Positions 1 through 64,000 of a stretch of DNA of 64,000 bases are shown one piece after another. Source of the DNA: Flavobacterium sp. MC2016-06 (GTDB taxonomy: Bacteria > Bacteroidota > Bacteroidia > Flavobacteriales > Flavobacteriaceae); NCBI RefSeq assembly GCF_009711165.2, contig NZ_WMID02000020.1, positions 40,412-104,411 on the forward strand, in the 5' to 3' direction. The notes under the pieces were generated by a model. That model saw only the letters and a list, made by a program, of their open reading frames with translations. It searched no databases and had not been told where the DNA came from. The position numbers were made by a program, and so were the translations under genes. The stretch's first letter is position 1, and every line of letters begins with the position of its first letter.

Positions 1-2
1 AC

Positions 3-923
3 CCAAATGTTGATGTGATTTATACCCGCAAAACAGATGTTTTTATAGATTTGGTCGAAAGAGCCAATATTGCCAATAGAGCAAATTCTAATATTTTTGT
101 ATCTATACACTGTAATGCTAACAAAAATACAGCTGCAGACGGAACCGAAACTTATGTAATGGGTTTAAGTAAAGTTGCATCTAATCTTGAGGCTGCAAAA
201 AATGAGAACTCGGTAATTACTTTAGAGAAAGATTACAAACGTAAATACGAAGGTTTTGATCCAAATTCGCCAGAATCTATGATCGGAATGAAGCTAATGC
301 AGGAAGAATATCTAGACAATAGTATTTCTTTGGCAAGTAAAATTGAAGATAATTTTGATAGACTTGGAAAAAAAATCAGACAAGGCGGTGTAAAACAAGC
401 TCCTTTTATGGTATTGCACAAAGCGTATATGCCTAGAGTGTTAATAGAAACAGGTTTTGTTTCAAATCCGACAGAAGGAAATATTTTAAATTCTGAAGAC
501 GGACAAGATGAAATTGCTAAAGCTATTGCCGAAGCTATTTTAAGTTATAAAAGAGAGTATTTTGGATCAGGAAGTTCAGAATCAGTAGATGCTAGACCAG
601 TAAGAGATACTTCGACTCCCAAAAAAGCTAAAGTGGTTGAAACTGTAGCAGCAACCAAAAATGTTCCTAAAGGGACTTTTTATAAAGTACAGCTTATTGC
701 CAGCATTAAGAAGACAACACTAGAGCCTAAAAACTTCAAAGGGCTTAAAAATGTAACAATGTTATTTGAAAACAATATATATAAGTACTTTTACGAAGAA
801 ACTTCTGATTACGATGCTGCGAAAAAATTCTTGCAAGAAGCTAAAAACAAAGGCTATGGAGCGGCTTTTATAACTGCAACCAAAGACGGAGAGAAAATCA
901 GTATTCAAGACGCAACTAAATAA
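3..923 (+). CDS. N-acetylmuramoyl-L-alanine amidase, 5' end outside window
   Basis: Peptidoglycan amidase of the Amidase_3 family, which cleaves the bond between N-acetylmuramic acid and the stem peptide in the periplasm. The reading frame is open from the first bases of the window (P-N-V-D-V-I-Y-T-R), so the GTG at 15 is an internal valine and the N-terminus with the signal peptide and first zinc ligand is missing. Visible family motifs are YTRKTD, ERANIANR, SIHCNA (zinc-binding His) and RVLIETGFVSN (catalytic Glu). The last 80 or so residues, starting near FYKVQLIAS, look like a SPOR-type peptidoglycan-binding domain. It precedes an MCE-family gene by about 50 bp in the same direction, so both may belong to one envelope operon. 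Family call is firm; extent of the N-terminus cannot be judged. Confidence 0.9.
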   Translation, partial: PNVDVIYTRKTDVFIDLVERANIANRANSNIFVSIHCNANKNTAADGTETYVMGLSKVASNLEAAKNENSVITLEKDYKRKYEGFDPNSPESMIGMKLMQEEYLDNSISLASKIEDNFDRLGKKIRQGGVKQAPFMVLHKAYMPRVLIETGFVSNPTEGNILNSEDGQDEIAKAIAEAILSYKREYFGSGSSESVDARPVRDTSTPKKAKVVETVAATKNVPKGTFYKVQLIASIKKTTLEPKNFKGLKNVTMLFENNIYKYFYEETSDYDAAKKFLQEAKNKGYGAAFITATKDGEKISIQDATK

Positions 924-973
924 AAGGCGCAAGTTCGAATATTTATATTAATTTTGTACAAACACTTAGAATT

Positions 974-1939
974 TTGAAACTAACAAGAGAAATTAAAACG
1001 GCTATTTTAGTCATTGCGTCAATTTTATTATTTATTTGGGGCTATAGTTTTTTAAAAGGCAAAGACCTTTTTACAAATTACAAAACGTTATTTGTTGAAT
1101 ATGATAATGTTGAAGATTTGTCGGCTTCTGCACCCGTTACTTTAAACGGACTTGCAATAGGTAAAGTAACTAAAATTACAATTAATGAAACAACTGGTAA
1201 GTTATTAGTTGAACTTCAATTAAAAACAGATTTTCCAATTTCTAAAACAAGTAAAGCATCTTTATATTCTCCTAGTTTAATAGGAGGAAAACAAATTAAG
1301 ATCTTACCTAATTTTGCAGATAAAGAATTGGCTGCAGATGGTCAGACATTAGAATCTACAGTTGAGTTAGGATTAACAGAATCTTTAGGCGGTAAAATAG
1401 AACCAATTCAGCAAAAGCTTGAAAAAATGCTTGTAAATATTGATGTTCTAGTTTCTGGACTAAACAATGTTTTGGATAAAAAAGGACAAGAAGACATCAA
1501 GAAAAGTTTGGCAGAATTAAGCCAGACTATGGAGCAGTTTCATAAAGCTTCAGGAAGTCTTAATTCTATTTTAGATACCAATAAATCGCAGATTAATGGA
1601 GTGGTAACAAACTTCAATAAAATGTCTAGTAACTTTTCTAAAATATCAGATTCTTTAAATAAAGCAGATTTAGGTAAAACTGTAAAAAACTTAAACCAAA
1701 CTTTAGCTAAAGTTGACGTATTAATGAGTAACTTAAATTCAGGAAAAGGTACAGCAGGTAAATTGTTAAACGACGATGCGTTGTATAGTAATTTAGCTAA
1801 AACATCAAAAGAACTTGAATTATTATTACAGGATGTACGTTTATATCCAACACGTTATGTGAATGTTTCTCTTTTTGGAAAGAAAAACAAGCCTTATGTA
1901 GCGCCGGCAGAAGATGCTAATTCAACTACTAAAAAATAA
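974..1939 (+). CDS. MlaD/MCE-family lipid transport protein
   Basis: Membrane-anchored MCE protein of the MlaD type, a periplasmic component of ABC-driven phospholipid transport between the inner and outer membranes. The 321-aa product starts with a short cytoplasmic segment, one membrane helix (IKTAILVIASILLFIWGYS), then an MCE domain at about residues 38-115 (YDNVEDLSASAPVTLNGL, IGGKQIKI). A long, polar, helical C-terminal half follows, as in other single-MCE proteins. The start is a TTG; no better start lies nearby, and MKLTREIKTA is a usual beginning for the family. The permease and ATPase partners are not in this window. It lies between the amidase and the Fe-S membrane protein, 5 bp before the latter. 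Confidence 0.88.
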   Translation: MKLTREIKTAILVIASILLFIWGYSFLKGKDLFTNYKTLFVEYDNVEDLSASAPVTLNGLAIGKVTKITINETTGKLLVELQLKTDFPISKTSKASLYSPSLIGGKQIKILPNFADKELAADGQTLESTVELGLTESLGGKIEPIQQKLEKMLVNIDVLVSGLNNVLDKKGQEDIKKSLAELSQTMEQFHKASGSLNSILDTNKSQINGVVTNFNKMSSNFSKISDSLNKADLGKTVKNLNQTLAKVDVLMSNLNSGKGTAGKLLNDDALYSNLAKTSKELELLLQDVRLYPTRYVNVSLFGKKNKPYVAPAEDANSTTKK

Positions 1940-1944
1940 TTAGA

Positions 1945-3282
1945 ATGAGTTATTTAGATAATATTTTGTTCGCCATACTTCTTATAGTTGGTTTCGGTTT
2001 TTTTGCAATGAGTGTAAAAAAGATCATCCGAAATATTAATTTAGGAGTAGATATAGATCGAAAAGATAATTCTAAAGCGCGATGGAAAAACATGGCTTTG
2101 ATTGCTCTTGGGCAGTCAAAAATGGTGAGACGCCCTGTTGCTGGAATACTGCATATTTTTGTATATGTAGGATTTATTATTATTAATATCGAATTATTAG
2201 AAATCATCATTGATGGTTTATTTGGAACACATAGAATTTTTGCGCCTTATCTAGGTGTGGTTTATGATGTTTTAATTGCCTCTTTTGAGATATTAGCACT
2301 TTTAGTTTTAGTTGCAGTTATTACCTTCTGGATTAGAAGAAATGTAATTAGATTAAAACGTTTTATCAACCCAGATTTAAATGGATTTCCTAAAAGTGAT
2401 GCCAATTACATCTTGTATTTTGAGATGGTTTTAATGACATTGTTTTTATTAATGAATGCTTCAGATCTTCATTTACAAAATGTTTCTGGAGGATTTTCAC
2501 ATTTTTATAAAGCGGGAAGTTTTCCTGTAAGCCAGTTTATAGCACTGATTTTTAACGGTATGTCTAATGAATTGGTAATGTTGCTAAATGAAGTATTTTG
2601 GTGGCTGCATATTACAGGTATTTTGATTTTTATGAACTATTTGTATTTCTCAAAACACCTTCATATTCTTTTAGCGTTCCCGAATACTTATTTTGCAAAC
2701 TTAAAACCAGAAGGTCAGTTTGATAATTTAGATTCGGTTACAAAAGAAGTGAAGTTAATGATGGATCCAAATGCAGATCCGTTTGCAGCAGCGCCAGTAG
2801 ATGAAAATGCAGCGCCGAGTAAATTTGGTGCAAGTGATGTTCAAGATTTAAACTGGGTGCAGTTATTAAACGCATATACGTGTACAGAATGTGGGCGTTG
2901 TACATCATCTTGTCCTGCAAATCAAACCGGAAAAAAATTGTCTCCTCGTAAAATTATGATGGACACAAGAGATCGATTGCAAGAAGTGGGTAAAAATATT
3001 GATGCCAATAAAGGTGTTTTTGTTCCAGACAACAAAACATTATTAAACGATTATATTACACCAGAAGAATTGTGGGCTTGTACATCTTGTAATGCCTGCG
3101 TAGAAGAATGTCCAGTAAATATCAGTCCGTTATCTATTATCATGGATATGCGCCGTTATTTAGTAATGGAACAAAGTGCTGCTCCAATGTCATTAAATGC
3201 TATGATGACCAACATTGAAAACAATGGAGCACCTTGGCAGTACAGCCAGCAAGACAGGTTGAATTGGAAGAATGAGAATTAA
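1945..3282 (+). CDS. Membrane-bound (Fe-S) oxidoreductase with two 4Fe-4S clusters
   Basis: Integral membrane electron-transfer protein of 445 aa. The N-terminal half has about five hydrophobic helices and resembles the cytochrome b-like subunit of nitrate or heterodisulfide reductases. The C-terminal half carries two 4Fe-4S motifs, CTECGRCTSSCP and CTSCNACVEECP. Together with the next gene, a CCG-domain protein, it forms a two-gene unit like HdrDE or GlpC-type oxidoreductases that is common in Bacteroidota. The natural electron donor and acceptor are not evident from the sequence. The start lies 5 bp after the MCE gene, so cotranscription with it is plausible. Confidence 0.87.
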   Translation: MSYLDNILFAILLIVGFGFFAMSVKKIIRNINLGVDIDRKDNSKARWKNMALIALGQSKMVRRPVAGILHIFVYVGFIIINIELLEIIIDGLFGTHRIFAPYLGVVYDVLIASFEILALLVLVAVITFWIRRNVIRLKRFINPDLNGFPKSDANYILYFEMVLMTLFLLMNASDLHLQNVSGGFSHFYKAGSFPVSQFIALIFNGMSNELVMLLNEVFWWLHITGILIFMNYLYFSKHLHILLAFPNTYFANLKPEGQFDNLDSVTKEVKLMMDPNADPFAAAPVDENAAPSKFGASDVQDLNWVQLLNAYTCTECGRCTSSCPANQTGKKLSPRKIMMDTRDRLQEVGKNIDANKGVFVPDNKTLLNDYITPEELWACTSCNACVEECPVNISPLSIIMDMRRYLVMEQSAAPMSLNAMMTNIENNGAPWQYSQQDRLNWKNEN

Positions 3283-3377
3283 TAAATAATTAAATTCTCA
3301 GGAATAAATTAAGAATTCAGATTTCAGATTACATAGATGAAACTTTGAACTTTAAACTTTAAACAAAAGAGAGAGAA

Positions 3378-4169
3378 ATGTCAGAAAGTTTAGTAGTGCC
3401 AACAATGGCAGAAATGCTAGCCCAAGGAACACAGCCAGAAGTATTATTTTGGGTAGGTTGCGCAGGAAGTTTTGATGATAGAGCAAAGAAAATTACAAAA
3501 GCATTTGTACGTATATTAAACCGTACTAATGTTTCTTTTGCAGTACTTGGTACAGAAGAAAGCTGTACAGGAGATCCTGCAAAACGTGCTGGAAACGAGT
3601 TTTTGTTTCAAATGCAGGCCATGATGAATATCGAGGTACTAAATGCTTATGAAGCAAAGAAAATTGTTACAGCTTGTCCGCATTGTTTTAATACCTTAAA
3701 AAACGAATATCCAGAATTAGGAGGTCAATATGAAGTAATTCACCATACGGAGTTTTTGAAATCATTAATAGATGATGGAAGATTAACTGTAGAAGGCGGT
3801 CAGTTTAAAGGAAAACGTATTACTTTTCACGATCCTTGTTATTTAGGAAGAGCGAATAAAGTATACGAAGCACCAAGAGAATTAATTCAAAAATTAGATG
3901 TTGAATTAGTCGAAATGAAACGTTCTAAAGCAAACGGTTTATGTTGTGGAGCAGGTGGAGCACAAATGTTTAAAGATGCTGAACCAGGAAACAAAGAAAT
4001 CAACGTAGAGCGTACTGAAGATGCACTTGAAACTAAACCAGACATTATTGCAGCAGGTTGTCCTTTCTGTAATACGATGTTGACGGATGGTATCAAACAT
4101 CAAGAAAAAGAAGGTTCTGTAAAAGTAATGGATATTGCAGAATTGATTGCAAATGCACAAGATTTGTAG
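3378..4169 (+). CDS. (Fe-S)-binding CCG-domain oxidoreductase subunit
   Basis: Cytoplasmic 263-aa protein with two cysteine-rich (CCG) domains like those of heterodisulfide reductase subunit B, GlpC and LutA. The motifs visible are VGCAGSFDDRA, CPHCFNTLKNEYPEL, HDPCYLGR, CCGAGGAQMF and CPFCNTMLTDG, which bind a non-cubane or 4Fe-4S cluster. It follows the membrane Fe-S gene after a 95-bp gap holding a short tract of the AAACTTTGAACTTT type. The two proteins probably act as one complex. The substrate is unknown; a LutA-like lactate role is possible, but the usual LutB and LutC partners are absent. Confidence 0.88.
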   Translation: MSESLVVPTMAEMLAQGTQPEVLFWVGCAGSFDDRAKKITKAFVRILNRTNVSFAVLGTEESCTGDPAKRAGNEFLFQMQAMMNIEVLNAYEAKKIVTACPHCFNTLKNEYPELGGQYEVIHHTEFLKSLIDDGRLTVEGGQFKGKRITFHDPCYLGRANKVYEAPRELIQKLDVELVEMKRSKANGLCCGAGGAQMFKDAEPGNKEINVERTEDALETKPDIIAAGCPFCNTMLTDGIKHQEKEGSVKVMDIAELIANAQDL

Positions 4170-4286
4170 ACTAAGGTTCTAAGTAGCTAAGATTCTGAGA
4201 TTCTAAGTTTTTATTAAACTTGAAACTTGAAACCTGAAACTTTTTTTAATCTACAATCTAAAATCAAAAATCTAAAATAAGTAAAA

Positions 4287-4769
4287 ATGTATATACCTTT
4301 TGAAAATTTACCTGGTGAATCTAGAATTTGGATTTACCAATCGAACAGAAAATTTTCTGAGGAAGAATTTTCTGAAATTGAGGCTGACCTAAAAGTTTTT
4401 ATTGAAGAATGGGCCGCACACGGAACAAGTCTTGAGGCTTCGTACCAATTGAAATACAACCGATTTATAATTTTGGCGGTAAATCAAGATGTACAAGCAG
4501 CAACGGGATGTTCTATTGATAGTTCTGTTGAATTTATTCAAGCTTTAGAGAAAAAGTACAACGTTGATTTATTAGATAAAATGAATGTTACTTTTAAACT
4601 TGGCGAGCATATCGCGCACAAACCTTTAATTGATTTTAAGAAAATGGTTAAAGACAAATCAGTATCTGAGAATACGATTGTTTTTAATAATCTTGTAAAT
4701 AATATAGAAGAATATAACGAATCTTGGGAAGTTCCCGCAGCAGACAGCTGGCACAGTCGTTTTTTCTAA
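4287..4769 (+). CDS. Conserved 160-aa protein, often labelled 'ABC transporter ATPase' without motif support
   Basis: Soluble 160-aa protein with no signal peptide, membrane helix or nucleotide-binding motif. Homologues in Flavobacteriia that I recall are often named ABC transporter ATPase, but no Walker A, Walker B or ABC signature is present here, so that name should not be trusted. Recognisable features are an N-terminal GESRIWIYQSNR segment, a WAAHG motif and a C-terminal DSWHSRFF tail. It follows the Fe-S pair in the same direction after a gap containing a tandem AATCTAAAAT-like tract. Function is unknown. Confidence 0.75.
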   Translation: MYIPFENLPGESRIWIYQSNRKFSEEEFSEIEADLKVFIEEWAAHGTSLEASYQLKYNRFIILAVNQDVQAATGCSIDSSVEFIQALEKKYNVDLLDKMNVTFKLGEHIAHKPLIDFKKMVKDKSVSENTIVFNNLVNNIEEYNESWEVPAADSWHSRFF

Positions 4770-4846
4770 AAGATATTTTAATAATACTTGAAAGGCATGA
4801 AATTTTATATTTTGTGCCTTTTTTTATTTGTTTAAACGAATTCAAC

Positions 4847-4996
4847 CTAACAGGTTTTTAAAACCTGTTAGATTTTCTCAATTATTGTCTCGTTATGAAA
4901 TAACTTTGTCAAAGTTCAAAACTTTGATAAAGTTAATATAGCCAATCTTGATAAATTACGATTTAGATCCGACAGGTTTTTAAAACCTGTTAGATC
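4847..4996. repeat. Three palindromic repeats in the 4770-5116 intergenic region
   Basis: This 347-bp gap without a gene contains two copies of a palindrome built on CTAACAGG and CCTGTTAG arms (4847-4871 and 4966-4996). Between them is an inverted repeat of the AACTTTGTCAAAGTT type (4902-4934). Both families recur after the next gene (5779-5802 and 5831-5863). They look like REP-type extragenic palindromes rather than regulatory sites. Confidence 0.75.
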
Positions 4997-5116
4997 TAAA
5001 AATATCATTTAGTTTTGTATAAACAAAAATAGGTTTTTATAGGTTAAAACTGTATTATTGTTTATTGATAATTAGTAAAAATTAAAGCTTAAAAGTCTAA
5101 TAATTTAAAAGTATTT

Positions 5117-5764
5117 ATGAAAGAAGATATTAAAATTGCAGCCAAGATCACAGCAGCGTCAACCTTAAAGTGGCTGGTAATTGTACTAATTGGAAATTTA
5201 TTTACCTTAACCTGTTTTTTAATTATACTTTTTCAAAACATAAGTTTTGCCGGTGGCGGACATGGAAATGTATATGCTTTTATAATAAATTTATTCTTTC
5301 ACAATACCTGTGGCTTTATTTTACTGGTTGGTGCTCCAATTTTTGCCTTTTTGTATTTTGCAATTGCCAACAAAATTGCAATTCAAACCATGATTCATCA
5401 GCTTTGGCAAAATAAAATGGGAAGTTATATTGATGCTAAAGTAATTATGATTGTAGATAAATTGGTTGAATCTAACGATTGGACAAGTTCAACTTCTAAT
5501 GATGCTATGCTTAGATTAAAACTTTTAGAAGCTAACAGAAGTGATAATGAAAGCTCGAAGATTAAGAAAAAAGTAATTGGTTATATTTTTGCCAAAATCC
5601 AGCTTGATGATATTGATTTTAGTAATCAAGATTTGAAATTCTCAAATGTTGTTTCTACGAAACTGAATAATTTTGTGTCAGAAACTGTAGAACCTTCATT
5701 TTTGTTTTTCTGGTTATTATTGTTTTTTCAATTGCTTTTGATTATTGTGGCTCAATTCTTTTGA
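5117..5764 (+). CDS. Hypothetical membrane protein
   Basis: The 215-aa protein is not recognised. Hydrophobic helices lie at about residues 17-42, 55-85 and 195-215, separated by a soluble middle section of about 100 residues that includes a KIKKKVIGYIF segment. The middle probably faces the cytoplasm. It stands alone between two intergenic regions rich in palindromes. An overlapping 81-aa frame at 5170-5415 is not credible as a protein. No function is proposed. Confidence 0.65.
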   Translation: MKEDIKIAAKITAASTLKWLVIVLIGNLFTLTCFLIILFQNISFAGGGHGNVYAFIINLFFHNTCGFILLVGAPIFAFLYFAIANKIAIQTMIHQLWQNKMGSYIDAKVIMIVDKLVESNDWTSSTSNDAMLRLKLLEANRSDNESSKIKKKVIGYIFAKIQLDDIDFSNQDLKFSNVVSTKLNNFVSETVEPSFLFFWLLLFFQLLLIIVAQFF

Positions 5765-5778
5765 TCTATTTTTAAATG

Positions 5779-5863
5779 TAACAGGTTTTAAAACGGGTTA
5801 GGTTTTCTTAATTATATTCTGTCCTAAAAAAACTTTGTCAAAGTTTTAAACTTTGACAAAGTT
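5779..5863. repeat. Palindromic repeats of the same families as at 4847-4996
   Basis: A degenerate copy of the AACAGG/CCTGTT palindrome (5779-5802) is followed by an inverted repeat with AACTTTGTCAAAG and CTTTGACAAAGTT arms (5831-5863). A further copy of the second type lies at 23777-23810 and a decayed one at 63605-63636. Confidence 0.7.
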
Positions 5864-5904
5864 GACTAACTACGAGTTTTTATGAAAATTAAATCTCTAA
5901 TCTA

Positions 5905-5970
5905 GCCCCGATGGGAGTGATATCCTTTTATGGCGGGGTTCGCCATAAAAGATTTAACGGACAGCGGGAC
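5905..5970 (+). ncRNA. Structured RNA-like element (Flavobacteria-type motif), copy A
   Basis: A short outer stem (CCCG at 5907-5910 with CGGG at 5965-5968) encloses conserved flanks GATGGGAGTG and ACGGACAGC around an 11-bp hairpin (5925-5935 with 5941-5951). The same layout, with a GGG/CCC outer stem instead, occurs at 25909-25946. From memory it resembles the Flavo-1 RNA motif, but this was not searched. It sits 170 bp before bshA. Strand is inferred from the resemblance to copy B. Confidence 0.5.
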
Positions 5971-6104
5971 TGATGGTCTTGAGAAATAAAAACGGTCTGC
6001 TGCTTAAAAATAAATATCAATTATAAAAGGTTAGTTGTCAATTTTAAAATAGAATTGATCTAAATTTCTCAAAAATCTAACATTTTAAAAGTTTAATTAA
6101 ACGC

Positions 6105-6112
6105 TATTTTTG
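6105..6112 (+). promoter_or_regulatory. Promoter -7 box of bshA
   Basis: TATTTTTG fits the Bacteroidota -7 consensus TAnnTTTG and lies 28 bp before the bshA start codon. No clear TTG is seen at -33. Confidence 0.5.
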
Positions 6113-6140
6113 AGTACTTTCGTAGTATTAAATTTAATAC

Positions 6141-7286
6141 ATGAAAATAGCAATTGTTTGTTATCCGACTTTTGGCGGTAGTGGGGTAGTAGCCACTGAG
6201 TTAGGTCTTGAATTAGCCAGACGCGGACACGAAATACACTTTATTACATACAGTCAGCCGGTAAGGTTGGCGCTTCTGAATCCAAACGTACATTATCACG
6301 AAGTAAACGTTCCAGAATATCCTCTTTTTCATTATCAGCCTTATGAGTTGGCTTTGTCAAGCAAATTGGTAGATATGGTGAAATTATATAAGATTGAAGT
6401 GCTTCACGTACATTATGCAATTCCTCATGCATATGCAGGCTATATGGCGAAGCAAATGCTGAAAAATGAAGGGATCAATCTTCCAATGATTACTACGCTT
6501 CACGGAACAGATATTACGCTTGTTGGAAATCATCCTTTTTATAAACCTGCAGTAACTTTTAGCATTAATAAATCGGATTATGTGACTTCGGTTTCGCAGA
6601 GTTTGAAAGATGATACTTTGAAATTATTCAAAATCAAGAATAAAATCAGGGTAATTCCGAATTTTATTGAGTTAGATAAAATGGCTAAAGATCCTCTTGC
6701 ACCTTGTCATCGTTATGTTATGGCTAAGGAAAATGAACGAATTATTACGCATATTAGTAACTTTAGAAAAGTAAAACGTATTCCAGATATCATTAAGATT
6801 TTCTATAATATTCAGAAAGAAATTCCAGCTAAGTTAATGATGGTTGGTGATGGTCCTGAAAAAGAAAAAGCAGAGATTTTATGTCAGGAATTAGGTATTC
6901 TTGACAAGGTTATTTTCTTTGGAAACAGTAATGAGATTGATAAAATCTTATGTATGACGGATTTATTTTTACTTCCGTCTGAAACAGAAAGTTTTGGTTT
7001 GGCAGCTTTGGAAGCAATGTCTTGCGGTGTTCCGGTAATTTCTAGTAATTCTGGAGGTTTGCCAGAGGTAAATTTTGAAGGTTTCTCGGGTTACTTAAGT
7101 AATGTTGGAAACGTTGAAGAAATGGCAGTAAATGCTTTGAGAATTTTAAAAGACGATGCCACTTTAAATCAGTTTAAAGCAAATGCTTTAGAGGTTGCTA
7201 AGAAATTTGATATAAAAAATATACTGCCTAAGTACGAAGCTTTGTACCAAAGAGCGATTGATGATTATAAAGTTGAGCAGCATTAA
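6141..7286 (+). CDS. bshA: N-acetyl-alpha-D-glucosaminyl L-malate synthase
   Basis: BshA catalyses the first step of bacillithiol synthesis, joining GlcNAc from UDP-GlcNAc to L-malate in the cytoplasm. The 381-aa product is a GT4-family glycosyltransferase with the typical BshA start KIAIVCYPTFGGSGVVATEL, a LHGTDITLVG segment, and the donor-site motif ETESFGLAALEAMSCGVPV (E-x7-E type). Length equals the family norm. The other bacillithiol genes (bshB, bshC) are not in this window. A lipoprotein gene follows after 22 bp and may be cotranscribed. The resemblance to BshA is strong, and better than to other GT4 enzymes. Confidence 0.93.
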   Translation: MKIAIVCYPTFGGSGVVATELGLELARRGHEIHFITYSQPVRLALLNPNVHYHEVNVPEYPLFHYQPYELALSSKLVDMVKLYKIEVLHVHYAIPHAYAGYMAKQMLKNEGINLPMITTLHGTDITLVGNHPFYKPAVTFSINKSDYVTSVSQSLKDDTLKLFKIKNKIRVIPNFIELDKMAKDPLAPCHRYVMAKENERIITHISNFRKVKRIPDIIKIFYNIQKEIPAKLMMVGDGPEKEKAEILCQELGILDKVIFFGNSNEIDKILCMTDLFLLPSETESFGLAALEAMSCGVPVISSNSGGLPEVNFEGFSGYLSNVGNVEEMAVNALRILKDDATLNQFKANALEVAKKFDIKNILPKYEALYQRAIDDYKVEQH

Positions 7287-7308
7287 TTTTAAATAAAAAT
7301 AAACGTAA

Positions 7309-7731
7309 ATGAAAAAAGTAATATCGGTTTTAGTCGTTTTTGTTTTAGTTTCTTGTGGAGCCAAAAAAGCGTCAAATACAAGTGCGTTGTACGAGGTTTT
7401 GACTACACAGTCTGATGGCGGCGGTAATATTAAGTTTTTTGAAATTTTGACAGAACCAAATGAAATCAAAATGTTAGAAAACGATCCGCTTTTGTCTTCT
7501 AAAATGAAACATGACGACATCAGTACTTCAAACTATGTTATTCTGAATATGGGGGAGAAAAATACTGGTGGCTATTCTATAGCTGTCGAAAAAGTAGAAG
7601 AAACTGATAAAAACATTATCATTACGGTAAAAGAAAATAGTCCTGCACCAGATGCTATGACAATGCAGGTAATTACATACCCTTATACGGTGGTAAAAAT
7701 ACATTCTAAGAAACCAATTCTTATTCAGTAA
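7309..7731 (+). CDS. PrcB-type lipoprotein
   Basis: A 140-aa lipoprotein with a short signal peptide and lipobox ending at Cys16 (VLVSCG). The C-terminal half contains NTGGYSIAVEKVEE and a TYPYTVVKI ending, as in the PrcB C-terminal domain of the Treponema PrtP protease complex. In Bacteroidota such proteins are common and mostly uncharacterised. It probably sits in the periplasm or outer membrane. It lies 22 bp after bshA and is followed by a terminator shared with the convergent barrel gene. Confidence 0.7.
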   Translation: MKKVISVLVVFVLVSCGAKKASNTSALYEVLTTQSDGGGNIKFFEILTEPNEIKMLENDPLLSSKMKHDDISTSNYVILNMGEKNTGGYSIAVEKVEETDKNIIITVKENSPAPDAMTMQVITYPYTVVKIHSKKPILIQ

Positions 7732-7750
7732 TTTTTGGAAATTACAGCAT

Positions 7751-7790
7751 AAAAAAAATCCTGTCACTTAACTAAGCGACAGGATTTTTT
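7751..7790. terminator. Bidirectional intrinsic terminator
   Basis: The stem AATCCTGTC / GACAGGATT is flanked by an A-run on one side and a T-run on the other. It sits between the convergent PrcB-type gene and the barrel gene. Confidence 0.85.
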
Positions 7791-7808
7791 ACATATATAG
7801 GTCGGTTT

Positions 7809-8306
7809 TTAGAATTTAAACTTAACTCCTAAACCTACGTCAAATCCAAAATTATCGTCATCATAATATCCAGAACCAATTTCAGGTCTTACATCCAGAG
7901 ATAATAAAATAGGCACTTGATCAAATCCGTATTCAATACCAATATCTCCAGCAGCAAAAACATAAGTTCCGTTGTCTTTATATCTTACATTACCGTTGTA
8001 ATAATTGTGATCCCAAGCAGCTAAACCTCCACCAACACCAGCGTACCAGTTAAAACCTTGATCAATGTTCCAAACCCATTGGTAAAGACCAACAGCTTTA
8101 ACAGCATCAACATCGCTGCTGTTTCTCCATCCTAAATCAAATTCAAGTCTGTTGTTTTTAAACAAACCTCTTTGGTACGAAACTTCGCCTCCAAAACCGT
8201 TGTTATCTCCTAATCGTATACCAAGAGCATTTTTAGCAATTTCTTGAGATTGAGCCGTAAATGCTAAACCAATTAGCATAAGGGCAGATAAAATTATTTT
8301 TTTCAT
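7809..8306 (-). CDS. Small outer-membrane beta-barrel protein
   Basis: The product is 165 aa from the chosen start. It has a cleavable signal peptide (MKKIILSALMLIGLAFTAQSQ) followed by alternating aromatic and polar strands (GFGGEVSYQRGLF, NRLEFDLGWRNS) and a C-terminal VGLGVKFKF that ends in Phe, as in outer-membrane barrels. A longer frame starts at 8330 but would begin inside the apparent promoter box at 8328-8335, so 8306 is preferred. Size suggests an eight-strand barrel like OmpX/OmpW relatives. Its role is unknown. Confidence 0.8.
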   Translation of the reverse strand: MKKIILSALMLIGLAFTAQSQEIAKNALGIRLGDNNGFGGEVSYQRGLFKNNRLEFDLGWRNSSDVDAVKAVGLYQWVWNIDQGFNWYAGVGGGLAAWDHNYYNGNVRYKDNGTYVFAAGDIGIEYGFDQVPILLSLDVRPEIGSGYYDDDNFGFDVGLGVKFKF

Positions 8307-8327
8307 AAATAGGTTATTAATTTTTTT

Positions 8328-8335
8328 CAAATGTA
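8328..8335 (-). promoter_or_regulatory. Promoter -7 box of the barrel gene
   Basis: On the minus strand this reads TACATTTG, a match to TAnnTTTG, about 22 bp before the start at 8306. It helps decide that start. Confidence 0.5.
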
Positions 8336-8452
8336 CTATTAGTATAAAACTCAGAATGTATATAATTATTTCAAAATTTTATATAATTCACATTTGACTC
8401 CTTGTTTATGAGGCTTGGCAACTTATTAGAGTAGAATTTAATTCACTAATTA

Positions 8453-9274
8453 TTATTGTTTTAGTATAGAAATAATCAATTGATTGCTTAAGTTATCTTC
8501 CATTTCAAAAAGATTTTCTTCTTCTGTAAAATTACTTTCGGCGTAAGAATATAATTTCCAGCGTTTTTTATGGTATTCTAAAGCGGTAAGATTCTCAATC
8601 CAATCTCCAGAATTTAAGTATAAAGTAGAACCGTGTTTGTTTTCTTTAGTAACAATTTTTGGTTCGTGTATATGTCCGCAGATTACGTAATCGTATTTTT
8701 TTTCGATGGCTAAGTCTGTTGCAGTAGTTTCAAAATCAGAAATAAACTTAACAGCCTTTTTTACGCTCGCTTTTATTTTTTTAGAAAAAGAGTAAGGTTC
8801 TCTTCCAAGTTTCGCCAAACACCAATTTGCAAAACGATTGGTTAGAATAAGATAATCATAACCCAATCCGCCCAATTTAGCGATCCATTTAGAATGCTGT
8901 ACAGAAGCATCAAAAACGTCACCGTGAAAAATCCAAGCCTTTTTATCGTCAAGTTCTAAAACCAATTTATCGACTAAGGCAAAATTTCCCATATTCATAT
9001 CGCTGAATTTTCTAAGAATTTCATCGTGATTTCCAGTAATATAATACACTTTCGTGCCTTTAGAAGCCATTCCGATTATTCTTTGAATAACTCTTAAATG
9101 AGATTTTGGGAAGTAAGATTTTCTAAACTGCCAAGCATCAATTATATCGCCATTTAAGACTAAAGTTTTTGGTTTTATGCTTGATAAGTAGTTATTTAGC
9201 TCTTTGGCGTGGCTGCCGTAAGTCCCCAAATGGACATCTGAAATAATGACCAATTCGACGTTTCTCTTTTTCAA
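8453..9274 (-). CDS. UDP-2,3-diacylglucosamine diphosphatase-like metallophosphoesterase (LpxH family)
   Basis: A calcineurin-like phosphoesterase of 273 aa, closest to LpxH-type enzymes, which release UMP from UDP-2,3-diacylglucosamine in lipid A synthesis at the cytoplasmic face of the inner membrane. The metal-binding motifs are visible in order: ISDVHLGT, LNGDIIDAW, ITGNHDE, IFHGDVFD and ICGHIHEP. Residues 130-190 carry the inserted region that is typical of COG2908 proteins. It is transcribed alone, divergent from aroC. The exact substrate is inferred from the family only. Confidence 0.85.
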   Translation of the reverse strand: MKKRNVELVIISDVHLGTYGSHAKELNNYLSSIKPKTLVLNGDIIDAWQFRKSYFPKSHLRVIQRIIGMASKGTKVYYITGNHDEILRKFSDMNMGNFALVDKLVLELDDKKAWIFHGDVFDASVQHSKWIAKLGGLGYDYLILTNRFANWCLAKLGREPYSFSKKIKASVKKAVKFISDFETTATDLAIEKKYDYVICGHIHEPKIVTKENKHGSTLYLNSGDWIENLTALEYHKKRWKLYSYAESNFTEEENLFEMEDNLSNQLIISILKQ

Positions 9275-9437
9275 TTTTTCTTGATTTGAAGTTTTACAAA
9301 TTAAGTGAACTCTAATCGGATTTGTTTTACGAAAAGGTTATCAATTGAACCACAGTTTTAACAAATTGTGACTTTAAAGGAGTTGATGTTTAGTTCAATA
9401 TCACAACTTTTAATTTTTTAGTTTAATTCATAAAACT

Positions 9438-9445
9438 TACATTTG
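9438..9445 (+). promoter_or_regulatory. Promoter -7 box of aroC
   Basis: TACATTTG matches the TAnnTTTG consensus and lies 16 bp before the aroC ATG, implying a very short leader. Confidence 0.55.
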
Positions 9446-9461
9446 CTTAAAACAAATTAAA

Positions 9462-10520
9462 ATGGCAGGAAATAGCTACGGCACACTATATAAAGTAACA
9501 ACATTTGGAGAATCTCATGGTGAAGCTTTAGGTGGCATTATAGACGGTTGCCCATCAGGAATTGAACTTGATCTGGAAGCAATTGAGGTTGAAATGTCTC
9601 GAAGAAAACCAGGACAATCGGCAATTGTAACACAAAGAAAAGAACCAGACAGCGTTCAGTTTTTATCCGGAATATTTGAAGGTAAAACTACCGGAACACC
9701 AATTGGTTTCATTATTCCAAATACCAATCAAAAGTCTGATGATTATTCACACATAAAAGATAATTATAGACCAAGCCATGCTGATTATGTATATGACCAA
9801 AAATATGGTTTTCGTGATTATCGCGGCGGCGGAAGAAGTTCTGCAAGAGAAACAGCAAGTAGAGTAGTAGCAGGTGCTATTGCGAAACAAATGCTGCCAG
9901 AAATTAAGATTAATGCTTATGTTTCGTCTGTTGGGCCAATACACTTAGATACGCCTTATCAAGATTTAGATTTTTCAAAAACAGAAAGTAATCCAGTACG
10001 TTGTCCAGATGAAAAATCGGCAGCAATAATGGAAGAATATATTCGTGATATACGCAAGCAGGGAGATACTGTTGGCGGTATTGTATCTTGTGTAATTCAA
10101 AATGTTCCTGTAGGTTTAGGAGAGCCGGTTTTTGATAAACTGCATGCTGAATTAGGAAAAGCAATGCTTTCTATTAATGCAGTAAAAGGTTTTGAATATG
10201 GAAGTGGTTTCTCTGGTTCTGAAATGAAAGGAAGCCAGCATAACGATTTATACAATCCTGACGGAACTACTAAAACAAATCTTTCTGGAGGAATTCAAGG
10301 AGGTATTAGTAACGGAATGGATATTTATTTTAGAGTAGCTTTTAAACCTGTTGCGACTATCATGCAGACACAGGACTCATTAGATAATAAAGGAAATATT
10401 ACGCCAATGACTGGTAAAGGCCGTCATGACCCGTGTGTAGTACCTCGCGCAGTGCCTATTGTAGAAGCAATGGCAGCGATTGTTTTGGCTGATTTTTATT
10501 TAATCAACAAAACATATTAA
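9462..10520 (+). CDS. aroC: Chorismate synthase
   Basis: AroC converts 5-enolpyruvylshikimate-3-phosphate to chorismate, the last step of the shikimate pathway, using reduced FMN. The 352-aa length is normal. Signature motifs are [18 protein letters not shown] at the N-terminus, then [20 protein letters not shown] with the following [12 protein letters not shown] segment, and [15 protein letters not shown] near the C-terminus. It has its own promoter box and stands apart from other aro genes, as is common in Flavobacteriia. The symporter gene follows after 55 bp. Confidence 0.97.
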
Positions 10521-10575
10521 TAAATTGTAAGGCAGTGAGGGTCTTATATATTAATTATAAACAAAAAACAAATTA

Positions 10576-11859
10576 ATGCAGCAAATTACAGAAACCAAAA
10601 AAAAGTCATTTCTTTCAGGATTAACGGGGCAGATTTTAATTGCAATGTTCCTTGGAGCTATTTTAGGAATTATATTGCACAATTCGATTTCGCCAGAAGC
10701 TACAGAATCATTTAGTACTAAGATAAAAATGCTTGCGACTGTTTTTATTCGTTTAGTACAAATGATTATTTCGCCTTTAGTTTTTACCACTTTAGTTGTG
10801 GGAATTGCAAAATTGGGAGATATAAAAACAGTAGGAAGAATTGGAGGAAAAGCACTTGGCTGGTTTTTTACAGCGTCTTTTATTTCATTATTAATAGGGT
10901 TATTTTATGTAAATGTTCTACAGCCTGGAGTTGGTTTGAAACTAGCTCATGTAGATATGGCATCAGCTTCAGAAGTAACGGCTAAGACTCAAAATTTGTC
11001 TTTCGAAAACTTTGTTGAACATATTGTTCCTAAAAGTATAATTGAAGCAATGGCAACTAATGAAATTTTACAAATTGTAATTTTTTCTATTTTCTTCGGA
11101 TTGGCTGCTGCATCTTTAGGGAATTCTGTGAAACCAGTAATTAATGCATTAGATAAAATATCGCACATTGTTTTAAAAATGGTGAACTATGTAATGAATT
11201 TTGCTCCAATTGGAGTTTTTGGAGCTATTGCGGCTGTATTCGCTGTAAGAGATGCAGAAGAACTATTAATTACCTATTTTAAATTTTTCGGTTCTTTTTT
11301 ACTTGGAATAGGAACTTTATGGCTGGTTTTAATTTTAGTTGGTTTTATTTTCTTAAAAGGAAGAATGGTCGAATTATTAAAACGTATTGTTGGACCTTTA
11401 GCAATTGCCTTTGGTACAACGAGCAGCGAGGCTGTTTTCCCTAAATTAACAGAAGAATTAGAAGCATTTGGGGTTAAAGATAAAATCGTATCTTTTATGT
11501 TGCCATTAGGTTATTCGTTTAATCTAGACGGAAGTATGATGTATATGACTTTTGCCAGTATTTTTATTGCTCAATTCTATAATGTACATTTAGATTTAGG
11601 AACACAAATGGCAATGCTTTTGGTTTTAATGTTAACCAGTAAAGGAATTGCAGGTGTACCAAGAGCAAGTTTAGTTGTGGTAGCAGCAACTTGCGGTATG
11701 TTTAAAATTCCTATTGAAGGAATTGCACTTATTTTACCAATTGATCACTTTTGTGATATGTTTAGAAGTGCAACAAATGTTTTAGGAAATGCTTTGGCAA
11801 CTTCTGTTGTAGGGCAGTGGGAAGATGATAAAGAAGTTGAAATTCCTTCAGAAAATTAA
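10576..11859 (+). CDS. Dicarboxylate/amino acid:cation symporter (DAACS family)
   Basis: An inner-membrane secondary transporter of 427 aa in the GltP/GltT/DctA family, which takes up glutamate, aspartate or C4-dicarboxylates with Na+ or H+. It has eight or so hydrophobic stretches. The re-entrant loop motifs are visible: the serine-rich AFGTTSSEAVFPKL (HP1) and GYSFNLDGSMMYMTFASIF (TM7), then SKGIAGVPRASLVV (HP2). The length and motif order are standard. The substrate cannot be told from the sequence. It ends 25 bp before a strong terminator. Confidence 0.93.
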   Translation: MQQITETKKKSFLSGLTGQILIAMFLGAILGIILHNSISPEATESFSTKIKMLATVFIRLVQMIISPLVFTTLVVGIAKLGDIKTVGRIGGKALGWFFTASFISLLIGLFYVNVLQPGVGLKLAHVDMASASEVTAKTQNLSFENFVEHIVPKSIIEAMATNEILQIVIFSIFFGLAAASLGNSVKPVINALDKISHIVLKMVNYVMNFAPIGVFGAIAAVFAVRDAEELLITYFKFFGSFLLGIGTLWLVLILVGFIFLKGRMVELLKRIVGPLAIAFGTTSSEAVFPKLTEELEAFGVKDKIVSFMLPLGYSFNLDGSMMYMTFASIFIAQFYNVHLDLGTQMAMLLVLMLTSKGIAGVPRASLVVVAATCGMFKIPIEGIALILPIDHFCDMFRSATNVLGNALATSVVGQWEDDKEVEIPSEN

Positions 11860-11883
11860 ATGCAAGAAGTGAAATTTTTATAT

Positions 11884-11919
11884 AAAAAGCCGTAATAGTT
11901 TATTTATTACGGCTTTTTT
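11884..11919. terminator. Intrinsic terminator
   Basis: The stem AAAAAGCCGTAATA / TATTACGGCTTTTT has a short loop. It lies between the symporter and the convergent small peptide gene and could serve both strands. Confidence 0.85.
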
Positions 11920-11990
11920 GTATGCTTAGTATTTTGTTTTTTAAGTTCAAATAAAAAAATGAACCTAATAACTTATTGGAATTTTAAAGC

Positions 11991-12113
11991 TTAAGCTACT
12001 TTTCCCTTTCTTAATTCCTCAGATTCAGGTGCGTCTCCTCCTTGGATTGCTTTTTGCTGTGTTTTAGTCAATGTTTCAGTTTCTTTTGCTGATTTTAAAA
12101 AATTTTCTAACAT
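11991..12113 (-). CDS. Double-glycine leader peptide, bacteriocin-like (40 aa)
   Basis: This small gene is easily missed. The 40-aa product begins MLENFLKSAKE, continues with LTKTQQKAIQGG, and ends in a 14-residue, highly charged, cysteine-free tail (DAPESEELRKGKVA). The Gly25-Gly26 pair preceded by a hydrophobic/polar helix matches the GG-type leaders cleaved by peptidase-containing ABC exporters, as seen in bacteriocin-like peptides of Bacteroidota. The core could be a secreted signal or a decayed bacteriocin. No exporter or modification gene lies nearby in this window. The hybrid histidine kinase starts 379 bp away in the opposite direction. A conserved translation start is plausible, though no strong ribosome binding site is seen. 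Confidence 0.6.
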   Translation of the reverse strand: MLENFLKSAKETETLTKTQQKAIQGGDAPESEELRKGKVA

Positions 12114-12446
12114 GTTTTTTTGGTTTTTAAGTACTTCAATCTCAAAAAGAACACTTGAAGCTTGTGTTTGTTAATATTGTTAAAAATAGTAATATTTTTT
12201 AGTTGTTTTGCTTCTTTTTAAAATATTTTAGGGTAAATAGTGTTATACTTTTCAGAATATTCTTTGTTGTGTAATATTTTATGGTCTTTTGAGACTTATT
12301 TATATTAAGAATACTAAATTAGTCGTGTTAGAAATTTAGAATCAATAAATGATTCAAAAAGATCTTCTTGCGTATTCTGAACCTTGAGATTAAAAGTATA
12401 ATGTATTGATTATGAATTTTTTTCTTATTAAATAAATACTATTATT
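12114..12446. other. AT-rich gap between the divergent peptide and kinase genes
   Basis: No further reading frame, hairpin or repeat of note was found in this stretch. It must hold the promoter of the peptide gene on the minus strand, but no clear TAnnTTTG box is visible. Confidence 0.4.
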
Positions 12447-12473
12447 TTGTATTATTATAATAATGTATATTTG
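12447..12473 (+). promoter_or_regulatory. Promoter of the hybrid histidine kinase
   Basis: TTG at 12447-12449 and TATATTTG at 12466-12473, spaced by 16 bp, match the Bacteroidota -33/-7 pattern. The start codon is 20 bp downstream. Confidence 0.55.
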
Positions 12474-12492
12474 ATTAACCTACTTCCAAATT

Positions 12493-14685
12493 ATGTTTCA
12501 TTATAGATTTTGTTTTTTAATTTTTGTTTTTCTAAATATATTCTGTCTTAAGTCATCGGCTCAGACTAGTACTATATCGATTGCAAAGGTTAAAGATTTG
12601 ACTAAACAGGCTTGTGATTATTTAGATGAAACTAATTACGAAAAATCCTTAAAGAAATCTGGAATTGCTCTGCACTATGCGTTCAATCTGAAAAATGATA
12701 CCTTGATTGCAAGAAACTACAATATAATCGGGATTAATTTTCATGATTTAGGCGAAGTTGATAAGGCAGCTTTTTTTTATAAGAAAGCATTATTCTATGC
12801 AGAGCGATCTAATATTGTTAGTTTAAGGATGATGATAACCAGTAATTTAGGGAATTTGTATTTTTTTGAAAAAAAAATGTATAATGTAGGCATTACCTAT
12901 TACAAGGAGTCATTGAAATTTGGCAAGCAGCAAAAATATTTAAAAGAAATTGCTATAACGAACCTTAACATAGTTTGGTCGTATTTTAAAATTGAAAATT
13001 ACAAAGAGGGATTTCCTTATTTAAAATACATTAATGAGCATCAAAATGATTTAAAAGGCAGGTCAAACGATATTGCTTTAAATTTTTTAAACGGAATGTA
13101 TTGGTCGAATGAAAATGATAATGAAAAGGCAGATAAATATTTTTTAAAAGCGGTTTCTTTTAGTCATTCCGAAGATGAAATACAGGATTTGTCTTATGCA
13201 CATTTAGAGTATTCGAAATTTTTGGCTAAGATTGGCAAACATGATCAGGCTTATTCCCATTTGCTTACTTACAATCAAATAACACAGCAGATTTATAATG
13301 ATGAGAAACTGAAAAAAGCCGCTGTTGCGGGCTTTAATCTAGAATTGAACGAATACAAAAGACAAATTGATAAGATTGAAAATGAAAAATCAATGCAATA
13401 TCAAAGTCTGAAAAAATCGAGAATCATTGTAGTTTTATTTGTGCTGATCTCCTTTATTCTGCTATTCTTGATTATTACGTTGGTTAAGAATATTAGATAC
13501 AAAAAAGAACATAATTTAGAGCTTCTGCGAGCAAAAGAAATGGCAGAAGAAGCTTCTCTTCTCAAAACACAATTTATTTCGACTATAAGCCACGAATTGC
13601 GTACGCCGCTGTATGGCGTTGTTGGAATAACCAACATGCTGCTCGAAGAACATAAAGAATTATCGCGCAGCCAGCATTTGAGTTCGTTAAAATTCTCAGC
13701 AAGATATTTATTGTCCTTAGTAAATGATCTTCTTCAAATTAATAAAATTGAAGAAAATAAAGTTGTATTAGAAAATCTGACTTTTAATATTTCAGATGAA
13801 ATTACAATGATTAAAAATTCGCTTTCTTTTTTATCACAAAAGAACAATAACAAAATTACGATAGAAATAGATCCTAATATTCCTGAATACTTAATTGGAG
13901 ATAAACTGCGTTTAGCTCAGGTTTTGATGAATTTGGTTAGTAATGCATTAAAATTTACTAAAGACGGAGAAGTTGAAATCATTATAAAACTTAGTAAGGT
14001 AGAAGGAAAACTGCATTATTTAGATTTTCTTATAAAAGATAATGGTGTTGGAATTGCAACTGTAGATCAAGGTAAGATTTTTGAAAAATTTGTTCAAGTA
14101 GGAAGAAAGGAAGAAGATTACCAAGGAACAGGATTAGGTTTGAGTATTGTAAAACGACTGCTGGGACTTTTTGGAAGCACAATTAGTTTAGAAAGTGATA
14201 TTGGTGAAGGAACTGCTTTTTCTTTTATTATTCCTTTTGAGCACGATCCTCTAAAAACAAAAAAAATTATTGAAGAAATTGAAGTTGATTTAACTTCAGA
14301 CGAAATTTATAAGATTTTGATTGTTGAAGATAATCATATCAATCAGTTGGTTACCAGAAAGATAATTGAAAAAAATAATTATATCTGCCATGTTGTAGAT
14401 GATGGTTTTGGAGCTCTGAAAATATTAGAAGACGAAAAGTTTGATCTTATTTTGATGGATATTAATATGCCCTTGATGAATGGATTTGAAACAACAAAAA
14501 GAATACGTCTGCAAGGAATTTCAACGCCGGTTGTAGCTTTAACAGCTTTTGATAAAGATGAGATCACAGATGAAGCTATTTCGTCTGGAATAAATGATAT
14601 TATCATTAAACCGTTTGAGCCTGTAAAACTGTTTAAAATTATGAATTACTTAATAAAAGAAGCCGAAAAAGTTGATTTACTATAA
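12493..14685 (+). CDS. TPR-domain hybrid histidine kinase/response regulator
   Basis: A 730-aa one-protein phosphorelay. A signal peptide (to about residue 24) is followed by a periplasmic region of tetratricopeptide-like helices (about 30-290), one membrane helix (about 306-331), a HisKA domain with the phospho-acceptor His367 in ISHELRTPLYG, an HATPase domain (NLVSNALKF, DNGVGI, GTGLGLSIVKRL), and a receiver domain with Asp656 in LILMDINMPLMNG. There is no DNA-binding output, so the signal must pass to another protein. TPR sensor regions of this type probably sense a protein or peptide partner. It has its own promoter and is divergent from the double-glycine peptide gene. Confidence 0.9.
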   Translation: MFHYRFCFLIFVFLNIFCLKSSAQTSTISIAKVKDLTKQACDYLDETNYEKSLKKSGIALHYAFNLKNDTLIARNYNIIGINFHDLGEVDKAAFFYKKALFYAERSNIVSLRMMITSNLGNLYFFEKKMYNVGITYYKESLKFGKQQKYLKEIAITNLNIVWSYFKIENYKEGFPYLKYINEHQNDLKGRSNDIALNFLNGMYWSNENDNEKADKYFLKAVSFSHSEDEIQDLSYAHLEYSKFLAKIGKHDQAYSHLLTYNQITQQIYNDEKLKKAAVAGFNLELNEYKRQIDKIENEKSMQYQSLKKSRIIVVLFVLISFILLFLIITLVKNIRYKKEHNLELLRAKEMAEEASLLKTQFISTISHELRTPLYGVVGITNMLLEEHKELSRSQHLSSLKFSARYLLSLVNDLLQINKIEENKVVLENLTFNISDEITMIKNSLSFLSQKNNNKITIEIDPNIPEYLIGDKLRLAQVLMNLVSNALKFTKDGEVEIIIKLSKVEGKLHYLDFLIKDNGVGIATVDQGKIFEKFVQVGRKEEDYQGTGLGLSIVKRLLGLFGSTISLESDIGEGTAFSFIIPFEHDPLKTKKIIEEIEVDLTSDEIYKILIVEDNHINQLVTRKIIEKNNYICHVVDDGFGALKILEDEKFDLILMDINMPLMNGFETTKRIRLQGISTPVVALTAFDKDEITDEAISSGINDIIIKPFEPVKLFKIMNYLIKEAEKVDLL

Positions 14686-14780
14686 CACGAATTTCACGAA
14701 TTGCCACTAATTAGGTTGTGGAATTAATTTCACAAACGATGGTTATCCCATTAAAATTTGTGCAAATTCTTGAAATACGT
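14686..14780. repeat. Degenerate CACGAATTTCACGAA-type repeat
   Basis: Words such as CACGAATTTCACGAATTGCC and AATTTCACAAACGATGG recall the longer inverted repeats at 20989-21049 and 52636-52701. This copy no longer folds well. Confidence 0.4.
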
Positions 14781-14810
14781 GTTTAAATTATAATAGTTGT
14801 AACGCTAGTA

Positions 14811-16061
14811 TTAGTACCAGCGTTTTTTATTTTGTTTAGAAGCATTAGATTTTCTCGATTTGTGAGCACCACCGCTTCGGTTTGAGTTTTTAGGTTTTTC
14901 AGCCGTTGCTTCTGGACTTCCAGAATGCCATTGATAAGGATGATCTGTAATGGTTTTTACATCAACTTTTATCAATTTCTGAATATCTTTCCAATAAGGT
15001 TCTTCGTCTTTACCGCAGAAAGAAATAGCAATTCCGCCATTACCAGCACGTCCAGTACGTCCAATTCTATGCACGTAAGTCTCAGGAATGTTTGGTAAAT
15101 CAAAATTAATAACATAAGGTAGTTGGTCAATATCAATTCCTCTCGCAGCAATATCTGTAGCGACAAGTACACCAACTTCTTTGTTCTTAAAAGCATCTAA
15201 AACACGTTGTCTTGCATTTTGAGATTTATCTCCGTGAATAGCTTCTGCAGGAATATCTTTTTTACGAAGCGCTTTTACAACATTATCAGCACCGTGTTTA
15301 GTTCTTGAAAAAACCAATACGTTTGATAAATTTTCGTTTTGTATTAAATGATATAGTAAATTTCTTTTCTCTGTTTTTTCAACAAAATAAACGCGTTGTT
15401 CTACATTTTCGGCAGTAGAAGATACAGGAGAAACTTCAACTTTTGCGGGATCTTTCAAAAACATTTCTGCCAGTTCGCGTATAGCAATAGGCATTGTAGC
15501 AGAGAATAATAAAGTCTGTCTGTTTTTAGGCGTAAGTTTTACAATCTTTTTTACATCGTTTATAAAACCCATATCCAGCATTTGGTCGGCTTCATCTAGA
15601 ACCAAAGTATGCAAATGGTCTAAGTCAATAAAACCTTGCTTTTGCAGGTCTAGTAATCTTCCTGGTGTTGCAACCAAAATATCAATTCCTTTTTTTAAGG
15701 TGTCAACTTGCGGGTTTTGAGAAACACCTCCAAAAATAGTCAATTGCATTAAATTGGTGTATTTTGCATAAGTGTCAAAACTTTCTCCAATTTGTACCGC
15801 CAATTCGCGGGTTGGAGTAACTATAAGGGCACGAATTACTTTGGCTTTTTTAGTAGAACCAACAATTCTGTGTAATTGATGTATAATTGGGATTGCAAAT
15901 GCAGCAGTTTTTCCAGTACCAGTCTGCGCACAGCCAATAAGGTCTCTTCCGGCTAAAACGATCGGAATAGATTGTTCTTGTATTGGTGTAGGGTTTAGGT
16001 AGCCTTCTTCAAATACGGCTTTTTGTATACTTTTTGAAAGTGATAAATCTTCGAATAACAT
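14811..16061 (-). CDS. DEAD-box ATP-dependent RNA helicase
   Basis: An RNA helicase of 416 aa, of the RhlE/CsdA-like group, that unwinds RNA in ribosome assembly or mRNA decay. All core motifs are present: the Q-motif region PTPIQEQSIP, AQTGTGKT (motif I), PTRELAVQI, TPGRLLDL, VLDEADQMLDMG (DEAD, II), SAT (III), ARGIDI (V) and HRIGRTGRAG (VI). The C-terminus is a basic, Ser/Asn-rich tail after residue 380, likely for RNA binding. An in-frame start at 16109 would add 16 residues, but the start at 16061 (MLFEDLSLSKSIQ) fits the family and lies after a -7 box at 16107-16114. Confidence 0.93.
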   Translation of the reverse strand: MLFEDLSLSKSIQKAVFEEGYLNPTPIQEQSIPIVLAGRDLIGCAQTGTGKTAAFAIPIIHQLHRIVGSTKKAKVIRALIVTPTRELAVQIGESFDTYAKYTNLMQLTIFGGVSQNPQVDTLKKGIDILVATPGRLLDLQKQGFIDLDHLHTLVLDEADQMLDMGFINDVKKIVKLTPKNRQTLLFSATMPIAIRELAEMFLKDPAKVEVSPVSSTAENVEQRVYFVEKTEKRNLLYHLIQNENLSNVLVFSRTKHGADNVVKALRKKDIPAEAIHGDKSQNARQRVLDAFKNKEVGVLVATDIAARGIDIDQLPYVINFDLPNIPETYVHRIGRTGRAGNGGIAISFCGKDEEPYWKDIQKLIKVDVKTITDHPYQWHSGSPEATAEKPKNSNRSGGAHKSRKSNASKQNKKRWY

Positions 16062-16106
16062 ATCTTCAGTGTTAAGATTTTTAGTTTTAAGTACTAAAAA
16101 TCTGTG

Positions 16107-16114
16107 CAAAGATA
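16107..16114 (-). promoter_or_regulatory. Promoter -7 box of the DEAD-box helicase
   Basis: Reads TATCTTTG on the minus strand, about 46 bp before the start at 16061. It overlaps the end of the longer candidate frame, which argues against the upstream start. Confidence 0.45.
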
Positions 16115-16195
16115 GGTTTATTCGGTCAATCGTTTATTTGAATTGACTTTTATTTGGCAAAAGGACTAATTTTCAGCCGTTAATACAACTGAAAA

Positions 16196-17233
16196 TTAAT
16201 CTCTTTCGTTATTCGCTTTTATAAAATCGGTTACCAAATATCCAATTAATTTACCAATTAAATTATTGTTTGGCGAATTGTCTAAATCTGGTGCGCCTTC
16301 GCAAATGTGTAAATAGGTTGCATTTTTATGCTGTGCAAAAAAGGATATAAATTGGCGTACTTCTTCAACAGAAAAGCCGCTTATTGTCATAGCACTGCTG
16401 GCAATATTCGGAATAGCATCTAAATCTATCTCAATTCCAAAAGCATCATTTTTTATAAAATCTAAAGCATGAATCATTTCGTTATTAAAATTCTTCTCTT
16501 TGCGGATATTTACACTATCATATGTATTATAACGTACACGATCTTCTAGTTTTTTGATAATATCTAAAACACTTTTTGAAGTATAGTTTTCGTGTAAACC
16601 AAAAATGAAATATTTTTTTAAGAAACCTTCTTCATAGGCATAAGAAAAACCATTGCCACTATGACGGCCTTCTAAAATTCTAAAATCAGAATGAGCATCA
16701 AAATTAATTGCATTTACTGGTTTTCCTTTGGCTAAAGCCGATCCTTTAATATTTCCGTAAGCATTGTTATGTCCGCCTCCAATAATAATAGGTGTTTTTC
16801 CAGCTTTTACAATCGTAAAAATAATATGAGAAACTTCTTTATCTATTTTTTCAACCAACTGACTTAATTTAGAACGATCGTCGATGTCGTTAAAATCTAA
16901 GTTTTCAACCTCACGCATTTCTTCGGCAACATTAATATGTCCTAAAACAATAATCTGGCTTCCTTTAGAAAAACGATTGTGTTGTATATTGGCAATACTC
17001 TTTATAGCGCTTTCCCACGCAGATGCAGCTCCAGGTCTTCCGTAATTAGCGCGCACGCCAATATCTTCTGGAATTCCCAAAAGCACATACTTAGCTTCAC
17101 TTTCTTTGAGAAATTCAACTTTATCGATTCCTTTAGGAATCACAATCATTTTTTCTCCAAACTTTATTTCACCGCTTCTATGATTTGTGACTTTCGCTAA
17201 ATCATTTACAGTAAAAGGTATTAATTTCTCCAT
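16196..17233 (-). CDS. hutG: Formimidoylglutamase (arginase family)
   Basis: An ureohydrolase-fold enzyme of 345 aa. Formimidoylglutamase splits N-formimidoyl-L-glutamate to glutamate and formamide in histidine breakdown. The Mn-binding motifs are recognisable: IIGGGHNNAYG, NFDAHSDFR and IEIDLDAI. Arginase or agmatinase activity cannot be excluded from motifs alone, but hutI lies 2.5 kb away on the same strand, which supports a Hut role. The two genes are now separated by an opposite-strand gene and an insertion sequence. hutH and hutU are not in this window. Confidence 0.8.
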   Translation of the reverse strand: MEKLIPFTVNDLAKVTNHRSGEIKFGEKMIVIPKGIDKVEFLKESEAKYVLLGIPEDIGVRANYGRPGAASAWESAIKSIANIQHNRFSKGSQIIVLGHINVAEEMREVENLDFNDIDDRSKLSQLVEKIDKEVSHIIFTIVKAGKTPIIIGGGHNNAYGNIKGSALAKGKPVNAINFDAHSDFRILEGRHSGNGFSYAYEEGFLKKYFIFGLHENYTSKSVLDIIKKLEDRVRYNTYDSVNIRKEKNFNNEMIHALDFIKNDAFGIEIDLDAIPNIASSAMTISGFSVEEVRQFISFFAQHKNATYLHICEGAPDLDNSPNNNLIGKLIGYLVTDFIKANNERD

Positions 17234-17250
17234 GAAAAAAATTTATTTTC

Positions 17251-17258
17251 CAAAAATA
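17251..17258 (-). promoter_or_regulatory. Promoter -7 box of hutG
   Basis: Reads TATTTTTG on the minus strand, 17 bp before the hutG start. Confidence 0.45.
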
Positions 17259-17300
17259 ATATAATTGTAGTAACTTACGTTATTACCTTATATTAATTCT

Positions 17301-17308
17301 TAAATTTG
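17301..17308 (+). promoter_or_regulatory. Promoter -7 box of the coiled-coil protein
   Basis: TAAATTTG matches TAnnTTTG and lies 23 bp before the start at 17332. Confidence 0.5.
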
Positions 17309-17331
17309 TTTTAAAGAAAATTTTTTTAAAT

Positions 17332-18210
17332 ATGGAAAACCCAAAGAACAACAACTCAAGTCTAAAAGCGGTAATCGCAGTTTTAGCAGTCCTACTGATT
17401 GGTAGCTTAGTCTACATTTTTAAACTTTCTTCTGATACAGAAGTAGTTAAAACAGAACTTACAACAACTTTGACAGAGAAAGAATCTGTTATGAAAGACT
17501 TGCAGGAATTAAAAGCCACTTACGATGCTGCAATCGCTGAAAACACTTCTATGTCTGACGAATTAATTCAAGAGAGAGATAAAGTTGTCGCTCTAATGGA
17601 TGATTTGAACAAATCTAAAGGAGATGTGTCAAAATACAGATCTCAAGTTCAAGCAATGCAAGGTAAAATGAAAACTTTAGTTGCTGAAAACGACGAATTG
17701 AAAAAACAAAATGGTGTTTTAACAGTTCAAAGAGATAGTACAATTGTAGTTTTAGGAGAATCTAAAAAATACAATGAAGTATTAGTAGGTCAAAACGAAG
17801 AATTGGCTAAAACTGTTGAAAAAGGTTCTAAACTATCAATCTTGAATACAAAAACTGCAGCTTACAAAATGAGAAGCTCAGGTAAACAAATCGAAACTGA
17901 TAAAGCAAGTCGTGCTGACGTTTTAAAAATCAGCTTTACTATTGCTGAAAACCAAATTGCAAAATCTGGAGATAAAACGTATTATGTACAAGTTATCGAT
18001 GCTAAAAGTAATGTTTTAGGAGATAAGAAAACAGAAAGTTTTGGAGATAACTCTTTAACTTATAGTTTTAAAACTGTAGTACAATACGAAAACAAATCTG
18101 TAAATGTTGTACAAGATTTACCAGGTAAAGATTTCGCTAAAGGAACTTATTTTATCAATGTTTTTGATAATGATGAGTTAGTTTCTAAAACTAGTTTCTC
18201 TTTGAGATAA
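17332..18210 (+). CDS. Membrane-anchored coiled-coil protein
   Basis: A 292-aa protein with a single N-terminal membrane helix (about residues 11-31) and a long coiled coil to about residue 175, marked by repeated Glu/Lys-rich heptads such as KSKGDVSKYRSQVQAMQGK. A C-terminal beta-rich domain of about 110 residues follows (LKISFTIAENQIAKSGDK to the end). The large C-terminal part probably lies in the periplasm. I recall similar proteins as conserved hypotheticals in Flavobacteriia, without a known function. Its terminator palindrome was split by the insertion sequence that follows. Confidence 0.75.
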   Translation: MENPKNNNSSLKAVIAVLAVLLIGSLVYIFKLSSDTEVVKTELTTTLTEKESVMKDLQELKATYDAAIAENTSMSDELIQERDKVVALMDDLNKSKGDVSKYRSQVQAMQGKMKTLVAENDELKKQNGVLTVQRDSTIVVLGESKKYNEVLVGQNEELAKTVEKGSKLSILNTKTAAYKMRSSGKQIETDKASRADVLKISFTIAENQIAKSGDKTYYVQVIDAKSNVLGDKKTESFGDNSLTYSFKTVVQYENKSVNVVQDLPGKDFAKGTYFINVFDNDELVSKTSFSLR

Positions 18211-18287
18211 GAATAAATATTCTTAAAATACCACAAAAAAAGGTCTGTAAAATTAGACTGCACCCAAAAGTTTAGACGAATTTATAA

Positions 18288-19088
18288 TTAAATTTGATAA
18301 TAATGAGCTCGATATTGTATCGGGCTCATTCCTTTTAGATTAAGTTTTATTCTATCATTATTATAGTAATTTATATATTCTTTTATTTCTTGTTTTAACT
18401 GGTTAATAGAGCTGTATTTATTAAGATAAAAGAGTTCTGATTTCAATATTCCAAAGAAATTTTCAATAATAGCATTATCAAGGCAATTTCCTTTTCTGGA
18501 CATACTTTGCTTAATTCCTTTTTGTTTTAGTAAGGATTGATATTTCTCCATTTGGTATTGCCACCCTTGATCTGAGTGCAGTATTAAATTAGTTTGATTT
18601 GGTATTTTAGCAAAAGACTTTTTAAGCATAGATAAAATTTGATTAAAATTAGGTCTTTCAGATAAATCATAGCTGATGATTTCTTCATTGAATAAATCAA
18701 TTATAGGAGATAAATACAACTTCTTACCAGAGACATTAAATTCTGTGACATCTGTAGCCCATTTTTGATTAGGTGTGGTAGCTTTAAAATTACGTTCTAA
18801 TATATTTGGAGCTATTTTTCCTTGTTGTCCTTTGTAAGACTTGTATTTCTTTATCCTAATTAAACTTTTTAAACCTAAAAACTTCATTAATCGCAATACC
18901 GTTTTATGATTAATTAAAATACCTTTATTTCTAATTTCTAAAGTAATTCTTCTGTAACCAAATCTTCCTTTATGCAGATGGTAAATCTGCTCAATTAGCA
19001 TTTTTATGTCTTTATATTTATCAGTTATCTGCTGTTTTTTTTCGTAGTAATAATAACTGCTTCTTGCCATATTCATATGTTTTAACAT
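18288..19088 (-). CDS. IS3-family transposase OrfB (DDE integrase)
   Basis: The catalytic part of the transposase, 266 aa from the first ATG. The DDE triad is visible in KWATDVTEF, LHSDQGWQYQ and CLDNAIIENFFG. The N-terminal HTH_21-like part reads HKGRFGYRRITLEI. The protein is probably made mainly as an OrfAB fusion: the frame continues upstream without a stop to a slippery A AAA AAG site in orfA, adding KAQAIIELRHKYVL, which matches the junction region of IS150-type fusions. Confidence 0.93.
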   Translation of the reverse strand: MLKHMNMARSSYYYYEKKQQITDKYKDIKMLIEQIYHLHKGRFGYRRITLEIRNKGILINHKTVLRLMKFLGLKSLIRIKKYKSYKGQQGKIAPNILERNFKATTPNQKWATDVTEFNVSGKKLYLSPIIDLFNEEIISYDLSERPNFNQILSMLKKSFAKIPNQTNLILHSDQGWQYQMEKYQSLLKQKGIKQSMSRKGNCLDNAIIENFFGILKSELFYLNKYSSINQLKQEIKEYINYYNNDRIKLNLKGMSPIQYRAHYYQI

Positions 19089-19120
19089 AGTTGTTAAAAC
19101 ATATTTATGCCTTAATTCTA

Positions 19121-19648
19121 TTATGGCTTGTGCTTTATATTCTTGATTTCTTCGGCTTGAACTAAGGCATTGAACTTTTTTAAAAGAGCATTCTCACATC
19201 GTAATGATTCTATCTCTAGTAAAAGTTCTTCTTCTCTAGTGAGAGGTTTCTTGATGTTGTTTTTGGCTCTTTTGAATGTCATCGATTTAGTTCTTCCTTT
19301 TGGTTTAGGTTCTAAGCCTGAGCTTCCATTTGCTTTAAAATCTTTTTGCCAGCGAATAATAATAGAGTCACTGGGAATATTAAATGCAACACAGGCTTCT
19401 TTCAAAGATAAAGACTTCTCTTTAATTGTTTGCAATACAAGCTGTTTAAAATCAAAACTGTAAGATTGATTCTTTCTAGGTAAAAGACCTTCTTTACCTA
19501 ATTTCTGATAGAAACTTATCCATTTACGAAGATTAGATGTTTGTAATTTATTGTCTTTCGCAACTGAATTAAGTGAACGATTTCCTTTTAAAACTTCGTT
19601 TACACAGCGAAGTTTGAAATCATAATTGTACTTGACTTTTCTTTCCAT
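19121..19648 (-). CDS. IS3-family transposase OrfA (helix-turn-helix)
   Basis: A 175-aa DNA-binding protein with two helix-turn-helix repeats (NSVAKDNKLQTSNLRKWI and EACVAFNIPSDSIIIRWQ) that recognise the IS ends, then a leucine-rich helix (LTREEELLLEIESLRCENALL) for multimerisation. Length and layout fit IS150-group OrfA. The stop is at 19121-19123, past the frameshift site. Confidence 0.92.
   Translation of the reverse strand: MERKVKYNYDFKLRCVNEVLKGNRSLNSVAKDNKLQTSNLRKWISFYQKLGKEGLLPRKNQSYSFDFKQLVLQTIKEKSLSLKEACVAFNIPSDSIIIRWQKDFKANGSSGLEPKPKGRTKSMTFKRAKNNIKKPLTREEELLLEIESLRCENALLKKFNALVQAEEIKNIKHKP
19175..19181 (-). other. Programmed -1 frameshift site (A AAA AAG)
   Basis: On the minus strand the orfA codons TTA AAA AAG contain the slippery heptamer A AAA AAG. 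A -1 slip enters the orfB frame, which is open for 29 codons before the OrfB ATG at 19088. This is the known mechanism for IS3-family OrfAB production. Confidence 0.85.
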
Positions 19649-19734
19649 AAAAATGCCCCCAAATAGTGTCTAACTTTTTGGGGGCAGTTCAAATATTTTA
19701 CAGACCTTTTTTTATAGGTGTTAAGTATCATTTT

Positions 19735-20973
19735 TTAAGTTAAAATTTCACCTTCTACAAAAACACTTTCAATTAAATTACTGCCAAAAGCATAAGGTAT
19801 TTGATAAAAAGACGAAATAGGTTTTGTCAAGATTAGATTGGCTTTTTTACCTTTAGTAATACTACCATGAGTTTCTGATACTCCCATTGCATACGCACCG
19901 TTTATTGTGGCCGCATTTATAGCTTCTTCTGGAGTCATTTTCATTTTAATACAAGCTGTTGCAACAACAAAATTCATATTTCCAGATGGAGTAGAACCAG
20001 GATTGAAATCTGTTGCTAGAGCAAGTGGTAAACCAGCTTTAATCATTTCGCGCGCCGGCGTATAGGGAATACTTAAAAAATAAGAACACGATGGCAATGC
20101 TACAGGCATTGTTTCGGAGTTTTTTAAAGCCTCAATGTCTTCTGGGTTCATTATTTCGAGATGATCTACAGAAAGGGCTTTAAATTTAATTCCAGCCTGA
20201 ATTCCTCCAATAGAATTAAACTGATTTACATGAATTTTAGGAATTAAACCGTATTGTATTCCTGCTTCCATAATTTTTTCGGTTTCTTCTACAGAAAAAT
20301 AACCTGTTTCGCAGAAAACATCAACATAATCGGCTAACTTGTTTTGTGCAATTTCGGGAAGCATTTTAGTTATAATTTCATCAATATAACCTGTTTTGTT
20401 TTCTTTATAATGAGATGGAAAAGCATGCGCTCCTAAAAAAGTTGCTTTTATCGTAATTAGATAATTTTCGGCAAGTTTTTTTATAACCCGAAGCATTTTC
20501 AATTCGCCTTCAACCGTTAATCCGTAACCTGATTTTATTTCAACAGCTCCAGTTCCTAAAAACATAACTTCTTCTAAGCGAACTTTTGACTGCTCATAAA
20601 TTTCTTCTTCCGAAGTTTCGTTGAGTTTTTTAGCCGAATTTAAAATACCGCCGCCGCGATTGGCAATTTCTTCATAAGTAAGTCCATTAATTCGGTCTAC
20701 AAATTCCTGCTCGCGATTACCAGCATAAACAATATGCGTGTGGCTGTCGCACCAAGACGGAAGAACAACACGCCCGTTGGCATCAATTATTTTATCTGCT
20801 TCAATTGCGGGAAGGTTTTTCATTTCGCCAAAATCAGCAATAAGATTATCTTTTATAACTAGAAAAGCATTTTTGATAGTAGGAAGCACTGCCATTTCGG
20901 TTCCTGAAACTTTTGTAATTGAAGTTTCGCGAACTTGAAGGAGTTCTTGTATGTTTTTTATTAATGTTATCAT
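19735..20973 (-). CDS. hutI: Imidazolonepropionase
   Basis: HutI hydrolyses 4-imidazolone-5-propionate to N-formimidoyl-L-glutamate, the step before HutG in histidine breakdown. It is a metal-dependent amidohydrolase of the cytoplasm. The chosen start gives 412 aa, the usual length; an in-frame start at 20997 would add eight unlikely residues. Motifs: LPSWCDSHTHIVYAGNRE (metal-binding HxH), GGGILNSAK, EIKSGYGLT, FLGAHAFP, HVNQFNSIGG, DHLE and LATDFNPGS. It lies downstream of the IS on the same strand as hutG. Confidence 0.95.
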   Translation of the reverse strand: MITLIKNIQELLQVRETSITKVSGTEMAVLPTIKNAFLVIKDNLIADFGEMKNLPAIEADKIIDANGRVVLPSWCDSHTHIVYAGNREQEFVDRINGLTYEEIANRGGGILNSAKKLNETSEEEIYEQSKVRLEEVMFLGTGAVEIKSGYGLTVEGELKMLRVIKKLAENYLITIKATFLGAHAFPSHYKENKTGYIDEIITKMLPEIAQNKLADYVDVFCETGYFSVEETEKIMEAGIQYGLIPKIHVNQFNSIGGIQAGIKFKALSVDHLEIMNPEDIEALKNSETMPVALPSCSYFLSIPYTPAREMIKAGLPLALATDFNPGSTPSGNMNFVVATACIKMKMTPEEAINAATINGAYAMGVSETHGSITKGKKANLILTKPISSFYQIPYAFGSNLIESVFVEGEILT

Positions 20974-20988
20974 TGTAGATATTGTTAT

Positions 20989-21049
20989 AAAACACAAATT
21001 TCACAAATTATCACGAACTAATTCGAGAAATCTGTGAAATTTGTGTTTT
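20989..21049. terminator. Inverted repeat between hutI and the cyclotransferase gene
   Basis: Seventeen-bp arms (AAAACACAAATTTCACA at 20989-21005, complement at 21033-21049) end in a T-run. It can terminate the cyclotransferase transcript on the minus strand and belongs to the CACGAATTT-type repeats seen elsewhere in the window. Confidence 0.6.
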
Positions 21050-21066
21050 TATTCTTTACTGTTTGT

Positions 21067-22119
21067 TTATTCTGAAACTGTTATTTCAAACATTTTATCC
21101 CAATTTTTACCTGTTACAAAAATAGTTTTGGTTTTAGGATTGTAGGCAATTCCATTTAAAAAATCGTCTGGAGTAATTCCTTTTAAGAATTTACGTAAAC
21201 CAGACATGTTTAAAATACCTTCAACTGCTCCAGAAGCAGGGTTTACAACCGCAATTGCATCTTTCTGCCATACATTAGTATAGATTTTTCCGTTTATCCA
21301 TTCTAATTCGTTGATGGCTTTAATTTTTGCATCACCAGAATAAACATTAATGTAATCGATCATTTTTTGAGTATTTGGATCCATTTTCCAAATCTTCTCT
21401 GTTTTATCTGTTTGGTAAATGTATTTACCATCATTTGTCATTCCCCAGCCTTCAATATCTTTATCGTATGTAAAGGTTTTTTCAAGTTTTAAAGTTTTAG
21501 CATCATAGATAAAACCTGTTTTTTCCTGCCAAGTCAATTGAAATAACTTCCCGTTAACAAATGTAATTCCTTCACCAAAATATTTAGCATCAAGATCTAT
21601 TTGTTTAAAAACCTTCCCTGTTTTATAATCGTATTTTCTCAAATAAGATTTCCCATTTAATCCAGTGCTTTCGTATAGAGTATCGTTATGGAATTCTAAA
21701 CCTTCTGTAAAAGAAGCGGTATCGTGAGGATGAGTATTTACAATTTTATAGTTTAATAATTTAGGTTCAATATTAGAAACTAATTCTATTCTTTGAGTTG
21801 CATCAGATGAATCTCCACCAAAATAAACTGTTGCTTTTAGGAATTGATAACCTAATTTTTGATCTTTTAATTCAAACTTGAATTTTGCTGCACCTTTCGT
21901 GCTTCCGACTTTTTTATCGTTTACAAAGTAAACAGTGCTGTCGATTTCTTTCGAATCTGGGTTTAAAATAGTGAAAGAAACTGCTTCTTTTGATGTAAAA
22001 TGGGCTGGAAAAGTCGAATTATCGATAGTAAATAAAGAATTTTCACCTTTTTTTGCACCGGGACATCCAGCTAATGTTATTCCTAATAAAATGACAGCTA
22101 GGAAGTTATATTTTTTCAT
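21067..22119 (-). CDS. Glutaminyl-peptide cyclotransferase, lipoprotein
   Basis: A glutamine cyclotransferase of the beta-propeller type, which forms N-terminal pyroglutamate on secreted proteins; in Bacteroidota it acts on periplasmic proteins exposed after signal peptide cleavage. The 350-aa product has a lipobox ending at Cys19 (LGITLAGC), a short Ig-like segment (about 30-110), then the propeller with HPHDTASFTEGLEF, STGLNGKSYLRKYD, LTWQEKTGF, GWGMTNDGKYIY, ELEWINGKIYTNVW and LNGIAYNPKTKTIFVTGKNW. A longer frame reaches 22263 but runs backwards over the SRP RNA gene, so 22119 is the start. Confidence 0.92.
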   Translation of the reverse strand: MKKYNFLAVILLGITLAGCPGAKKGENSLFTIDNSTFPAHFTSKEAVSFTILNPDSKEIDSTVYFVNDKKVGSTKGAAKFKFELKDQKLGYQFLKATVYFGGDSSDATQRIELVSNIEPKLLNYKIVNTHPHDTASFTEGLEFHNDTLYESTGLNGKSYLRKYDYKTGKVFKQIDLDAKYFGEGITFVNGKLFQLTWQEKTGFIYDAKTLKLEKTFTYDKDIEGWGMTNDGKYIYQTDKTEKIWKMDPNTQKMIDYINVYSGDAKIKAINELEWINGKIYTNVWQKDAIAVVNPASGAVEGILNMSGLRKFLKGITPDDFLNGIAYNPKTKTIFVTGKNWDKMFEITVSE

Positions 22120-22174
22120 AGTTAAAAATTTGAATAAGCCAATATACGACGATATTTTTATAGCAGCAAAGCTC

Positions 22175-22204
22175 TTGCAAAAATATAAAAAGATTGTATA
22201 TTTG
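22175..22204 (+). promoter_or_regulatory. Promoter of the SRP RNA gene
   Basis: TTG (22175-22177) and TATATTTG (22197-22204) are spaced by exactly 19 bp, a textbook Bacteroidota promoter. The RNA would begin a few bases downstream. Confidence 0.85.
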
Positions 22205-22208
22205 CACC

Positions 22209-22301
22209 GGCAAGTCCTACACGACCAGCTCCTGCAGACTCCCCCAGGATGGGAACATAGCAAGGGTACGTGGTTGAGCGGTGCGATGTAGGTCGCTTGC
22301 C
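22209..22301 (+). ncRNA. ffs: Signal recognition particle RNA, small bacterial type
   Basis: An RNA of about 93 nt with a closing stem GGCAAG (22209-22214) / CTTGCC (22296-22301) and a long imperfect hairpin. Its apical part, CCCCCAGGATGGGAAC followed by ATAGCAAGGG, matches the Ffh-binding domain of SRP RNA (the CAGG, GGAA and AGCA elements). A perfect promoter precedes it and a T-run follows. It binds Ffh and directs membrane proteins to the translocon. Confidence 0.9.
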
Positions 22302-22311
22302 ATTTTTTTTT

Positions 22312-22340
22312 AATCTGAATTTATATTCAGATTTTTTTTT
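22312..22340 (+). terminator. Terminator after the SRP RNA
   Basis: The stem AATCTGAA / TTCAGATT is followed by seven further T (to 22340). It comes just after a first T-run at the end of the RNA. Confidence 0.75.
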
Positions 22341-22511
22341 AGAATTAATTTAAAAGTAGTCTTCCTTATGGAGGATTTTTTTATTTTTGGACCTATCAGA
22401 AGTTAGATGTTATTGGTTAGAAGTTAAATGTTGAGTTCTTTTTTTAAAATTCAAATTTTTAGCAATTCTCAAAACTTATAACTTATAACTCAAAACTTAT
22501 AACAAAAAAAC

Positions 22512-23315
22512 ATGAGCAAAGTCGTTTTAATTACCGGAGGATCATCAGGAATAGGAAAATCTATTGGTGAATTTTTACACCAAAAAGGTTACGTAGTCTA
22601 CGGAACAAGCCGAAATCCTGAAAAAGTACTAAATTCTATTTTTCCTCTCGTAGCTTTAGATGTTAGAAATGCGGCGTCTATAAAAACTGCTGTAGCAAAA
22701 ATTATTGCTGCTTCTGGTCGTTTAGATGTGGTTATTAATAATGCTGGTGTTGGTATTACAGGACCTTTGGAAGAAATTCCGATGGAAGAAATAAAAAACA
22801 ACTTTGAAACTAATTTCTTCGGACCAATTGAGGTTATGAAATCGGTTCTGCCACAAATGCGCGAGCAAAAATCGGGTTTAATTATCAATATTACATCTAT
22901 TGCGGGTTATATGGGATTGCCATATAGAAGTGTTTATTCGGCTTCTAAAGGAGCTTTGGAGTTGATTACTGAAGCTTTACGTATGGAAGTGAAATCTTTC
23001 GGAATTAATATTACAAATGTTGCGCCAGGTGATTTTGCTACCAATATTGCTGCCGGACGTTATCATGCGCCGGTAATCTCAGGTTCCGCTTACGAAAAAG
23101 TATACGGAGATACGCTTTCGACTATGAACGAACATGTTGATGCGGGAAGTAATCCGAACGAAATGGCAGAAGCGATTTATAAAATTATGCAGTCTAAAAA
23201 GCCAAATGTGCATTATAAAGTTGGTGTTTTTATGCAGAAATTCTCCATTGTATTAAAGCGAATTTTGCCTGATACAGTTTATGAAAAAATGTTAATGAAT
23301 CATTATAAATTGTAA
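22512..23315 (+). CDS. Short-chain dehydrogenase/reductase
   Basis: A classical SDR of 267 aa with an N-terminal Rossmann motif (ITGGSSGIGKSIG), the structural NNAG (VVINNAGVGITG) and the catalytic Ser-Tyr-Lys set in INITSIAGYMG and YRSVYSASKGALE. After the start the fold is complete. Substrate is unknown; similarity to retinol- or steroid-dehydrogenase-like SDRs is generic. The 65-aa membrane protein gene starts 4 bp after the stop, so the two are probably cotranscribed. Confidence 0.9.
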   Translation: MSKVVLITGGSSGIGKSIGEFLHQKGYVVYGTSRNPEKVLNSIFPLVALDVRNAASIKTAVAKIIAASGRLDVVINNAGVGITGPLEEIPMEEIKNNFETNFFGPIEVMKSVLPQMREQKSGLIINITSIAGYMGLPYRSVYSASKGALELITEALRMEVKSFGINITNVAPGDFATNIAAGRYHAPVISGSAYEKVYGDTLSTMNEHVDAGSNPNEMAEAIYKIMQSKKPNVHYKVGVFMQKFSIVLKRILPDTVYEKMLMNHYKL

Positions 23316-23319
23316 GACT

Positions 23320-23517
23320 ATGAGTGAGTTTAAAGAAATTTTTCCGGCTATTTTTGGAGTGCTGTTTTTAATTGTTATTTGGTTTGTACTTCGCAAAATA
23401 TTGAAAGCATTAAGCGATAAGATAAATAATGCTGAGATTTATAAAGAAGATACTTTAAAAGTTCTCGAAGAAATTAGAGACGAATTGAAGAAAGCAAATA
23501 ATAATACTGCTAGATAA
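23320..23517 (+). CDS. Small single-helix membrane protein
   Basis: A 65-aa protein not recognised as a family. One membrane helix (IFGVLFLIVIWFVLRKIL) is followed by a charged coiled-coil-like tail (TLKVLEEIRDELKKANN). It starts 4 bp after the SDR stop codon, which supports it being a real, translationally coupled gene. Confidence 0.6.
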   Translation: MSEFKEIFPAIFGVLFLIVIWFVLRKILKALSDKINNAEIYKEDTLKVLEEIRDELKKANNNTAR

Positions 23518-23551
23518 TCTTTTAAATTTAAAAAGGACGATTTTGATATGA

Positions 23552-23675
23552 TTATTCTATTGGAGTAAAAATATCAAAAGTGCCATCTTGATTTAAGACT
23601 CCTTTGGCTTTGATAAATTCTTTGTGGTTTTCTATAATTCGTTTTACAATTTAAGTCCAATTCTGGTACTTTTTG
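23552..23675 (-). pseudogene. Histidine kinase C-terminal relic
   Basis: On the minus strand this fragment encodes a decayed copy of the last 40 or so residues of the histidine kinase at 24442-25764: KSTRIGL, then a one-base deletion, then VKRIIENHKEFIKAKG and FDIFTPIE before a TAA. The G2 box glycine (KSTGIGL in the intact gene) has become Arg. No upstream part of the gene remains. It is a remnant of a duplicated kinase. Confidence 0.8.
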
Positions 23676-23936
23676 AGTAAAATGTGGAGTTTAATCACGA
23701 GCGGGTCGTTCGCGCCAGCTTGAGGGATTTCTACTTCTTCGAAATGACAAGCTTTACGCATAAACTATGTGTCTTTAGCTTTGTCAAAGTTTAAAACTTT
23801 GACAAAGCTTCTCGTAATACTAAAATTTCTTGCGTTTTTCATTCGGTAACTATAGGATGTCAAAAAAAGGCGAAATACGGAATTTAATCACGAGCGGAAT
23901 GTTCGCGTTAGCGTTAGTTTCAGACCCAAAGTATTT
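23676..23936. repeat. Gap with a direct repeat and a palindrome
   Basis: A repeat beginning TTTAATCACGAGCGG occurs at 23690-23720 and 23883-23912, about 193 bp apart. Between them lies an inverted repeat with AGCTTTGTCAAAG arms (23777-23810), of the family at 4902 and 5831. A fragment resembling one arm of the TTTCGACGAAG repeat (CTTCTTCGAAATGACAAGC) lies near 23740. No gene is seen. Confidence 0.6.
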
Positions 23937-24416
23937 TTAATTTTTGGTAGAAAGAATCAAAATCAATTCCTCAATTTGCACTTGTTTCATTTTAACAGCG
24001 CATTCAATCGCTTCTTTACCATTATTTAAAATTAGTACAGCTTCATTGTCTTCTTCGTAGCCAACTTTGGAAAAGTCATAATTAATGTTTTGGTTTTCAA
24101 TTGTTTTTTTAGCATCTCTAAACCAGCCATAGTTTGCTTCGTATATAATTTCGTTTTTTGAGAATAAAATGATTTCTTCTCCATAAGTATTCCATAATGC
24201 GATTCTGAATAAGTAGAATGCTAAAAGAGAAAAGAGTCCGATTCCGATTAAGAAGCCAAAGTCAAAACCATTTCCAGTGACTACAGAGCCAATCATTCCA
24301 AGGATTGGTAAGGTGAAGGTCATAAAAGCAATTAGAAATAAAAGGTATCGAATGATAAATGGAGATTTTTTAACGCTCAGTTTTAGTTGATTGTTTTTGA
24401 GATTGTATTGGGTCAT
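23937..24416 (-). CDS. Hypothetical membrane protein with two helices
   Basis: A 159-aa protein. Two adjacent membrane helices (about residues 22-48 and 53-76) are followed by a soluble, beta-rich C-terminal domain (EIILFSKNEIIYEANYGWF to the end) that has the feel of a PH-like or YcxB-like domain. It is not recognised with confidence. The start lies 25 bp after the stop of the upstream histidine kinase, on the same strand, so the two may be cotranscribed. Confidence 0.65.
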   Translation of the reverse strand: MTQYNLKNNQLKLSVKKSPFIIRYLLFLIAFMTFTLPILGMIGSVVTGNGFDFGFLIGIGLFSLLAFYLFRIALWNTYGEEIILFSKNEIIYEANYGWFRDAKKTIENQNINYDFSKVGYEEDNEAVLILNNGKEAIECAVKMKQVQIEELILILSTKN

Positions 24417-24441
24417 GTTTTTTATAAATGATTAAGTTAAA

Positions 24442-25764
24442 TTAATCGATTTTTACAGGAATAAAAATATCAAAACTAGCGCCTTGATTTAAAATTCCTT
24501 TGGCTTTAATGAAACCTTTGTGATTTTCTACAATTCGTTTTACGATTGTAAGTCCAATTCCGGTACTTTTTGTGGGTTTTGTGTGAAGTGCCTGAAAAAG
24601 ACCAAATATTTTTTCGTTGTAAACTTGATCGAAACCTATACCATTATCAGAAACCGTTATGTTGTAATAGTCTATGTTAGGAGTCAGTTTTTCGAAATTA
24701 GCTTCTGAACCTTTTATTTCTTTTGCTGTTACTGTAACTATAAGTTTTTTGTCTGGAATTGAGAACTTTATTGAGTTGCTAATAAGGTTGTATAGCAATT
24801 GTCTGAATTGAAATTCGATAACGGCGAGTTTTCCTAAATCTCCAATTTCAAACACTACATTTTTGTTTTGTACTTCTTCGCTAAGATCTTCAATTACATC
24901 ATTTGCAATGGTATTTAGGTTTTTTGTTTCAAATTTTCTATCGTCAAATTTGGTTCTGGAATAGGTGAGAAGATCGTTTATTAAATTTTGCATTCTAAAA
25001 GCAGATACACGGATTTTTGCGAACGCATGTTTTCCTTTTTCGGATAGATTGCTGCTTTCTCCTTTTTCGATTATATCGGTAAAAAGTTGAATTTTCCTTA
25101 ACGGTTCTTGAAGATCATGACTTGAAATGTAATTGAATGCTTCGAGCTCACTGTTCATTTTTTCAAGTGAAATATTTTTTTCAATCAGTTTTTTTTCAAC
25201 ATCTGATCTTAATTTTTCGGCTTCATTTTTCTGGCTTTCTGTTTTTTTAAGCAGACTGCTTTTTTCGTTTAGAATGGTTTTGCTTTCGAGTTCCTGTTCA
25301 ATTGCTTCTATGTGAAAAGAGATTAAATCGGCAAAAAGTGTGAACATCTCGCGGACTTTGAATGTTTTTAGACTGTTTGGTTTGGGATCTATGGCACATA
25401 AAGTTCCGAAGAAACTTCCGTCTCGGCGGATAATGGGCATTGAAATATAGCTTTGTAGTTTGTACATTTCTGGTGTGTGATGATCATGATAATCGGGATC
25501 TTCGCTTACATTGTCTATTATTACTGCGGTGCGGTTTTCTCTAATACTGTCGCAGATTGTTGTTTTTACTTGTAATTCGTCGCCAGGTTTTAATCCAAAT
25601 TCTAAATGATCTTCGGCACTGCAGGTTATCCATCTTTCATTGGTTACTCTTGCTACTGCTGCGAAACCCATTCCGGTGGTTTGGCATATTACGCTTAGCA
25701 TTTTTGGAATCATTGTGATATTCTGGATGTTGATTATATCTTGTTTGAAATTTTCTTCTAGCAC
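24442..25764 (-). CDS. GAF-domain sensor histidine kinase
   Basis: A soluble 440-aa kinase without membrane helices. An N-terminal GAF domain (about 1-155, with ISMPIIRRDGSFFGTLCAID) is joined by a coiled coil (about 155-210) to HisKA with phospho-acceptor His216 (SSHDLQEPLRKI) and an HATPase domain (NLISNSIKF, DNGIGFDQ, STGIGLTIVKRIV). The SSHDLQEPL box is typical of phytochrome-like and cyanobacterial-type kinases common in Bacteroidota. No response regulator lies next to it. A decayed copy of its 3' end lies downstream at 23552-23675. Confidence 0.9.
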   Translation of the reverse strand: MLEENFKQDIINIQNITMIPKMLSVICQTTGMGFAAVARVTNERWITCSAEDHLEFGLKPGDELQVKTTICDSIRENRTAVIIDNVSEDPDYHDHHTPEMYKLQSYISMPIIRRDGSFFGTLCAIDPKPNSLKTFKVREMFTLFADLISFHIEAIEQELESKTILNEKSSLLKKTESQKNEAEKLRSDVEKKLIEKNISLEKMNSELEAFNYISSHDLQEPLRKIQLFTDIIEKGESSNLSEKGKHAFAKIRVSAFRMQNLINDLLTYSRTKFDDRKFETKNLNTIANDVIEDLSEEVQNKNVVFEIGDLGKLAVIEFQFRQLLYNLISNSIKFSIPDKKLIVTVTAKEIKGSEANFEKLTPNIDYYNITVSDNGIGFDQVYNEKIFGLFQALHTKPTKSTGIGLTIVKRIVENHKGFIKAKGILNQGASFDIFIPVKID

Positions 25765-25902
25765 TGTGAGATTTATTTATTTTTTAAAAATACAAAATCC
25801 TTTTTAATGATTCAGTTTTCGTAACGATAGGCTTTAAATTTTTAGAATTATTTTTTGAGATTTTATTTTTGGAATTTTAAATTGTAATTTTACCGCGATT
25901 TT

Positions 25903-26016
25903 GCGTGAGGGATAGGAGTAAACTACCGAAGTAGTACGGATAGCCCGACCGCATCCTGATAAAAGGGCGCATACGCATAAACAAAATTTGCCCTTTTTAT
26001 CAGGATGTGGTCACGC
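25903..26016 (+). ncRNA. Structured RNA element (Flavobacteria-type motif), copy B, before the transaldolase gene
   Basis: Three nested or adjacent helices can be drawn: GCGTGA (25903-25908) with TCACGC (26011-26016); GGG (25909-25911) with CCC (25944-25946), enclosing the ACTAC-CGAA-GTAGT hairpin (25922-25935); and a long helix of about 21 bp between 25947-25968 and 25990-26012. This makes a three-way junction ending 33 bp before the transaldolase start. The core GATAGGAGT / ACGGATAGC resembles copy A at 5905-5970. It may be the Rfam Flavo-1 motif or a relative, from memory only. Confidence 0.6.
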
Positions 26017-26049
26017 CCAGATTATGAACACAATTAAATTTAAATAATT

Positions 26050-26706
26050 ATGAAATTTTTTATTGACACAGCTAATTTAGCTCAGATTAAAGAAGCACAG
26101 GCTTTAGGTGTTTTGGATGGTGTAACTACAAATCCGTCATTGATGGCGAAAGAAGGTATTACCGGAAAAAATAATATTTTGAAGCATTACGTTGACATTT
26201 GTAATCTTGTTGAAGGTGATGTGAGTGCTGAGGTTAATGCGCTTGACTTTGATGGAATGGTTAAAGAGGGTGAGGAATTGGCTGAATTGCACGATCAAAT
26301 CGTTGTGAAATTGCCAATGACTAAAGAAGGTGTTATGGCTGCGAAATATTTTTCTGATAAAGGAATTAAAACAAACGTGACTTTGGTGTTTTCTGCTGGT
26401 CAGGCTTTATTGGCTGCTAAAGCGGGTGCAACTTATGTTTCTCCGTTTATTGGTCGTTTGGATGATGTTTCTACTGATGGATTGAACTTGATTCAGGAAA
26501 TTAGAGAGATTTATGATAACTATGGTTATGAGACTCAAATTTTGGCTGCTTCTGTACGTCATACTATGCATATTGTAAATTGTGCTAAAATTGGTGCTGA
26601 TGTTATGACTGGACCTCTTTCTGCTATTTACGGTTTATTGAAACACCCTTTGACTGATATTGGATTGGCACAGTTTGTTGCTGATTTTGAGAAAGGTAAT
26701 AAATAG
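26050..26706 (+). CDS. tal: Transaldolase (TalC/FSA family)
   Basis: A 218-aa class I aldolase of the short transaldolase group, moving dihydroxyacetone units between sugar phosphates in the non-oxidative pentose phosphate pathway. The start [18 protein letters not shown], the Schiff-base Lys in IVVKLPMT, and [20 protein letters not shown] are all typical. Family members are often labelled fructose-6-phosphate aldolase; here the residues expected to separate the two activities (Glu in VSAEVNA, Phe in TLVFS rather than Tyr) point to transaldolase. It is preceded by a structured RNA element and followed by its own terminator. Confidence 0.92.
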
Positions 26707-26728
26707 GTTTTACTAAAATAATTACTAC

Positions 26729-26766
26729 AAATCGCTGTCTTTCGTTTGAAAGATGGCGATTTTTTT
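26729..26766 (+). terminator. Intrinsic terminator of the transaldolase gene
   Basis: A 13-bp stem with two G-U pairs (ATCGCTGTCTTTC / GAAAGATGGCGAT) is followed by a T-run. Confidence 0.8.
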
Positions 26767-26796
26767 ATTATATTTATTTGTCTTAAATATCTATGT

Positions 26797-27291
26797 ATGA
26801 AAAAGTTATTAGCAATTTTGGTGTTTTTAATAGCGGGTTCGCAGGTAAATGCGCAGGCTAAAGTATTAACTAGTGTAAATGATGCTGGGGATGTGGCTAC
26901 TTATGAGCTGGATTGTTCGGTAAAATTTCAGATTTTGGCAAAAGGATTACGGTACAATATTACACGTCATGAGTTTAAAGGCGAGGAAATGAAAAATTCG
27001 TATCGGCTTATGCTGGTGATGGATGGTTTTTATTCTAAAACGTTGAACAACGAAATGACAATTTCGGCAGTTTTAAGCGACGGAACTGTTTTGAAGGCTA
27101 AAAAGGTGATCGAAGACGATGGTTTTTTTGATGGAGCGTGTACGTTGCGAATAAAAGATCCTAAGGCGCTTTCTGAGCTTAATATAGATAAAGTTATTGT
27201 TCATGCAGATAAAGATGTCGTTTATGTTTTATCGGCGCAGAATAAGGCTGTATTTAAAAAGAACTTGCTGGCTGTTATGAATGCTAAGTAA
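26797..27291 (+). CDS. Secreted hypothetical protein
   Basis: A 164-aa protein starting at MKKLLAILVFLIAGSQVNAQ, a clear signal peptide cut after Gln20 or so. The longer frame from 26746 would start inside the upstream terminator and is rejected. The mature part is a single beta-rich domain (ATYELDCSVKFQILAKG, LRIKDPKALSELNIDKV). No known family was recognised. It stands alone between a terminator and a long inverted repeat. Confidence 0.7.
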   Translation: MKKLLAILVFLIAGSQVNAQAKVLTSVNDAGDVATYELDCSVKFQILAKGLRYNITRHEFKGEEMKNSYRLMLVMDGFYSKTLNNEMTISAVLSDGTVLKAKKVIEDDGFFDGACTLRIKDPKALSELNIDKVIVHADKDVVYVLSAQNKAVFKKNLLAVMNAK

Positions 27292-27329
27292 TTTAAAAAT
27301 TATAAATTTTCTTCTCAATTTTCCACAAT

Positions 27330-27422
27330 CTTGTCATTGCGAGGAACGAAGCAACCTCACTAGCAATGAGACACAAAACTTTATTTAGCAAATGCGGTTG
27401 CTTCGTTCCTCGCAATGACAAG
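27330..27422. repeat. Long inverted repeat, GTCATTGCGAGGAACGAAGC type
   Basis: Twenty-seven-bp arms (27330-27356 and 27396-27422) begin CTTGTCATTGCGAGG. The left flank TTTTCCACAATCTTGTCATT is shared with the element at 63.8 kb. It is a member of the dispersed repeat family found also at 52715, 53701 and 63819. Confidence 0.85.
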
Positions 27423-27471
27423 TTTTGGAGTCAAGATTGATAAATGTAATGGAATTAAGAAAAACTTAATC

Positions 27472-27515
27472 AAAAAAAAGTCCCGTTTTACAATTTGTAA
27501 AACGGGACTTTCTTT
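27472..27515. terminator. Bidirectional terminator
   Basis: The stem AGTCCCGTTTTAC / GTAAAACGGGACT has an A-run and a T-rich tail. It lies just after the MFS transporter stop on the minus strand. Confidence 0.85.
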
Positions 27516-27534
27516 ATTTTTTTTCAGAAGATTT

Positions 27535-29010
27535 TTAGTGTCCTCCGCCTTCGCTTGTAACGTGGCTTACGCCTTGACTTTTTAATATTTTAGGGCAGTA
27601 GAAACCATAAAATGCTAAATATGCAAAACCAATAAGCGGTACGATGTATGAGAAGTGTGTGTAAGTAATACCTAAAATTCCTTCTGGATGTGTTACGTCT
27701 AAATCGCAGATACTTCCTTGTACTAATGGAATAACACCACCACCAAGAATCATCATGATTAAGAAAGAAGATGCTTTTCCTGTGTTTTTTCCTAATCCAG
27801 CGATTGCTAAATCGAAAATAGAAGGCCACATAATTGATAAGAATAAACCACCTGAGATAAAGAAGAATTTTGCAATTGATGGATCTGGACAAACTAATCC
27901 AGCAACCATCATTAATAAACCTGATATTCCGAAAAGCATTAATGTTTTTCCGGCATTTTTACCTCCTACAAAACTTACGGCAATAAATAATAAAATCCAA
28001 AGCGGGTAAATGTAGAATGAAGAAACATCATGTGCAGCAAAAATGTTAGCTCCGATAATAACACCAAATCCTAGAGCCGGAACGATAAATTTAAGTGCGA
28101 TGTTTACTAAGTTTGATGTATTGAAAACATTTGCGCCGCCATTCCAACGACCAATCATTAAACTTCCCCAATATAGTGCAATAAATGGGGCAACAGCATC
28201 TTCTAAGATACTTCCGAATTCTTTAGTTTTTAATAATGCTGGTAAATTACTAATGATTGTAACCTCTGTTCCAACATAAATAAAGATACCTAACATTCCC
28301 AGGTATAATTGTGGGTAGTCTAAAATGCTGAATTTAGCATGTTTGTGCTCAATTATTGCTTCTTCTTCAGTTATTTTAGCTGGATCTTCAATTTTAGAAA
28401 AATACATAAAAATAGCCACTAGAATAAATGCAAGACCTAAAATGATAAAAGGTAATTTGATATCTTCTAATGAAAGGTTTGTTTTTTTGTTGTCTCCCAT
28501 TCCAAAAAGAGCAATTCCTAATAAGATTGCACCAATAGTTGTTCCGAAAGAGTTTATACCTCCTGCTAATGTTAAACGGTGTGCTCCAGTTTCTGGACTT
28601 CCCATTTTAATAGCAAGCGGGTTGGCAACAATTTGCTGAATAGAAAACCCTAAACCTACAGTAAACAAAGCTGTTAAGAAGAATGGGAAGCTTTCCATTG
28701 TTGCTGCCGGGATAAACAAAAATGAACCTACTGCAGAAAGTAATAATCCTGCTGATAGGGTTTTTTTGTATCCGAATTTTTGTAATACGTCTGATTTTAG
28801 TGAAACTAAAAAGAAGATTATTGATCCTACAAAGTATGCAGCGTAAAAAGCCCAAGCTACTAACTGTGATTGAACTTGTGATAAAGTAAATACTTTTTTG
28901 AATACTGGAATCAGGATATCATTGGCTGAACCAACAAAACCCCAAAAAAAGAAGACGATTATCAACGAGATAAACTGTCCCCATTTGGTTTGAACATTTT
29001 CTGAACTCAT
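27535..29010 (-). CDS. FucP-family sugar MFS transporter, probable GlcNAc importer
   Basis: An inner-membrane transporter of 491 aa with about twelve helices. The N-terminal FFFWGFVGSANDILIP is a signature of the FucP/GluP family, whose members include NagP GlcNAc permeases. Position next to the chitin-locus regulators and on their strand suggests that it brings GlcNAc released in the periplasm into the cytoplasm. The histidine-glycine-rich C-terminus (SEGGGH) is unusual but short. Fucose, glucose or galactose as substrate cannot be ruled out from sequence alone. Confidence 0.85.
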   Translation of the reverse strand: MSSENVQTKWGQFISLIIVFFFWGFVGSANDILIPVFKKVFTLSQVQSQLVAWAFYAAYFVGSIIFFLVSLKSDVLQKFGYKKTLSAGLLLSAVGSFLFIPAATMESFPFFLTALFTVGLGFSIQQIVANPLAIKMGSPETGAHRLTLAGGINSFGTTIGAILLGIALFGMGDNKKTNLSLEDIKLPFIILGLAFILVAIFMYFSKIEDPAKITEEEAIIEHKHAKFSILDYPQLYLGMLGIFIYVGTEVTIISNLPALLKTKEFGSILEDAVAPFIALYWGSLMIGRWNGGANVFNTSNLVNIALKFIVPALGFGVIIGANIFAAHDVSSFYIYPLWILLFIAVSFVGGKNAGKTLMLFGISGLLMMVAGLVCPDPSIAKFFFISGGLFLSIMWPSIFDLAIAGLGKNTGKASSFLIMMILGGGVIPLVQGSICDLDVTHPEGILGITYTHFSYIVPLIGFAYLAFYGFYCPKILKSQGVSHVTSEGGGH

Positions 29011-29195
29011 AATTGAATAGAAGTAAGGTTAATTTTTTTATTTAATTTGTTTTTTGAAGACCGTAAATATATTTGTTAGACGTATCAAAAAAAAATTATT
29101 GGGCACAAAAAATGTTAAATTTAAACCAACGGCACTATTTTTTCAACAAAGTGTTAATTTTTAAGCTCTTAAAAAATGAAGTTTGCAATTGCATT

Positions 29196-29897
29196 TTATT
29201 CCAAAATCTTGTTTTTTACCTCTTTACTGTAGTTTCTGCCTATAGGAATGGTGTAAGATTGTATCTGAATACGGTTTCCTTCTATAGATTTGACCTTATT
29301 TAGGGCAATTACGTAAGATTTATGAATGCGTAAGAAACGATCTGCCGGCAATTCTTCAGACAAAGAGGTCAATGATTTGTGGGTAATATAGGTTTTATCT
29401 GGAGTTACAACCTTTATATATTCTTTCATTCCTTCGACGAATAATATTTCTTCAATATTAATTTTCATCATCTTTTTGTCAACCTTAATAAAAATATGAG
29501 AATCGCCTTTGGTGGTTTCTACTTTTATATTGTTTTTTAGATTAAACTCGGTTGTGATTTTATTGATACATTTTATAAATCGCGGTAACGGAATTGGTTT
29601 TACTAAATAATCTAACACATCTAGATCATAACTTTCTGCGGCAAATTCTCTAAAGGCAGTTGTAATAATAACTTTGGTTTTGCTTTCGATTAAGCTAATT
29701 AATTCAAAACCAGTCATCATTGGCATATTGATATCCAAAAAAACAGCATCAACAGGAGTATTGTTGATAAAATCTAGCGCTTCTAAAGAATTATTGAATG
29801 TAGCAACTACCTCAAAGTCTGTAAAATTGGTGAAATAATTTTGCAGGACTTTGATAGCTAATGGCTCATCATCAATCAACACGCACTTAATCTTCAT
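29196..29897 (-). CDS. LytTR-family response regulator of the chitin locus
   Basis: A DNA-binding response regulator of 233 aa. The receiver domain (1-120) has acidic residues Asp9 and Asp10, phospho-acceptor Asp55 (VFLDINMPMMTG) and Lys100 (DYLVKP). The LytTR domain (about 130-230) includes KMMKINIEEILFVEGMKEYIK and FLRIHKSYVIAL. It overlaps the sensor gene by 11 bp, the sign of a tightly coupled pair. The two susC promoters across the divergent region carry direct repeats with a 21-bp period, a spacing LytTR proteins favour, so this is the likely activator. Confidence 0.92.
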   Translation of the reverse strand: MKIKCVLIDDEPLAIKVLQNYFTNFTDFEVVATFNNSLEALDFINNTPVDAVFLDINMPMMTGFELISLIESKTKVIITTAFREFAAESYDLDVLDYLVKPIPLPRFIKCINKITTEFNLKNNIKVETTKGDSHIFIKVDKKMMKINIEEILFVEGMKEYIKVVTPDKTYITHKSLTSLSEELPADRFLRIHKSYVIALNKVKSIEGNRIQIQSYTIPIGRNYSKEVKNKILE

Positions 29898-30996
29898 TAT
29901 TGATAGGTATTTGTAAACGGATTATGTAGTAATTTAGTTTAGTTTTATGTTTTAAACTGAAATCGCTTTTGTAAATTAGTTTTAATCTCTTTTTTGTATT
30001 GACTAATCCAATACCACCTTTATGATTTATATTTTGTGAAATTACAAAATTATTTAGGATTTCAAAATCTAACATTTTATTGTCAATAACTTTACAATTG
30101 ATTTTAATTTTTAGATTTTTATTGTTTAATCCGCCATGTTTAAAAGCATTTTCTACCAATGATATAAATATTAGCGGCGGTACTACAACATCTTCAATAT
30201 TAGATTCGAGGTTAATGGTAACTTCCACATTCTCAAAACGAAGCTTCTCAATCTCGATATAATTCTGTATATAATCTATTTCTTTTATGAGCGGGACATA
30301 TTTTGTTCCTTTTACATCATACAAAACATACTCCATTAGATTGGATAATTTGATAATCACATCTGGAACTTTGTTTGAAGATTCTAATGAAAGTGCGTAA
30401 AGATTGTTTAAGGTATTAAAAAAGAAATGTGGCTGAATTTGATTTTCGAGATACTTCAGTTTGATTTTAAATTGATTTTCTCTCAAAGAACGGTTTCTTT
30501 CTCGTTCTCTCAGCCAAGTCAAAGTAAGGTATACAGACGATGCCATGGCAAGAACATACAATTCGCCAATACAGACTGCTACAATATGATTGATTTCAAA
30601 CGGATGGTATTCGCGATTAGCTTCTGGCCAAATATTTTCGGATATAATATAATAGGTAAGAGCTGTTTTTAATAAATAGACACAAAACAGGCTTGCTAAT
30701 AGTGCAATGGTGTATTGAATGTATTTCTGTTTTAAAACAAATTTTCGAACTAAAACGAAAAGATTAAAATAAACCAAAGGGATATGAAGTGAAAACTCAA
30801 TAAGATTTGATTTGAATGAATACGGGTAATCGTTGAAGTAAGCGCCCCATCTTAAAAAATTAAGAGTAAAATAACTTCCCCAAAACCAAATATGATTCTG
30901 GAGTTTTATGTCAAACTTTAGTTTTTGAATTTCTTTCAAGTTTAAAATGTGAGTTGGGGTTAGTGTTATTTGCTCTTTTGGATAAATATTGTGCAA
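29887..30996 (-). CDS. LytS-type sensor histidine kinase of the chitin locus
   Basis: A 369-aa membrane sensor of the His_kinase (LytS/YehU-like) family. About four membrane helices lie between residues 37 and 162, then a short linker and the kinase core with phospho-acceptor His190 in QIQPHFFFNTLNNLYAL. The ATP-binding part has ISLVENAFKHG and GGIGLVNTKKRL. It lacks a large periplasmic sensor domain, so it may sense a membrane-imbedded partner or a small ligand. The response regulator overlaps its 3' end. Confidence 0.92.
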   Translation of the reverse strand: MHNIYPKEQITLTPTHILNLKEIQKLKFDIKLQNHIWFWGSYFTLNFLRWGAYFNDYPYSFKSNLIEFSLHIPLVYFNLFVLVRKFVLKQKYIQYTIALLASLFCVYLLKTALTYYIISENIWPEANREYHPFEINHIVAVCIGELYVLAMASSVYLTLTWLRERERNRSLRENQFKIKLKYLENQIQPHFFFNTLNNLYALSLESSNKVPDVIIKLSNLMEYVLYDVKGTKYVPLIKEIDYIQNYIEIEKLRFENVEVTINLESNIEDVVVPPLIFISLVENAFKHGGLNNKNLKIKINCKVIDNKMLDFEILNNFVISQNINHKGGIGLVNTKKRLKLIYKSDFSLKHKTKLNYYIIRLQIPINNED

Positions 30997-31080
30997 CTTT
31001 AAACAATTAGTTGCAAAATGGCAATTCTTTTGAATAAAATTTTAGAAAAAAGAAAAATTGACGCTTTATTTTTTTAGTAG

Positions 31081-31090
31081 AACGTTTTCG
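31081..31090. promoter_or_regulatory. AACGTTTTCG element upstream of susC1
   Basis: A half-palindromic AACGTTTTCG lies 27 bp before the first operator repeat. The equivalent at susC2 is a perfect 12-bp palindrome (GAAAACGTTTTC, 37271-37282), again 27 bp (37282-37309) ahead of the repeats. It looks like a second regulator site. Confidence 0.5.
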
Positions 31091-31116
31091 TAAAACCGTA
31101 TTGTTGATTGTTTTAT

Positions 31117-31186
31117 GTCGTTTGTTTAACGTTTGGAGCTGTTTGTTTAAAAAGTTTTATTTATGTTAATTTTAACAATAAATTTA
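31117..31186 (+). promoter_or_regulatory. susC1 promoter with paired operator repeats
   Basis: Direct repeats GTCGTTTGTTTAA (31117-31129) and GCTGTTTGTTTAA (31138-31150) have a 21-bp period. Twenty-eight bp further is a -7-like box, TAAATTTA (31179-31186). No -33 TTG is present, so activation is expected. The same arrangement occurs at susC2. Confidence 0.75.
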
Positions 31187-31205
31187 TCGCTTAACTAACA
31201 AAACC

Positions 31206-34200
31206 ATGATAAAAATGAAACAAAAGACTTTAATCTTCATGATTTTTTTTATTTCTCAGCTCATGCTGGCACAAGTAAAAACAGTCAAAGGTTTAGTAAC
31301 TGATCAAAAAGGATTGCCGTTGCCAGGGGTAACAGTTCTTGTTCAAGGAACAGTAAAGGCAAGTCAGACAGATTACGATGGAGTGTATGCAATAGAGGCA
31401 TCAAAGAATGATGTACTATTATTCTCATACATTGGGTTTAAAACTAAAGCGGTAACAATTGCAGATGCAGCTCAATTGAATGTTACGCTTGTAGAAGATG
31501 CGCAAAATCTTAATGAAGTTGTAGTAACGGCATTAGGGATTAAGAGACAAAAGAAAGAATTGGGATATGCAGTTCAAGATGTAAAAGGAGACCAATTAAG
31601 CAAAGTAATTACAACCAATGTGGCAACAGCACTTTCGGGCAGAGTTGCTGGTGTTGATGTTTCTATACCTGCAACTGGTGTGGGCGGAAGTACAAGAGTT
31701 ATTATTAGAGGTATTTCGAGTATAGGCGAGAGTAATCAACCGCTTTATATTGTAGATGGAGTTCCTATTGATAATTCTGGTTTGGCTAATGACAGTGCTG
31801 CAACGAGTAAATGGTTTGATGGAAGAGATAGCGGTGACGGAATTTCTAGTATTAACCCTAATGATATTGAAAGTCTTACGGTTTTAAAAGGAGCTGCAGC
31901 TGCAGCATTATATGGCTCTAGAGCGTTAAATGGTGTAATTTTAATAACTACTAAAAAAGGTACTAAAGGAAAACTTCAGGTCGAATTAACCAGCGGCGTA
32001 AGTTTTGACAGAGTAAATGCTAAATATGATGATTATCAAAGTGATTATGGTACAGGTTCTAACGGTATTCTGCCAGATCCTACAAAAGCGCCTTCTGAAA
32101 TATACGGTTATACTACCAATGCTTGGGGACCTAAATTTTCTGAAAGTGTAGGACAACAGGTTAAAATATTTGATGGCTCTATGAGACCTTATGCTAAGGT
32201 TAATAATAATATTCAGGATTTTTTTAGAACTGGATTTACAACTACAAATGGTATTGCACTTTCTGGCGGAAGCGAAAATGCATTTCTTCGTTTTGGATTT
32301 AATAATCTTAAAAATGACGATGTAATTCCAAACACTGGTTTAGAGAGAAATAATGCAACCTTAAATGCAACTTTAAAATCTGAGAAATTTACTTTGGATG
32401 CCAACGTAAATTATATGGTTGAGAATACAAATAACAGACCAGGGTTAGGCGATTCTCCAAACAACGTTGGATATTCTTTAAGTGGTTTAGCGCCTAATAT
32501 TGATCAAGCTTGGTTGAAAAATTATACGAACCCAGTTGACGGATCAATGTACCAATGGAATAATAATGTTTATTTATTGAATCCTTATTTTGTTATCAAT
32601 GAAAACCATAATACTTCTAAAAAGAATCGTTTTATGGGGAATGTTACAGGAACGTATCAGTTTAAAAAATGGGTTGGATTAACTTTTAGAACAGGTTTAG
32701 ATACTTACGTTTTTGATGCTAAAGATTTTATGGCTGGCGGCAGTACTTGGCCAGGAAGAGATAATGGTTATATGGGATTGGATAATATTACTGTTTCTGA
32801 AATGAATACAGATGTTATTGCTACTTTTAGTGAAATTAAATTGGCTTCAGATTTTACTTTTTCTGGAATTTTAGGAACAAGCAGAAGAGATTTTAGAAGA
32901 CAAGAAAATTCTAGATTTGGAACTAATATTATCGAACCGGGTACAGAATATATTAGTAATTTTTCTAATCAGACAGAAAATGCACCATCAGAAACTAAAA
33001 CGCGAACAAACTCCGTTTATGGTTCTGCAAAGTTTGATTATAAAGGATATCTATATGCCGAGTTTACAGGAAGAAATGACTGGTTTAGTGTAATCAATAA
33101 AGATGCATTTTATCCTGCAGCTTCATTAGGTTTTATATTCTCTGATGCGTTAGGAATTAAGAATGATACTTTTTCTTATGGTAAATTCAGAGCATCTTGG
33201 GCGCAAGTTTCTAATGCACCGGGAGCTTACAAAAATGCATTAAATTATACTACTTATTCTTCTTATAGCGGTGGAAGTGTTGTAAATATTAAAAATACTT
33301 CGGCACCAAATCCAGATTTAACCTATCAGTCTAAAACGGGAGTTGAATTTGGGGTTGAAACGGCTTTCTTTAAAAATAGATTAAAAGCTGATATTACAGT
33401 GTATCGTGAAGATACTGCAGATCAAACTATAGATTTACCTTCGTCTGCAACTTCTGGTTACGAATTTATTTCGGTAAATGCGGGTAAACTTCGTAATGAA
33501 GGTATTGAGATCTTTTTATCTGGTACTCCTATTAAAACTAAGAATTTTGAATGGGGAATTGACTTGAACTTTTCTAAGAATAAAAACTCTATTCTTTCTT
33601 TGCATCCAGATATTGATACTTATACTATTTCTGAGGCTCGTTGGGCTGGTGCTGCAATTGTGGCTCAGGTTGGCGGACAATATGGAACTATTATTGGAAA
33701 AGATTTTCAAAAAACACCTTCTGGAGAAATGATAGTGGGTGCAAATGGTCTGCCTTTATTTACAGATAATAAAGTGGCTTTAGGAAAAGGGTTACCAGAT
33801 TGGGCAGCAGGTTTAACAAACCGTTTTTCTTATAAAGGAATTACATTTCAATTTTTAATTGATATGAAATTTGGTATGGATGTATATTCTATGACCAATT
33901 CACTTGCCGCACAAAAAGGTCTTTTAGATGTTACTACAGAAGGTAGAGATGCTTATAACGAAGCTAGAGCGCAAGCAGTTGCAACAGATCCTAATTTCAG
34001 CCAATCAACTTGGATACCTACAGCAGGTTATGTAGCTCATGGTGTTGTTAATACAGGAACTGCTGAAAATCCGGTATATGTAAAAAATACAACTCCTGTA
34101 AATCCTCAGGATTATTGGAACACCGTTTTTAATAATACACCAGCACCATTTATTTATGATGCTTCTTATGTAAAATTAAGAGAAGTAAGTTTGGGATACA

Positions 34201-34403
34201 CAATTCCGAAAAGTATTTACAGCGGCGCAAAAATTAACTCGATTTACATTTCAGCATTCGCAAGAAACTTATTGACTTTTAATAAAGATTTGCCAAACAT
34301 TGATCCAGAGTCTATGTATACTTCAGGAAACGGACAAGGTTTTGAATATGGTTCGTTACCATTTAGAAAATCATATGGGTTTAATCTTAAAGTTACATTC
34401 TAA
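31206..34403 (+). CDS. SusC-like TonB-dependent outer-membrane transporter 1
   Basis: A 1065-aa oligosaccharide importer. A signal peptide ends near AQVKTVKG, then a carboxypeptidase-regulatory-like domain (about 25-105, GLVTDQKGLPLPGVTVLVQG), a TonB-box-like NEVVVTALG, the plug domain (about 115-250, ISSIGESNQPLYIVDGVP and LKGAAAAALYGSRALNG), and a 22-strand barrel that ends in KSYGFNLKVTF. The first codon could be the ATG at 31206 or 31215. It starts the susC1-susD1-GH18 operon and imports, by context, chitin oligosaccharides together with the SusD lipoprotein. Confidence 0.95.
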   Translation: MIKMKQKTLIFMIFFISQLMLAQVKTVKGLVTDQKGLPLPGVTVLVQGTVKASQTDYDGVYAIEASKNDVLLFSYIGFKTKAVTIADAAQLNVTLVEDAQNLNEVVVTALGIKRQKKELGYAVQDVKGDQLSKVITTNVATALSGRVAGVDVSIPATGVGGSTRVIIRGISSIGESNQPLYIVDGVPIDNSGLANDSAATSKWFDGRDSGDGISSINPNDIESLTVLKGAAAAALYGSRALNGVILITTKKGTKGKLQVELTSGVSFDRVNAKYDDYQSDYGTGSNGILPDPTKAPSEIYGYTTNAWGPKFSESVGQQVKIFDGSMRPYAKVNNNIQDFFRTGFTTTNGIALSGGSENAFLRFGFNNLKNDDVIPNTGLERNNATLNATLKSEKFTLDANVNYMVENTNNRPGLGDSPNNVGYSLSGLAPNIDQAWLKNYTNPVDGSMYQWNNNVYLLNPYFVINENHNTSKKNRFMGNVTGTYQFKKWVGLTFRTGLDTYVFDAKDFMAGGSTWPGRDNGYMGLDNITVSEMNTDVIATFSEIKLASDFTFSGILGTSRRDFRRQENSRFGTNIIEPGTEYISNFSNQTENAPSETKTRTNSVYGSAKFDYKGYLYAEFTGRNDWFSVINKDAFYPAASLGFIFSDALGIKNDTFSYGKFRASWAQVSNAPGAYKNALNYTTYSSYSGGSVVNIKNTSAPNPDLTYQSKTGVEFGVETAFFKNRLKADITVYREDTADQTIDLPSSATSGYEFISVNAGKLRNEGIEIFLSGTPIKTKNFEWGIDLNFSKNKNSILSLHPDIDTYTISEARWAGAAIVAQVGGQYGTIIGKDFQKTPSGEMIVGANGLPLFTDNKVALGKGLPDWAAGLTNRFSYKGITFQFLIDMKFGMDVYSMTNSLAAQKGLLDVTTEGRDAYNEARAQAVATDPNFSQSTWIPTAGYVAHGVVNTGTAENPVYVKNTTPVNPQDYWNTVFNNTPAPFIYDASYVKLREVSLGYTIPKSIYSGAKINSIYISAFARNLLTFNKDLPNIDPESMYTSGNGQGFEYGSLPFRKSYGFNLKVTF

Positions 34404-34414
34404 AAAAAGAAATT

Positions 34415-35932
34415 ATGAAATTTAAACAAATAATAATAGCCTTACTCTCGATATTTACGCTGGTTGGCTGTACTGAAAATTTTGACGAACTGGAGAAAGA
34501 TCCTGTTGCGTTATCTTCAAATCCTGCGGGCCAGCTTAGATTTACTCAATTGTGTATGTCTGGTGATGGTTATTACCAATGGAGAGCCAATCTAATATAT
34601 TCGGGAGGATTTGTGCAGCATTACGCAGGTGCATGGAATGTAACGGAATTTGGTAGTAAATTCAAGAAAAATGATGACTATGCAACTGCATTATGGAGAA
34701 ATGGATATGCTAATGAAATGAAAAGTGTTGTAGATATTATCGAAAATACTAGCAAAGATCCTGCAGCCGTAAATATGAATGCCGTAGCTAAAATTATGAG
34801 AGTAATGATTGCGCAGCGTATTACAGATATTTATGGAGATGTACCTTATTCTGAAGCTGGTTATGGTTTTTCTAAAGGAATTGTAACGCCAAAATATGAC
34901 AAACAGCAAGATATTTATACAGCTTTCTTTAAAGAATTAGACGAAGCATTTACACAGTTAAATGCTAGCGGAGATGCTGTAAAAGGAGATTTGTTTTATG
35001 ATGGAGACATTACAAAATGGAAAAAATTGGCTAACACTATGCGTTTGCGTCTAGCAATGAGAATATCTGAAGTAAGTCCTGCCGAAGCTGAAAAGCAAGC
35101 AAAAGCAGCACTTCAAAATGGTGTTTTTGAAAGTAATGCTGATAACTGCGTGATGCATTGTTTAGATTTTCCTTTTAATGATACTCCGGGTGCACTCGAT
35201 TTTAGAGGTAACGGATTATCGTATGCTTTTATTGGGAATGAAAATGGAGATCACTTTAGTTCTTTAATGATAGATTATTTAAGAAATAATGGAGATCCTA
35301 GATTAACAATGCTTGCTACTGCTAAAACAGGAAGTGCAAATTGGGGACCTCCTGCACCAGGAGAAGAACTGTATGTAGGTGATACTCCAGGAGTTTTTCA
35401 GTGGGATATGCCAGGCGGTTCTAATGCAATTTCTGGAATTCAGCCTTATTTAAAATTAAAAACAACACCTTTCTTGCATGTGAGTTATTCAGAATCACAA
35501 CTGTTATTAGCAGAAGCCGCTTTTAGAGGGTGGGTTTCTGGTACAGCAGCAGATTATTACAAAAAAGGAGTTGAAGCAGGTATCAAACAATTAGAAGTTT
35601 ATGGAGCTCCCGCAGCAAGTCAAGCAAGTATAAACACTTACTTATCTGCTAAACCTTTAGTGGCTGGAACAGAAAAAGAACAAATTGCGACACAGCTTTG
35701 GGTGACTTATTTGTTTAATAGTATAGAAGCGTATTCAAACTGGAGAAGAACAGGATATCCTCATTTATTACCCATAACAAATCCAGATTCTGAAACTGGC
35801 GGAGTTGTGCCAACACGTTTGTATTATCCTAATGATGAGATGCAAAAAAACTCAGTCAATTATTTAGATGCACTATCAAGAATAGGCGGTAAAAATGACT
35901 GGGACAGTAAAGTTTGGTGGGATGTAAACTAA
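34415..35932 (+). CDS. SusD/RagB-family outer-membrane lipoprotein 1
   Basis: A 505-aa surface lipoprotein that binds oligosaccharides and caps the SusC pore. The lipobox ends at Cys19 (FTLVGCTENFDELEKDP). SusD-2-type helical TPR-like motifs follow, with ITDIYGDVPYSEAG and LRLRLAMRISEV. The SusD C-terminal part includes YSNWRRTGYPHLLPI, a hallmark of this family, and the protein ends with KVWWDVN. It starts 11 bp after susC1 and belongs to the same transcript. Confidence 0.95.
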   Translation: MKFKQIIIALLSIFTLVGCTENFDELEKDPVALSSNPAGQLRFTQLCMSGDGYYQWRANLIYSGGFVQHYAGAWNVTEFGSKFKKNDDYATALWRNGYANEMKSVVDIIENTSKDPAAVNMNAVAKIMRVMIAQRITDIYGDVPYSEAGYGFSKGIVTPKYDKQQDIYTAFFKELDEAFTQLNASGDAVKGDLFYDGDITKWKKLANTMRLRLAMRISEVSPAEAEKQAKAALQNGVFESNADNCVMHCLDFPFNDTPGALDFRGNGLSYAFIGNENGDHFSSLMIDYLRNNGDPRLTMLATAKTGSANWGPPAPGEELYVGDTPGVFQWDMPGGSNAISGIQPYLKLKTTPFLHVSYSESQLLLAEAAFRGWVSGTAADYYKKGVEAGIKQLEVYGAPAASQASINTYLSAKPLVAGTEKEQIATQLWVTYLFNSIEAYSNWRRTGYPHLLPITNPDSETGGVVPTRLYYPNDEMQKNSVNYLDALSRIGGKNDWDSKVWWDVN

Positions 35933-35954
35933 AGAAATTCTAAAATATAGAGTT

Positions 35955-36057
35955 ATGCCTAATAAGGTATTATTTCAATCTAATTAAAATTAAAAACAAT
36001 ACGTTTAAATTAAAAATTATGATAAAAAATAAAGCCTTATTAGGCATCCTTTTTTTT
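35955..36057 (+). promoter_or_regulatory. Long-range stem-loop spanning the GH18 start codon
   Basis: ATGCCTAATAAGG (35955-35967) is exactly complementary to CCTTATTAGGCAT (36035-36047), the second arm lying in codons 6-10 of the GH18 gene. Eight T follow at 36050-36057. The paired RNA would enclose the start codon (36019) in a 67-nt loop and resembles a terminator or translation-control hairpin. Inference from sequence only. Confidence 0.5.
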
Positions 36058-37044
36058 ATAAGTTCACTACTATCAGTTTATAGCTGTACACCTCAAAAAG
36101 AATCAGATTCTGGTGCTTTAAAAACAAAAACAGCCAGAGTTGTAGGATATTTATCCTCGGATAATTTTAATAAAATGACCTCAATTCAGTTTTGTAAATT
36201 AACACATCTTAATATCGCCTTTGCAAACCCAGATAAAAATGGGAACATCATTTTTACAGGAGATATAGATACACTTATTAAATATGCCAAATCAGTAAAC
36301 CCTAATATTGTAATAAGTATATCTCTAGCAGGAGGCGTAATTTCAGAAGAGCAAGCCTCAAGCTGGTCTTCATTAATTGATAAACCCGAAAACAGACCAG
36401 TTTTAATTCAAAATATACTAAACTTCGTAGAACTTCATCAGCTGGATGGCGTAGATGTAGATTTAGAATGGAATGCCGTAACAGTAGGTTATAGTGGATT
36501 TATTTTAGAATTAAAAAAAAGTCTTGTTGAACATAAAAAAATAATAACGGCAGCATTACCTAATAATTCTCGTTTTGAAAATATAAACGATGCAGCATTA
36601 AATGCATTCGATTTTCTGAACATAATGGCTTATGATAGTACAGGACCGTGGACTCCAAATAACCCAGGTCAGCATAGTTCGATGAGTTTTGCAAAAGAGG
36701 GAATTAATTTTTGGCACAAACTGCAAAATGTTCCAAGCGAAAAATTAAACCTCGGAGTACCTTTTTATGGTTATAATTTTACTTTCTCACCTGTTACCAG
36801 TTCCACCTACAGTCAGATTGTAGAAGCAGGAAAACAATTTGCGGATCAGGATGAAATTGGAAAAATATATTACAACGGAAGACCCACAATTTCTGAAAAG
36901 GTTGAATATGCTGCTCAAAACACAGGTGGTATTATGATTTGGGAAATTGCACAAGACTCTTTTGATGAATATTCTTTATTAGATGTGATTCATAAAAAAT
37001 ATACAGCATTAAAAGTAAAAACTACAAATCTATGTGGCAATTAA
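36019..37044 (+). CDS. chiB: GH18 chitinase/glycosidase, lipoprotein
   Basis: A 341-aa glycoside hydrolase of family 18. The lipobox ends at Cys23 (LLSVYSC). The catalytic DxxDxDxE motif is DGVDVDLE at residues 143-150, with Glu150 as the acid/base. The substrate-assisted mechanism needs a GlcNAc, so the substrates are chitin fragments. Further (beta/alpha)8-barrel motifs are VVGYLSSDNF near residue 40, ISISLAGG and LNIMAYDSTGPW. As a single-domain lipoprotein it probably sits in the periplasm or on the surface and cuts oligomers to shorter ones. It ends the susC1-susD1 operon. The name is from the matching place in the F. johnsoniae locus, recalled. Confidence 0.88.
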   Translation: MIKNKALLGILFFISSLLSVYSCTPQKESDSGALKTKTARVVGYLSSDNFNKMTSIQFCKLTHLNIAFANPDKNGNIIFTGDIDTLIKYAKSVNPNIVISISLAGGVISEEQASSWSSLIDKPENRPVLIQNILNFVELHQLDGVDVDLEWNAVTVGYSGFILELKKSLVEHKKIITAALPNNSRFENINDAALNAFDFLNIMAYDSTGPWTPNNPGQHSSMSFAKEGINFWHKLQNVPSEKLNLGVPFYGYNFTFSPVTSSTYSQIVEAGKQFADQDEIGKIYYNGRPTISEKVEYAAQNTGGIMIWEIAQDSFDEYSLLDVIHKKYTALKVKTTNLCGN

Positions 37045-37260
37045 AAACATCTACAAACAGCATTATTTTTTAGCTGAACGACAATTGTATAACATGTCAC
37101 ATCTCTTAATGCTATGTTAAAATTTAGCGTTTTGGCTACCTCTGTAAAGGTTGTGTTTATTTAAGATGCTGTTTTTTAGTAGGTTGTGAATTTTGATATT
37201 ATTTAATGAATACGCCAATTTATTAAATATTATGTTGGATAATATGTAAAACACGTTAAT
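37045..37260. other. Gap between the GH18 gene and the susC2 promoter
   Basis: AT-rich DNA without a gene. No terminator hairpin with a T-run was recognised after the GH18 stop, so read-through into susC2 is possible. The regulatory block begins near 37271. Confidence 0.4.
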
Positions 37261-37270
37261 ATATTGATAG

Positions 37271-37282
37271 GAAAACGTTTTC
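37271..37282. promoter_or_regulatory. GAAAACGTTTTC palindrome upstream of susC2
   Basis: A perfect 12-bp palindrome. It is placed as the AACGTTTTCG element of susC1 is, just ahead of the operator repeats. The form is like that of LacI-family operators. Confidence 0.55.
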
Positions 37283-37308
37283 GAAAAGCATATTATTGAA
37301 TGTTTTAT

Positions 37309-37378
37309 GTCGTTTGTTTAAAGTTTGATGTAGTTTGTATAATTTATTTTTTTTAACAATGCCTTAAGAATAAATTTA
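37309..37378 (+). promoter_or_regulatory. susC2 promoter with paired operator repeats
   Basis: Repeats GTCGTTTGTTTAA (37309-37321) and GTAGTTTGTATAA (37330-37342) have a 21-bp period, followed after 28 bp by TAAATTTA (37371-37378). All distances equal those at susC1, although the surrounding bases differ. Confidence 0.75.
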
Positions 37379-37404
37379 CATCATAACTAACAAAATAAAT
37401 AAAC

Positions 37405-40400
37405 ATGAAAAAAATTTTCTTAATCTTTATGATTGTTTTTACGGCGCAGGTTTCGCTTGCACAAGTAAAAAGTGTCAAAGGTGTGATTACAGATTCTGAA
37501 GGGATGCCGTTGCCAGGGGCATCTGTTGCTGTGCAAGGAGGTCAAAAAGGTTCTAGTACCGATTTTGACGGATTGTATACAATTGAAGTACAAAAAGGGC
37601 AAACATTAGTTTTTACTTATGTTGGTCTAGAAACGCAAAGTATAGTTGTGGGTGATGCAGCTACAATTAATGTAAAATTGTTACCAGCAGCATCAAACGC
37701 ATTAAATGAAGTTGTTGTAACTTCATTAGGTATTAAGAAAACAAGAAAATCTTTAACATATGCCGCTCAAGAGCTTAAAGGCGAAGAATTAACACGTGTA
37801 AAAGATGCCAACGTTATCAATACAATAGCAGGTAAAATTGCCGGTGTAGCTGTAACAAAAAGTTCAGGTGGTACAGGTGGTTCTACAAAAGTTCTTATTC
37901 GTGGAAACTCTTCTGTTTCAAATAGCCAGCCATTGTATGTTATTGATGGTATTCCGATGTTAAATTCAGGTTCAGGTCAGCCTAACGATACATTTGGTAG
38001 TTTATCTGGTGGTAACCGCGATGGTGGTGATGTTGTGTCTTTAATTAACCCTGATGATTACGAAGGAATGACAGTACTTAAAGGTGCTGCAGCTTCTGTT
38101 TTATATGGTAGCCAAGGAGCAAATGGTGTAATTTTACTTTCTTCTAAAAAAGCTAAAGACGGAAAAGCTAATATTTATGCTTCTTCAGTAACAACTTTTG
38201 AATCTGCTGCATATTTACCTAAATTTCAAACAGATTATATTGCTGCTCCAGGAGCTGATGAAAGCTGGGGAGCTGCTGGAAAATCAAAAGATCACGTAAA
38301 AGATTTCTTTAATACAGGAACAACTCAAATTACTTCTATCGGATATTCAATGGGTACTGATAAAAGTTCTACCTCTTTTTCTTATGCTAACACTTCTGCT
38401 ACAGGGATTATTCCAGGAAACAGTTTAAAGAAAAATAACTTTGGTATTCGTCAGACTGCTAAGTTTTTGAATGATAAATTGACTTTTGGGGCAAATGCAA
38501 ACTACACGTCTCAAACTATTGCAAACAAGCCAGTTAATGGATTTTATTTTAACCCTCTTACAGGAGTTTATTTAATGCCAAGAGGAAATGACTTTAATTA
38601 TTACAAAAATAATTATGAAGTTTTTGATCCAACTAGAAACTTAATGGCGCAAAATTGGATGACTAATAGAGATATTATGCAAAACCCATATTGGGCAATA
38701 AACAGAAATAAATCTGAAGATAAAAATGATTTCTTTAACGGATCTTTATCTTTAAACTATAAAGCTAACAATTGGTTAAGCATTGCTTCAAGATACAGTT
38801 ATAATAGAGTAACAAGTGCTTTTGATAAAAAGATATATGCTACAACTCAAGGTACACTTTCTAACATTAATGGTAGATATATCAATGAAAATTCATTAAG
38901 TACACAACGTTATGCAGATTTAATTGCTACAATTAATACAAAAATTGGTTCAAACTTCAGCTTTAATGCAAATATCGGAACAAGTATTACTAATACTTTA
39001 ACGAATCAAAAAACAATTTTAGATTCAGGAATCAGCTCAGGATTAATATATGCTAACTGGTTTACATTAGCAAACTTTGTAAATAACTCTGGAAATTATC
39101 AAACTATTGATTCTAGAAGAGAAGTTCAGTCTGTATTTGCAGCTACAACATTTGGTTACAAAGATATGTTATTCTTAGACCTTGCAGGAAGAAATGATTG
39201 GTCATCTACATTATCAAATACAGGAACACCAAGTTATTTTTACCCATCAGTTGGTGTAACTGCACTTATCAGCGAAATGACAACATTACCAGATTGGATT
39301 AATTTTGGAAAAGTTCGTGGTACTTATGCTCAAGTTGGTAACGATATTTACCCTTTTATTTCATCTCCAACATACCTTTACAGACCAGGTTTTACAGATC
39401 CAAAACCAAGTGCTGGACCTAAAAATGGTACTACTTTAAAACCAGAATTAAAATCGGAATATGAGTTTGGTACAGAGTGGAGAATGTTTAATAACAGATT
39501 TGGTTTCGAAGTTTCTTACTACAATTCTGAAACTAAAAACCAATATTTACAAGTTGTTGCACCAGTAGGAAACCAAGAAGGTGTTGATTTTTACGGTTTT
39601 AATGCAGGAAGTATTGAGAATAAAGGTTTTGAGGTTGTGTTAAATGCAGGAATTATAAGAGGAGATAAATTTTCTTGGGATACTTCTATTAACTATTCAC
39701 ATAATAAAAACACAGTTAAAGAGCTTCCAGATAATATTGGAAACAGAGTTAATTTAACAGAAGCTGGAGTAAACGGTTATAGATATGCATTAGTGGAAGG
39801 AAGACCTTATGGAGTAATTGAAGGTATTAACTTTAAAAAAGATGCTCAAGGAAGAATTTTATTAAATGATGATGGAACAATTCAAAGAACAGATTTTCAA
39901 GAAGTTGGAAATTCTAATCCAGATTTTATGTTAGGTTGGTCTAACTCATTTAAATTAGGTTCATTCTTCGCAAATGTATTAGTTGACGGTCGTTTTGGTG
40001 GTGATGTAATGAGTTTAACAGAAGCACAAAATGATTCATTTGGAGTTTCTAAAGCTTCAGGAGATGCAAGAAATGCTGGTGGTGTTGCGATCAATGCAGT
40101 AAGAGCAAGTGATGGAGTAGCAGTAACATCAATGGATGCAAAATCTTACTACACACAAGTAGGAGGAAGAGCAGGTATTACAGGTGAATATGTTTATTCT
40201 GCAACAAACGTAAGTTTAAGAGAGGTTTCTATTGGATATAATTTTAATCGTAAAGCAATACCTTTTGTTAATACAGCAAGTATTTCATTAATCGCTAGAA
40301 ACTTATTCTTTATCTACAAAGATGCACCGTTCGATCCAAATATTGCATTAAGTACTGGTCAAGGGTTACAAGGGGTAGACATTTATGGCTCACCATCTAC

Positions 40401-40437
40401 AAGAAGCATTGGTCTTAATTTAAATGTAACTTTCTAA
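37405..40437 (+). CDS. SusC-like TonB-dependent outer-membrane transporter 2
   Basis: A 1010-aa second oligosaccharide importer. The signal peptide ends near [10 protein letters not shown]; the carboxypeptidase-regulatory-like domain (about 22-100, [20 protein letters not shown]), TonB box (NEVVVTSLG), plug ([19 protein letters not shown]) and barrel (ending GLNLNVTF) are complete. The first 130 residues resemble transporter 1 closely, while the barrel is quite different, so the two pairs probably handle different chitin fragments. It has its own promoter with the same operator as susC1. Confidence 0.95.
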
Positions 40438-40447
40438 ATTTAAAAAA

Positions 40448-42028
40448 ATGAAACTAAATAAAATAACAAAAGCAGCTATCTGTATCTCATTGCTTGCAGC
40501 AGTAGGTTGTACAGGTGATTTTGAAGAGATTAACACCAACCCAAACGGTATTACGCCAGAATTATTAGAACAAGACTTTAATAATATCAAAGGAGGTTTT
40601 GCTCCAATGTTTAATAATATTCAGGTTTTAACTCCAGAATGGGTTTATCAATTACAACAAGGATTAAGTTGTGATATTTGGTCTGGATATATGGCAACTC
40701 CAACAGGTTTTGCTGGAGGAATAAACAATACAACATATTCGTTAGTTGATGGTTGGAATGTTTATAACTGGGATTATGCATATAAGTATGTTATGTTTAA
40801 TGCTTATGATATAGCCAATAAATCAAAAGGTAAATACGATCAATTTTATGCATTGTCTTTAATCTTAAAAGTTGAAGGCATGCATAGAGTTACAGACACT
40901 TGGGGACCAATTATTTATTCTAAATTTGGTTCACCAGACACAACAATTCCATACGATTCCCAAGAAGAAGTTTATACTCAAATGTTTAGCGAATTAGATA
41001 TAGCTGTTGATGAATTGACAAAAAGAGTAGACGCAAACGAAACTTCAACTTTTGTTACATCAGATTTATCTGCATACAAAGGAGATTATAAAGCATGGGT
41101 GAAATTTGCAAATACTTTACGTTTAAGATTAGCAATGCGTATAGTAAAAGTTAACCCATCATTAGCAAAAACACAAGCAGAAAAAGCTGTTGCTCAAAAA
41201 TTTGGTGTATTTACTACAAATGCTGATTTATTTAAAGTTGTATCACCAGTTTATACAAATCCTATTGCAACAATTAGTAGTTCTTGGTTAGATATTCGTA
41301 TGTCAGCAGACATGGAATCAGTTTTAGGAGGATATGATGACCCTAGAATTGCATCATATTTTGATACTTCAACTCAATTTGCTGGTCAATATAAAGGAGT
41401 ACGCACTGGTATCGATATTGCAGCAAAATCAGATCACCAAGATTTTTCTGGAATTGGTTCTGTTGTAAGATCTAAAGAAATTGTTTTAATGACTACTGCC
41501 GAAGCATATTTTTTAAGAGCTGAAGGTGCATTAAGAGGATGGAATATGGGAAGTGACGCTAAGTCATTGTACGAATTAGGTATTGCAGCTTCGTTTGATC
41601 AAAGAGGTGCATCAGGTGCATCGGCTTATATAGCTGATAATGTGAAAACACCTAAAGCCTATGTAGATCCTAATTTTTCAGTAAATAATTCGGCTGCAGT
41701 AAATAACGTTACTGTTGCTTGGGATGCTGCAGCAACTAATGAAGTTAAATTGCAAAAAATTATCACTCAAAAATGGATTGCAGGTTTCCCAGAAGGTCAA
41801 GAAGCTTGGTCTGATTACAGAAGAACAGGTTATCCTAAACTTTTCCCAGTTATCAAAAATTATAGTGGAGGAACTATTTCAACTGCACTTGGTGTAAGAA
41901 GAATCAACTATGTTACTTCTGAAAAAGCAGCCAATGCTGGTGGTGTAGCTTCTGGTGTATCTAAACTAGGAGGACCTGACAACGGAGGAACTAGACTTTG
42001 GTGGGATACTACTGCTCCTAATTTCTAA
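40448..42028 (+). CDS. SusD/RagB-family outer-membrane lipoprotein 2
   Basis: A 526-aa glycan-binding lipoprotein, partner of transporter 2. The lipobox ends at Cys21 (LAAVGCTGDFEEINTNPNG). SusD-type motifs include VTDTWGPIIYSKFG and LRLRLAMRIVKVNP, the C-terminal EAWSDYRRTGYPKLFPV and the end GGTRLWWDTTAPNF. It starts 10 bp after susC2. Sequence divergence from SusD1 is high. A 12-bp hairpin follows before the nagB fusion gene. Confidence 0.95.
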   Translation: MKLNKITKAAICISLLAAVGCTGDFEEINTNPNGITPELLEQDFNNIKGGFAPMFNNIQVLTPEWVYQLQQGLSCDIWSGYMATPTGFAGGINNTTYSLVDGWNVYNWDYAYKYVMFNAYDIANKSKGKYDQFYALSLILKVEGMHRVTDTWGPIIYSKFGSPDTTIPYDSQEEVYTQMFSELDIAVDELTKRVDANETSTFVTSDLSAYKGDYKAWVKFANTLRLRLAMRIVKVNPSLAKTQAEKAVAQKFGVFTTNADLFKVVSPVYTNPIATISSSWLDIRMSADMESVLGGYDDPRIASYFDTSTQFAGQYKGVRTGIDIAAKSDHQDFSGIGSVVRSKEIVLMTTAEAYFLRAEGALRGWNMGSDAKSLYELGIAASFDQRGASGASAYIADNVKTPKAYVDPNFSVNNSAAVNNVTVAWDAAATNEVKLQKIITQKWIAGFPEGQEAWSDYRRTGYPKLFPVIKNYSGGTISTALGVRRINYVTSEKAANAGGVASGVSKLGGPDNGGTRLWWDTTAPNF

Positions 42029-42068
42029 TAAAAGCAAAAAAAAAAAAAGAATATTAAGTTTGGTTAGT

Positions 42069-42104
42069 AAATGGTATAAGTAATGAAAGTTGCTTATACC
42101 ATTT
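42069..42104 (+). promoter_or_regulatory. Intercistronic hairpin between susD2 and nagB
   Basis: AAATGGTATAAG (42069-42080) pairs with CTTATACCATTT (42093-42104). No T-run follows, so RNA processing or stability control is more likely than termination. Confidence 0.5.
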
Positions 42105-42144
42105 CAAAAACCAAAATGGTAAATACTACAAAAAAAGAAAATAA

Positions 42145-44079
42145 ATGAAAAGTGCTTTAGAAATAAAACCTGATATCAGCTATAAAAGCGCTGGGAAATT
42201 TGAAGAAACTAGATTTGAAAAAATTCATAACGAAATCTTCAAAAATTCTGCCGAAGCTTCAGTAATTGTGGCGCAGGAAATCGCTCAATTGATTAGATCT
42301 AAACAAGAAAAAGGTAAATCTTGTGTATTAGGTTTAGCAACAGGTTCTTCTCCTATCAAAGTATATGAGGAGTTAGTAAGAATGCACAGAGAAGAAGGAT
42401 TAAGTTTTAGCAATGTAATCACTTTCAATTTGGATGAATATTATCCAATGTCAAAAGAAAACAATCAGAGCTACCACTATTTTATGCATCAGCATCTTTT
42501 TAATCATATTGACATCAAACCAGAAAATGTTAATATTCCAGACGGTACAATGGCTATTGAAGAATTAAATCAATACTGCATTGACTACGAAATGAATATT
42601 AAAAATGCAGGAGGACTTGATTTTCAATTATTAGGTATTGGTCGTACAGGTCACGTAGGTTTTAATGAGCCAGGATCACACATCAACTCTGGAACAAGAA
42701 TTATTACATTAGATCACATAACAAGAGTAGATGCTTCATCAGATTTTAATGGTATAGATAACGTTCCAAAAAGAGCAATTACCATGGGCGTTTCTACGAT
42801 TATGAGATCAAAAAGAATCGTATTAATGGCTTGGGGACAAAACAAAGCCGATATCATCAAAAGAACTATTCAAGGCGATATCAGCTCAGAAGTTCCCGCT
42901 ACATTTTTACAAAATCATCCCAATGCAACCTTTGTTTTAGATCAATCTGCAGCCGTAGAATTGACACGTTTTAAAACACCTTGGTTAGTTGGAGAATGTC
43001 TATGGACACAAGAATTAAAAAGCAAAGCGATTGTTTGGTTGTGCCAAAAAACAAAACAATCTATTTTAAAATTAACAGACAGAGATTACAACAATAATGG
43101 TATGTCTGATTTATTGGCGCAAGAAGGTTCTGCTTATGATTTAAACATCAATATGTTTAATGTATTGCAGCATACCATTACTGGATGGCCGGGCGGAAAA
43201 CCAAATACAGACGATTCACATCGTCCAGAAAGAGCCAATCCAGCTAAAAAAAGAGTAATACTTTTTAGTCCGCACCCAGATGATGATGTTATCTCTATGG
43301 GAGGAACTTTTTCAAAATTGATTAAACAAGGACATGATGTACACGTTGTATATCAAACCTCTGGAAATATTGCAGTAACTGATGATGAAGCGTTAAAATT
43401 TGCCGAAGTAGGAAGCGATTTCATTGGTGCTGGAGCAGATATCGACTTTAAATCAGTCATTAAATTTTTGAATAATAAATCAGAAAATCAAATTGATTCT
43501 TTAGAAGTTAGAAAGTTAAAAGGACTTATTAGAAGAAGAGAATCTTATGCTGCAACACGATATATTGGACTAAAAGATACTAACACACATTTCTTAGACC
43601 TTCCTTTTTATGAAACAGGACAAGTTAAGAAAAACCCGTTAGGTCCAGAAGATATCGCTATTGTAAAAGATATTATTGCGACAATAAAACCACATCAAGT
43701 ATTTGCTGCAGGCGATCTAGCTGATCCGCACGGAACACACGAAGTTTGTTTAAATGCAATATTTGCTGCAATGGGACAATTAAAATCACAATCGTACATG
43801 GACGATTGCTGGTTGTGGTTGTACAGGGGAGCTTGGCACGAATGGGACATTCACGAAATTGATATGGCAGTTCCGTTAAGCCCATCAGAAGTATTGCTGA
43901 AACGTCATGCAATTTTATACCACCAGTCTCAAAAAGACAGAGTAATGTTTCAGGGAAATGATTCTAGAGAATTCTGGGTTAGAGCAGAAGACAGAAATAA
44001 AAATACAGCCATCTTATACGATGAACTAGGTTTGGCTGAATATGAAGCAATTGAAGCCTTTAAACGTTTTGATTACTAA
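42145..44079 (+). CDS. nagB: Glucosamine-6-phosphate deaminase fused to a PIG-L (LmbE-like) domain
   Basis: A 644-aa two-domain cytoplasmic protein. The N-terminal half (about 20-290) is NagB, which turns glucosamine-6-phosphate into fructose-6-phosphate and ammonia; LGLATGSSPIKVYEEL, ITFNLDEYYPM and GIGRTGHVGFNEPG are its motifs. The C-terminal part (about 360-640) is a PIG-L-type, zinc-dependent deacetylase with HPDDD (377-381) and HGTHEV (His529, His532). PIG-L enzymes deacetylate GlcNAc groups, and no nagA is present in the window, so the fusion may do both deacetylation and deamination. That last point is inference. It lies within the susC2-susD2-nagB-GH20 cluster. Confidence 0.9.
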   Translation: MKSALEIKPDISYKSAGKFEETRFEKIHNEIFKNSAEASVIVAQEIAQLIRSKQEKGKSCVLGLATGSSPIKVYEELVRMHREEGLSFSNVITFNLDEYYPMSKENNQSYHYFMHQHLFNHIDIKPENVNIPDGTMAIEELNQYCIDYEMNIKNAGGLDFQLLGIGRTGHVGFNEPGSHINSGTRIITLDHITRVDASSDFNGIDNVPKRAITMGVSTIMRSKRIVLMAWGQNKADIIKRTIQGDISSEVPATFLQNHPNATFVLDQSAAVELTRFKTPWLVGECLWTQELKSKAIVWLCQKTKQSILKLTDRDYNNNGMSDLLAQEGSAYDLNINMFNVLQHTITGWPGGKPNTDDSHRPERANPAKKRVILFSPHPDDDVISMGGTFSKLIKQGHDVHVVYQTSGNIAVTDDEALKFAEVGSDFIGAGADIDFKSVIKFLNNKSENQIDSLEVRKLKGLIRRRESYAATRYIGLKDTNTHFLDLPFYETGQVKKNPLGPEDIAIVKDIIATIKPHQVFAAGDLADPHGTHEVCLNAIFAAMGQLKSQSYMDDCWLWLYRGAWHEWDIHEIDMAVPLSPSEVLLKRHAILYHQSQKDRVMFQGNDSREFWVRAEDRNKNTAILYDELGLAEYEAIEAFKRFDY

Positions 44080-44242
44080 GGTTGTTTTTTAAATTCGATT
44101 CGATTAGAGCGGATCAAATTGCAAAATTCAGATTGATTTTTATGCGATAGTGAGGTCAAATAAAGATCTTTCTGAGTTTTGCATCCTTTTTTCTAATTTA
44201 AAAATGTTATCTCGAGGTAACATCTTTACTAACAAATTAAAA

Positions 44243-46309
44243 ATGAAATATTTATTTGTACTACTATTTGCGGGTATAACAGCAAGTGCTCAAGTTCAGA
44301 AAGAGCAGTTAAATCTTATGCCTTGGCCTCAAAGTGTTGTTTTAAACGATGGGAATTTTGCTTTAACTAAAAATTTTAAAGTAAACATTACCGGAAATCC
44401 AGATCCAAGAATTTTTGGTGGAGTAACTCGCTTTTTGCGCCGATTAGATGGTAGAACAGGTATTTTTTTCGAGCAGGGTTTTATTACAAAATTAAATGAA
44501 CTTCCAACAGCAGAACTGCAGATAAACTGTACTAAAAGTGGAAAAATTGGTTTATATGAAGACGAAAGTTATCATTTAGACATCAAAAAGAATGGTATTA
44601 CAATAAATGCTACAAGTGATTTAGGAGCTTTACATGGACTTGAAACTTTGTTACAGTTATTGCAAAACAATAGTACATCCTTTTATTTTCCAGTATCACA
44701 AATTTCAGATTTTCCTAGATTTACTTGGAGAGGTTTGATGATTGATGCTGCAAGACATTTTCAGCCAATAGATGTTATCAAAAGAAATATTGATGCATTG
44801 GCAGCTATGAAAATGAACGTTTTTCACTGGCATTTGGTTGACGATCAAGGTTGGAGAATTGAAATGAAAAAACATCCAAAGCTTATAGATTTAGCTTCAG
44901 ATGGAATGTATTATACACAAGAAGAAATTAAAAATATTGTAAAATATGCCGATGAGCGCGGTGTTTTAATCGTTCCAGAAATAGATGTTCCAGGTCATGG
45001 ATCTGCCATATTAACCGCTTACCCAGAAATAGGAAGCAAGGTGATTACATTGACAGGAGGAACTTCTGAAAAAAATATTGAAGGTACCGCAATTGCGACC
45101 TATGGAGTTGAAAGAAATGCAGGTATTTTTTCGCCGACATTAGATCCTTCAAATCCTAAAACATATCAGTTATTGAGTGAAATTTTTGATGAGGTTTGCC
45201 CATTATTCCCAGGAGCTTATTTTCATATCGGGGGAGATGAAAATGAGGGTAAAGACTGGGATGCAAACCCAAAAATACAAGCCTTTAAAAAGAAAAATAA
45301 TTTAGCTACAAACCACGAACTGCAGACGTATTTTACTATGCAGTTAATTCCAATGCTTAAAAAACACGGAAAACAGCTAATGGGATGGGAAGAAATTTTG
45401 ACTAAAAATATGTCAAAAGAAGCCATTATCCATTCATGGAGAGGACCAAATGAAGGAGTTGCAGCAGGGCAATCATTAGTAGATGCCGTAAAAAAAGGAT
45501 ACAAAACAGTATTGTCAAACGGTTATTATATTGATTTGATGTATCCTATTGCAAGTCATTATTTAAATGATCCAATGCCAAAAGATGCGACATTAACCGC
45601 AGAAGAAAAAGCCAGAATTTTGGGCGGCGAAGCCACTATGTGGACAGAGCTTGCAACGCCTACAACAATTGATTCTAGACTTTGGCCAAGAACTGCTGCA
45701 ATTGCAGAAAGACTTTGGTCGGCAGAAGATATTACAGATTTGGCTAGTATGCGTAAACGTCTAGAAGTAGTTTCGTTTAGACTAGAAGAATTAGGATTAA
45801 CTCACATTCGTAATAGAGCAGTAATCTTAAGAAATATTTCCAATAATCAGAATATAAGATCGCTTAACGAATTTACAAATGTATGCGAACCATTAAAAGG
45901 ATATACACGTAATAAAGGCGGTACAGAATATCAAATGTATTCTCCCTTTACCTTGTTTGCAGATGCCTGTACACCAGACGCAAAAGATGCTTTAGGCTTT
46001 GATGATGCAGTAAGCCAGTATTTAGCAGGTAAAACTCCAGAAAATAAAGCAAAAGTCGCAGCCTATTTCAACAAATGGATTGCAGTTAATAAAGGATTAA
46101 ATGAATTAAGCGCAAATGCACCATTAGTGCAGTCTTTATTGCCATTATCAAAAAAATTAAACGACGCATCACAAGAAATGTTACTTGTTTTAGATAGTAA
46201 ATCGACTTTAAAAGCAGAAGATTTAAAAAAATTAGTTGAAGACTGTAATACAAAAGAGCATGCAGATGTTGAGTTAGCAGTTTATACAAGCCTTAAGAAA
46301 TTATTATAA
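44243..46309 (+). CDS. GH20 beta-N-acetylhexosaminidase
   Basis: A 688-aa exo-enzyme that releases GlcNAc from the non-reducing ends of chito-oligosaccharides, probably in the periplasm. The chosen ATG gives a good signal peptide (MKYLFVLLFAGITASAQ); a longer frame from a GTG at 44150 has no signal peptide at its start and is rejected. GH20b-type N-domain (about 25-145) is followed by the catalytic barrel with RGLMIDAARHF, NVFHWHLVDDQGWR, IDVPGHG and the catalytic pair Asp332-Glu333 in HIGGDENEGKDW. A C-terminal helical region of about 200 residues is extra. It follows the NagB fusion after a 163-bp gap. Confidence 0.94.
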   Translation: MKYLFVLLFAGITASAQVQKEQLNLMPWPQSVVLNDGNFALTKNFKVNITGNPDPRIFGGVTRFLRRLDGRTGIFFEQGFITKLNELPTAELQINCTKSGKIGLYEDESYHLDIKKNGITINATSDLGALHGLETLLQLLQNNSTSFYFPVSQISDFPRFTWRGLMIDAARHFQPIDVIKRNIDALAAMKMNVFHWHLVDDQGWRIEMKKHPKLIDLASDGMYYTQEEIKNIVKYADERGVLIVPEIDVPGHGSAILTAYPEIGSKVITLTGGTSEKNIEGTAIATYGVERNAGIFSPTLDPSNPKTYQLLSEIFDEVCPLFPGAYFHIGGDENEGKDWDANPKIQAFKKKNNLATNHELQTYFTMQLIPMLKKHGKQLMGWEEILTKNMSKEAIIHSWRGPNEGVAAGQSLVDAVKKGYKTVLSNGYYIDLMYPIASHYLNDPMPKDATLTAEEKARILGGEATMWTELATPTTIDSRLWPRTAAIAERLWSAEDITDLASMRKRLEVVSFRLEELGLTHIRNRAVILRNISNNQNIRSLNEFTNVCEPLKGYTRNKGGTEYQMYSPFTLFADACTPDAKDALGFDDAVSQYLAGKTPENKAKVAAYFNKWIAVNKGLNELSANAPLVQSLLPLSKKLNDASQEMLLVLDSKSTLKAEDLKKLVEDCNTKEHADVELAVYTSLKKLL

Positions 46310-46369
46310 GAGAGTTTGGTTTGAATTAGTATTCAAGTATGTTAAGATTGCCTTTATTGATTTAAAATT

Positions 46370-46404
46370 TTATCTCTGCCAGGTTTGGTTTCTGGCGGAG
46401 ATAA
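46370..46404 (+). terminator. Hairpin after the GH20 gene, probable terminator
   Basis: TTATCTCTGCCAG pairs with CTGGCGGAGATAA (one G-U). The T-rich tail is weak (TTTATC). It would separate the GH20 transcript from chiA. Confidence 0.6.
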
Positions 46405-46844
46405 TTTATCGCAGAAGCAAAAAATTAACCCACTTTTTCAGACTTTAAAATAAAAAAAGAAACATAACCGAGATATAAAAAAGATTCATTAACCCTTTAA
46501 AAACCCAGCATAACCATAAATACTTCCCAAAAGTATACTAAAACATGACAACAAAATAGAATTTTAGATTGATGAGTTACCCCCAAATTTATCTTTTTAT
46601 TTATTACAATTTTTTAAAAGAAATTATACATAAATATCAATCAATACTATTTGCAAATGATTATGGTAGAATCATTAATAGTAATATTTATTTATAGAAG
46701 TAATACAAATTTATTTCCAGCAGATTGCAATGTTATCTATTTGCAGTTGGTTGAATCCTAGTTATAGTATTTATGTACTGCATTTTAGTATGTAAGGTGC
46801 TGTAATTAGAATGTTTATTTTCTATTAACCAATATTTATTAATT
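46405..46844. other. Leader region of chiA without a gene
   Basis: AT-rich stretch of about 440 bp. It must hold the chiA promoter, but neither a perfect TAnnTTTG box nor the paired GTCGTTTGTTTAA operator of the susC promoters was found. The long untranslated stretch is notable. Confidence 0.4.
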
Positions 46845-49800
46845 ATGAAACATTATTACAGATTGCTTTTTTTGTTACTGTTTCCCTTACTTGCGTTAGC
46901 ACAACCAGCTCACGGTAAAAAAGTAGTAGGGTATTATGCACAGTGGTCTATTTATGCCCGGGATTTTAATATTCCGAAGATAGATGGAAGTAAATTGACG
47001 CATTTAAATTATTCTTTTTATGGTACAACGTATGATCCGGCACATCCGGAGAATACAAAGTTGTTATGTTTGGATTCTTATGCTGATTTTGAGCATATGG
47101 AAGGTGGAATTCCGTGGGATGCTCCTGTAAAAGGGAACTTTTATGACTTGATGAAGTTAAAAGAAAAGTATCCGCATTTAAAAATTTTAATCTCTGTTGG
47201 AGGATGGACCAAAGGTCAAGATCTTTCTCCAATTGCTGCAAGCCCTGTAGCAAGAGCCGCTTTGGCCGCAGACATGGCAAACTTTATTACAACTTATCCA
47301 TTTATTGATGGATTTGACATTGACTGGGAATATCCTCTTTCTGGAGGAACAGACGGTACAGAAGTGATTAATGGAGCTCCAATTCCAGCACAAAAGTACA
47401 GCCCGGATGACAATAAAAACTTAGTCTATTTATTAAAAGCAATGCGTCAGGCAATGCCAAATAAATTAATCTCTATTGCAGCTGGTAATAACGTTAGAAA
47501 AGTAGCGTCACAGTATTTAGGGCCAAGCAACAGAGCACAATACGGAATGACAGAAGATATTTCGACCTATTGTGATTACATCACTTATTTTGGATATGAT
47601 TTTGGAGGAAACTGGTACGATAAAACTTGCTACAACGCTCCTTTATACGCAAGTGGAAATCCTAATGATCCATTATATGGTGCGAGCCAATCAGAATCAT
47701 TAGACGAATTAACCAATCAATATTTAAATGTAGTTGGTTTTCCTGCCAATAAATTAATTATGGGATTGCCTTTTTATGGGAAAAAATTTGATCATGTTGC
47801 CACAAATTCAACCAATGGTTTATTTGTTTCGGCACCAAGAGATGTAGTTCCAGGATGTACAAATCCGCAAAATCCAACAGGAACTTGGGACGGATCTGCA
47901 GCTTGTGAAAAATCTGGAAGTATCGAAATCTGCGATTTAGTTGGAAATTCAGTTACCAATTCACATCCTTATCTAGATCCAACCACAATGTTGGTTACGC
48001 CAACTGCAGCCGCTGCAGGATGGGTTAGGTATTTTGACAACACCACAAAAGTACCTTATTTATACAATGCCACTTTAAAACAGTTTATCAGCTATGAAGA
48101 TAAACAATCGATGGATTTAAAAGTGCAGTATATTAAATCTAAAAATCTTGCTGGAGGTATGGTTTGGGAATTATCTCAAGATACCAGAGGATCTATTCCA
48201 AATTCATTATTAACACAAGTAGATACTTCATTTGGCAGTATCGTTGCAGGATCAGTAAGTATTGCAGGTTCTGTAAAAAACGGAACAGCTTTAGTTCCAG
48301 ATGTTACAGTAGAACTTAGAGATGCGAGCAATGCAGTATTGCAAACCGTAGTTTCTACAACTGGTAATTTTACATTTAATAATTTAGCTTCAGGTCAAAA
48401 TTATACACTTACAGCTCTAAAAGCAACGTATACTTTTACGCCGGTAAGTTTAACAAATGTTACTACAAATCAAACAGCAGTTGTTATACAAGGAACACAG
48501 CCCTTATATACGGTAAGCGGAACTGTTCTTGACGGAACGACAGCAGTTTCTGGAGTTACCGTTACAGCAACATCTGGAACTGTAGTTTTAACAGCAGTTT
48601 CTAATGCAAGCGGTGTTTACAGTGTTGCAGGTCTTACAGCAGGATTAAACTTTACCGTTACAGCTGCAAAATCTGGTTTCTCTTATACGCCGGCTTCAAC
48701 AGTTTATACAGCAATTGCGGCTAATAAAACTTTGAATTTTACTCAAAGTGCACCAATTGTATATTATACTGTAAGCGGAACAGTTTTAAATGGAACAACG
48801 CCAGTTTCTGGAGTTACAGTTACAGCTGCTTCTACAGGTGGAAACTTCACAGGAGTTTCAAATGCCAGCGGTGTTTACACAGTTAGTGTACCTTCAGGAG
48901 GAAATTATACTGTAACTGCAGCCTTAACAGGACAAACTTATACACCAGCATCTACAGTTTATACTAATCTTGTTGCCAGCAAAACATTAAACTTTACTCA
49001 AAATGCTGTTGGAACAAGTAATAAAATTAGCGGAACAGTTAAAAATGGAACCGTTGTAGTAGCGGGTGCAAAAGTAGAAATCGTTTTACCTTGGACAGAT
49101 AGTACACACAACTGGAAAAGCGTTATCGCGATAACAGATGCACAAGGAAAATACAGTTTTGATAATGCAGTTGTAGCAGGATATACAACAGTTACAAGTT
49201 TAAAATTAAATACTTGGGAAAACGGAGAAGTAGTTTACTATCCATCTAATCTGGCAAACTTTGCAGTTCCAGCAACCCCAACAGTTTATAATTTTAATAC
49301 AAGTGCTACCGCAAAATCAGCACTAGCTGCGGCAAATTTAATTAGCGGTACCGTTAAAAATGGAACTACTGCAGTTTCTGGAGCAAAAGTAGAAATCGTT
49401 TTACCTTGGACAGATAACACGCACAACTGGAAAAGTGTTTTGGCAACAACAGATGCACTAGGAAATTATACTTTTGATAATTCAGTTGTAGCAGGTTATA
49501 CACAGATTCTAAGTTTAAAATTGAATTCTTGGGAGAACGGAGAAGTTGCATACTACCCAAATAATCTAGCCAACTTTGCAGTGCCAACAACATCGCAAGT
49601 TTATAATTTTAATACACAAGCGGTTGTTGTGACTAAGCCAGTGGTTGCCATTACAGCACCAACAGCTTCGGCGATTGCTATCAATTTAGGAACAGCTATT
49701 AATTTTGTTGCAAGTGTTGGATTAAGTGCTGCTGATGCGACTACAATCTCATCTGTTGTATTTAGTTTAGATGGACAAAGCTTAAGTGCTACCAATTCTT

Positions 49801-51575
49801 CGGGAACTTATACCGCGATTTGGACACCAGTTGCCAATCAGTTTTCGCTTAGTCATACATTAACAGTTACGGCTACTGCATCAAACGGGACAACAGATGC
49901 AAAAACATATAGTTTTACATTAAATTGTTCAGGAGCAAACTGTCCCAATTCGTTACCTGTAATTACTTGGAATTCACCATCAAATACTACTGTAAACCAA
50001 AGCTCTTTTCAAGTTGTGCCAATTTCGGTTACGGCGGTTGATAGTGACGGATCAGTTTCAGGTGTTACTATTACCATAAATGGCGGTACGTTTAACATGA
50101 CAGCAGGTACAAACAATACGTATACGTATAATTTTACACCGTCTGCTTATCAGGATTATCCAGTTGTAATCAAAGCAACCGATAATAAAGCTGCCGTAAC
50201 GACATTAAACAATACGATTAAAATTGCTCCAGTGAGTACTAATAGATTCATTGCGCTTCCATCTAAAATTATTTTAGGATATGCGCATTCTTGGGAAAAT
50301 ACAGGTGCTCCATTTTTATATTTTTCTCAAATGGTTGGAAGTAAATTTAACGTAGTTGATTATTCTTTCGTAGAAACCGTTAATCGTGATGGTTATACAC
50401 CAGTATTAACTACAAATGACACTAGATATTTGACTAATGGAGTTTTTGATAAGCAATTATTGAAAAATGATATAAAAGCCTTAAGAAATAGCGGCGTTCC
50501 TGTTATTGTCTCTATTGGAGGTCAAAACGGACACGTTGTTTTAGACAATGTAACGCAGAAAAATATTTTTGTTAATGGTCTAAAAGCAATTATTGATGAG
50601 TATCAATTTGATGGAGTTGATTTAGATTTTGAAGGCGGATCGATGAATTTTAGTGCAGGTGCTTTAAGAGATATTTCTTATGCCGGTATTTCTGCTTATC
50701 CAAGATTAAAAAACATTGTTGATGCTTGCAAAGAATTAAAAGCTTACTATGGCACTGGATTTTTATTAACTGCAGCTCCAGAAACACAATATGTACAAGG
50801 AGGATATTCAACCTATACAGATACCTTCGGTTCATTCCTGCCAATTATTCAAAACTTGCGTAATGAACTGGATTTGTTAGCAGTGCAATTGTATAATACA
50901 GGAGGAGAAAACGGATTGGATGGTCAATATTATGGTTCAGCTAAGAAAGCAAACATGGTAACTGCCCTAACAGATATGGTAATAAAAGGGTATAACATTG
51001 CTACAACCGGAATGCATTTTGATGGTTTACCAGCCTCAAAAGTTCTTATTGCATTACCAGCTTGCCCAAGTGCAGCAGGCAGTGGTTATTTAACGCCGAC
51101 AGAAGGAATTAGCGCTATGGATTACTTAAGAAACGGAACCACTTTTACTGGAAGAACATATACTATGCAGCCCGGCGGACCATATCCTTCTTTAAGAGGT
51201 TTAATGACTTGGTCTGTAAACTGGGATGCCTCTTCTTGTGGTAATTCTTCTGAATTGTCTAAAGCTTATGCCGCCTATTTTGCCTCACAATCGACAGCTA
51301 AGATGTTATCTCTAGATAAAATTGAACCAAAAAGCAGTACAGTAGTATACTTTAAAAATGATGCTTTATCGGTAACAAATGACACCGAAGATATTGATCA
51401 AGTAGAAGTATTCAATACAATAGGTCAATCTATAGTAAGTCATAAAAACATTCAAAATACAAAAGAAGTACTGCTTCAGAACTACAGCTTTTCAAGCAAA
51501 CAATTATTTATAGTTGTGGTAACAGACAAAGCTGGAAAGAAAAAATCATTCAAAGTAATGAACTTTTTAAACTAA
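46845..51575 (+). CDS. chiA: ChiA, two-catalytic-domain GH18 chitinase secreted by type IX system
   Basis: A 1576-aa secreted chitinase. A signal peptide (to about residue 20) leads to an N-terminal GH18 domain (about 25-465) with DGFDIDWE at 155-162 (Glu162). Three tandem SGTVLNGTT-type beta-sandwich repeats of about 86 residues follow (about 470-725), then two nearly identical 105-residue repeats starting at 728 and 833 (EIVLPWTD, HNWKSV). Two Ig-like segments (about 940-1130) lead to a second GH18 domain (about 1140-1480) with DGVDLDFE at 1256-1263 (Glu1263). The last 90 residues (VEVFNTIGQSIV to VMNFLN) are a type IX secretion sorting domain. The two active sites probably combine different cutting modes on crystalline chitin. 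Confidence 0.95.
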   Translation: MKHYYRLLFLLLFPLLALAQPAHGKKVVGYYAQWSIYARDFNIPKIDGSKLTHLNYSFYGTTYDPAHPENTKLLCLDSYADFEHMEGGIPWDAPVKGNFYDLMKLKEKYPHLKILISVGGWTKGQDLSPIAASPVARAALAADMANFITTYPFIDGFDIDWEYPLSGGTDGTEVINGAPIPAQKYSPDDNKNLVYLLKAMRQAMPNKLISIAAGNNVRKVASQYLGPSNRAQYGMTEDISTYCDYITYFGYDFGGNWYDKTCYNAPLYASGNPNDPLYGASQSESLDELTNQYLNVVGFPANKLIMGLPFYGKKFDHVATNSTNGLFVSAPRDVVPGCTNPQNPTGTWDGSAACEKSGSIEICDLVGNSVTNSHPYLDPTTMLVTPTAAAAGWVRYFDNTTKVPYLYNATLKQFISYEDKQSMDLKVQYIKSKNLAGGMVWELSQDTRGSIPNSLLTQVDTSFGSIVAGSVSIAGSVKNGTALVPDVTVELRDASNAVLQTVVSTTGNFTFNNLASGQNYTLTALKATYTFTPVSLTNVTTNQTAVVIQGTQPLYTVSGTVLDGTTAVSGVTVTATSGTVVLTAVSNASGVYSVAGLTAGLNFTVTAAKSGFSYTPASTVYTAIAANKTLNFTQSAPIVYYTVSGTVLNGTTPVSGVTVTAASTGGNFTGVSNASGVYTVSVPSGGNYTVTAALTGQTYTPASTVYTNLVASKTLNFTQNAVGTSNKISGTVKNGTVVVAGAKVEIVLPWTDSTHNWKSVIAITDAQGKYSFDNAVVAGYTTVTSLKLNTWENGEVVYYPSNLANFAVPATPTVYNFNTSATAKSALAAANLISGTVKNGTTAVSGAKVEIVLPWTDNTHNWKSVLATTDALGNYTFDNSVVAGYTQILSLKLNSWENGEVAYYPNNLANFAVPTTSQVYNFNTQAVVVTKPVVAITAPTASAIAINLGTAINFVASVGLSAADATTISSVVFSLDGQSLSATNSSGTYTAIWTPVANQFSLSHTLTVTATASNGTTDAKTYSFTLNCSGANCPNSLPVITWNSPSNTTVNQSSFQVVPISVTAVDSDGSVSGVTITINGGTFNMTAGTNNTYTYNFTPSAYQDYPVVIKATDNKAAVTTLNNTIKIAPVSTNRFIALPSKIILGYAHSWENTGAPFLYFSQMVGSKFNVVDYSFVETVNRDGYTPVLTTNDTRYLTNGVFDKQLLKNDIKALRNSGVPVIVSIGGQNGHVVLDNVTQKNIFVNGLKAIIDEYQFDGVDLDFEGGSMNFSAGALRDISYAGISAYPRLKNIVDACKELKAYYGTGFLLTAAPETQYVQGGYSTYTDTFGSFLPIIQNLRNELDLLAVQLYNTGGENGLDGQYYGSAKKANMVTALTDMVIKGYNIATTGMHFDGLPASKVLIALPACPSAAGSGYLTPTEGISAMDYLRNGTTFTGRTYTMQPGGPYPSLRGLMTWSVNWDASSCGNSSELSKAYAAYFASQSTAKMLSLDKIEPKSSTVVYFKNDALSVTNDTEDIDQVEVFNTIGQSIVSHKNIQNTKEVLLQNYSFSSKQLFIVVVTDKAGKKKSFKVMNFLN
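49020..49650 (+). repeat. Tandem 315-bp repeat inside chiA
   Basis: Two in-frame units, starting at codons 728 and 833, encode 105-residue domains that are nearly the same (both hold EIVLPWTD, THNWKSV, WENGEV and NNLANFAVP or SNLANFAVP). The likeness points to a recent duplication within the gene. Confidence 0.8.
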
Positions 51576-51730
51576 AGTAAAAAGCAAAGAATGGAAAATT
51601 TAGGAATTAAAAAATTAGGAAGGTTAAGATTGAGTTTGGTTATTTATTTTTTAATCTGATTTTTAAATTTCAAAAAATGCATCGAATCTAGGTGATTTGT
51701 TATTTGGTTTTCACCTAGAGGGAGCATTAT

Positions 51731-51760
51731 AAGCCCGGCAATTTATTGTCGGGTTTTTTT
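51731..51760 (+). terminator. Intrinsic terminator after chiA
   Basis: The hairpin AGCCCGGCAAT / ATTGTCGGGTT is followed by seven T. It ends the chitin locus. Confidence 0.8.
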
Positions 51761-51884
51761 ATTTTTGGATTAGATAAAAAGCTGTTTTAAATATGTCTTA
51801 TTTTGATATAAAAAAGACTTATTGCGCCTTGATCTAGGTTTGTTTTTAGATATTTTGGTGTGAACTTAAAAACACACCAGTATT

Positions 51885-52586
51885 ATGAAAAAAAAAATAA
51901 CCCTCGTTTCGTACATTTTCGGACTAATTGGTTTAGTCTTCTTTAGTGGTAGTCTTTATTCTTATCTGGATCAACAGGCTTTTTTAAAAAGAGCTGAAAA
52001 GGTTCAAGGAACTGTCATTGAATTAATTGTTAACAGATCAAATAACTCGACAACATTTACTCCAGTTGTGTTTTTTACAACTAAAGATGGTAAAGAAATT
52101 GAATTTACTTCTTCTATTAGCAGTAATCCGCCAAGTTATAATCAAGGAGAAAGTGTAGAAATGGTATATGATCCTACTAACCCAAGTGACGCAACTATTA
52201 ATGCATTTAGCTCATTATATATGGGGCCGCTAATTTTCGGAATTTTCGGATTGGTTTTCTTCTTAGTTGGCTTCTCAATTATTCTTTTTGGTTATTTAAA
52301 AAAAAAGAAAGCAAAATATTTACTAGAAACCGGCAAACGTATTTCAACAAAATTTAAAAGTGTAGAAATTAATTATGCTCTGGAAGTAAATAATAGAAAT
52401 CCTTTTCAAATTATCAGTCAGTGGATAGATCCAACAACTAATCAATTATATATTTTTGAAAGTGATTCTATTTGGTTTGATCCCACAGATTTTATAAAAA
52501 CAGAAGAAATAGCGGTTATGATTGATCCTGAAAATCCAAAAAAATATCATATGGATATTTCTTTTTTACCTGAAAGAGGAAATTAA
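51885..52586 (+). CDS. DUF3592-type membrane protein
   Basis: A 233-aa membrane protein. An N-terminal helix (about 8-28) and a second helical stretch (about 113-137) flank a beta-rich domain of the DUF3592 type (KVQGTVIELIVNRS, TPVVFFTTKDGKEIEF, VEMVYDPTNPSDATIN). A second such motif (IAVMIDPENPKKYHMD) is near the end. DUF3592 proteins are widespread and have no set function. It stands alone, after the chiA terminator and before a run of inverted repeats. Confidence 0.75.
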   Translation: MKKKITLVSYIFGLIGLVFFSGSLYSYLDQQAFLKRAEKVQGTVIELIVNRSNNSTTFTPVVFFTTKDGKEIEFTSSISSNPPSYNQGESVEMVYDPTNPSDATINAFSSLYMGPLIFGIFGLVFFLVGFSIILFGYLKKKKAKYLLETGKRISTKFKSVEINYALEVNNRNPFQIISQWIDPTTNQLYIFESDSIWFDPTDFIKTEEIAVMIDPENPKKYHMDISFLPERGN

Positions 52587-52635
52587 ATTTAGCTCAGGAT
52601 CATATTATCATCAAATGAAGAATGTTGTTTTTTTC

Positions 52636-52701
52636 TTTTGCCACGAATTCCACAAATTTTCACTAATTAATTCGTGCTAATTCGTGAAATTCGTGGCAAA
52701 A
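52636..52701. repeat. Inverted repeat, TTTTGCCACGAATT type
   Basis: Fourteen-bp arms at 52636-52649 and 52688-52701. Internal words TTCACTAATTAATTCGTGC and ATTCGTGAAATTCGTGG are shared with the repeats at 14686 and 20989. Confidence 0.75.
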
Positions 52702-52714
52702 AAGACCCAGTTTT

Positions 52715-52800
52715 TGTCATTTCGACGAAGGAGAAATCTTCGCAAGTAACTCTGTAAAAGTGATTCAGCAAATGGAGATTTCTCCTTCGTCGAAATGACA
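52715..52800. repeat. Long inverted repeat, GTCATTTCGACGAAGGAG type
   Basis: Twenty-five-bp arms (52715-52739 and 52776-52800) with the loop word GCAAGTAACTC. It is of the same family as 53701, 63819 and 27330. Confidence 0.85.
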
Positions 52801-52875
52801 AAATTGAGGTAAATCTGGGTGAAAAAAGCTTAAATTTTTTAATTACTTTTGAATCTGATTTATTTACAAAATTTC

Positions 52876-53649
52876 ATGAAAAAGCTATTTAGCATTCTCA
52901 GTGTATTTTTAATTTTTACTTCTTGTTTCAGTCAAACCAAATACAGAAATCCAGAAGTAGACCCCGTACAAATTCAAGATAAATTTGAAGATTGGTCTGC
53001 ATATCAAAGCAAAAAAATAATGCTTTCGAGAGATTTTATCGCTCTGGATTCTCAATCAAAAGAAATAACAAAAGAGGCATTTTTAGACGAACTAACAAAA
53101 GGAAATTTTATCCCAATTCGATTACTTTCTGATGATGGAAATTACTATTATAAATTATTCAAAATCCTTCCCAATTCTGATACCAGTATAAAAGCAACAA
53201 TTGCACAGGAAGCATTTGACGCTTACCATAATTTTAAAATGGAAGGAACCGCTTTCCCAAAGTTTTCCTTTAAAGATTTAAATGGAAATCTAGTTTCAAA
53301 CGAAACTATGAAAGGAAAAATAATCGTCATAAAATGCTGGTACATTCATTGTGCAGCTTGTATAAAAGAATTTCCAAAAGTCAACGCATTAGTTTCAAAA
53401 TACAAAGACCGAAAAGATATTCTTTTTGTAAGTCTTGCCGAAGATACACCAGAGCAATTAAAAGTATTTTTAGCCAAAAGACCATTATCCTATTCCGTAA
53501 TCCCGAATATGAAAGTGTATATGAATGAAACCTTGCAATTGAATGCATTCCCAACGCATTTTATCCTAAATAAAGAAGGAGTAATCAAGAAAGTAGTTTC
53601 CAATTACGAAAGCCTGGAAGTTGCTCTCGCGAAAGTAAGCTTAAATTAA
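52876..53649 (+). CDS. TlpA-like thiol-disulfide oxidoreductase
   Basis: A 257-aa periplasmic protein of the AhpC/TSA-TlpA group. The chosen start gives a signal sequence with a lipobox-like end at Cys17 (LIFTSC). The thioredoxin-like domain is about 125-257, with KFSFKDLNGNLVS and the redox motif Cys-Ala-Ala-Cys in WYIHCAACIKEFP. The N-terminal 120 residues are unrelated to known domains. The usual TlpA Trp-Cys-x-x-Cys context is changed to His-Cys. The role may be in respiratory chain or cytochrome maturation, but this is not shown. Confidence 0.85.
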   Translation: MKKLFSILSVFLIFTSCFSQTKYRNPEVDPVQIQDKFEDWSAYQSKKIMLSRDFIALDSQSKEITKEAFLDELTKGNFIPIRLLSDDGNYYYKLFKILPNSDTSIKATIAQEAFDAYHNFKMEGTAFPKFSFKDLNGNLVSNETMKGKIIVIKCWYIHCAACIKEFPKVNALVSKYKDRKDILFVSLAEDTPEQLKVFLAKRPLSYSVIPNMKVYMNETLQLNAFPTHFILNKEGVIKKVVSNYESLEVALAKVSLN

Positions 53650-53700
53650 ACCATTGAGAAATTAAAATAAATGGTAAAAACAACAATATTCCGCACGCTT

Positions 53701-53802
53701 TGTCATTCTGAGGAACGAAGAATCTTCACAAGTAACTCCGTGCAGAAAGTTATCAATCTTTGTAGAGCCTCTTGCGAAGATTCTTCGTTCCTCAGAATGA
53801 CA
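53701..53802. repeat. Long inverted repeat, GTCATTCTGAGGAACGAAG type
   Basis: Twenty-seven-bp arms (53701-53727 and 53776-53802), loop word ACAAGTAACTCCG, right flank AGATTGTGAAAA. It is a third variant of the same dispersed family. Confidence 0.85.
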
Positions 53803-54021
53803 AGATTGTGAAAAATGTCATTAAGAGTATTTTTATTTTAAAACACTGTAAATTTGTTGTTTGTGTATTGTTTAGATGAAATAATATAAGTTTTAGCATA
53901 TAGTTATATAAGAAATTACAAGGATTAATTTAACTTAATCTCTTAATGGTAAAAGTTAAGTTTTATTTTTAAATGAACTTATATAACTTATATGGTGGAA
54001 ATAAAAACTTAGGGACTTTGA

Positions 54022-55701
<1,680 letters not shown>

Positions 55702-55782
55702 GAGTTTTTTTTTAAAATAATTTAAATAAAAGGAATAGTAGTTTATAAAATCATTCTGGAATTCTAATTTTGAATTGCAATA

Positions 55783-55935
55783 GCTCCAGAGGAGCGAGAT
55801 ATTTATAGTATATTTTAAGTCAAAGGAACAAAGCTCCAGCGGAGCGGCATTCAACAGCTTAATAATATTCCACCCCGCTGGGGTTCCTGTTTGTGTAAAC
55901 TATTTTCTACTATAAACATATCGTCCCAATGGGAC
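55783..55935. repeat. Array of four 13-bp mini-hairpins
   Basis: GCTCCAGAGGAGC (55783), GCTCCAGCGGAGC (55833), ACCCCGCTGGGGT (55872) and GTCCCAATGGGAC (55923) each have 5-bp arms and a 3-nt loop and are spaced by 39-51 bp. No gene is seen in this 55702-56010 gap. Confidence 0.7.
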
Positions 55936-55974
55936 TTTAGCGGAAATTTAAACAAACACTAAGTATATAAATAC

Positions 55975-56007
55975 AAAACCCGTTATGAAAAATAACGGGT
56001 TTTTTTA
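55975..56007. terminator. Intrinsic terminator
   Basis: AAAACCCGTTAT / ATAACGGGTTTT with a T-run. On the minus strand it lies just after the small lipoprotein gene. Confidence 0.8.
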
Positions 56008-56010
56008 TGC

Positions 56011-56184
56011 TTATTTACTACCGAAAAATTTGCTAATAATAAATATGATTATCGCAATAATAAAAATTACAATAAATATTCCAACGCCCATTCCGGCTTT
56101 AAAAATGTCTCCAATAACTTCGCAGCTTGTAAATGAAAATAGTATAACGAATACCATTAACAATCTTTGTATTTTATTTTGCAT
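56011..56184 (-). CDS. Small lipoprotein with one membrane helix (57 aa)
   Basis: A short gene that is easily overlooked. The 57-aa product has a signal-like start with a lipobox ending at Cys21 (LFSFTSCEVIGDIFKAG) and a hydrophobic stretch of about 20 residues (IFIVIFIIAIIIFII) before a basic end, KFFGSK. Small proteins of this layout are common in Flavobacteriia, as I recall. It is followed by a terminator. A 78-aa frame on the other strand over the same bases lacks these features and is taken as a shadow. Confidence 0.7.
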   Translation of the reverse strand: MQNKIQRLLMVFVILFSFTSCEVIGDIFKAGMGVGIFIVIFIIAIIIFIISKFFGSK

Positions 56185-56356
56185 GATTTTGATGTTTAAA
56201 TTGATAATTTGCTTATTGTGAAATTACTTTAAACAAAAAGAAAATGCGTTATATAATTTTTAGAAAAAGTTTTATGATTTGGAGATGAATTTCGGTGAAA
56301 GAATTTCTATAGTATTATTTCCGCATATTTAAGCAGTTTGATTTAATATTTAATTT

Positions 56357-56773
56357 TCAATACTCTTTTCTATCAAATAAGAGTATTCTATTGATATCTT
56401 CCTCAATTGATTGTAAATAATCACTTTCAGTAAAAGCCCCATCATAATATGATTTCCAAGGAGAAATTGTGTCTAAATTAGAGTCTAAGTAGCTATTGAT
56501 TTTGTTTAAAAGAAGTTCACGATTAGTAATAGAAATATTTAAATTTTCTATGCGTGAACTCTCTTCTTGGTTAAGTAAAATATTATACAATTTTTCTAAA
56601 TTATCTTTAAAATTATTTTTGCCTAATACTTCAATAGTATATTCAATATCTGATAATTCTGGATTAATTGATAAATTAAAAATAGGTGTAATTATTAAAT
56701 AGGGTTCTCCCCATTCAAATTTCTTTTCTTCAATAAAACAATAGGGAAAAGTATTTTTATCTAGATAAATCAT
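56357..56773 (-). CDS. Hypothetical protein
   Basis: A 138-aa soluble, acidic protein that is not recognised. It contains KNTFPYCFIEEKKFEWG near the N-terminus and SPWKSYYDGAFTES near the C-terminus, with no signal peptide or membrane helix. It is the last of three unrecognised minus-strand genes, in a very AT-rich block. Such a protein could be an immunity-type partner, but nothing in the window proves that. Confidence 0.5.
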   Translation of the reverse strand: MIYLDKNTFPYCFIEEKKFEWGEPYLIITPIFNLSINPELSDIEYTIEVLGKNNFKDNLEKLYNILLNQEESSRIENLNISITNRELLLNKINSYLDSNLDTISPWKSYYDGAFTESDYLQSIEEDINRILLFDRKEY

Positions 56774-56800
56774 TTATTGCGTTTTAATTACAAAGGATAT

Positions 56801-57199
56801 TTAGTTTTTATGTAGAATTGTCTTTATTTCCAAATAAACAATTCTAGCTATTACAATGGTTTCACTTAGAAAATAAACAACACCTAATACAGAAATACTT
56901 TGGTAATTGTATAATAGTATGCAAAATGTCAGAATACAGTATAATATATTGGCAACACTGATTATTTTTAAAAACGATTTCCAATTAGTGTTTACTATTA
57001 AAAAGCAAGAAATAGAGTAAATTGAAAAAATCAATGCAAGTAAAGAAAGATATTCAAAAGTGTTTTTTGATAAACCGAAAAAATTATTGAAAGTTCGAAG
57101 GACGACAAAAAGTAATAAAGCAGTAAGTAATGCACCAAAACTGTCTATAAGAAATATATTTTTAGGTTTTCTGAGGAATTGGCTTATGCTTACTTTCAT
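56801..57199 (-). CDS. Hypothetical membrane protein
   Basis: A 132-aa protein with about four membrane helices (LIDSFGALLTALLLFVV, FEYLSLLALIFSIYSISCF, ILYCILTFCILLYNY, VVYFLSETIVIARIVYL). It begins with a soluble KVSISQFLRKPKN. Not recognised as a known family with certainty; small four-helix proteins like it are found in Flavobacteriia. It lies 27 bp before the next gene on the same strand. Confidence 0.55.
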   Translation of the reverse strand: MKVSISQFLRKPKNIFLIDSFGALLTALLLFVVLRTFNNFFGLSKNTFEYLSLLALIFSIYSISCFLIVNTNWKSFLKIISVANILYCILTFCILLYNYQSISVLGVVYFLSETIVIARIVYLEIKTILHKN

Positions 57200-57303
57200 G
57201 AAATTTAGTTATATACAATTCATTCAATTGCTATGTGGTATACAATGATAACGCAGACAAAAATCCAACGCTATCATTGTTGTACATAAGAAGTTGGGTT
57301 GAA

Positions 57304-57981
57304 TTATTTTTTATAATATATGATTTTTCTTACCCAAGTTTCATTATAAGGATCACTTGAAGATGTTTTGGTTATCCAATTACCAAATTTATCATTTGTA
57401 TATTTATAACTGAATTCTTCTTGATCAGTTACCACATCATCCTTTATAGTTTGCCTTTTAATCACATCCCCATAAGTATTAAAATCGCTCAATACAATCG
57501 TTACTTTTCCATTCCACCACTCTGTAGCTTTTTGTTGGGTTTTAACCCCTTTTTTATCATAAAAGTATTCCCATTGATTTGATATTTGCTCTTCATTAGA
57601 ATTAACAGAATACATTAACTGCTTAATTAATTGGTTTTTACTATTGTAGACATCTTCATATTTTTTCTTTTTTACACCTTCAACATCTTCATAAGTAATG
57701 ATATGTTGAAATCCGTTTTGAGTTATTTTTTTTATATTTTCATCTTCAGAATTAGATGAGTTTAATAAATATCCTTTTGTGTCAAATTCATATTTAGTGG
57801 TGTCTTTACGGCAATTATAAGCGCCTCCATCAACAATTACCGATGGACATCTTTCGTCTACTTCAATGATTTTATTTACCTGACCTTTTAAGATCAATTT
57901 TTGCCAGTCTGAGGATGATTTTTGAGCGTTTATTTGATTTATTAATAGCATTTGTATTGCAACGAACAGGATTTTTTTCAT
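57304..57981 (-). CDS. Secreted hypothetical protein with YD-like repeats
   Basis: A 225-aa protein with a signal peptide (MKKILFVAIQMLLINQINAQ). The mature part is made of short beta-hairpin units (TTKYEFDTKGYLLNSS, WEYFYDKKGVKTQQKA, LSDFNTYGDVIKRQ, YKYTNDKFGNWITK) of the type seen in RHS/YD-repeat proteins, yet it is far too short to be an RHS shell. Similar small proteins are found in Bacteroidota genomes. It lies at the far end of the unrecognised minus-strand block. Confidence 0.6.
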   Translation of the reverse strand: MKKILFVAIQMLLINQINAQKSSSDWQKLILKGQVNKIIEVDERCPSVIVDGGAYNCRKDTTKYEFDTKGYLLNSSNSEDENIKKITQNGFQHIITYEDVEGVKKKKYEDVYNSKNQLIKQLMYSVNSNEEQISNQWEYFYDKKGVKTQQKATEWWNGKVTIVLSDFNTYGDVIKRQTIKDDVVTDQEEFSYKYTNDKFGNWITKTSSSDPYNETWVRKIIYYKK

Positions 57982-58215
57982 ATCAATTTAAAAGTTTTGT
58001 AAATTATTTTAAGATTTAATTTTAAAGAAATTTAGAATTTTACTGTTACGAAAATATATGTTTTAAATGTAATACTGTCAAAAAGTGAGATTTTAATCTT
58101 AAAATAAAAACAATAATAGCCATTATGAAAATTTGATGTTTAGATATAAAATTATTATTAAATCAAAAAAAAACATTTGCCTACGAAATTAGCTCACAAA
58201 TAAAATCTGAATTCG

Positions 58216-58223
58216 TATATTTG
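58216..58223 (+). promoter_or_regulatory. Promoter -7 box of pyrR-pyrB
   Basis: TATATTTG matches TAnnTTTG and lies 24 bp before the pyrR start. The leader is too short for a PyrR-type attenuator. Confidence 0.55.
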
Positions 58224-58247
58224 CCCAACTAAATATGACACTAAATT

Positions 58248-58787
58248 ATGAGCCAAAAAGTATTACTTAATTCAAAAGAAGTTACTATTATACTCCATCG
58301 TTTGGCTTGTCAGTTAATTGAGAAACACTTAGATTTTTCGGATACTATTTTAATCGGAATACAGCCAAGAGGTGTTTTTTTAGCAGAGCGTTTAAAAAAA
58401 ATTTTAGAAAACGAATACAATACTCCAGAAATTTCTTTGGGTTATTTAGACATCACTTTCTTTAGAGATGATTTCCGTAGAACAGATAAACCTCTCGAAG
58501 CCAACAAAACTCAAATTAATTTTATTGTCGAAAACAAAAAAGTCATTTTTATAGATGATGTATTGTTTACCGGAAGAAGTATTCGTTCTGCCTTAACGGC
58601 AATTCAGTCTTTTGGGCGACCTTCAGAAATTGAATTGCTGGTATTAATCGACAGACGATTTAGCCGTAATTTACCCATTCAGCCCGATTATCGCGGCCGT
58701 CAGGTAGATGCTATTAATAATGAAAAAGTAAAAGTAAGCTGGAAAGAGAATGATGGAGAAGATGTCGTTCATTTGATAACGAGCTAA
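58248..58787 (+). CDS. pyrR: PyrR-like uracil phosphoribosyltransferase/regulator
   Basis: A 179-aa type I phosphoribosyltransferase. It has the PRPP-binding loop in VIFIDDVLFTGRSIRSAL and the family motifs LIGIQPRGVFLAERL and LDITFFRDDFRR. In Gram-positive bacteria PyrR binds pyr mRNA leaders; whether it does so in Bacteroidota is unclear, and no attenuator is evident upstream here. Enzyme activity, making UMP from uracil and PRPP, is likely. pyrB follows after 50 bp, so the pair forms a pyrimidine operon. Confidence 0.92.
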   Translation: MSQKVLLNSKEVTIILHRLACQLIEKHLDFSDTILIGIQPRGVFLAERLKKILENEYNTPEISLGYLDITFFRDDFRRTDKPLEANKTQINFIVENKKVIFIDDVLFTGRSIRSALTAIQSFGRPSEIELLVLIDRRFSRNLPIQPDYRGRQVDAINNEKVKVSWKENDGEDVVHLITS

Positions 58788-58837
58788 TTGATTCTTCATT
58801 ATAAAAACCACTATTTAAAAAATATAATCGAAACAAA

Positions 58838-59764
58838 ATGAAAGAATTAAGCGTAAATCACTTATTAGGAATTAAATACATCAACGAGAATGATATTAAC
58901 CTAATTTTTGAAACTGCCGATCATTTTAAAGAAGTCATTAATAGACCCATTAAAAAAGTTCCTTCATTACGAGATATTACGATTGCCAATATTTTCTTCG
59001 AAAACAGTACCAGAACCAAACTTTCTTTTGAGTTAGCCCAAAAACGTTTATCGGCAGATGTGATTAGTTTTTCTGCAGCACAATCATCCGTTAAAAAAGG
59101 AGAAACACTTATTGATACCGTAAACAATATCCTTTCGATGAAAGTAGATATGGTTGTAATGCGCCACTCTAATCCCGGAGCGGCTTATTTTTTATCTAAA
59201 AACGTAAAAGCAAGTATTGTAAACGCTGGTGATGGAGCACACGAACACCCAACGCAGGCTTTATTGGACAGTTATTCTATTAGAGAAAAATTGGGCGATG
59301 TTGCAGGTAAGAAAGTAGTTATTGTGGGTGATATTTTACACTCTAGAGTTGCATTATCTAACATTTATGCTTTGCAGATGCAAGGCGCAGAAGTAAAAGT
59401 ATGCGGACCAAAAACACTGATTCCGAGATATATTGAATCGCTTGGTGTTACGGTAGAGCCAAACTTACGTAAAGCTTTAGAATGGTGTGATGTGGCAAAT
59501 ATGTTACGTGTACAGAACGAACGTATGGATGTGAATTTCTTTCCTTCTACAAGAGAATATGCACAGCAATACGGTTTAGATAAAACATTATTAGATTCGC
59601 TTAATAAAGAGATTATAATCATGCACCCTGGACCAATTAACAGAGGCGTTGAGATTACAAGTGATGTAGCCGATTCGAGCCAATCTGTGATCTTAAATCA
59701 GGTTGAAAATGGTGTAGCAATTAGAATGGCTGTAATTTATCTTTTAGCCTCTAAAATACAATAG
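58838..59764 (+). CDS. pyrB: Aspartate carbamoyltransferase, catalytic chain
   Basis: PyrB joins carbamoyl phosphate and aspartate to carbamoyl aspartate, the committed step of pyrimidine synthesis. The 308-aa length is normal. The carbamoyl phosphate site is seen in FENSTRTKLSFELA, with DGAHEHPTQALLDSYSIRE, GDILHSRVALSN and HPGPINRGVEI. No pyrI regulatory chain follows. Cotranscribed with pyrR. Confidence 0.95.
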   Translation: MKELSVNHLLGIKYINENDINLIFETADHFKEVINRPIKKVPSLRDITIANIFFENSTRTKLSFELAQKRLSADVISFSAAQSSVKKGETLIDTVNNILSMKVDMVVMRHSNPGAAYFLSKNVKASIVNAGDGAHEHPTQALLDSYSIREKLGDVAGKKVVIVGDILHSRVALSNIYALQMQGAEVKVCGPKTLIPRYIESLGVTVEPNLRKALEWCDVANMLRVQNERMDVNFFPSTREYAQQYGLDKTLLDSLNKEIIIMHPGPINRGVEITSDVADSSQSVILNQVENGVAIRMAVIYLLASKIQ

Positions 59765-59784
59765 TTTTCTTTATTTTGTTTCAG

Positions 59785-59862
59785 GTTTCAAGTTTCAAGT
59801 TTGTCATGCTTTGTCCAAACTTGAAACTTGAAACTTGAAACCTCTAAAACTTGAAACAATCA
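59785..59862. repeat. Simple repeat of ACTTGAA words, with inverted arms
   Basis: TTTCAGGTTTCAAGTTTC is followed by AAACTTGAAACTTGAAAC in the opposite sense, so the stretch can fold as a hairpin and may end the pyrRB transcript. Similar word tracts are at 4214, 60274, 61265 and 61360. Confidence 0.55.
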
Positions 59863-59939
59863 TTTTCAAACTAACTAAAAATTCTTCGTACCTTAGCTTC
59901 TAAAAATATTATTTTGATATTGAGCCTATAAATTATAAA

Positions 59940-60272
59940 ATGAAAGTAGATCAAAAAGGACATACCGTTACGATTAAAAATACACAAGGAGACTTTAATG
60001 CTTTTTTTGAGAATGTAACACAGCAGTTTAAGACGTATGAGAATCAAAATGTTATAATCGATTTAACAGCAGATACTGCATTGTCTGAAAAAGATTTAAA
60101 ACTATTCCTGCCACTTTCGAAGCAGCAGAAAAAAGCTAAAAAGTCTTTTGTAATTGTTATTACTGATTTTGACTTTAATGCTGTTTCTGATAAATTGACT
60201 ATTGTTCCTTCGCTTTTAGAAGCTCACGACATTATCGAAATGGAAGAAATTGAAAGAGATTTGGGGTTTTAA
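59940..60272 (+). CDS. Conserved small protein upstream of rnz
   Basis: A soluble 110-aa protein. Alternating strands and helices (HTVTIKNTQGDFNAFFENV, NVIIDLTADTALSEKDLKLF, KKSFVIVITDFDFNAV) suggest a compact alpha/beta fold, with a slight resemblance to STAS domains. It precedes rnz by 96 bp on the same strand, an arrangement I recall in other Flavobacteriia. No function is known. Confidence 0.7.
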   Translation: MKVDQKGHTVTIKNTQGDFNAFFENVTQQFKTYENQNVIIDLTADTALSEKDLKLFLPLSKQQKKAKKSFVIVITDFDFNAVSDKLTIVPSLLEAHDIIEMEEIERDLGF

Positions 60273-60368
60273 TTTTAGATTGTTGATTTTAGATTGTTGT
60301 AATACTGAATCTAAAATTTTTTGTCAATCTAAAATCTAAAATCTGCGATCTAAAATCTAAAATTTAAA

Positions 60369-61274
60369 ATGAAGTTAACCATACTTGGCTGTTACGCAGC
60401 AACTCCTAGAACACTTACCAACCCAACCGCTCAGGTTTTAGACATAAAAAATCGTTTATTTTTGATCGACTGCGGGGAAGGAACTCAGGTACAACTTAGA
60501 AAGAATAAGATTAAATTTTCAAAAATTAATCACATTTTTATTTCGCATCTTCACGGAGATCACCTTTACGGATTAATTGGAACAATCTCGACTTTTTCTC
60601 TTTTGGGAAGAACGACAGATTTACATATTTACGGACCAAAAGGAATTAAGGAATTAATTCTTCTTCAATTGAAACTAACAGAATCTTGGACAACTTATAA
60701 TTTGTTTTTTCACGAATTAGAGTCAAAAGAAAGTGAAGTTGTTTTTGAAGATAAACGTGTTATTGTAAAAACAATTCCTTTAAAACACCGCGTTTATACC
60801 AATGGTTTTCTTTTTCAGGAAAAACCGGATGAAAGAAAACTAAATGTTGAAGCTGTACAGCATTATGATATTCATGTTGCTTATTATCAAAAGATAAAAA
60901 ACGGAAGTGATATTACACTCGATGATGGAACTGTAATTGAAAACGAAAAACTTACTTTTGATCCCGTGAAGCCGAAAAGCTACGCTTTTTGTTCAGATAC
61001 GGTTTATCACGAAGCTGTAATTCCTATTATAGAAAATGTTGATGTCTTGTATCACGAATCTACTTTTTTGGATAGTGAAGCTCCTTTGGCACTTAAAACA
61101 CTGCACTCAACTTCAAAAGAAGCTGCAAGAATTGCTTTGAAAGCCAATGTAAAACAGTTAATTTTAGGTCATTATTCAACACGTTATGACGGAATTGAAC
61201 GTTTTAAAGAAGAAGCTGAAGAAATTTTTCCGAATGTACTTTTAGCAGATGACGGTAGAAGTTTTGAGTTATGA
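60369..61274 (+). CDS. rnz: Ribonuclease Z
   Basis: RNase Z cuts the 3' trailer from tRNA precursors in the cytoplasm. The 301-aa, short-form enzyme has the metallo-beta-lactamase motif HLHGDH (FISHLHGDHLYGLIGT), CGEGTQVQLR, the AFCSDTVYHEAV segment with its metal-binding Asp, the ILGHYSTRY motif, and the exosite region in the middle (RVYTNGFLFQEK). The start at 60369 (MKLTILGCYAATPR) is standard. A spacer of AATCTAAAAT-like words separates it from the upstream gene. Confidence 0.95.
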   Translation: MKLTILGCYAATPRTLTNPTAQVLDIKNRLFLIDCGEGTQVQLRKNKIKFSKINHIFISHLHGDHLYGLIGTISTFSLLGRTTDLHIYGPKGIKELILLQLKLTESWTTYNLFFHELESKESEVVFEDKRVIVKTIPLKHRVYTNGFLFQEKPDERKLNVEAVQHYDIHVAYYQKIKNGSDITLDDGTVIENEKLTFDPVKPKSYAFCSDTVYHEAVIPIIENVDVLYHESTFLDSEAPLALKTLHSTSKEAARIALKANVKQLILGHYSTRYDGIERFKEEAEEIFPNVLLADDGRSFEL

Positions 61275-61440
61275 GTTATGAGTTTTGAGTTATAAGTTAT
61301 GAATTATGAGTGTGTGTTGTTTATTTTTAGATAAATGATTCTAGAAAGTCTAATAATCTGAAATCTGAAATCTAAAATCATCAATCTAAAATTTAAAGCC
61401 AGCAATCTAAAATCAACAATCTAAAATCTAAAATTTTTTA
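61265..61440. repeat. Simple word-repeat tract between rnz and pdxH
   Basis: First GAGTTATGAGTTATGAGTT-like words (61267-61311), then AATCTAAAATC-like words in tandem (61360-61437). No gene. The same two word types are found before several other genes in the window. Confidence 0.65.
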
Positions 61441-61443
61441 CTT

Positions 61444-62088
61444 ATGAACGATTTAAGTAATTATAGAAAATCTTACGAAAAAAGCGAATTGCTTGAAAAT
61501 ACTATTCCAGAAGACCCAATTAATCTTTTTAATAAATGGTTTCATGAAGTAGAAGATTTTGGCGGAAGCGGAGAAGTAAACGCTATGACAGTTGCTACAA
61601 TAGGACTAGATGGTTTTCCGAAATCTAGAGTTGTTTTATTGAAGAAATTCTCTGAAGAAGGTTTTATTTTTTATACCAATTACGATTCTGAGAAAGGAAA
61701 AGCAATTGCGGTAAATCCGCATGTTTGTTTGTCTTTTTTTTGGCAGGAAATGGAGCGTCAAGTGATTATAAAAGGAATTGCTCAAAAAACTTCTGAAAAT
61801 ATATCTGACGGTTATTTTGATTCTCGTCCAGACGGAAGTAAGTTGGGAGCTATTGTTTCTAATCAAAGTGAAGTGATTCCGTCGAGAACATTTTTAGAAG
61901 AAAACCTAAAGGAGCTTGAGAAGAATTTTGAAGGAAAACCAATCCCGAGACCCGAAAATTGGGGTGGTTATTTGGTAACTCCTTTACAAGTAGAATTTTG
62001 GCAGGGAAGACCTAATAGACTCCACGACAGAATTCGTTATACAAGCCAATCTGATTTTTCTTGGAAGATTGAAAGGTTATCTTCTTAG
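61444..62088 (+). CDS. pdxH: Pyridoxamine 5'-phosphate oxidase
   Basis: PdxH oxidises pyridoxine or pyridoxamine 5'-phosphate to pyridoxal 5'-phosphate with FMN as cofactor. The length of 214 aa is normal. Motifs: MTVATIGLDGFPKSRVVLLK and FYTNYDSEKGKAIAVNP (FMN site), SFFWQEMERQVIIKG, and the C-terminal EFWQGRPNRLHDR with the end IERLSS. It starts 3 bp after a tandem word tract. Confidence 0.96.
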   Translation: MNDLSNYRKSYEKSELLENTIPEDPINLFNKWFHEVEDFGGSGEVNAMTVATIGLDGFPKSRVVLLKKFSEEGFIFYTNYDSEKGKAIAVNPHVCLSFFWQEMERQVIIKGIAQKTSENISDGYFDSRPDGSKLGAIVSNQSEVIPSRTFLEENLKELEKNFEGKPIPRPENWGGYLVTPLQVEFWQGRPNRLHDRIRYTSQSDFSWKIERLSS

Positions 62089-62261
62089 TTGTAAGATTTT
62101 TATTTATTAAATATAAAAAAAGATGTATTTCATCGATTAATTTTGTAGTTTACCGATAAATTAAATATGTTTGGAATAGAAATAAACGAATATTATTTAA
62201 TAAAAAGGATTTAAAGTGTTTGCCCCAACATCTACTTTAAAAGCATAAACTACCGTTGATT

Positions 62262-62765
62262 ATGAAAAAGATTATGCGCCACATGTTGTTCATTGCAATG
62301 CTTATTGCAATGAACGCATGTTCAGCTGACACTGCCGAGGGAAGCGATAGTAGCACTACAACTGAAACGCTTATTACCAATTATACTTATAATGATGACG
62401 AACTGTCAACTATGCAGCTTATAAACGAGTACCGCTTGAGTATTGGTTTGAATGCACTGCAGACAGTAAATCATATTTCGGCTAAATGCGAAGAGCATAA
62501 CAAATACATGATTGCCAACAATGTTGTTAATCATAATGATTTTACTTCACGATCTAACAATATTGTAACTGTTCTTGGCGCTAAAAAAGTGGGTGAGAAT
62601 GTTGCCTACAATTATAAAACACCCGAAGCAGCCTTAAAAGCTTGGTTAGATAGTCCTGGCCATAAAGAAAACATTGAAGGAGATTACACTCATTTTGGAT
62701 TGTCAGTTACGACTGATCCTGCAACTGGGAAAAAATATTACACAAACATTTTTGTTAAGATTTAA
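62262..62765 (+). CDS. CAP/SCP-domain lipoprotein
   Basis: A 167-aa lipoprotein. The ATG at 62262 is preferred over the TTG at 62256. The lipobox ends at Cys20 (LIAMNAC). The CAP domain (about 50-165) shows MQLINEYRLSIGLNAL, HNKYMIANN, VGENVAYN, AWLDSPGHKENI and FGLSVTTDPATGKKYYTNIF, the normal bacterial SCP pattern. The role of such proteins in bacteria is unclear. A TAATTTTG box at 62138-62145 may be its promoter, and a terminator follows. Confidence 0.88.
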   Translation: MKKIMRHMLFIAMLIAMNACSADTAEGSDSSTTTETLITNYTYNDDELSTMQLINEYRLSIGLNALQTVNHISAKCEEHNKYMIANNVVNHNDFTSRSNNIVTVLGAKKVGENVAYNYKTPEAALKAWLDSPGHKENIEGDYTHFGLSVTTDPATGKKYYTNIFVKI

Positions 62766-62801
62766 AAGAGTTTATATTCGAATCTGGTTGGTTTTTTAGT
62801 G

Positions 62802-62840
62802 GTCGTTGTAGCTTTCCGAGCTACAACGACTTTGTTTTTT
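62802..62840 (+). terminator. Intrinsic terminator after the CAP gene
   Basis: A 12-bp perfect stem, GTCGTTGTAGCT / AGCTACAACGAC, with a 5-nt loop and a T-rich tail. Confidence 0.75.
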
Positions 62841-62922
62841 AGATAGATATAAAAGAATGATTTTTAAAAGTATTTTTGTTTATTATTACTTTTACTTAAT
62901 TCGTTGTATAAAATATCAATAA

Positions 62923-63522
62923 ATGACTGCTATGAAATTCTTAATCTGTTTTGCTTTTTTTTCATTTTCGACTTATGGACAGGTTTGCCTACATAAAAAT
63001 TTATCAAAATCATTCAATTATAATGTAAAGGTTGCAAGAATGGAGACCAATTCTTGTAAAATTAAAGTAGACATAATTGAAAAAGAATCCAATAGACATC
63101 TTCAAACCATAAATATTGATTCAGAATTTATTTTTGAAGAAGATTTTAAAAAATGTTCAACAGTTAGATCCTATATATCGGGTTTTAATAAAAATAAAGA
63201 AGACATTGATAATGATTATGGCGATTTTATTGTAGCCGATTTTAACTTTGATGGTAAAGAAGATTTCGCAGTAAAAACGGATTCAGGTGGAAATGGCGGT
63301 CCTAATTATACGTACTACATTCAAAACGAAAAACTAAAATTTGAATTGGATCAATTTTTAACTGAAACGGTACGGTTTTTCCCTTCATCATTTGATAAAA
63401 CAAAAAAGACTTTGTCAACTTTTGTCCATGCAAGTGCAAGTTCGAGTAGTGAATCAATTTATGGATACAATTCGAAAACTAAAAAATGGAAATTTATAAA
63501 AGAGTCTATTGTGAAATTTTGA
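62923..63522 (+). CDS. Secreted hypothetical protein, XAC2610-like
   Basis: A 199-aa secreted protein. A signal peptide (MKFLICFAFFSFSTYGQ, if the ATG at 62932 is used) leads to a beta-rich part. The FG-GAP-like calcium-binding motif VADFNFDGKEDFAVKTDSGG is seen in XAC2610-type proteins. Function unknown. It is the last gene in the window. Confidence 0.65.
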   Translation: MTAMKFLICFAFFSFSTYGQVCLHKNLSKSFNYNVKVARMETNSCKIKVDIIEKESNRHLQTINIDSEFIFEEDFKKCSTVRSYISGFNKNKEDIDNDYGDFIVADFNFDGKEDFAVKTDSGGNGGPNYTYYIQNEKLKFELDQFLTETVRFFPSSFDKTKKTLSTFVHASASSSSESIYGYNSKTKKWKFIKESIVKF

Positions 63523-64000
63523 TTATTCGTTTTTGTAACTGAGTTTCTTCCAATCTCGTAACTCTATTTTTACAGAAAGGGATAGTACATACATATTATG
63601 CAAATCTTTGTCAAAGTTTAAAACTTTTATAAAGCTAAATATTTTTATATAAGTGTATTAGTTAAATGAAATAGCATCATCTTTTTTCATTTCAACGGAG
63701 GAGAAATCTTCATAAGAAACACTAGGAATTATTAGAAAAACACCACGAGTTTGTCATTTCTGTAAAGGTTACTTATTTCGGTAACGAATATTTCGCACCC
63801 ATTTTCCACAATCTTGTCATTTCGACGAAGGAGAAATCGCACTAGTAACTCCACAAGTAAAATCATCAACCTTTGAGGAAACACTAGTGCGATTTCTCCT
63901 TCGTCGAAATTGTAAAGGTTACTTATTTCGGTAACAAAATTTAACTTTAATAAATTTTGTTACGATGAGAAATAATAGCAAGGATTCGACATTAGAGAGA
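63523..64000. repeat. Repeat-rich 3' end of the window
   Basis: No gene was found. It holds a decayed TTTGTCAAAG element (63605-63636), a half copy of the GGAGGAGAAATC repeat (63690-63720), a perfect 28-bp inverted repeat (63819-63846 and 63883-63910), and two exact 25-bp direct repeats beginning TGTAAAGGTTAC (63761-63785 and 63911-63935). Confidence 0.75.

Follow-up and report, generated by a model that had tools for sequence, protein, structure and literature searches.

The chitin utilization locus contained in the 64,000-nt stretch of Flavobacterium sp. MC2016-06 DNA analysed here (the window) raises the question of which regulator acts on its two susC operons and through which DNA sites. 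The locus is of the F. johnsoniae type, with the gene order given in PMC5127042, and encodes an MFS transporter, a LytTR response regulator (CusR), a PF06580 kinase (CusS), two susC/susD-like pairs, a GH18 protein, a fused glucosamine isomerase/deacetylase, a GH20 protein and the long GH18 protein ChiA. CusR gave the only DNA-binding domain match (Pfam-A) among the 11 genes of the locus, in a genome with 28 LytTR matches, and was found to be a LytTR response regulator with a receiver, a C-terminal LytTR domain and a phospho-acceptor Asp. The acceptor, at position 55 in this CusR, is D in 143 of 146 aligned loci, one genome contributing several of them; the remaining three are all from genome G413.

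Direct repeats upstream of the two susC genes

The original prediction had described, before both susC genes, two 13-bp direct repeats with a period of 21 bp followed after 28 bp by TAAATTTA, and this arrangement was confirmed base for base (Table 1). The paired pattern gave 2 matches in the window and 0 in 100 shuffles, and in the 6.17-Mb genome the exact operator pattern was present at two places only, the susC1 and susC2 promoters. With up to 3 mismatches, 55 places were found versus 68 for a reversed-pattern control, and since the control gave more, the places beyond the exact ones are at chance level. Outside the two susC promoters, the genome has a single place that fits the paired pattern with 1 mismatch, at 39665-39695 on the minus strand of contig C5 (L003 in G000). 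In a profile scan of both strands of the 64-kb window the susC sites scored 41.9 and 40.0, the next score being 16.9. A third element (E0), absent from the first reading, lies 21 bp upstream of each susC pair. Written as a 10-nt repeat, GTTNGTWTAA with an 11-nt spacer is exact in both promoters and in the genus pattern, and falls within the 9-11 nt repeats and 11-13 spacer nucleotides published for almost all LytTR response regulators (PMC4847170).

A weak operator-like pair (GTCGTTCAGCTAA / GCTGTTTGTAGAT) without a -7 box was also observed just behind chiB, at 37082-37049 on the minus strand; when the corresponding intergenic stretches of 36 relatives were scored, L054 alone gave a similar value.

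Table 1. Genes and promoter elements in the window (H1 and H2, half-sites 1 and 2; E0, third phased element).
Feature	Position	Strand	Sequence	Remarks
MFS transporter gene	27535..29010	-		Third predicted target; Fjoh_4565 by gene order; PF07690 3.8e-15
-7 box, MFS promoter	29064..29071	-	TATATTTA	Exactly 49 bp after H1 (= 8+13+28)
H2 slot, MFS operator	29100..29112	-	TTTTTTGTGCCCA	Degenerate
H1, MFS operator	29121..29133	-	GCCGTTGGTTTAA	
E0, MFS operator	29142..29154	-	ACACTTTGTTGAA	
CusR, response regulator	29196..29897	-		Receiver and LytTR domain (PF00072 1.1e-19, PF04397 1.7e-21); proposed binder
CusS, PF06580 histidine kinase	29887..30996	-		Start codon uncertain; match of many relatives begins at residue 10-20
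Palindrome-like element, susC1	31081..31096	+	AACGTTTTCGTAAAAC	Conserved; upstream of E0
E0, susC1 promoter	31096..31108	+	CCGTATTGTTGAT	21 bp upstream of H1
H1, susC1 promoter	31117..31129	+	GTCGTTTGTTTAA	
H2, susC1 promoter	31138..31150	+	GCTGTTTGTTTAA	
-7 box, susC1 promoter	31179..31186	+	TAAATTTA	28 bp after H2
First susC-like gene (susC1)	31206..34403	+		CusC II by gene order, naming after PMC5127042
Palindrome-like element, susC2	37274..37289	+	AACGTTTTCGNAAAAC (form given for both promoters)	Same element; upstream of E0
E0, susC2 promoter	37288..37300	+	GCATATTATTGAA	
H1, susC2 promoter	37309..37321	+	GTCGTTTGTTTAA	
H2, susC2 promoter	37330..37342	+	GTAGTTTGTATAA	
-7 box, susC2 promoter	37371..37378	+	TAAATTTA	
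Second susC-like gene (susC2)	37405..40437	+		CusC I by gene order, naming after PMC5127042
chiA leader	46310..46844	+		Without paired operator

Conservation of the letters and of the geometry

A kinase search with one genome per species gave 118 relatives, of which 80 loci were kept. Comparison with these related chitin loci, one of the checks proposed with the original prediction, placed the operator in 80 of 80. The sites were collected by a score that demands a period of 21 and the half-site letters, and these two features are therefore partly by construction in the 80 loci. Removal of two register-shifted duplicates (L046 11606 and L082 11203) reduced 128 sites to 126, the two of the window included. 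Box distance was not a selection criterion; in all 126 sites exactly 28 bp separate the second repeat from the start of TAnnTTT, the repeats lying directly upstream of this putative promoter core. The -33 box, described as missing in the original prediction, is fairly so described, the -33 slot containing TTTT in 125 of the 126 sites. GTTNGT of the first repeat varied at no position other than N, which is T in 49, C in 40 and G in 37 sites; the half-sites were near-invariant as a whole, with drift at position 7, in most of the 8-bp spacer and in the outer flanks. One consensus for LytTR sites is GTTNRK. The GTTNGT core is compatible with it, N being the free position, but LytTR sites are described in PMC4847170 as having no common consensus. 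In none of the 126 sites did E0 depart from C at position -20 or from T[AG]TTGA at positions -15 to -10; its commonest form at susC-type promoters is AC[GA]..ATT[AG]TTGA.

The genes behind the 124 sites of the 80 loci were susC2 (69), susC1 (48), nagB (5), GH20 (1) and none of these (1). The five nagB sites belong to loci without a second susC/susD pair (L047, L057, L072, L088 and L090), and the operator goes with transcription units rather than with susC. Four loci with a short chiB-nagB gap (L091, L093, L099 and L100) have no second operator. In L079 the first operator, at 11226, has no known locus gene behind it; since a second operator stands at 14002 before susC2, approximately 2.7 kb of other DNA seems to have been inserted.

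A related operator, overlooked in the first reading, precedes the transporter gene (start 29010) at 29154-29121 on the minus strand. H1 read G..GTTNGT in 80 of 81 transporter promoters (the window's own and those of 80 loci), the remaining one having A for the second core G. The element ACAC[AT]TTGTTGAA was found 21 bp upstream of the half-site with the same free position, a spacing partly by construction since E0 and H1 were located by letters and spacing. The box was not so located, and TAnnTTT stood exactly 49 bp after the half-site in 81 of 81 promoters, which is the slot expected with a decayed H2 between. The transporter promoter, belonging to a different gene, is a further instance of the same geometry, and the transporter gene is a probable target.

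The exact operator with its box was present in 81 of 299 Flavobacterium genomes, the reversed control giving 0 in every row. CusS was detected in 94 genomes (E 1e-120) and CusR in 96 (E 1e-80). Operator and CusR occurred together in 80, the operator only in 1, CusR only in 16 and neither in 202 (Fisher p 3.6e-55, for related species whose counts are not independent). The operator-only genome, G600, is 70% complete, and its promoter lies downstream of pnp (L251). Among the 16 CusR genomes without the exact pattern, 12 contained a near-match that is clear and has its TA..TTT box at 28, while the stretch searched in G441, G510, G650 and G691 yielded no convincing one. The operator-plus-box pattern was also observed at another promoter in 8 of the 299 genomes, 7 of them with CusR; in L251 and L252 it follows pnp, and the genes behind it encode an unknown protein and a receptor-like protein of 920 aa.

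Three genomes (G413, G571 and G617) contained only C-terminal CusS fragments beside CusR; CusR, nagB and an operator of the same geometry were kept, and no susC/susD match was found in the stretches searched. The CusR phospho-acceptor is D in G571 and G617 and E in G413, one genome only. The G413 locus (L253) thus combines a CusS fragment and a CusR with E at the phospho-acceptor with an intact operator before nagB. D53E has been used as a phosphomimetic in YpdB (PMC4847170), and it is possible that the G413 CusR is a naturally constitutive regulator.

Other genera of the same family were scanned with the genus profile over 38 kinase-susC (or nagB) intergenic regions, with every period from 17 to 25 and every box distance from 22 to 34 (L105 was left out as too close). 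The mean best score peaked at (21, 28) with 9.74, followed by (21, 27) with 2.78 and (18, 28) with 2.59; in single loci (21, 28) was best in 19 of 38, another geometry scoring higher in the other 19. The letters differ in these genera (for example GTTGTCTATATAA / GTAGTCTATATAA in L118) and the layout is kept; by eye, AAAATCACTTATCG or a similar sequence stands at the E0 position in many of the loci. A motif-free scan of periods 13-35 in 39 loci gave the highest mean at period 21 (8.67), a small margin over period 19 (8.51), and 23 of the 39 loci reached 9 of 12 matches at period 21, against 15 for the next best. When the search for CusS relatives (E 1e-70) was widened to the class, 8 of 395 genomes gave a match, none of them from outside this family.

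The candidate regulator

The original prediction had proposed that CusR activates both susC operons through the repeats. This proposal gains support from the published LytTR spacing, from the presence of CusR in 80 of the 81 genomes with the operator, and from the persistence of the operator with CusR in the three genomes with CusS fragments. Conservation, fixed geometry, co-occurrence with CusR and the three CusS-fragment genomes together make the sites very probably a CusR (LytTR) operator. We place at roughly 0.87 the probability that the repeats are the operator of the neighbouring LytTR regulator CusR, activating the two susC operons, with a variant before the transporter gene, as read from sequence comparison.

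A chitin-derived signal would lead CusS to phosphorylate CusR, protomers of which would sit at H1 and H2, sites whose spacing of two helical turns suggests that they share one face of the DNA; E0, a further 21 bp upstream, would probably be a weaker third CusR site. In F. psychrophilum the sigma-A box TAnnTTTG occupies positions -12 to -5 (PMC9723704), and by this rule the susC1 start is predicted at approximately 31191, with H2 at about -53 to -41 and H1 at about -74 to -62. Binding at H2 would place CusR against RNA polymerase, whose -33 contact would be a T run only, and CusR so placed would activate both susC operons. The transporter would be served by a variant operator with E0 and H1 kept, the H2 slot decayed and the -7 box unshifted. 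An F. johnsoniae mutant deleted for cusSR no longer grows on chitin (PMC5127042).

These promoters may be served by a further factor, as 120 of 126 susC-type sites have CGTTTTCG of the palindrome-like element just upstream; none of the 5 nagB sites and none of the 81 transporter promoters contain it, and the element is possibly a second regulator's site. The repeats themselves could then be bound by another regulator, encoded elsewhere, with CusSR acting upstream of that regulator. This is improbable, however, given that the operator tracks CusR almost one to one in the 299 genomes, including the three with CusS fragments, that the spacing fits LytTR sites and that the single Pfam-A DNA-binding match of the locus is CusR itself. 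The two susC promoters are also alike outside the repeats (around E0, the palindrome and the -7 box), as would be the case if the shared sequence were a mere remnant of susCD duplication, kept by recent descent or gene conversion. Yet the spacer and outer flanks diverge while the half-sites stay, the operator occurs before nagB or GH20 where susC was lost and before the unrelated transporter gene, and other genera keep the same mean geometry with altered letters, all of which renders such a remnant very unlikely. Slightly less credible still is an upstream promoter element read by RNA polymerase itself, with which the fixed distance to the -7 box and the A/T-rich flanks would agree; a sequence with two exact copies in 6.17 Mb, almost confined to species that encode CusR, is unlike a general promoter element.

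With CusR as the preferred binder, a wider reading can be offered tentatively, at somewhat less than even odds. CusR-type promoters of the Flavobacteriaceae would follow a rigid grammar, E0-21-H1-21-H2-28-TAnnTTTG, with three helically phased LytTR sites whose letters drift with the regulator and whose spacings stay fixed. H2 would replace the -33 contact, decay of a slot (H2 before the transporter) would tune promoters from basal to strictly inducible, and the D55E CusR of a kinase-less lineage might drive the operator constitutively.

That LytTR regulators bind direct repeats separated by 11-13 nt is established (PMC4847170, PMC4227749, PMC6193735). The operator resembles that of YpdB/yhjX in E. 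coli in its tandem direct repeats and its LytS/LytTR-type pair, CusR binding being predicted here, and differs in that YpdB has the motif GGCATTTCAT and two sites (A and B), no third phased element being described in the available portion of PMC4847170. Like the AgrA sites at agr P2 and P3 it consists of two direct repeats upstream of promoters with suboptimally spaced core elements; the AgrA site is centred at about -60 whereas the H2 centre lies at about -47 from the predicted start, and the sigma consensus differs (PMC4227749). As in LytTR Regulatory Systems (LRS), the repeat letters are poorly conserved, whereas the repeats vary little in length, in spacing and in their location ahead of the promoter, and Bacteroides LRS-like examples have an 11-bp spacer above TATCTTTG boxes (PMC6193735). 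An LRS, however, is a self-regulating operon of a regulator and a membrane protein (PMC6193735), whereas CusS and CusR form a kinase/response-regulator pair next to a polysaccharide locus. Membership in the LRS was rejected, the partner of CusR being a PF06580 histidine kinase and no inhibitory membrane protein. The F. johnsoniae chitin utilization locus has the same gene order and the same CusS/CusR pair, and the main text of the paper describing it contains the word promoter 0 times and no operator or promoter analysis (PMC5127042). Titles and abstract openings of the papers listed in open-access literature searches described no operator for CusR or its regulon, and none for a LytTR regulator controlling a polysaccharide utilization locus. 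The third phased element and the family-wide geometry are possibly new features. A defined operator provides a regulon (two susC operons and the transporter) and a searchable pattern, and the fixed geometry a concrete activation model for promoters that have a TAnnTTTG-like box but lack TTTG at -33. The operator also raises directly the question of how chiA is switched on without one.

chiA and other elements

The repeat had been reported as lacking from the chiA leader, and this was borne out by the absence of the paired operator in 23 of 23 leaders. A conserved chiA operator was rejected, the best pair score over the 23 leaders being 2.6, reached in the window, versus a minimum of 30.7 for the profile-building sites. 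The leader in the window contains a lone half-site-like GCAGTTGGTTGAA at 46743-46755 (score 12.3, the minimum of true halves being 11.4). It is not conserved: the other 22 leaders reached at most 7.2 (L092, at another position), and L038 has a one-letter variant at the same place (6.1). The chiA leaders carry conserved blocks of their own, and the GH20-chiA gap opens with a strong hairpin at ∼46370-46404 (-23.3 kcal/mol for 80 folded bases), which may be a terminator ahead of chiA. The F. johnsoniae cusSR deletion lost ChiA, whereas the other mutants impaired in chitin use, apart from that in chiA itself, showed as much ChiA in the medium as the wild type (PMC5127042). The suggestion that chiA is controlled in another way stands as far as the operator is concerned; yet, since ChiA is lost in the cusSR deletion, chiA is under CusSR by some route, be it read-through, a different CusR site or an intermediate regulator. 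Since ChiA needs CusSR while chiA is without the operator, the published cusSR phenotype does not rest on the operators alone.

The palindrome-like element was also considered as a global operator and rejected: the longer form occurred at 1 genome place (susC2) versus 2 in the control and the shorter form at 67 genome places versus 142 in the reversed control, and no regulon was found.

A general LytTR grammar was not supported either, the genus profile giving -7.87 for (25, 28) versus -8.64 for (21, 28) in the 18 loci of a second LytTR family. The histidine kinases of this family are 37-44% identical, and the copy in L192 lies beside a GH92 gene; in L192 (G000 C5) and its relatives the kinase/LytTR pair is divergent from the GH92 gene and a weakly symporter-like gene, and the layout looks similar by eye. 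A profile of the chitin-locus sites of other genera places a similar layout in many second-family loci, which the independent genus-profile grid does not support; the logo of the other-genera-profile run was drawn from 35 of 39 loci, L109, L114, L128 and L173 being left out. A mixed profile, built partly on sites read from that run, was applied to the 28 LytTR loci of this genome, and only CusR's own locus, via the transporter site, exceeded the background maximum (17.6 vs 16.9). The background was taken without two values of L136, which lies within this locus (36.8 for the susC2 site and 23.3 for 37082-37049, minus). Beside two other LytTR genes of this genome, direct repeats with a period of 20 were observed, GTCGTCTGTCTAT / GTTGTTTGTCTAT at 2244-2276 of L163 (G000 C59) and CGTTGGTATAA twice at ∼3220-3260 of L161 (G000 C16), the first copy of the latter lying inside a palindrome.
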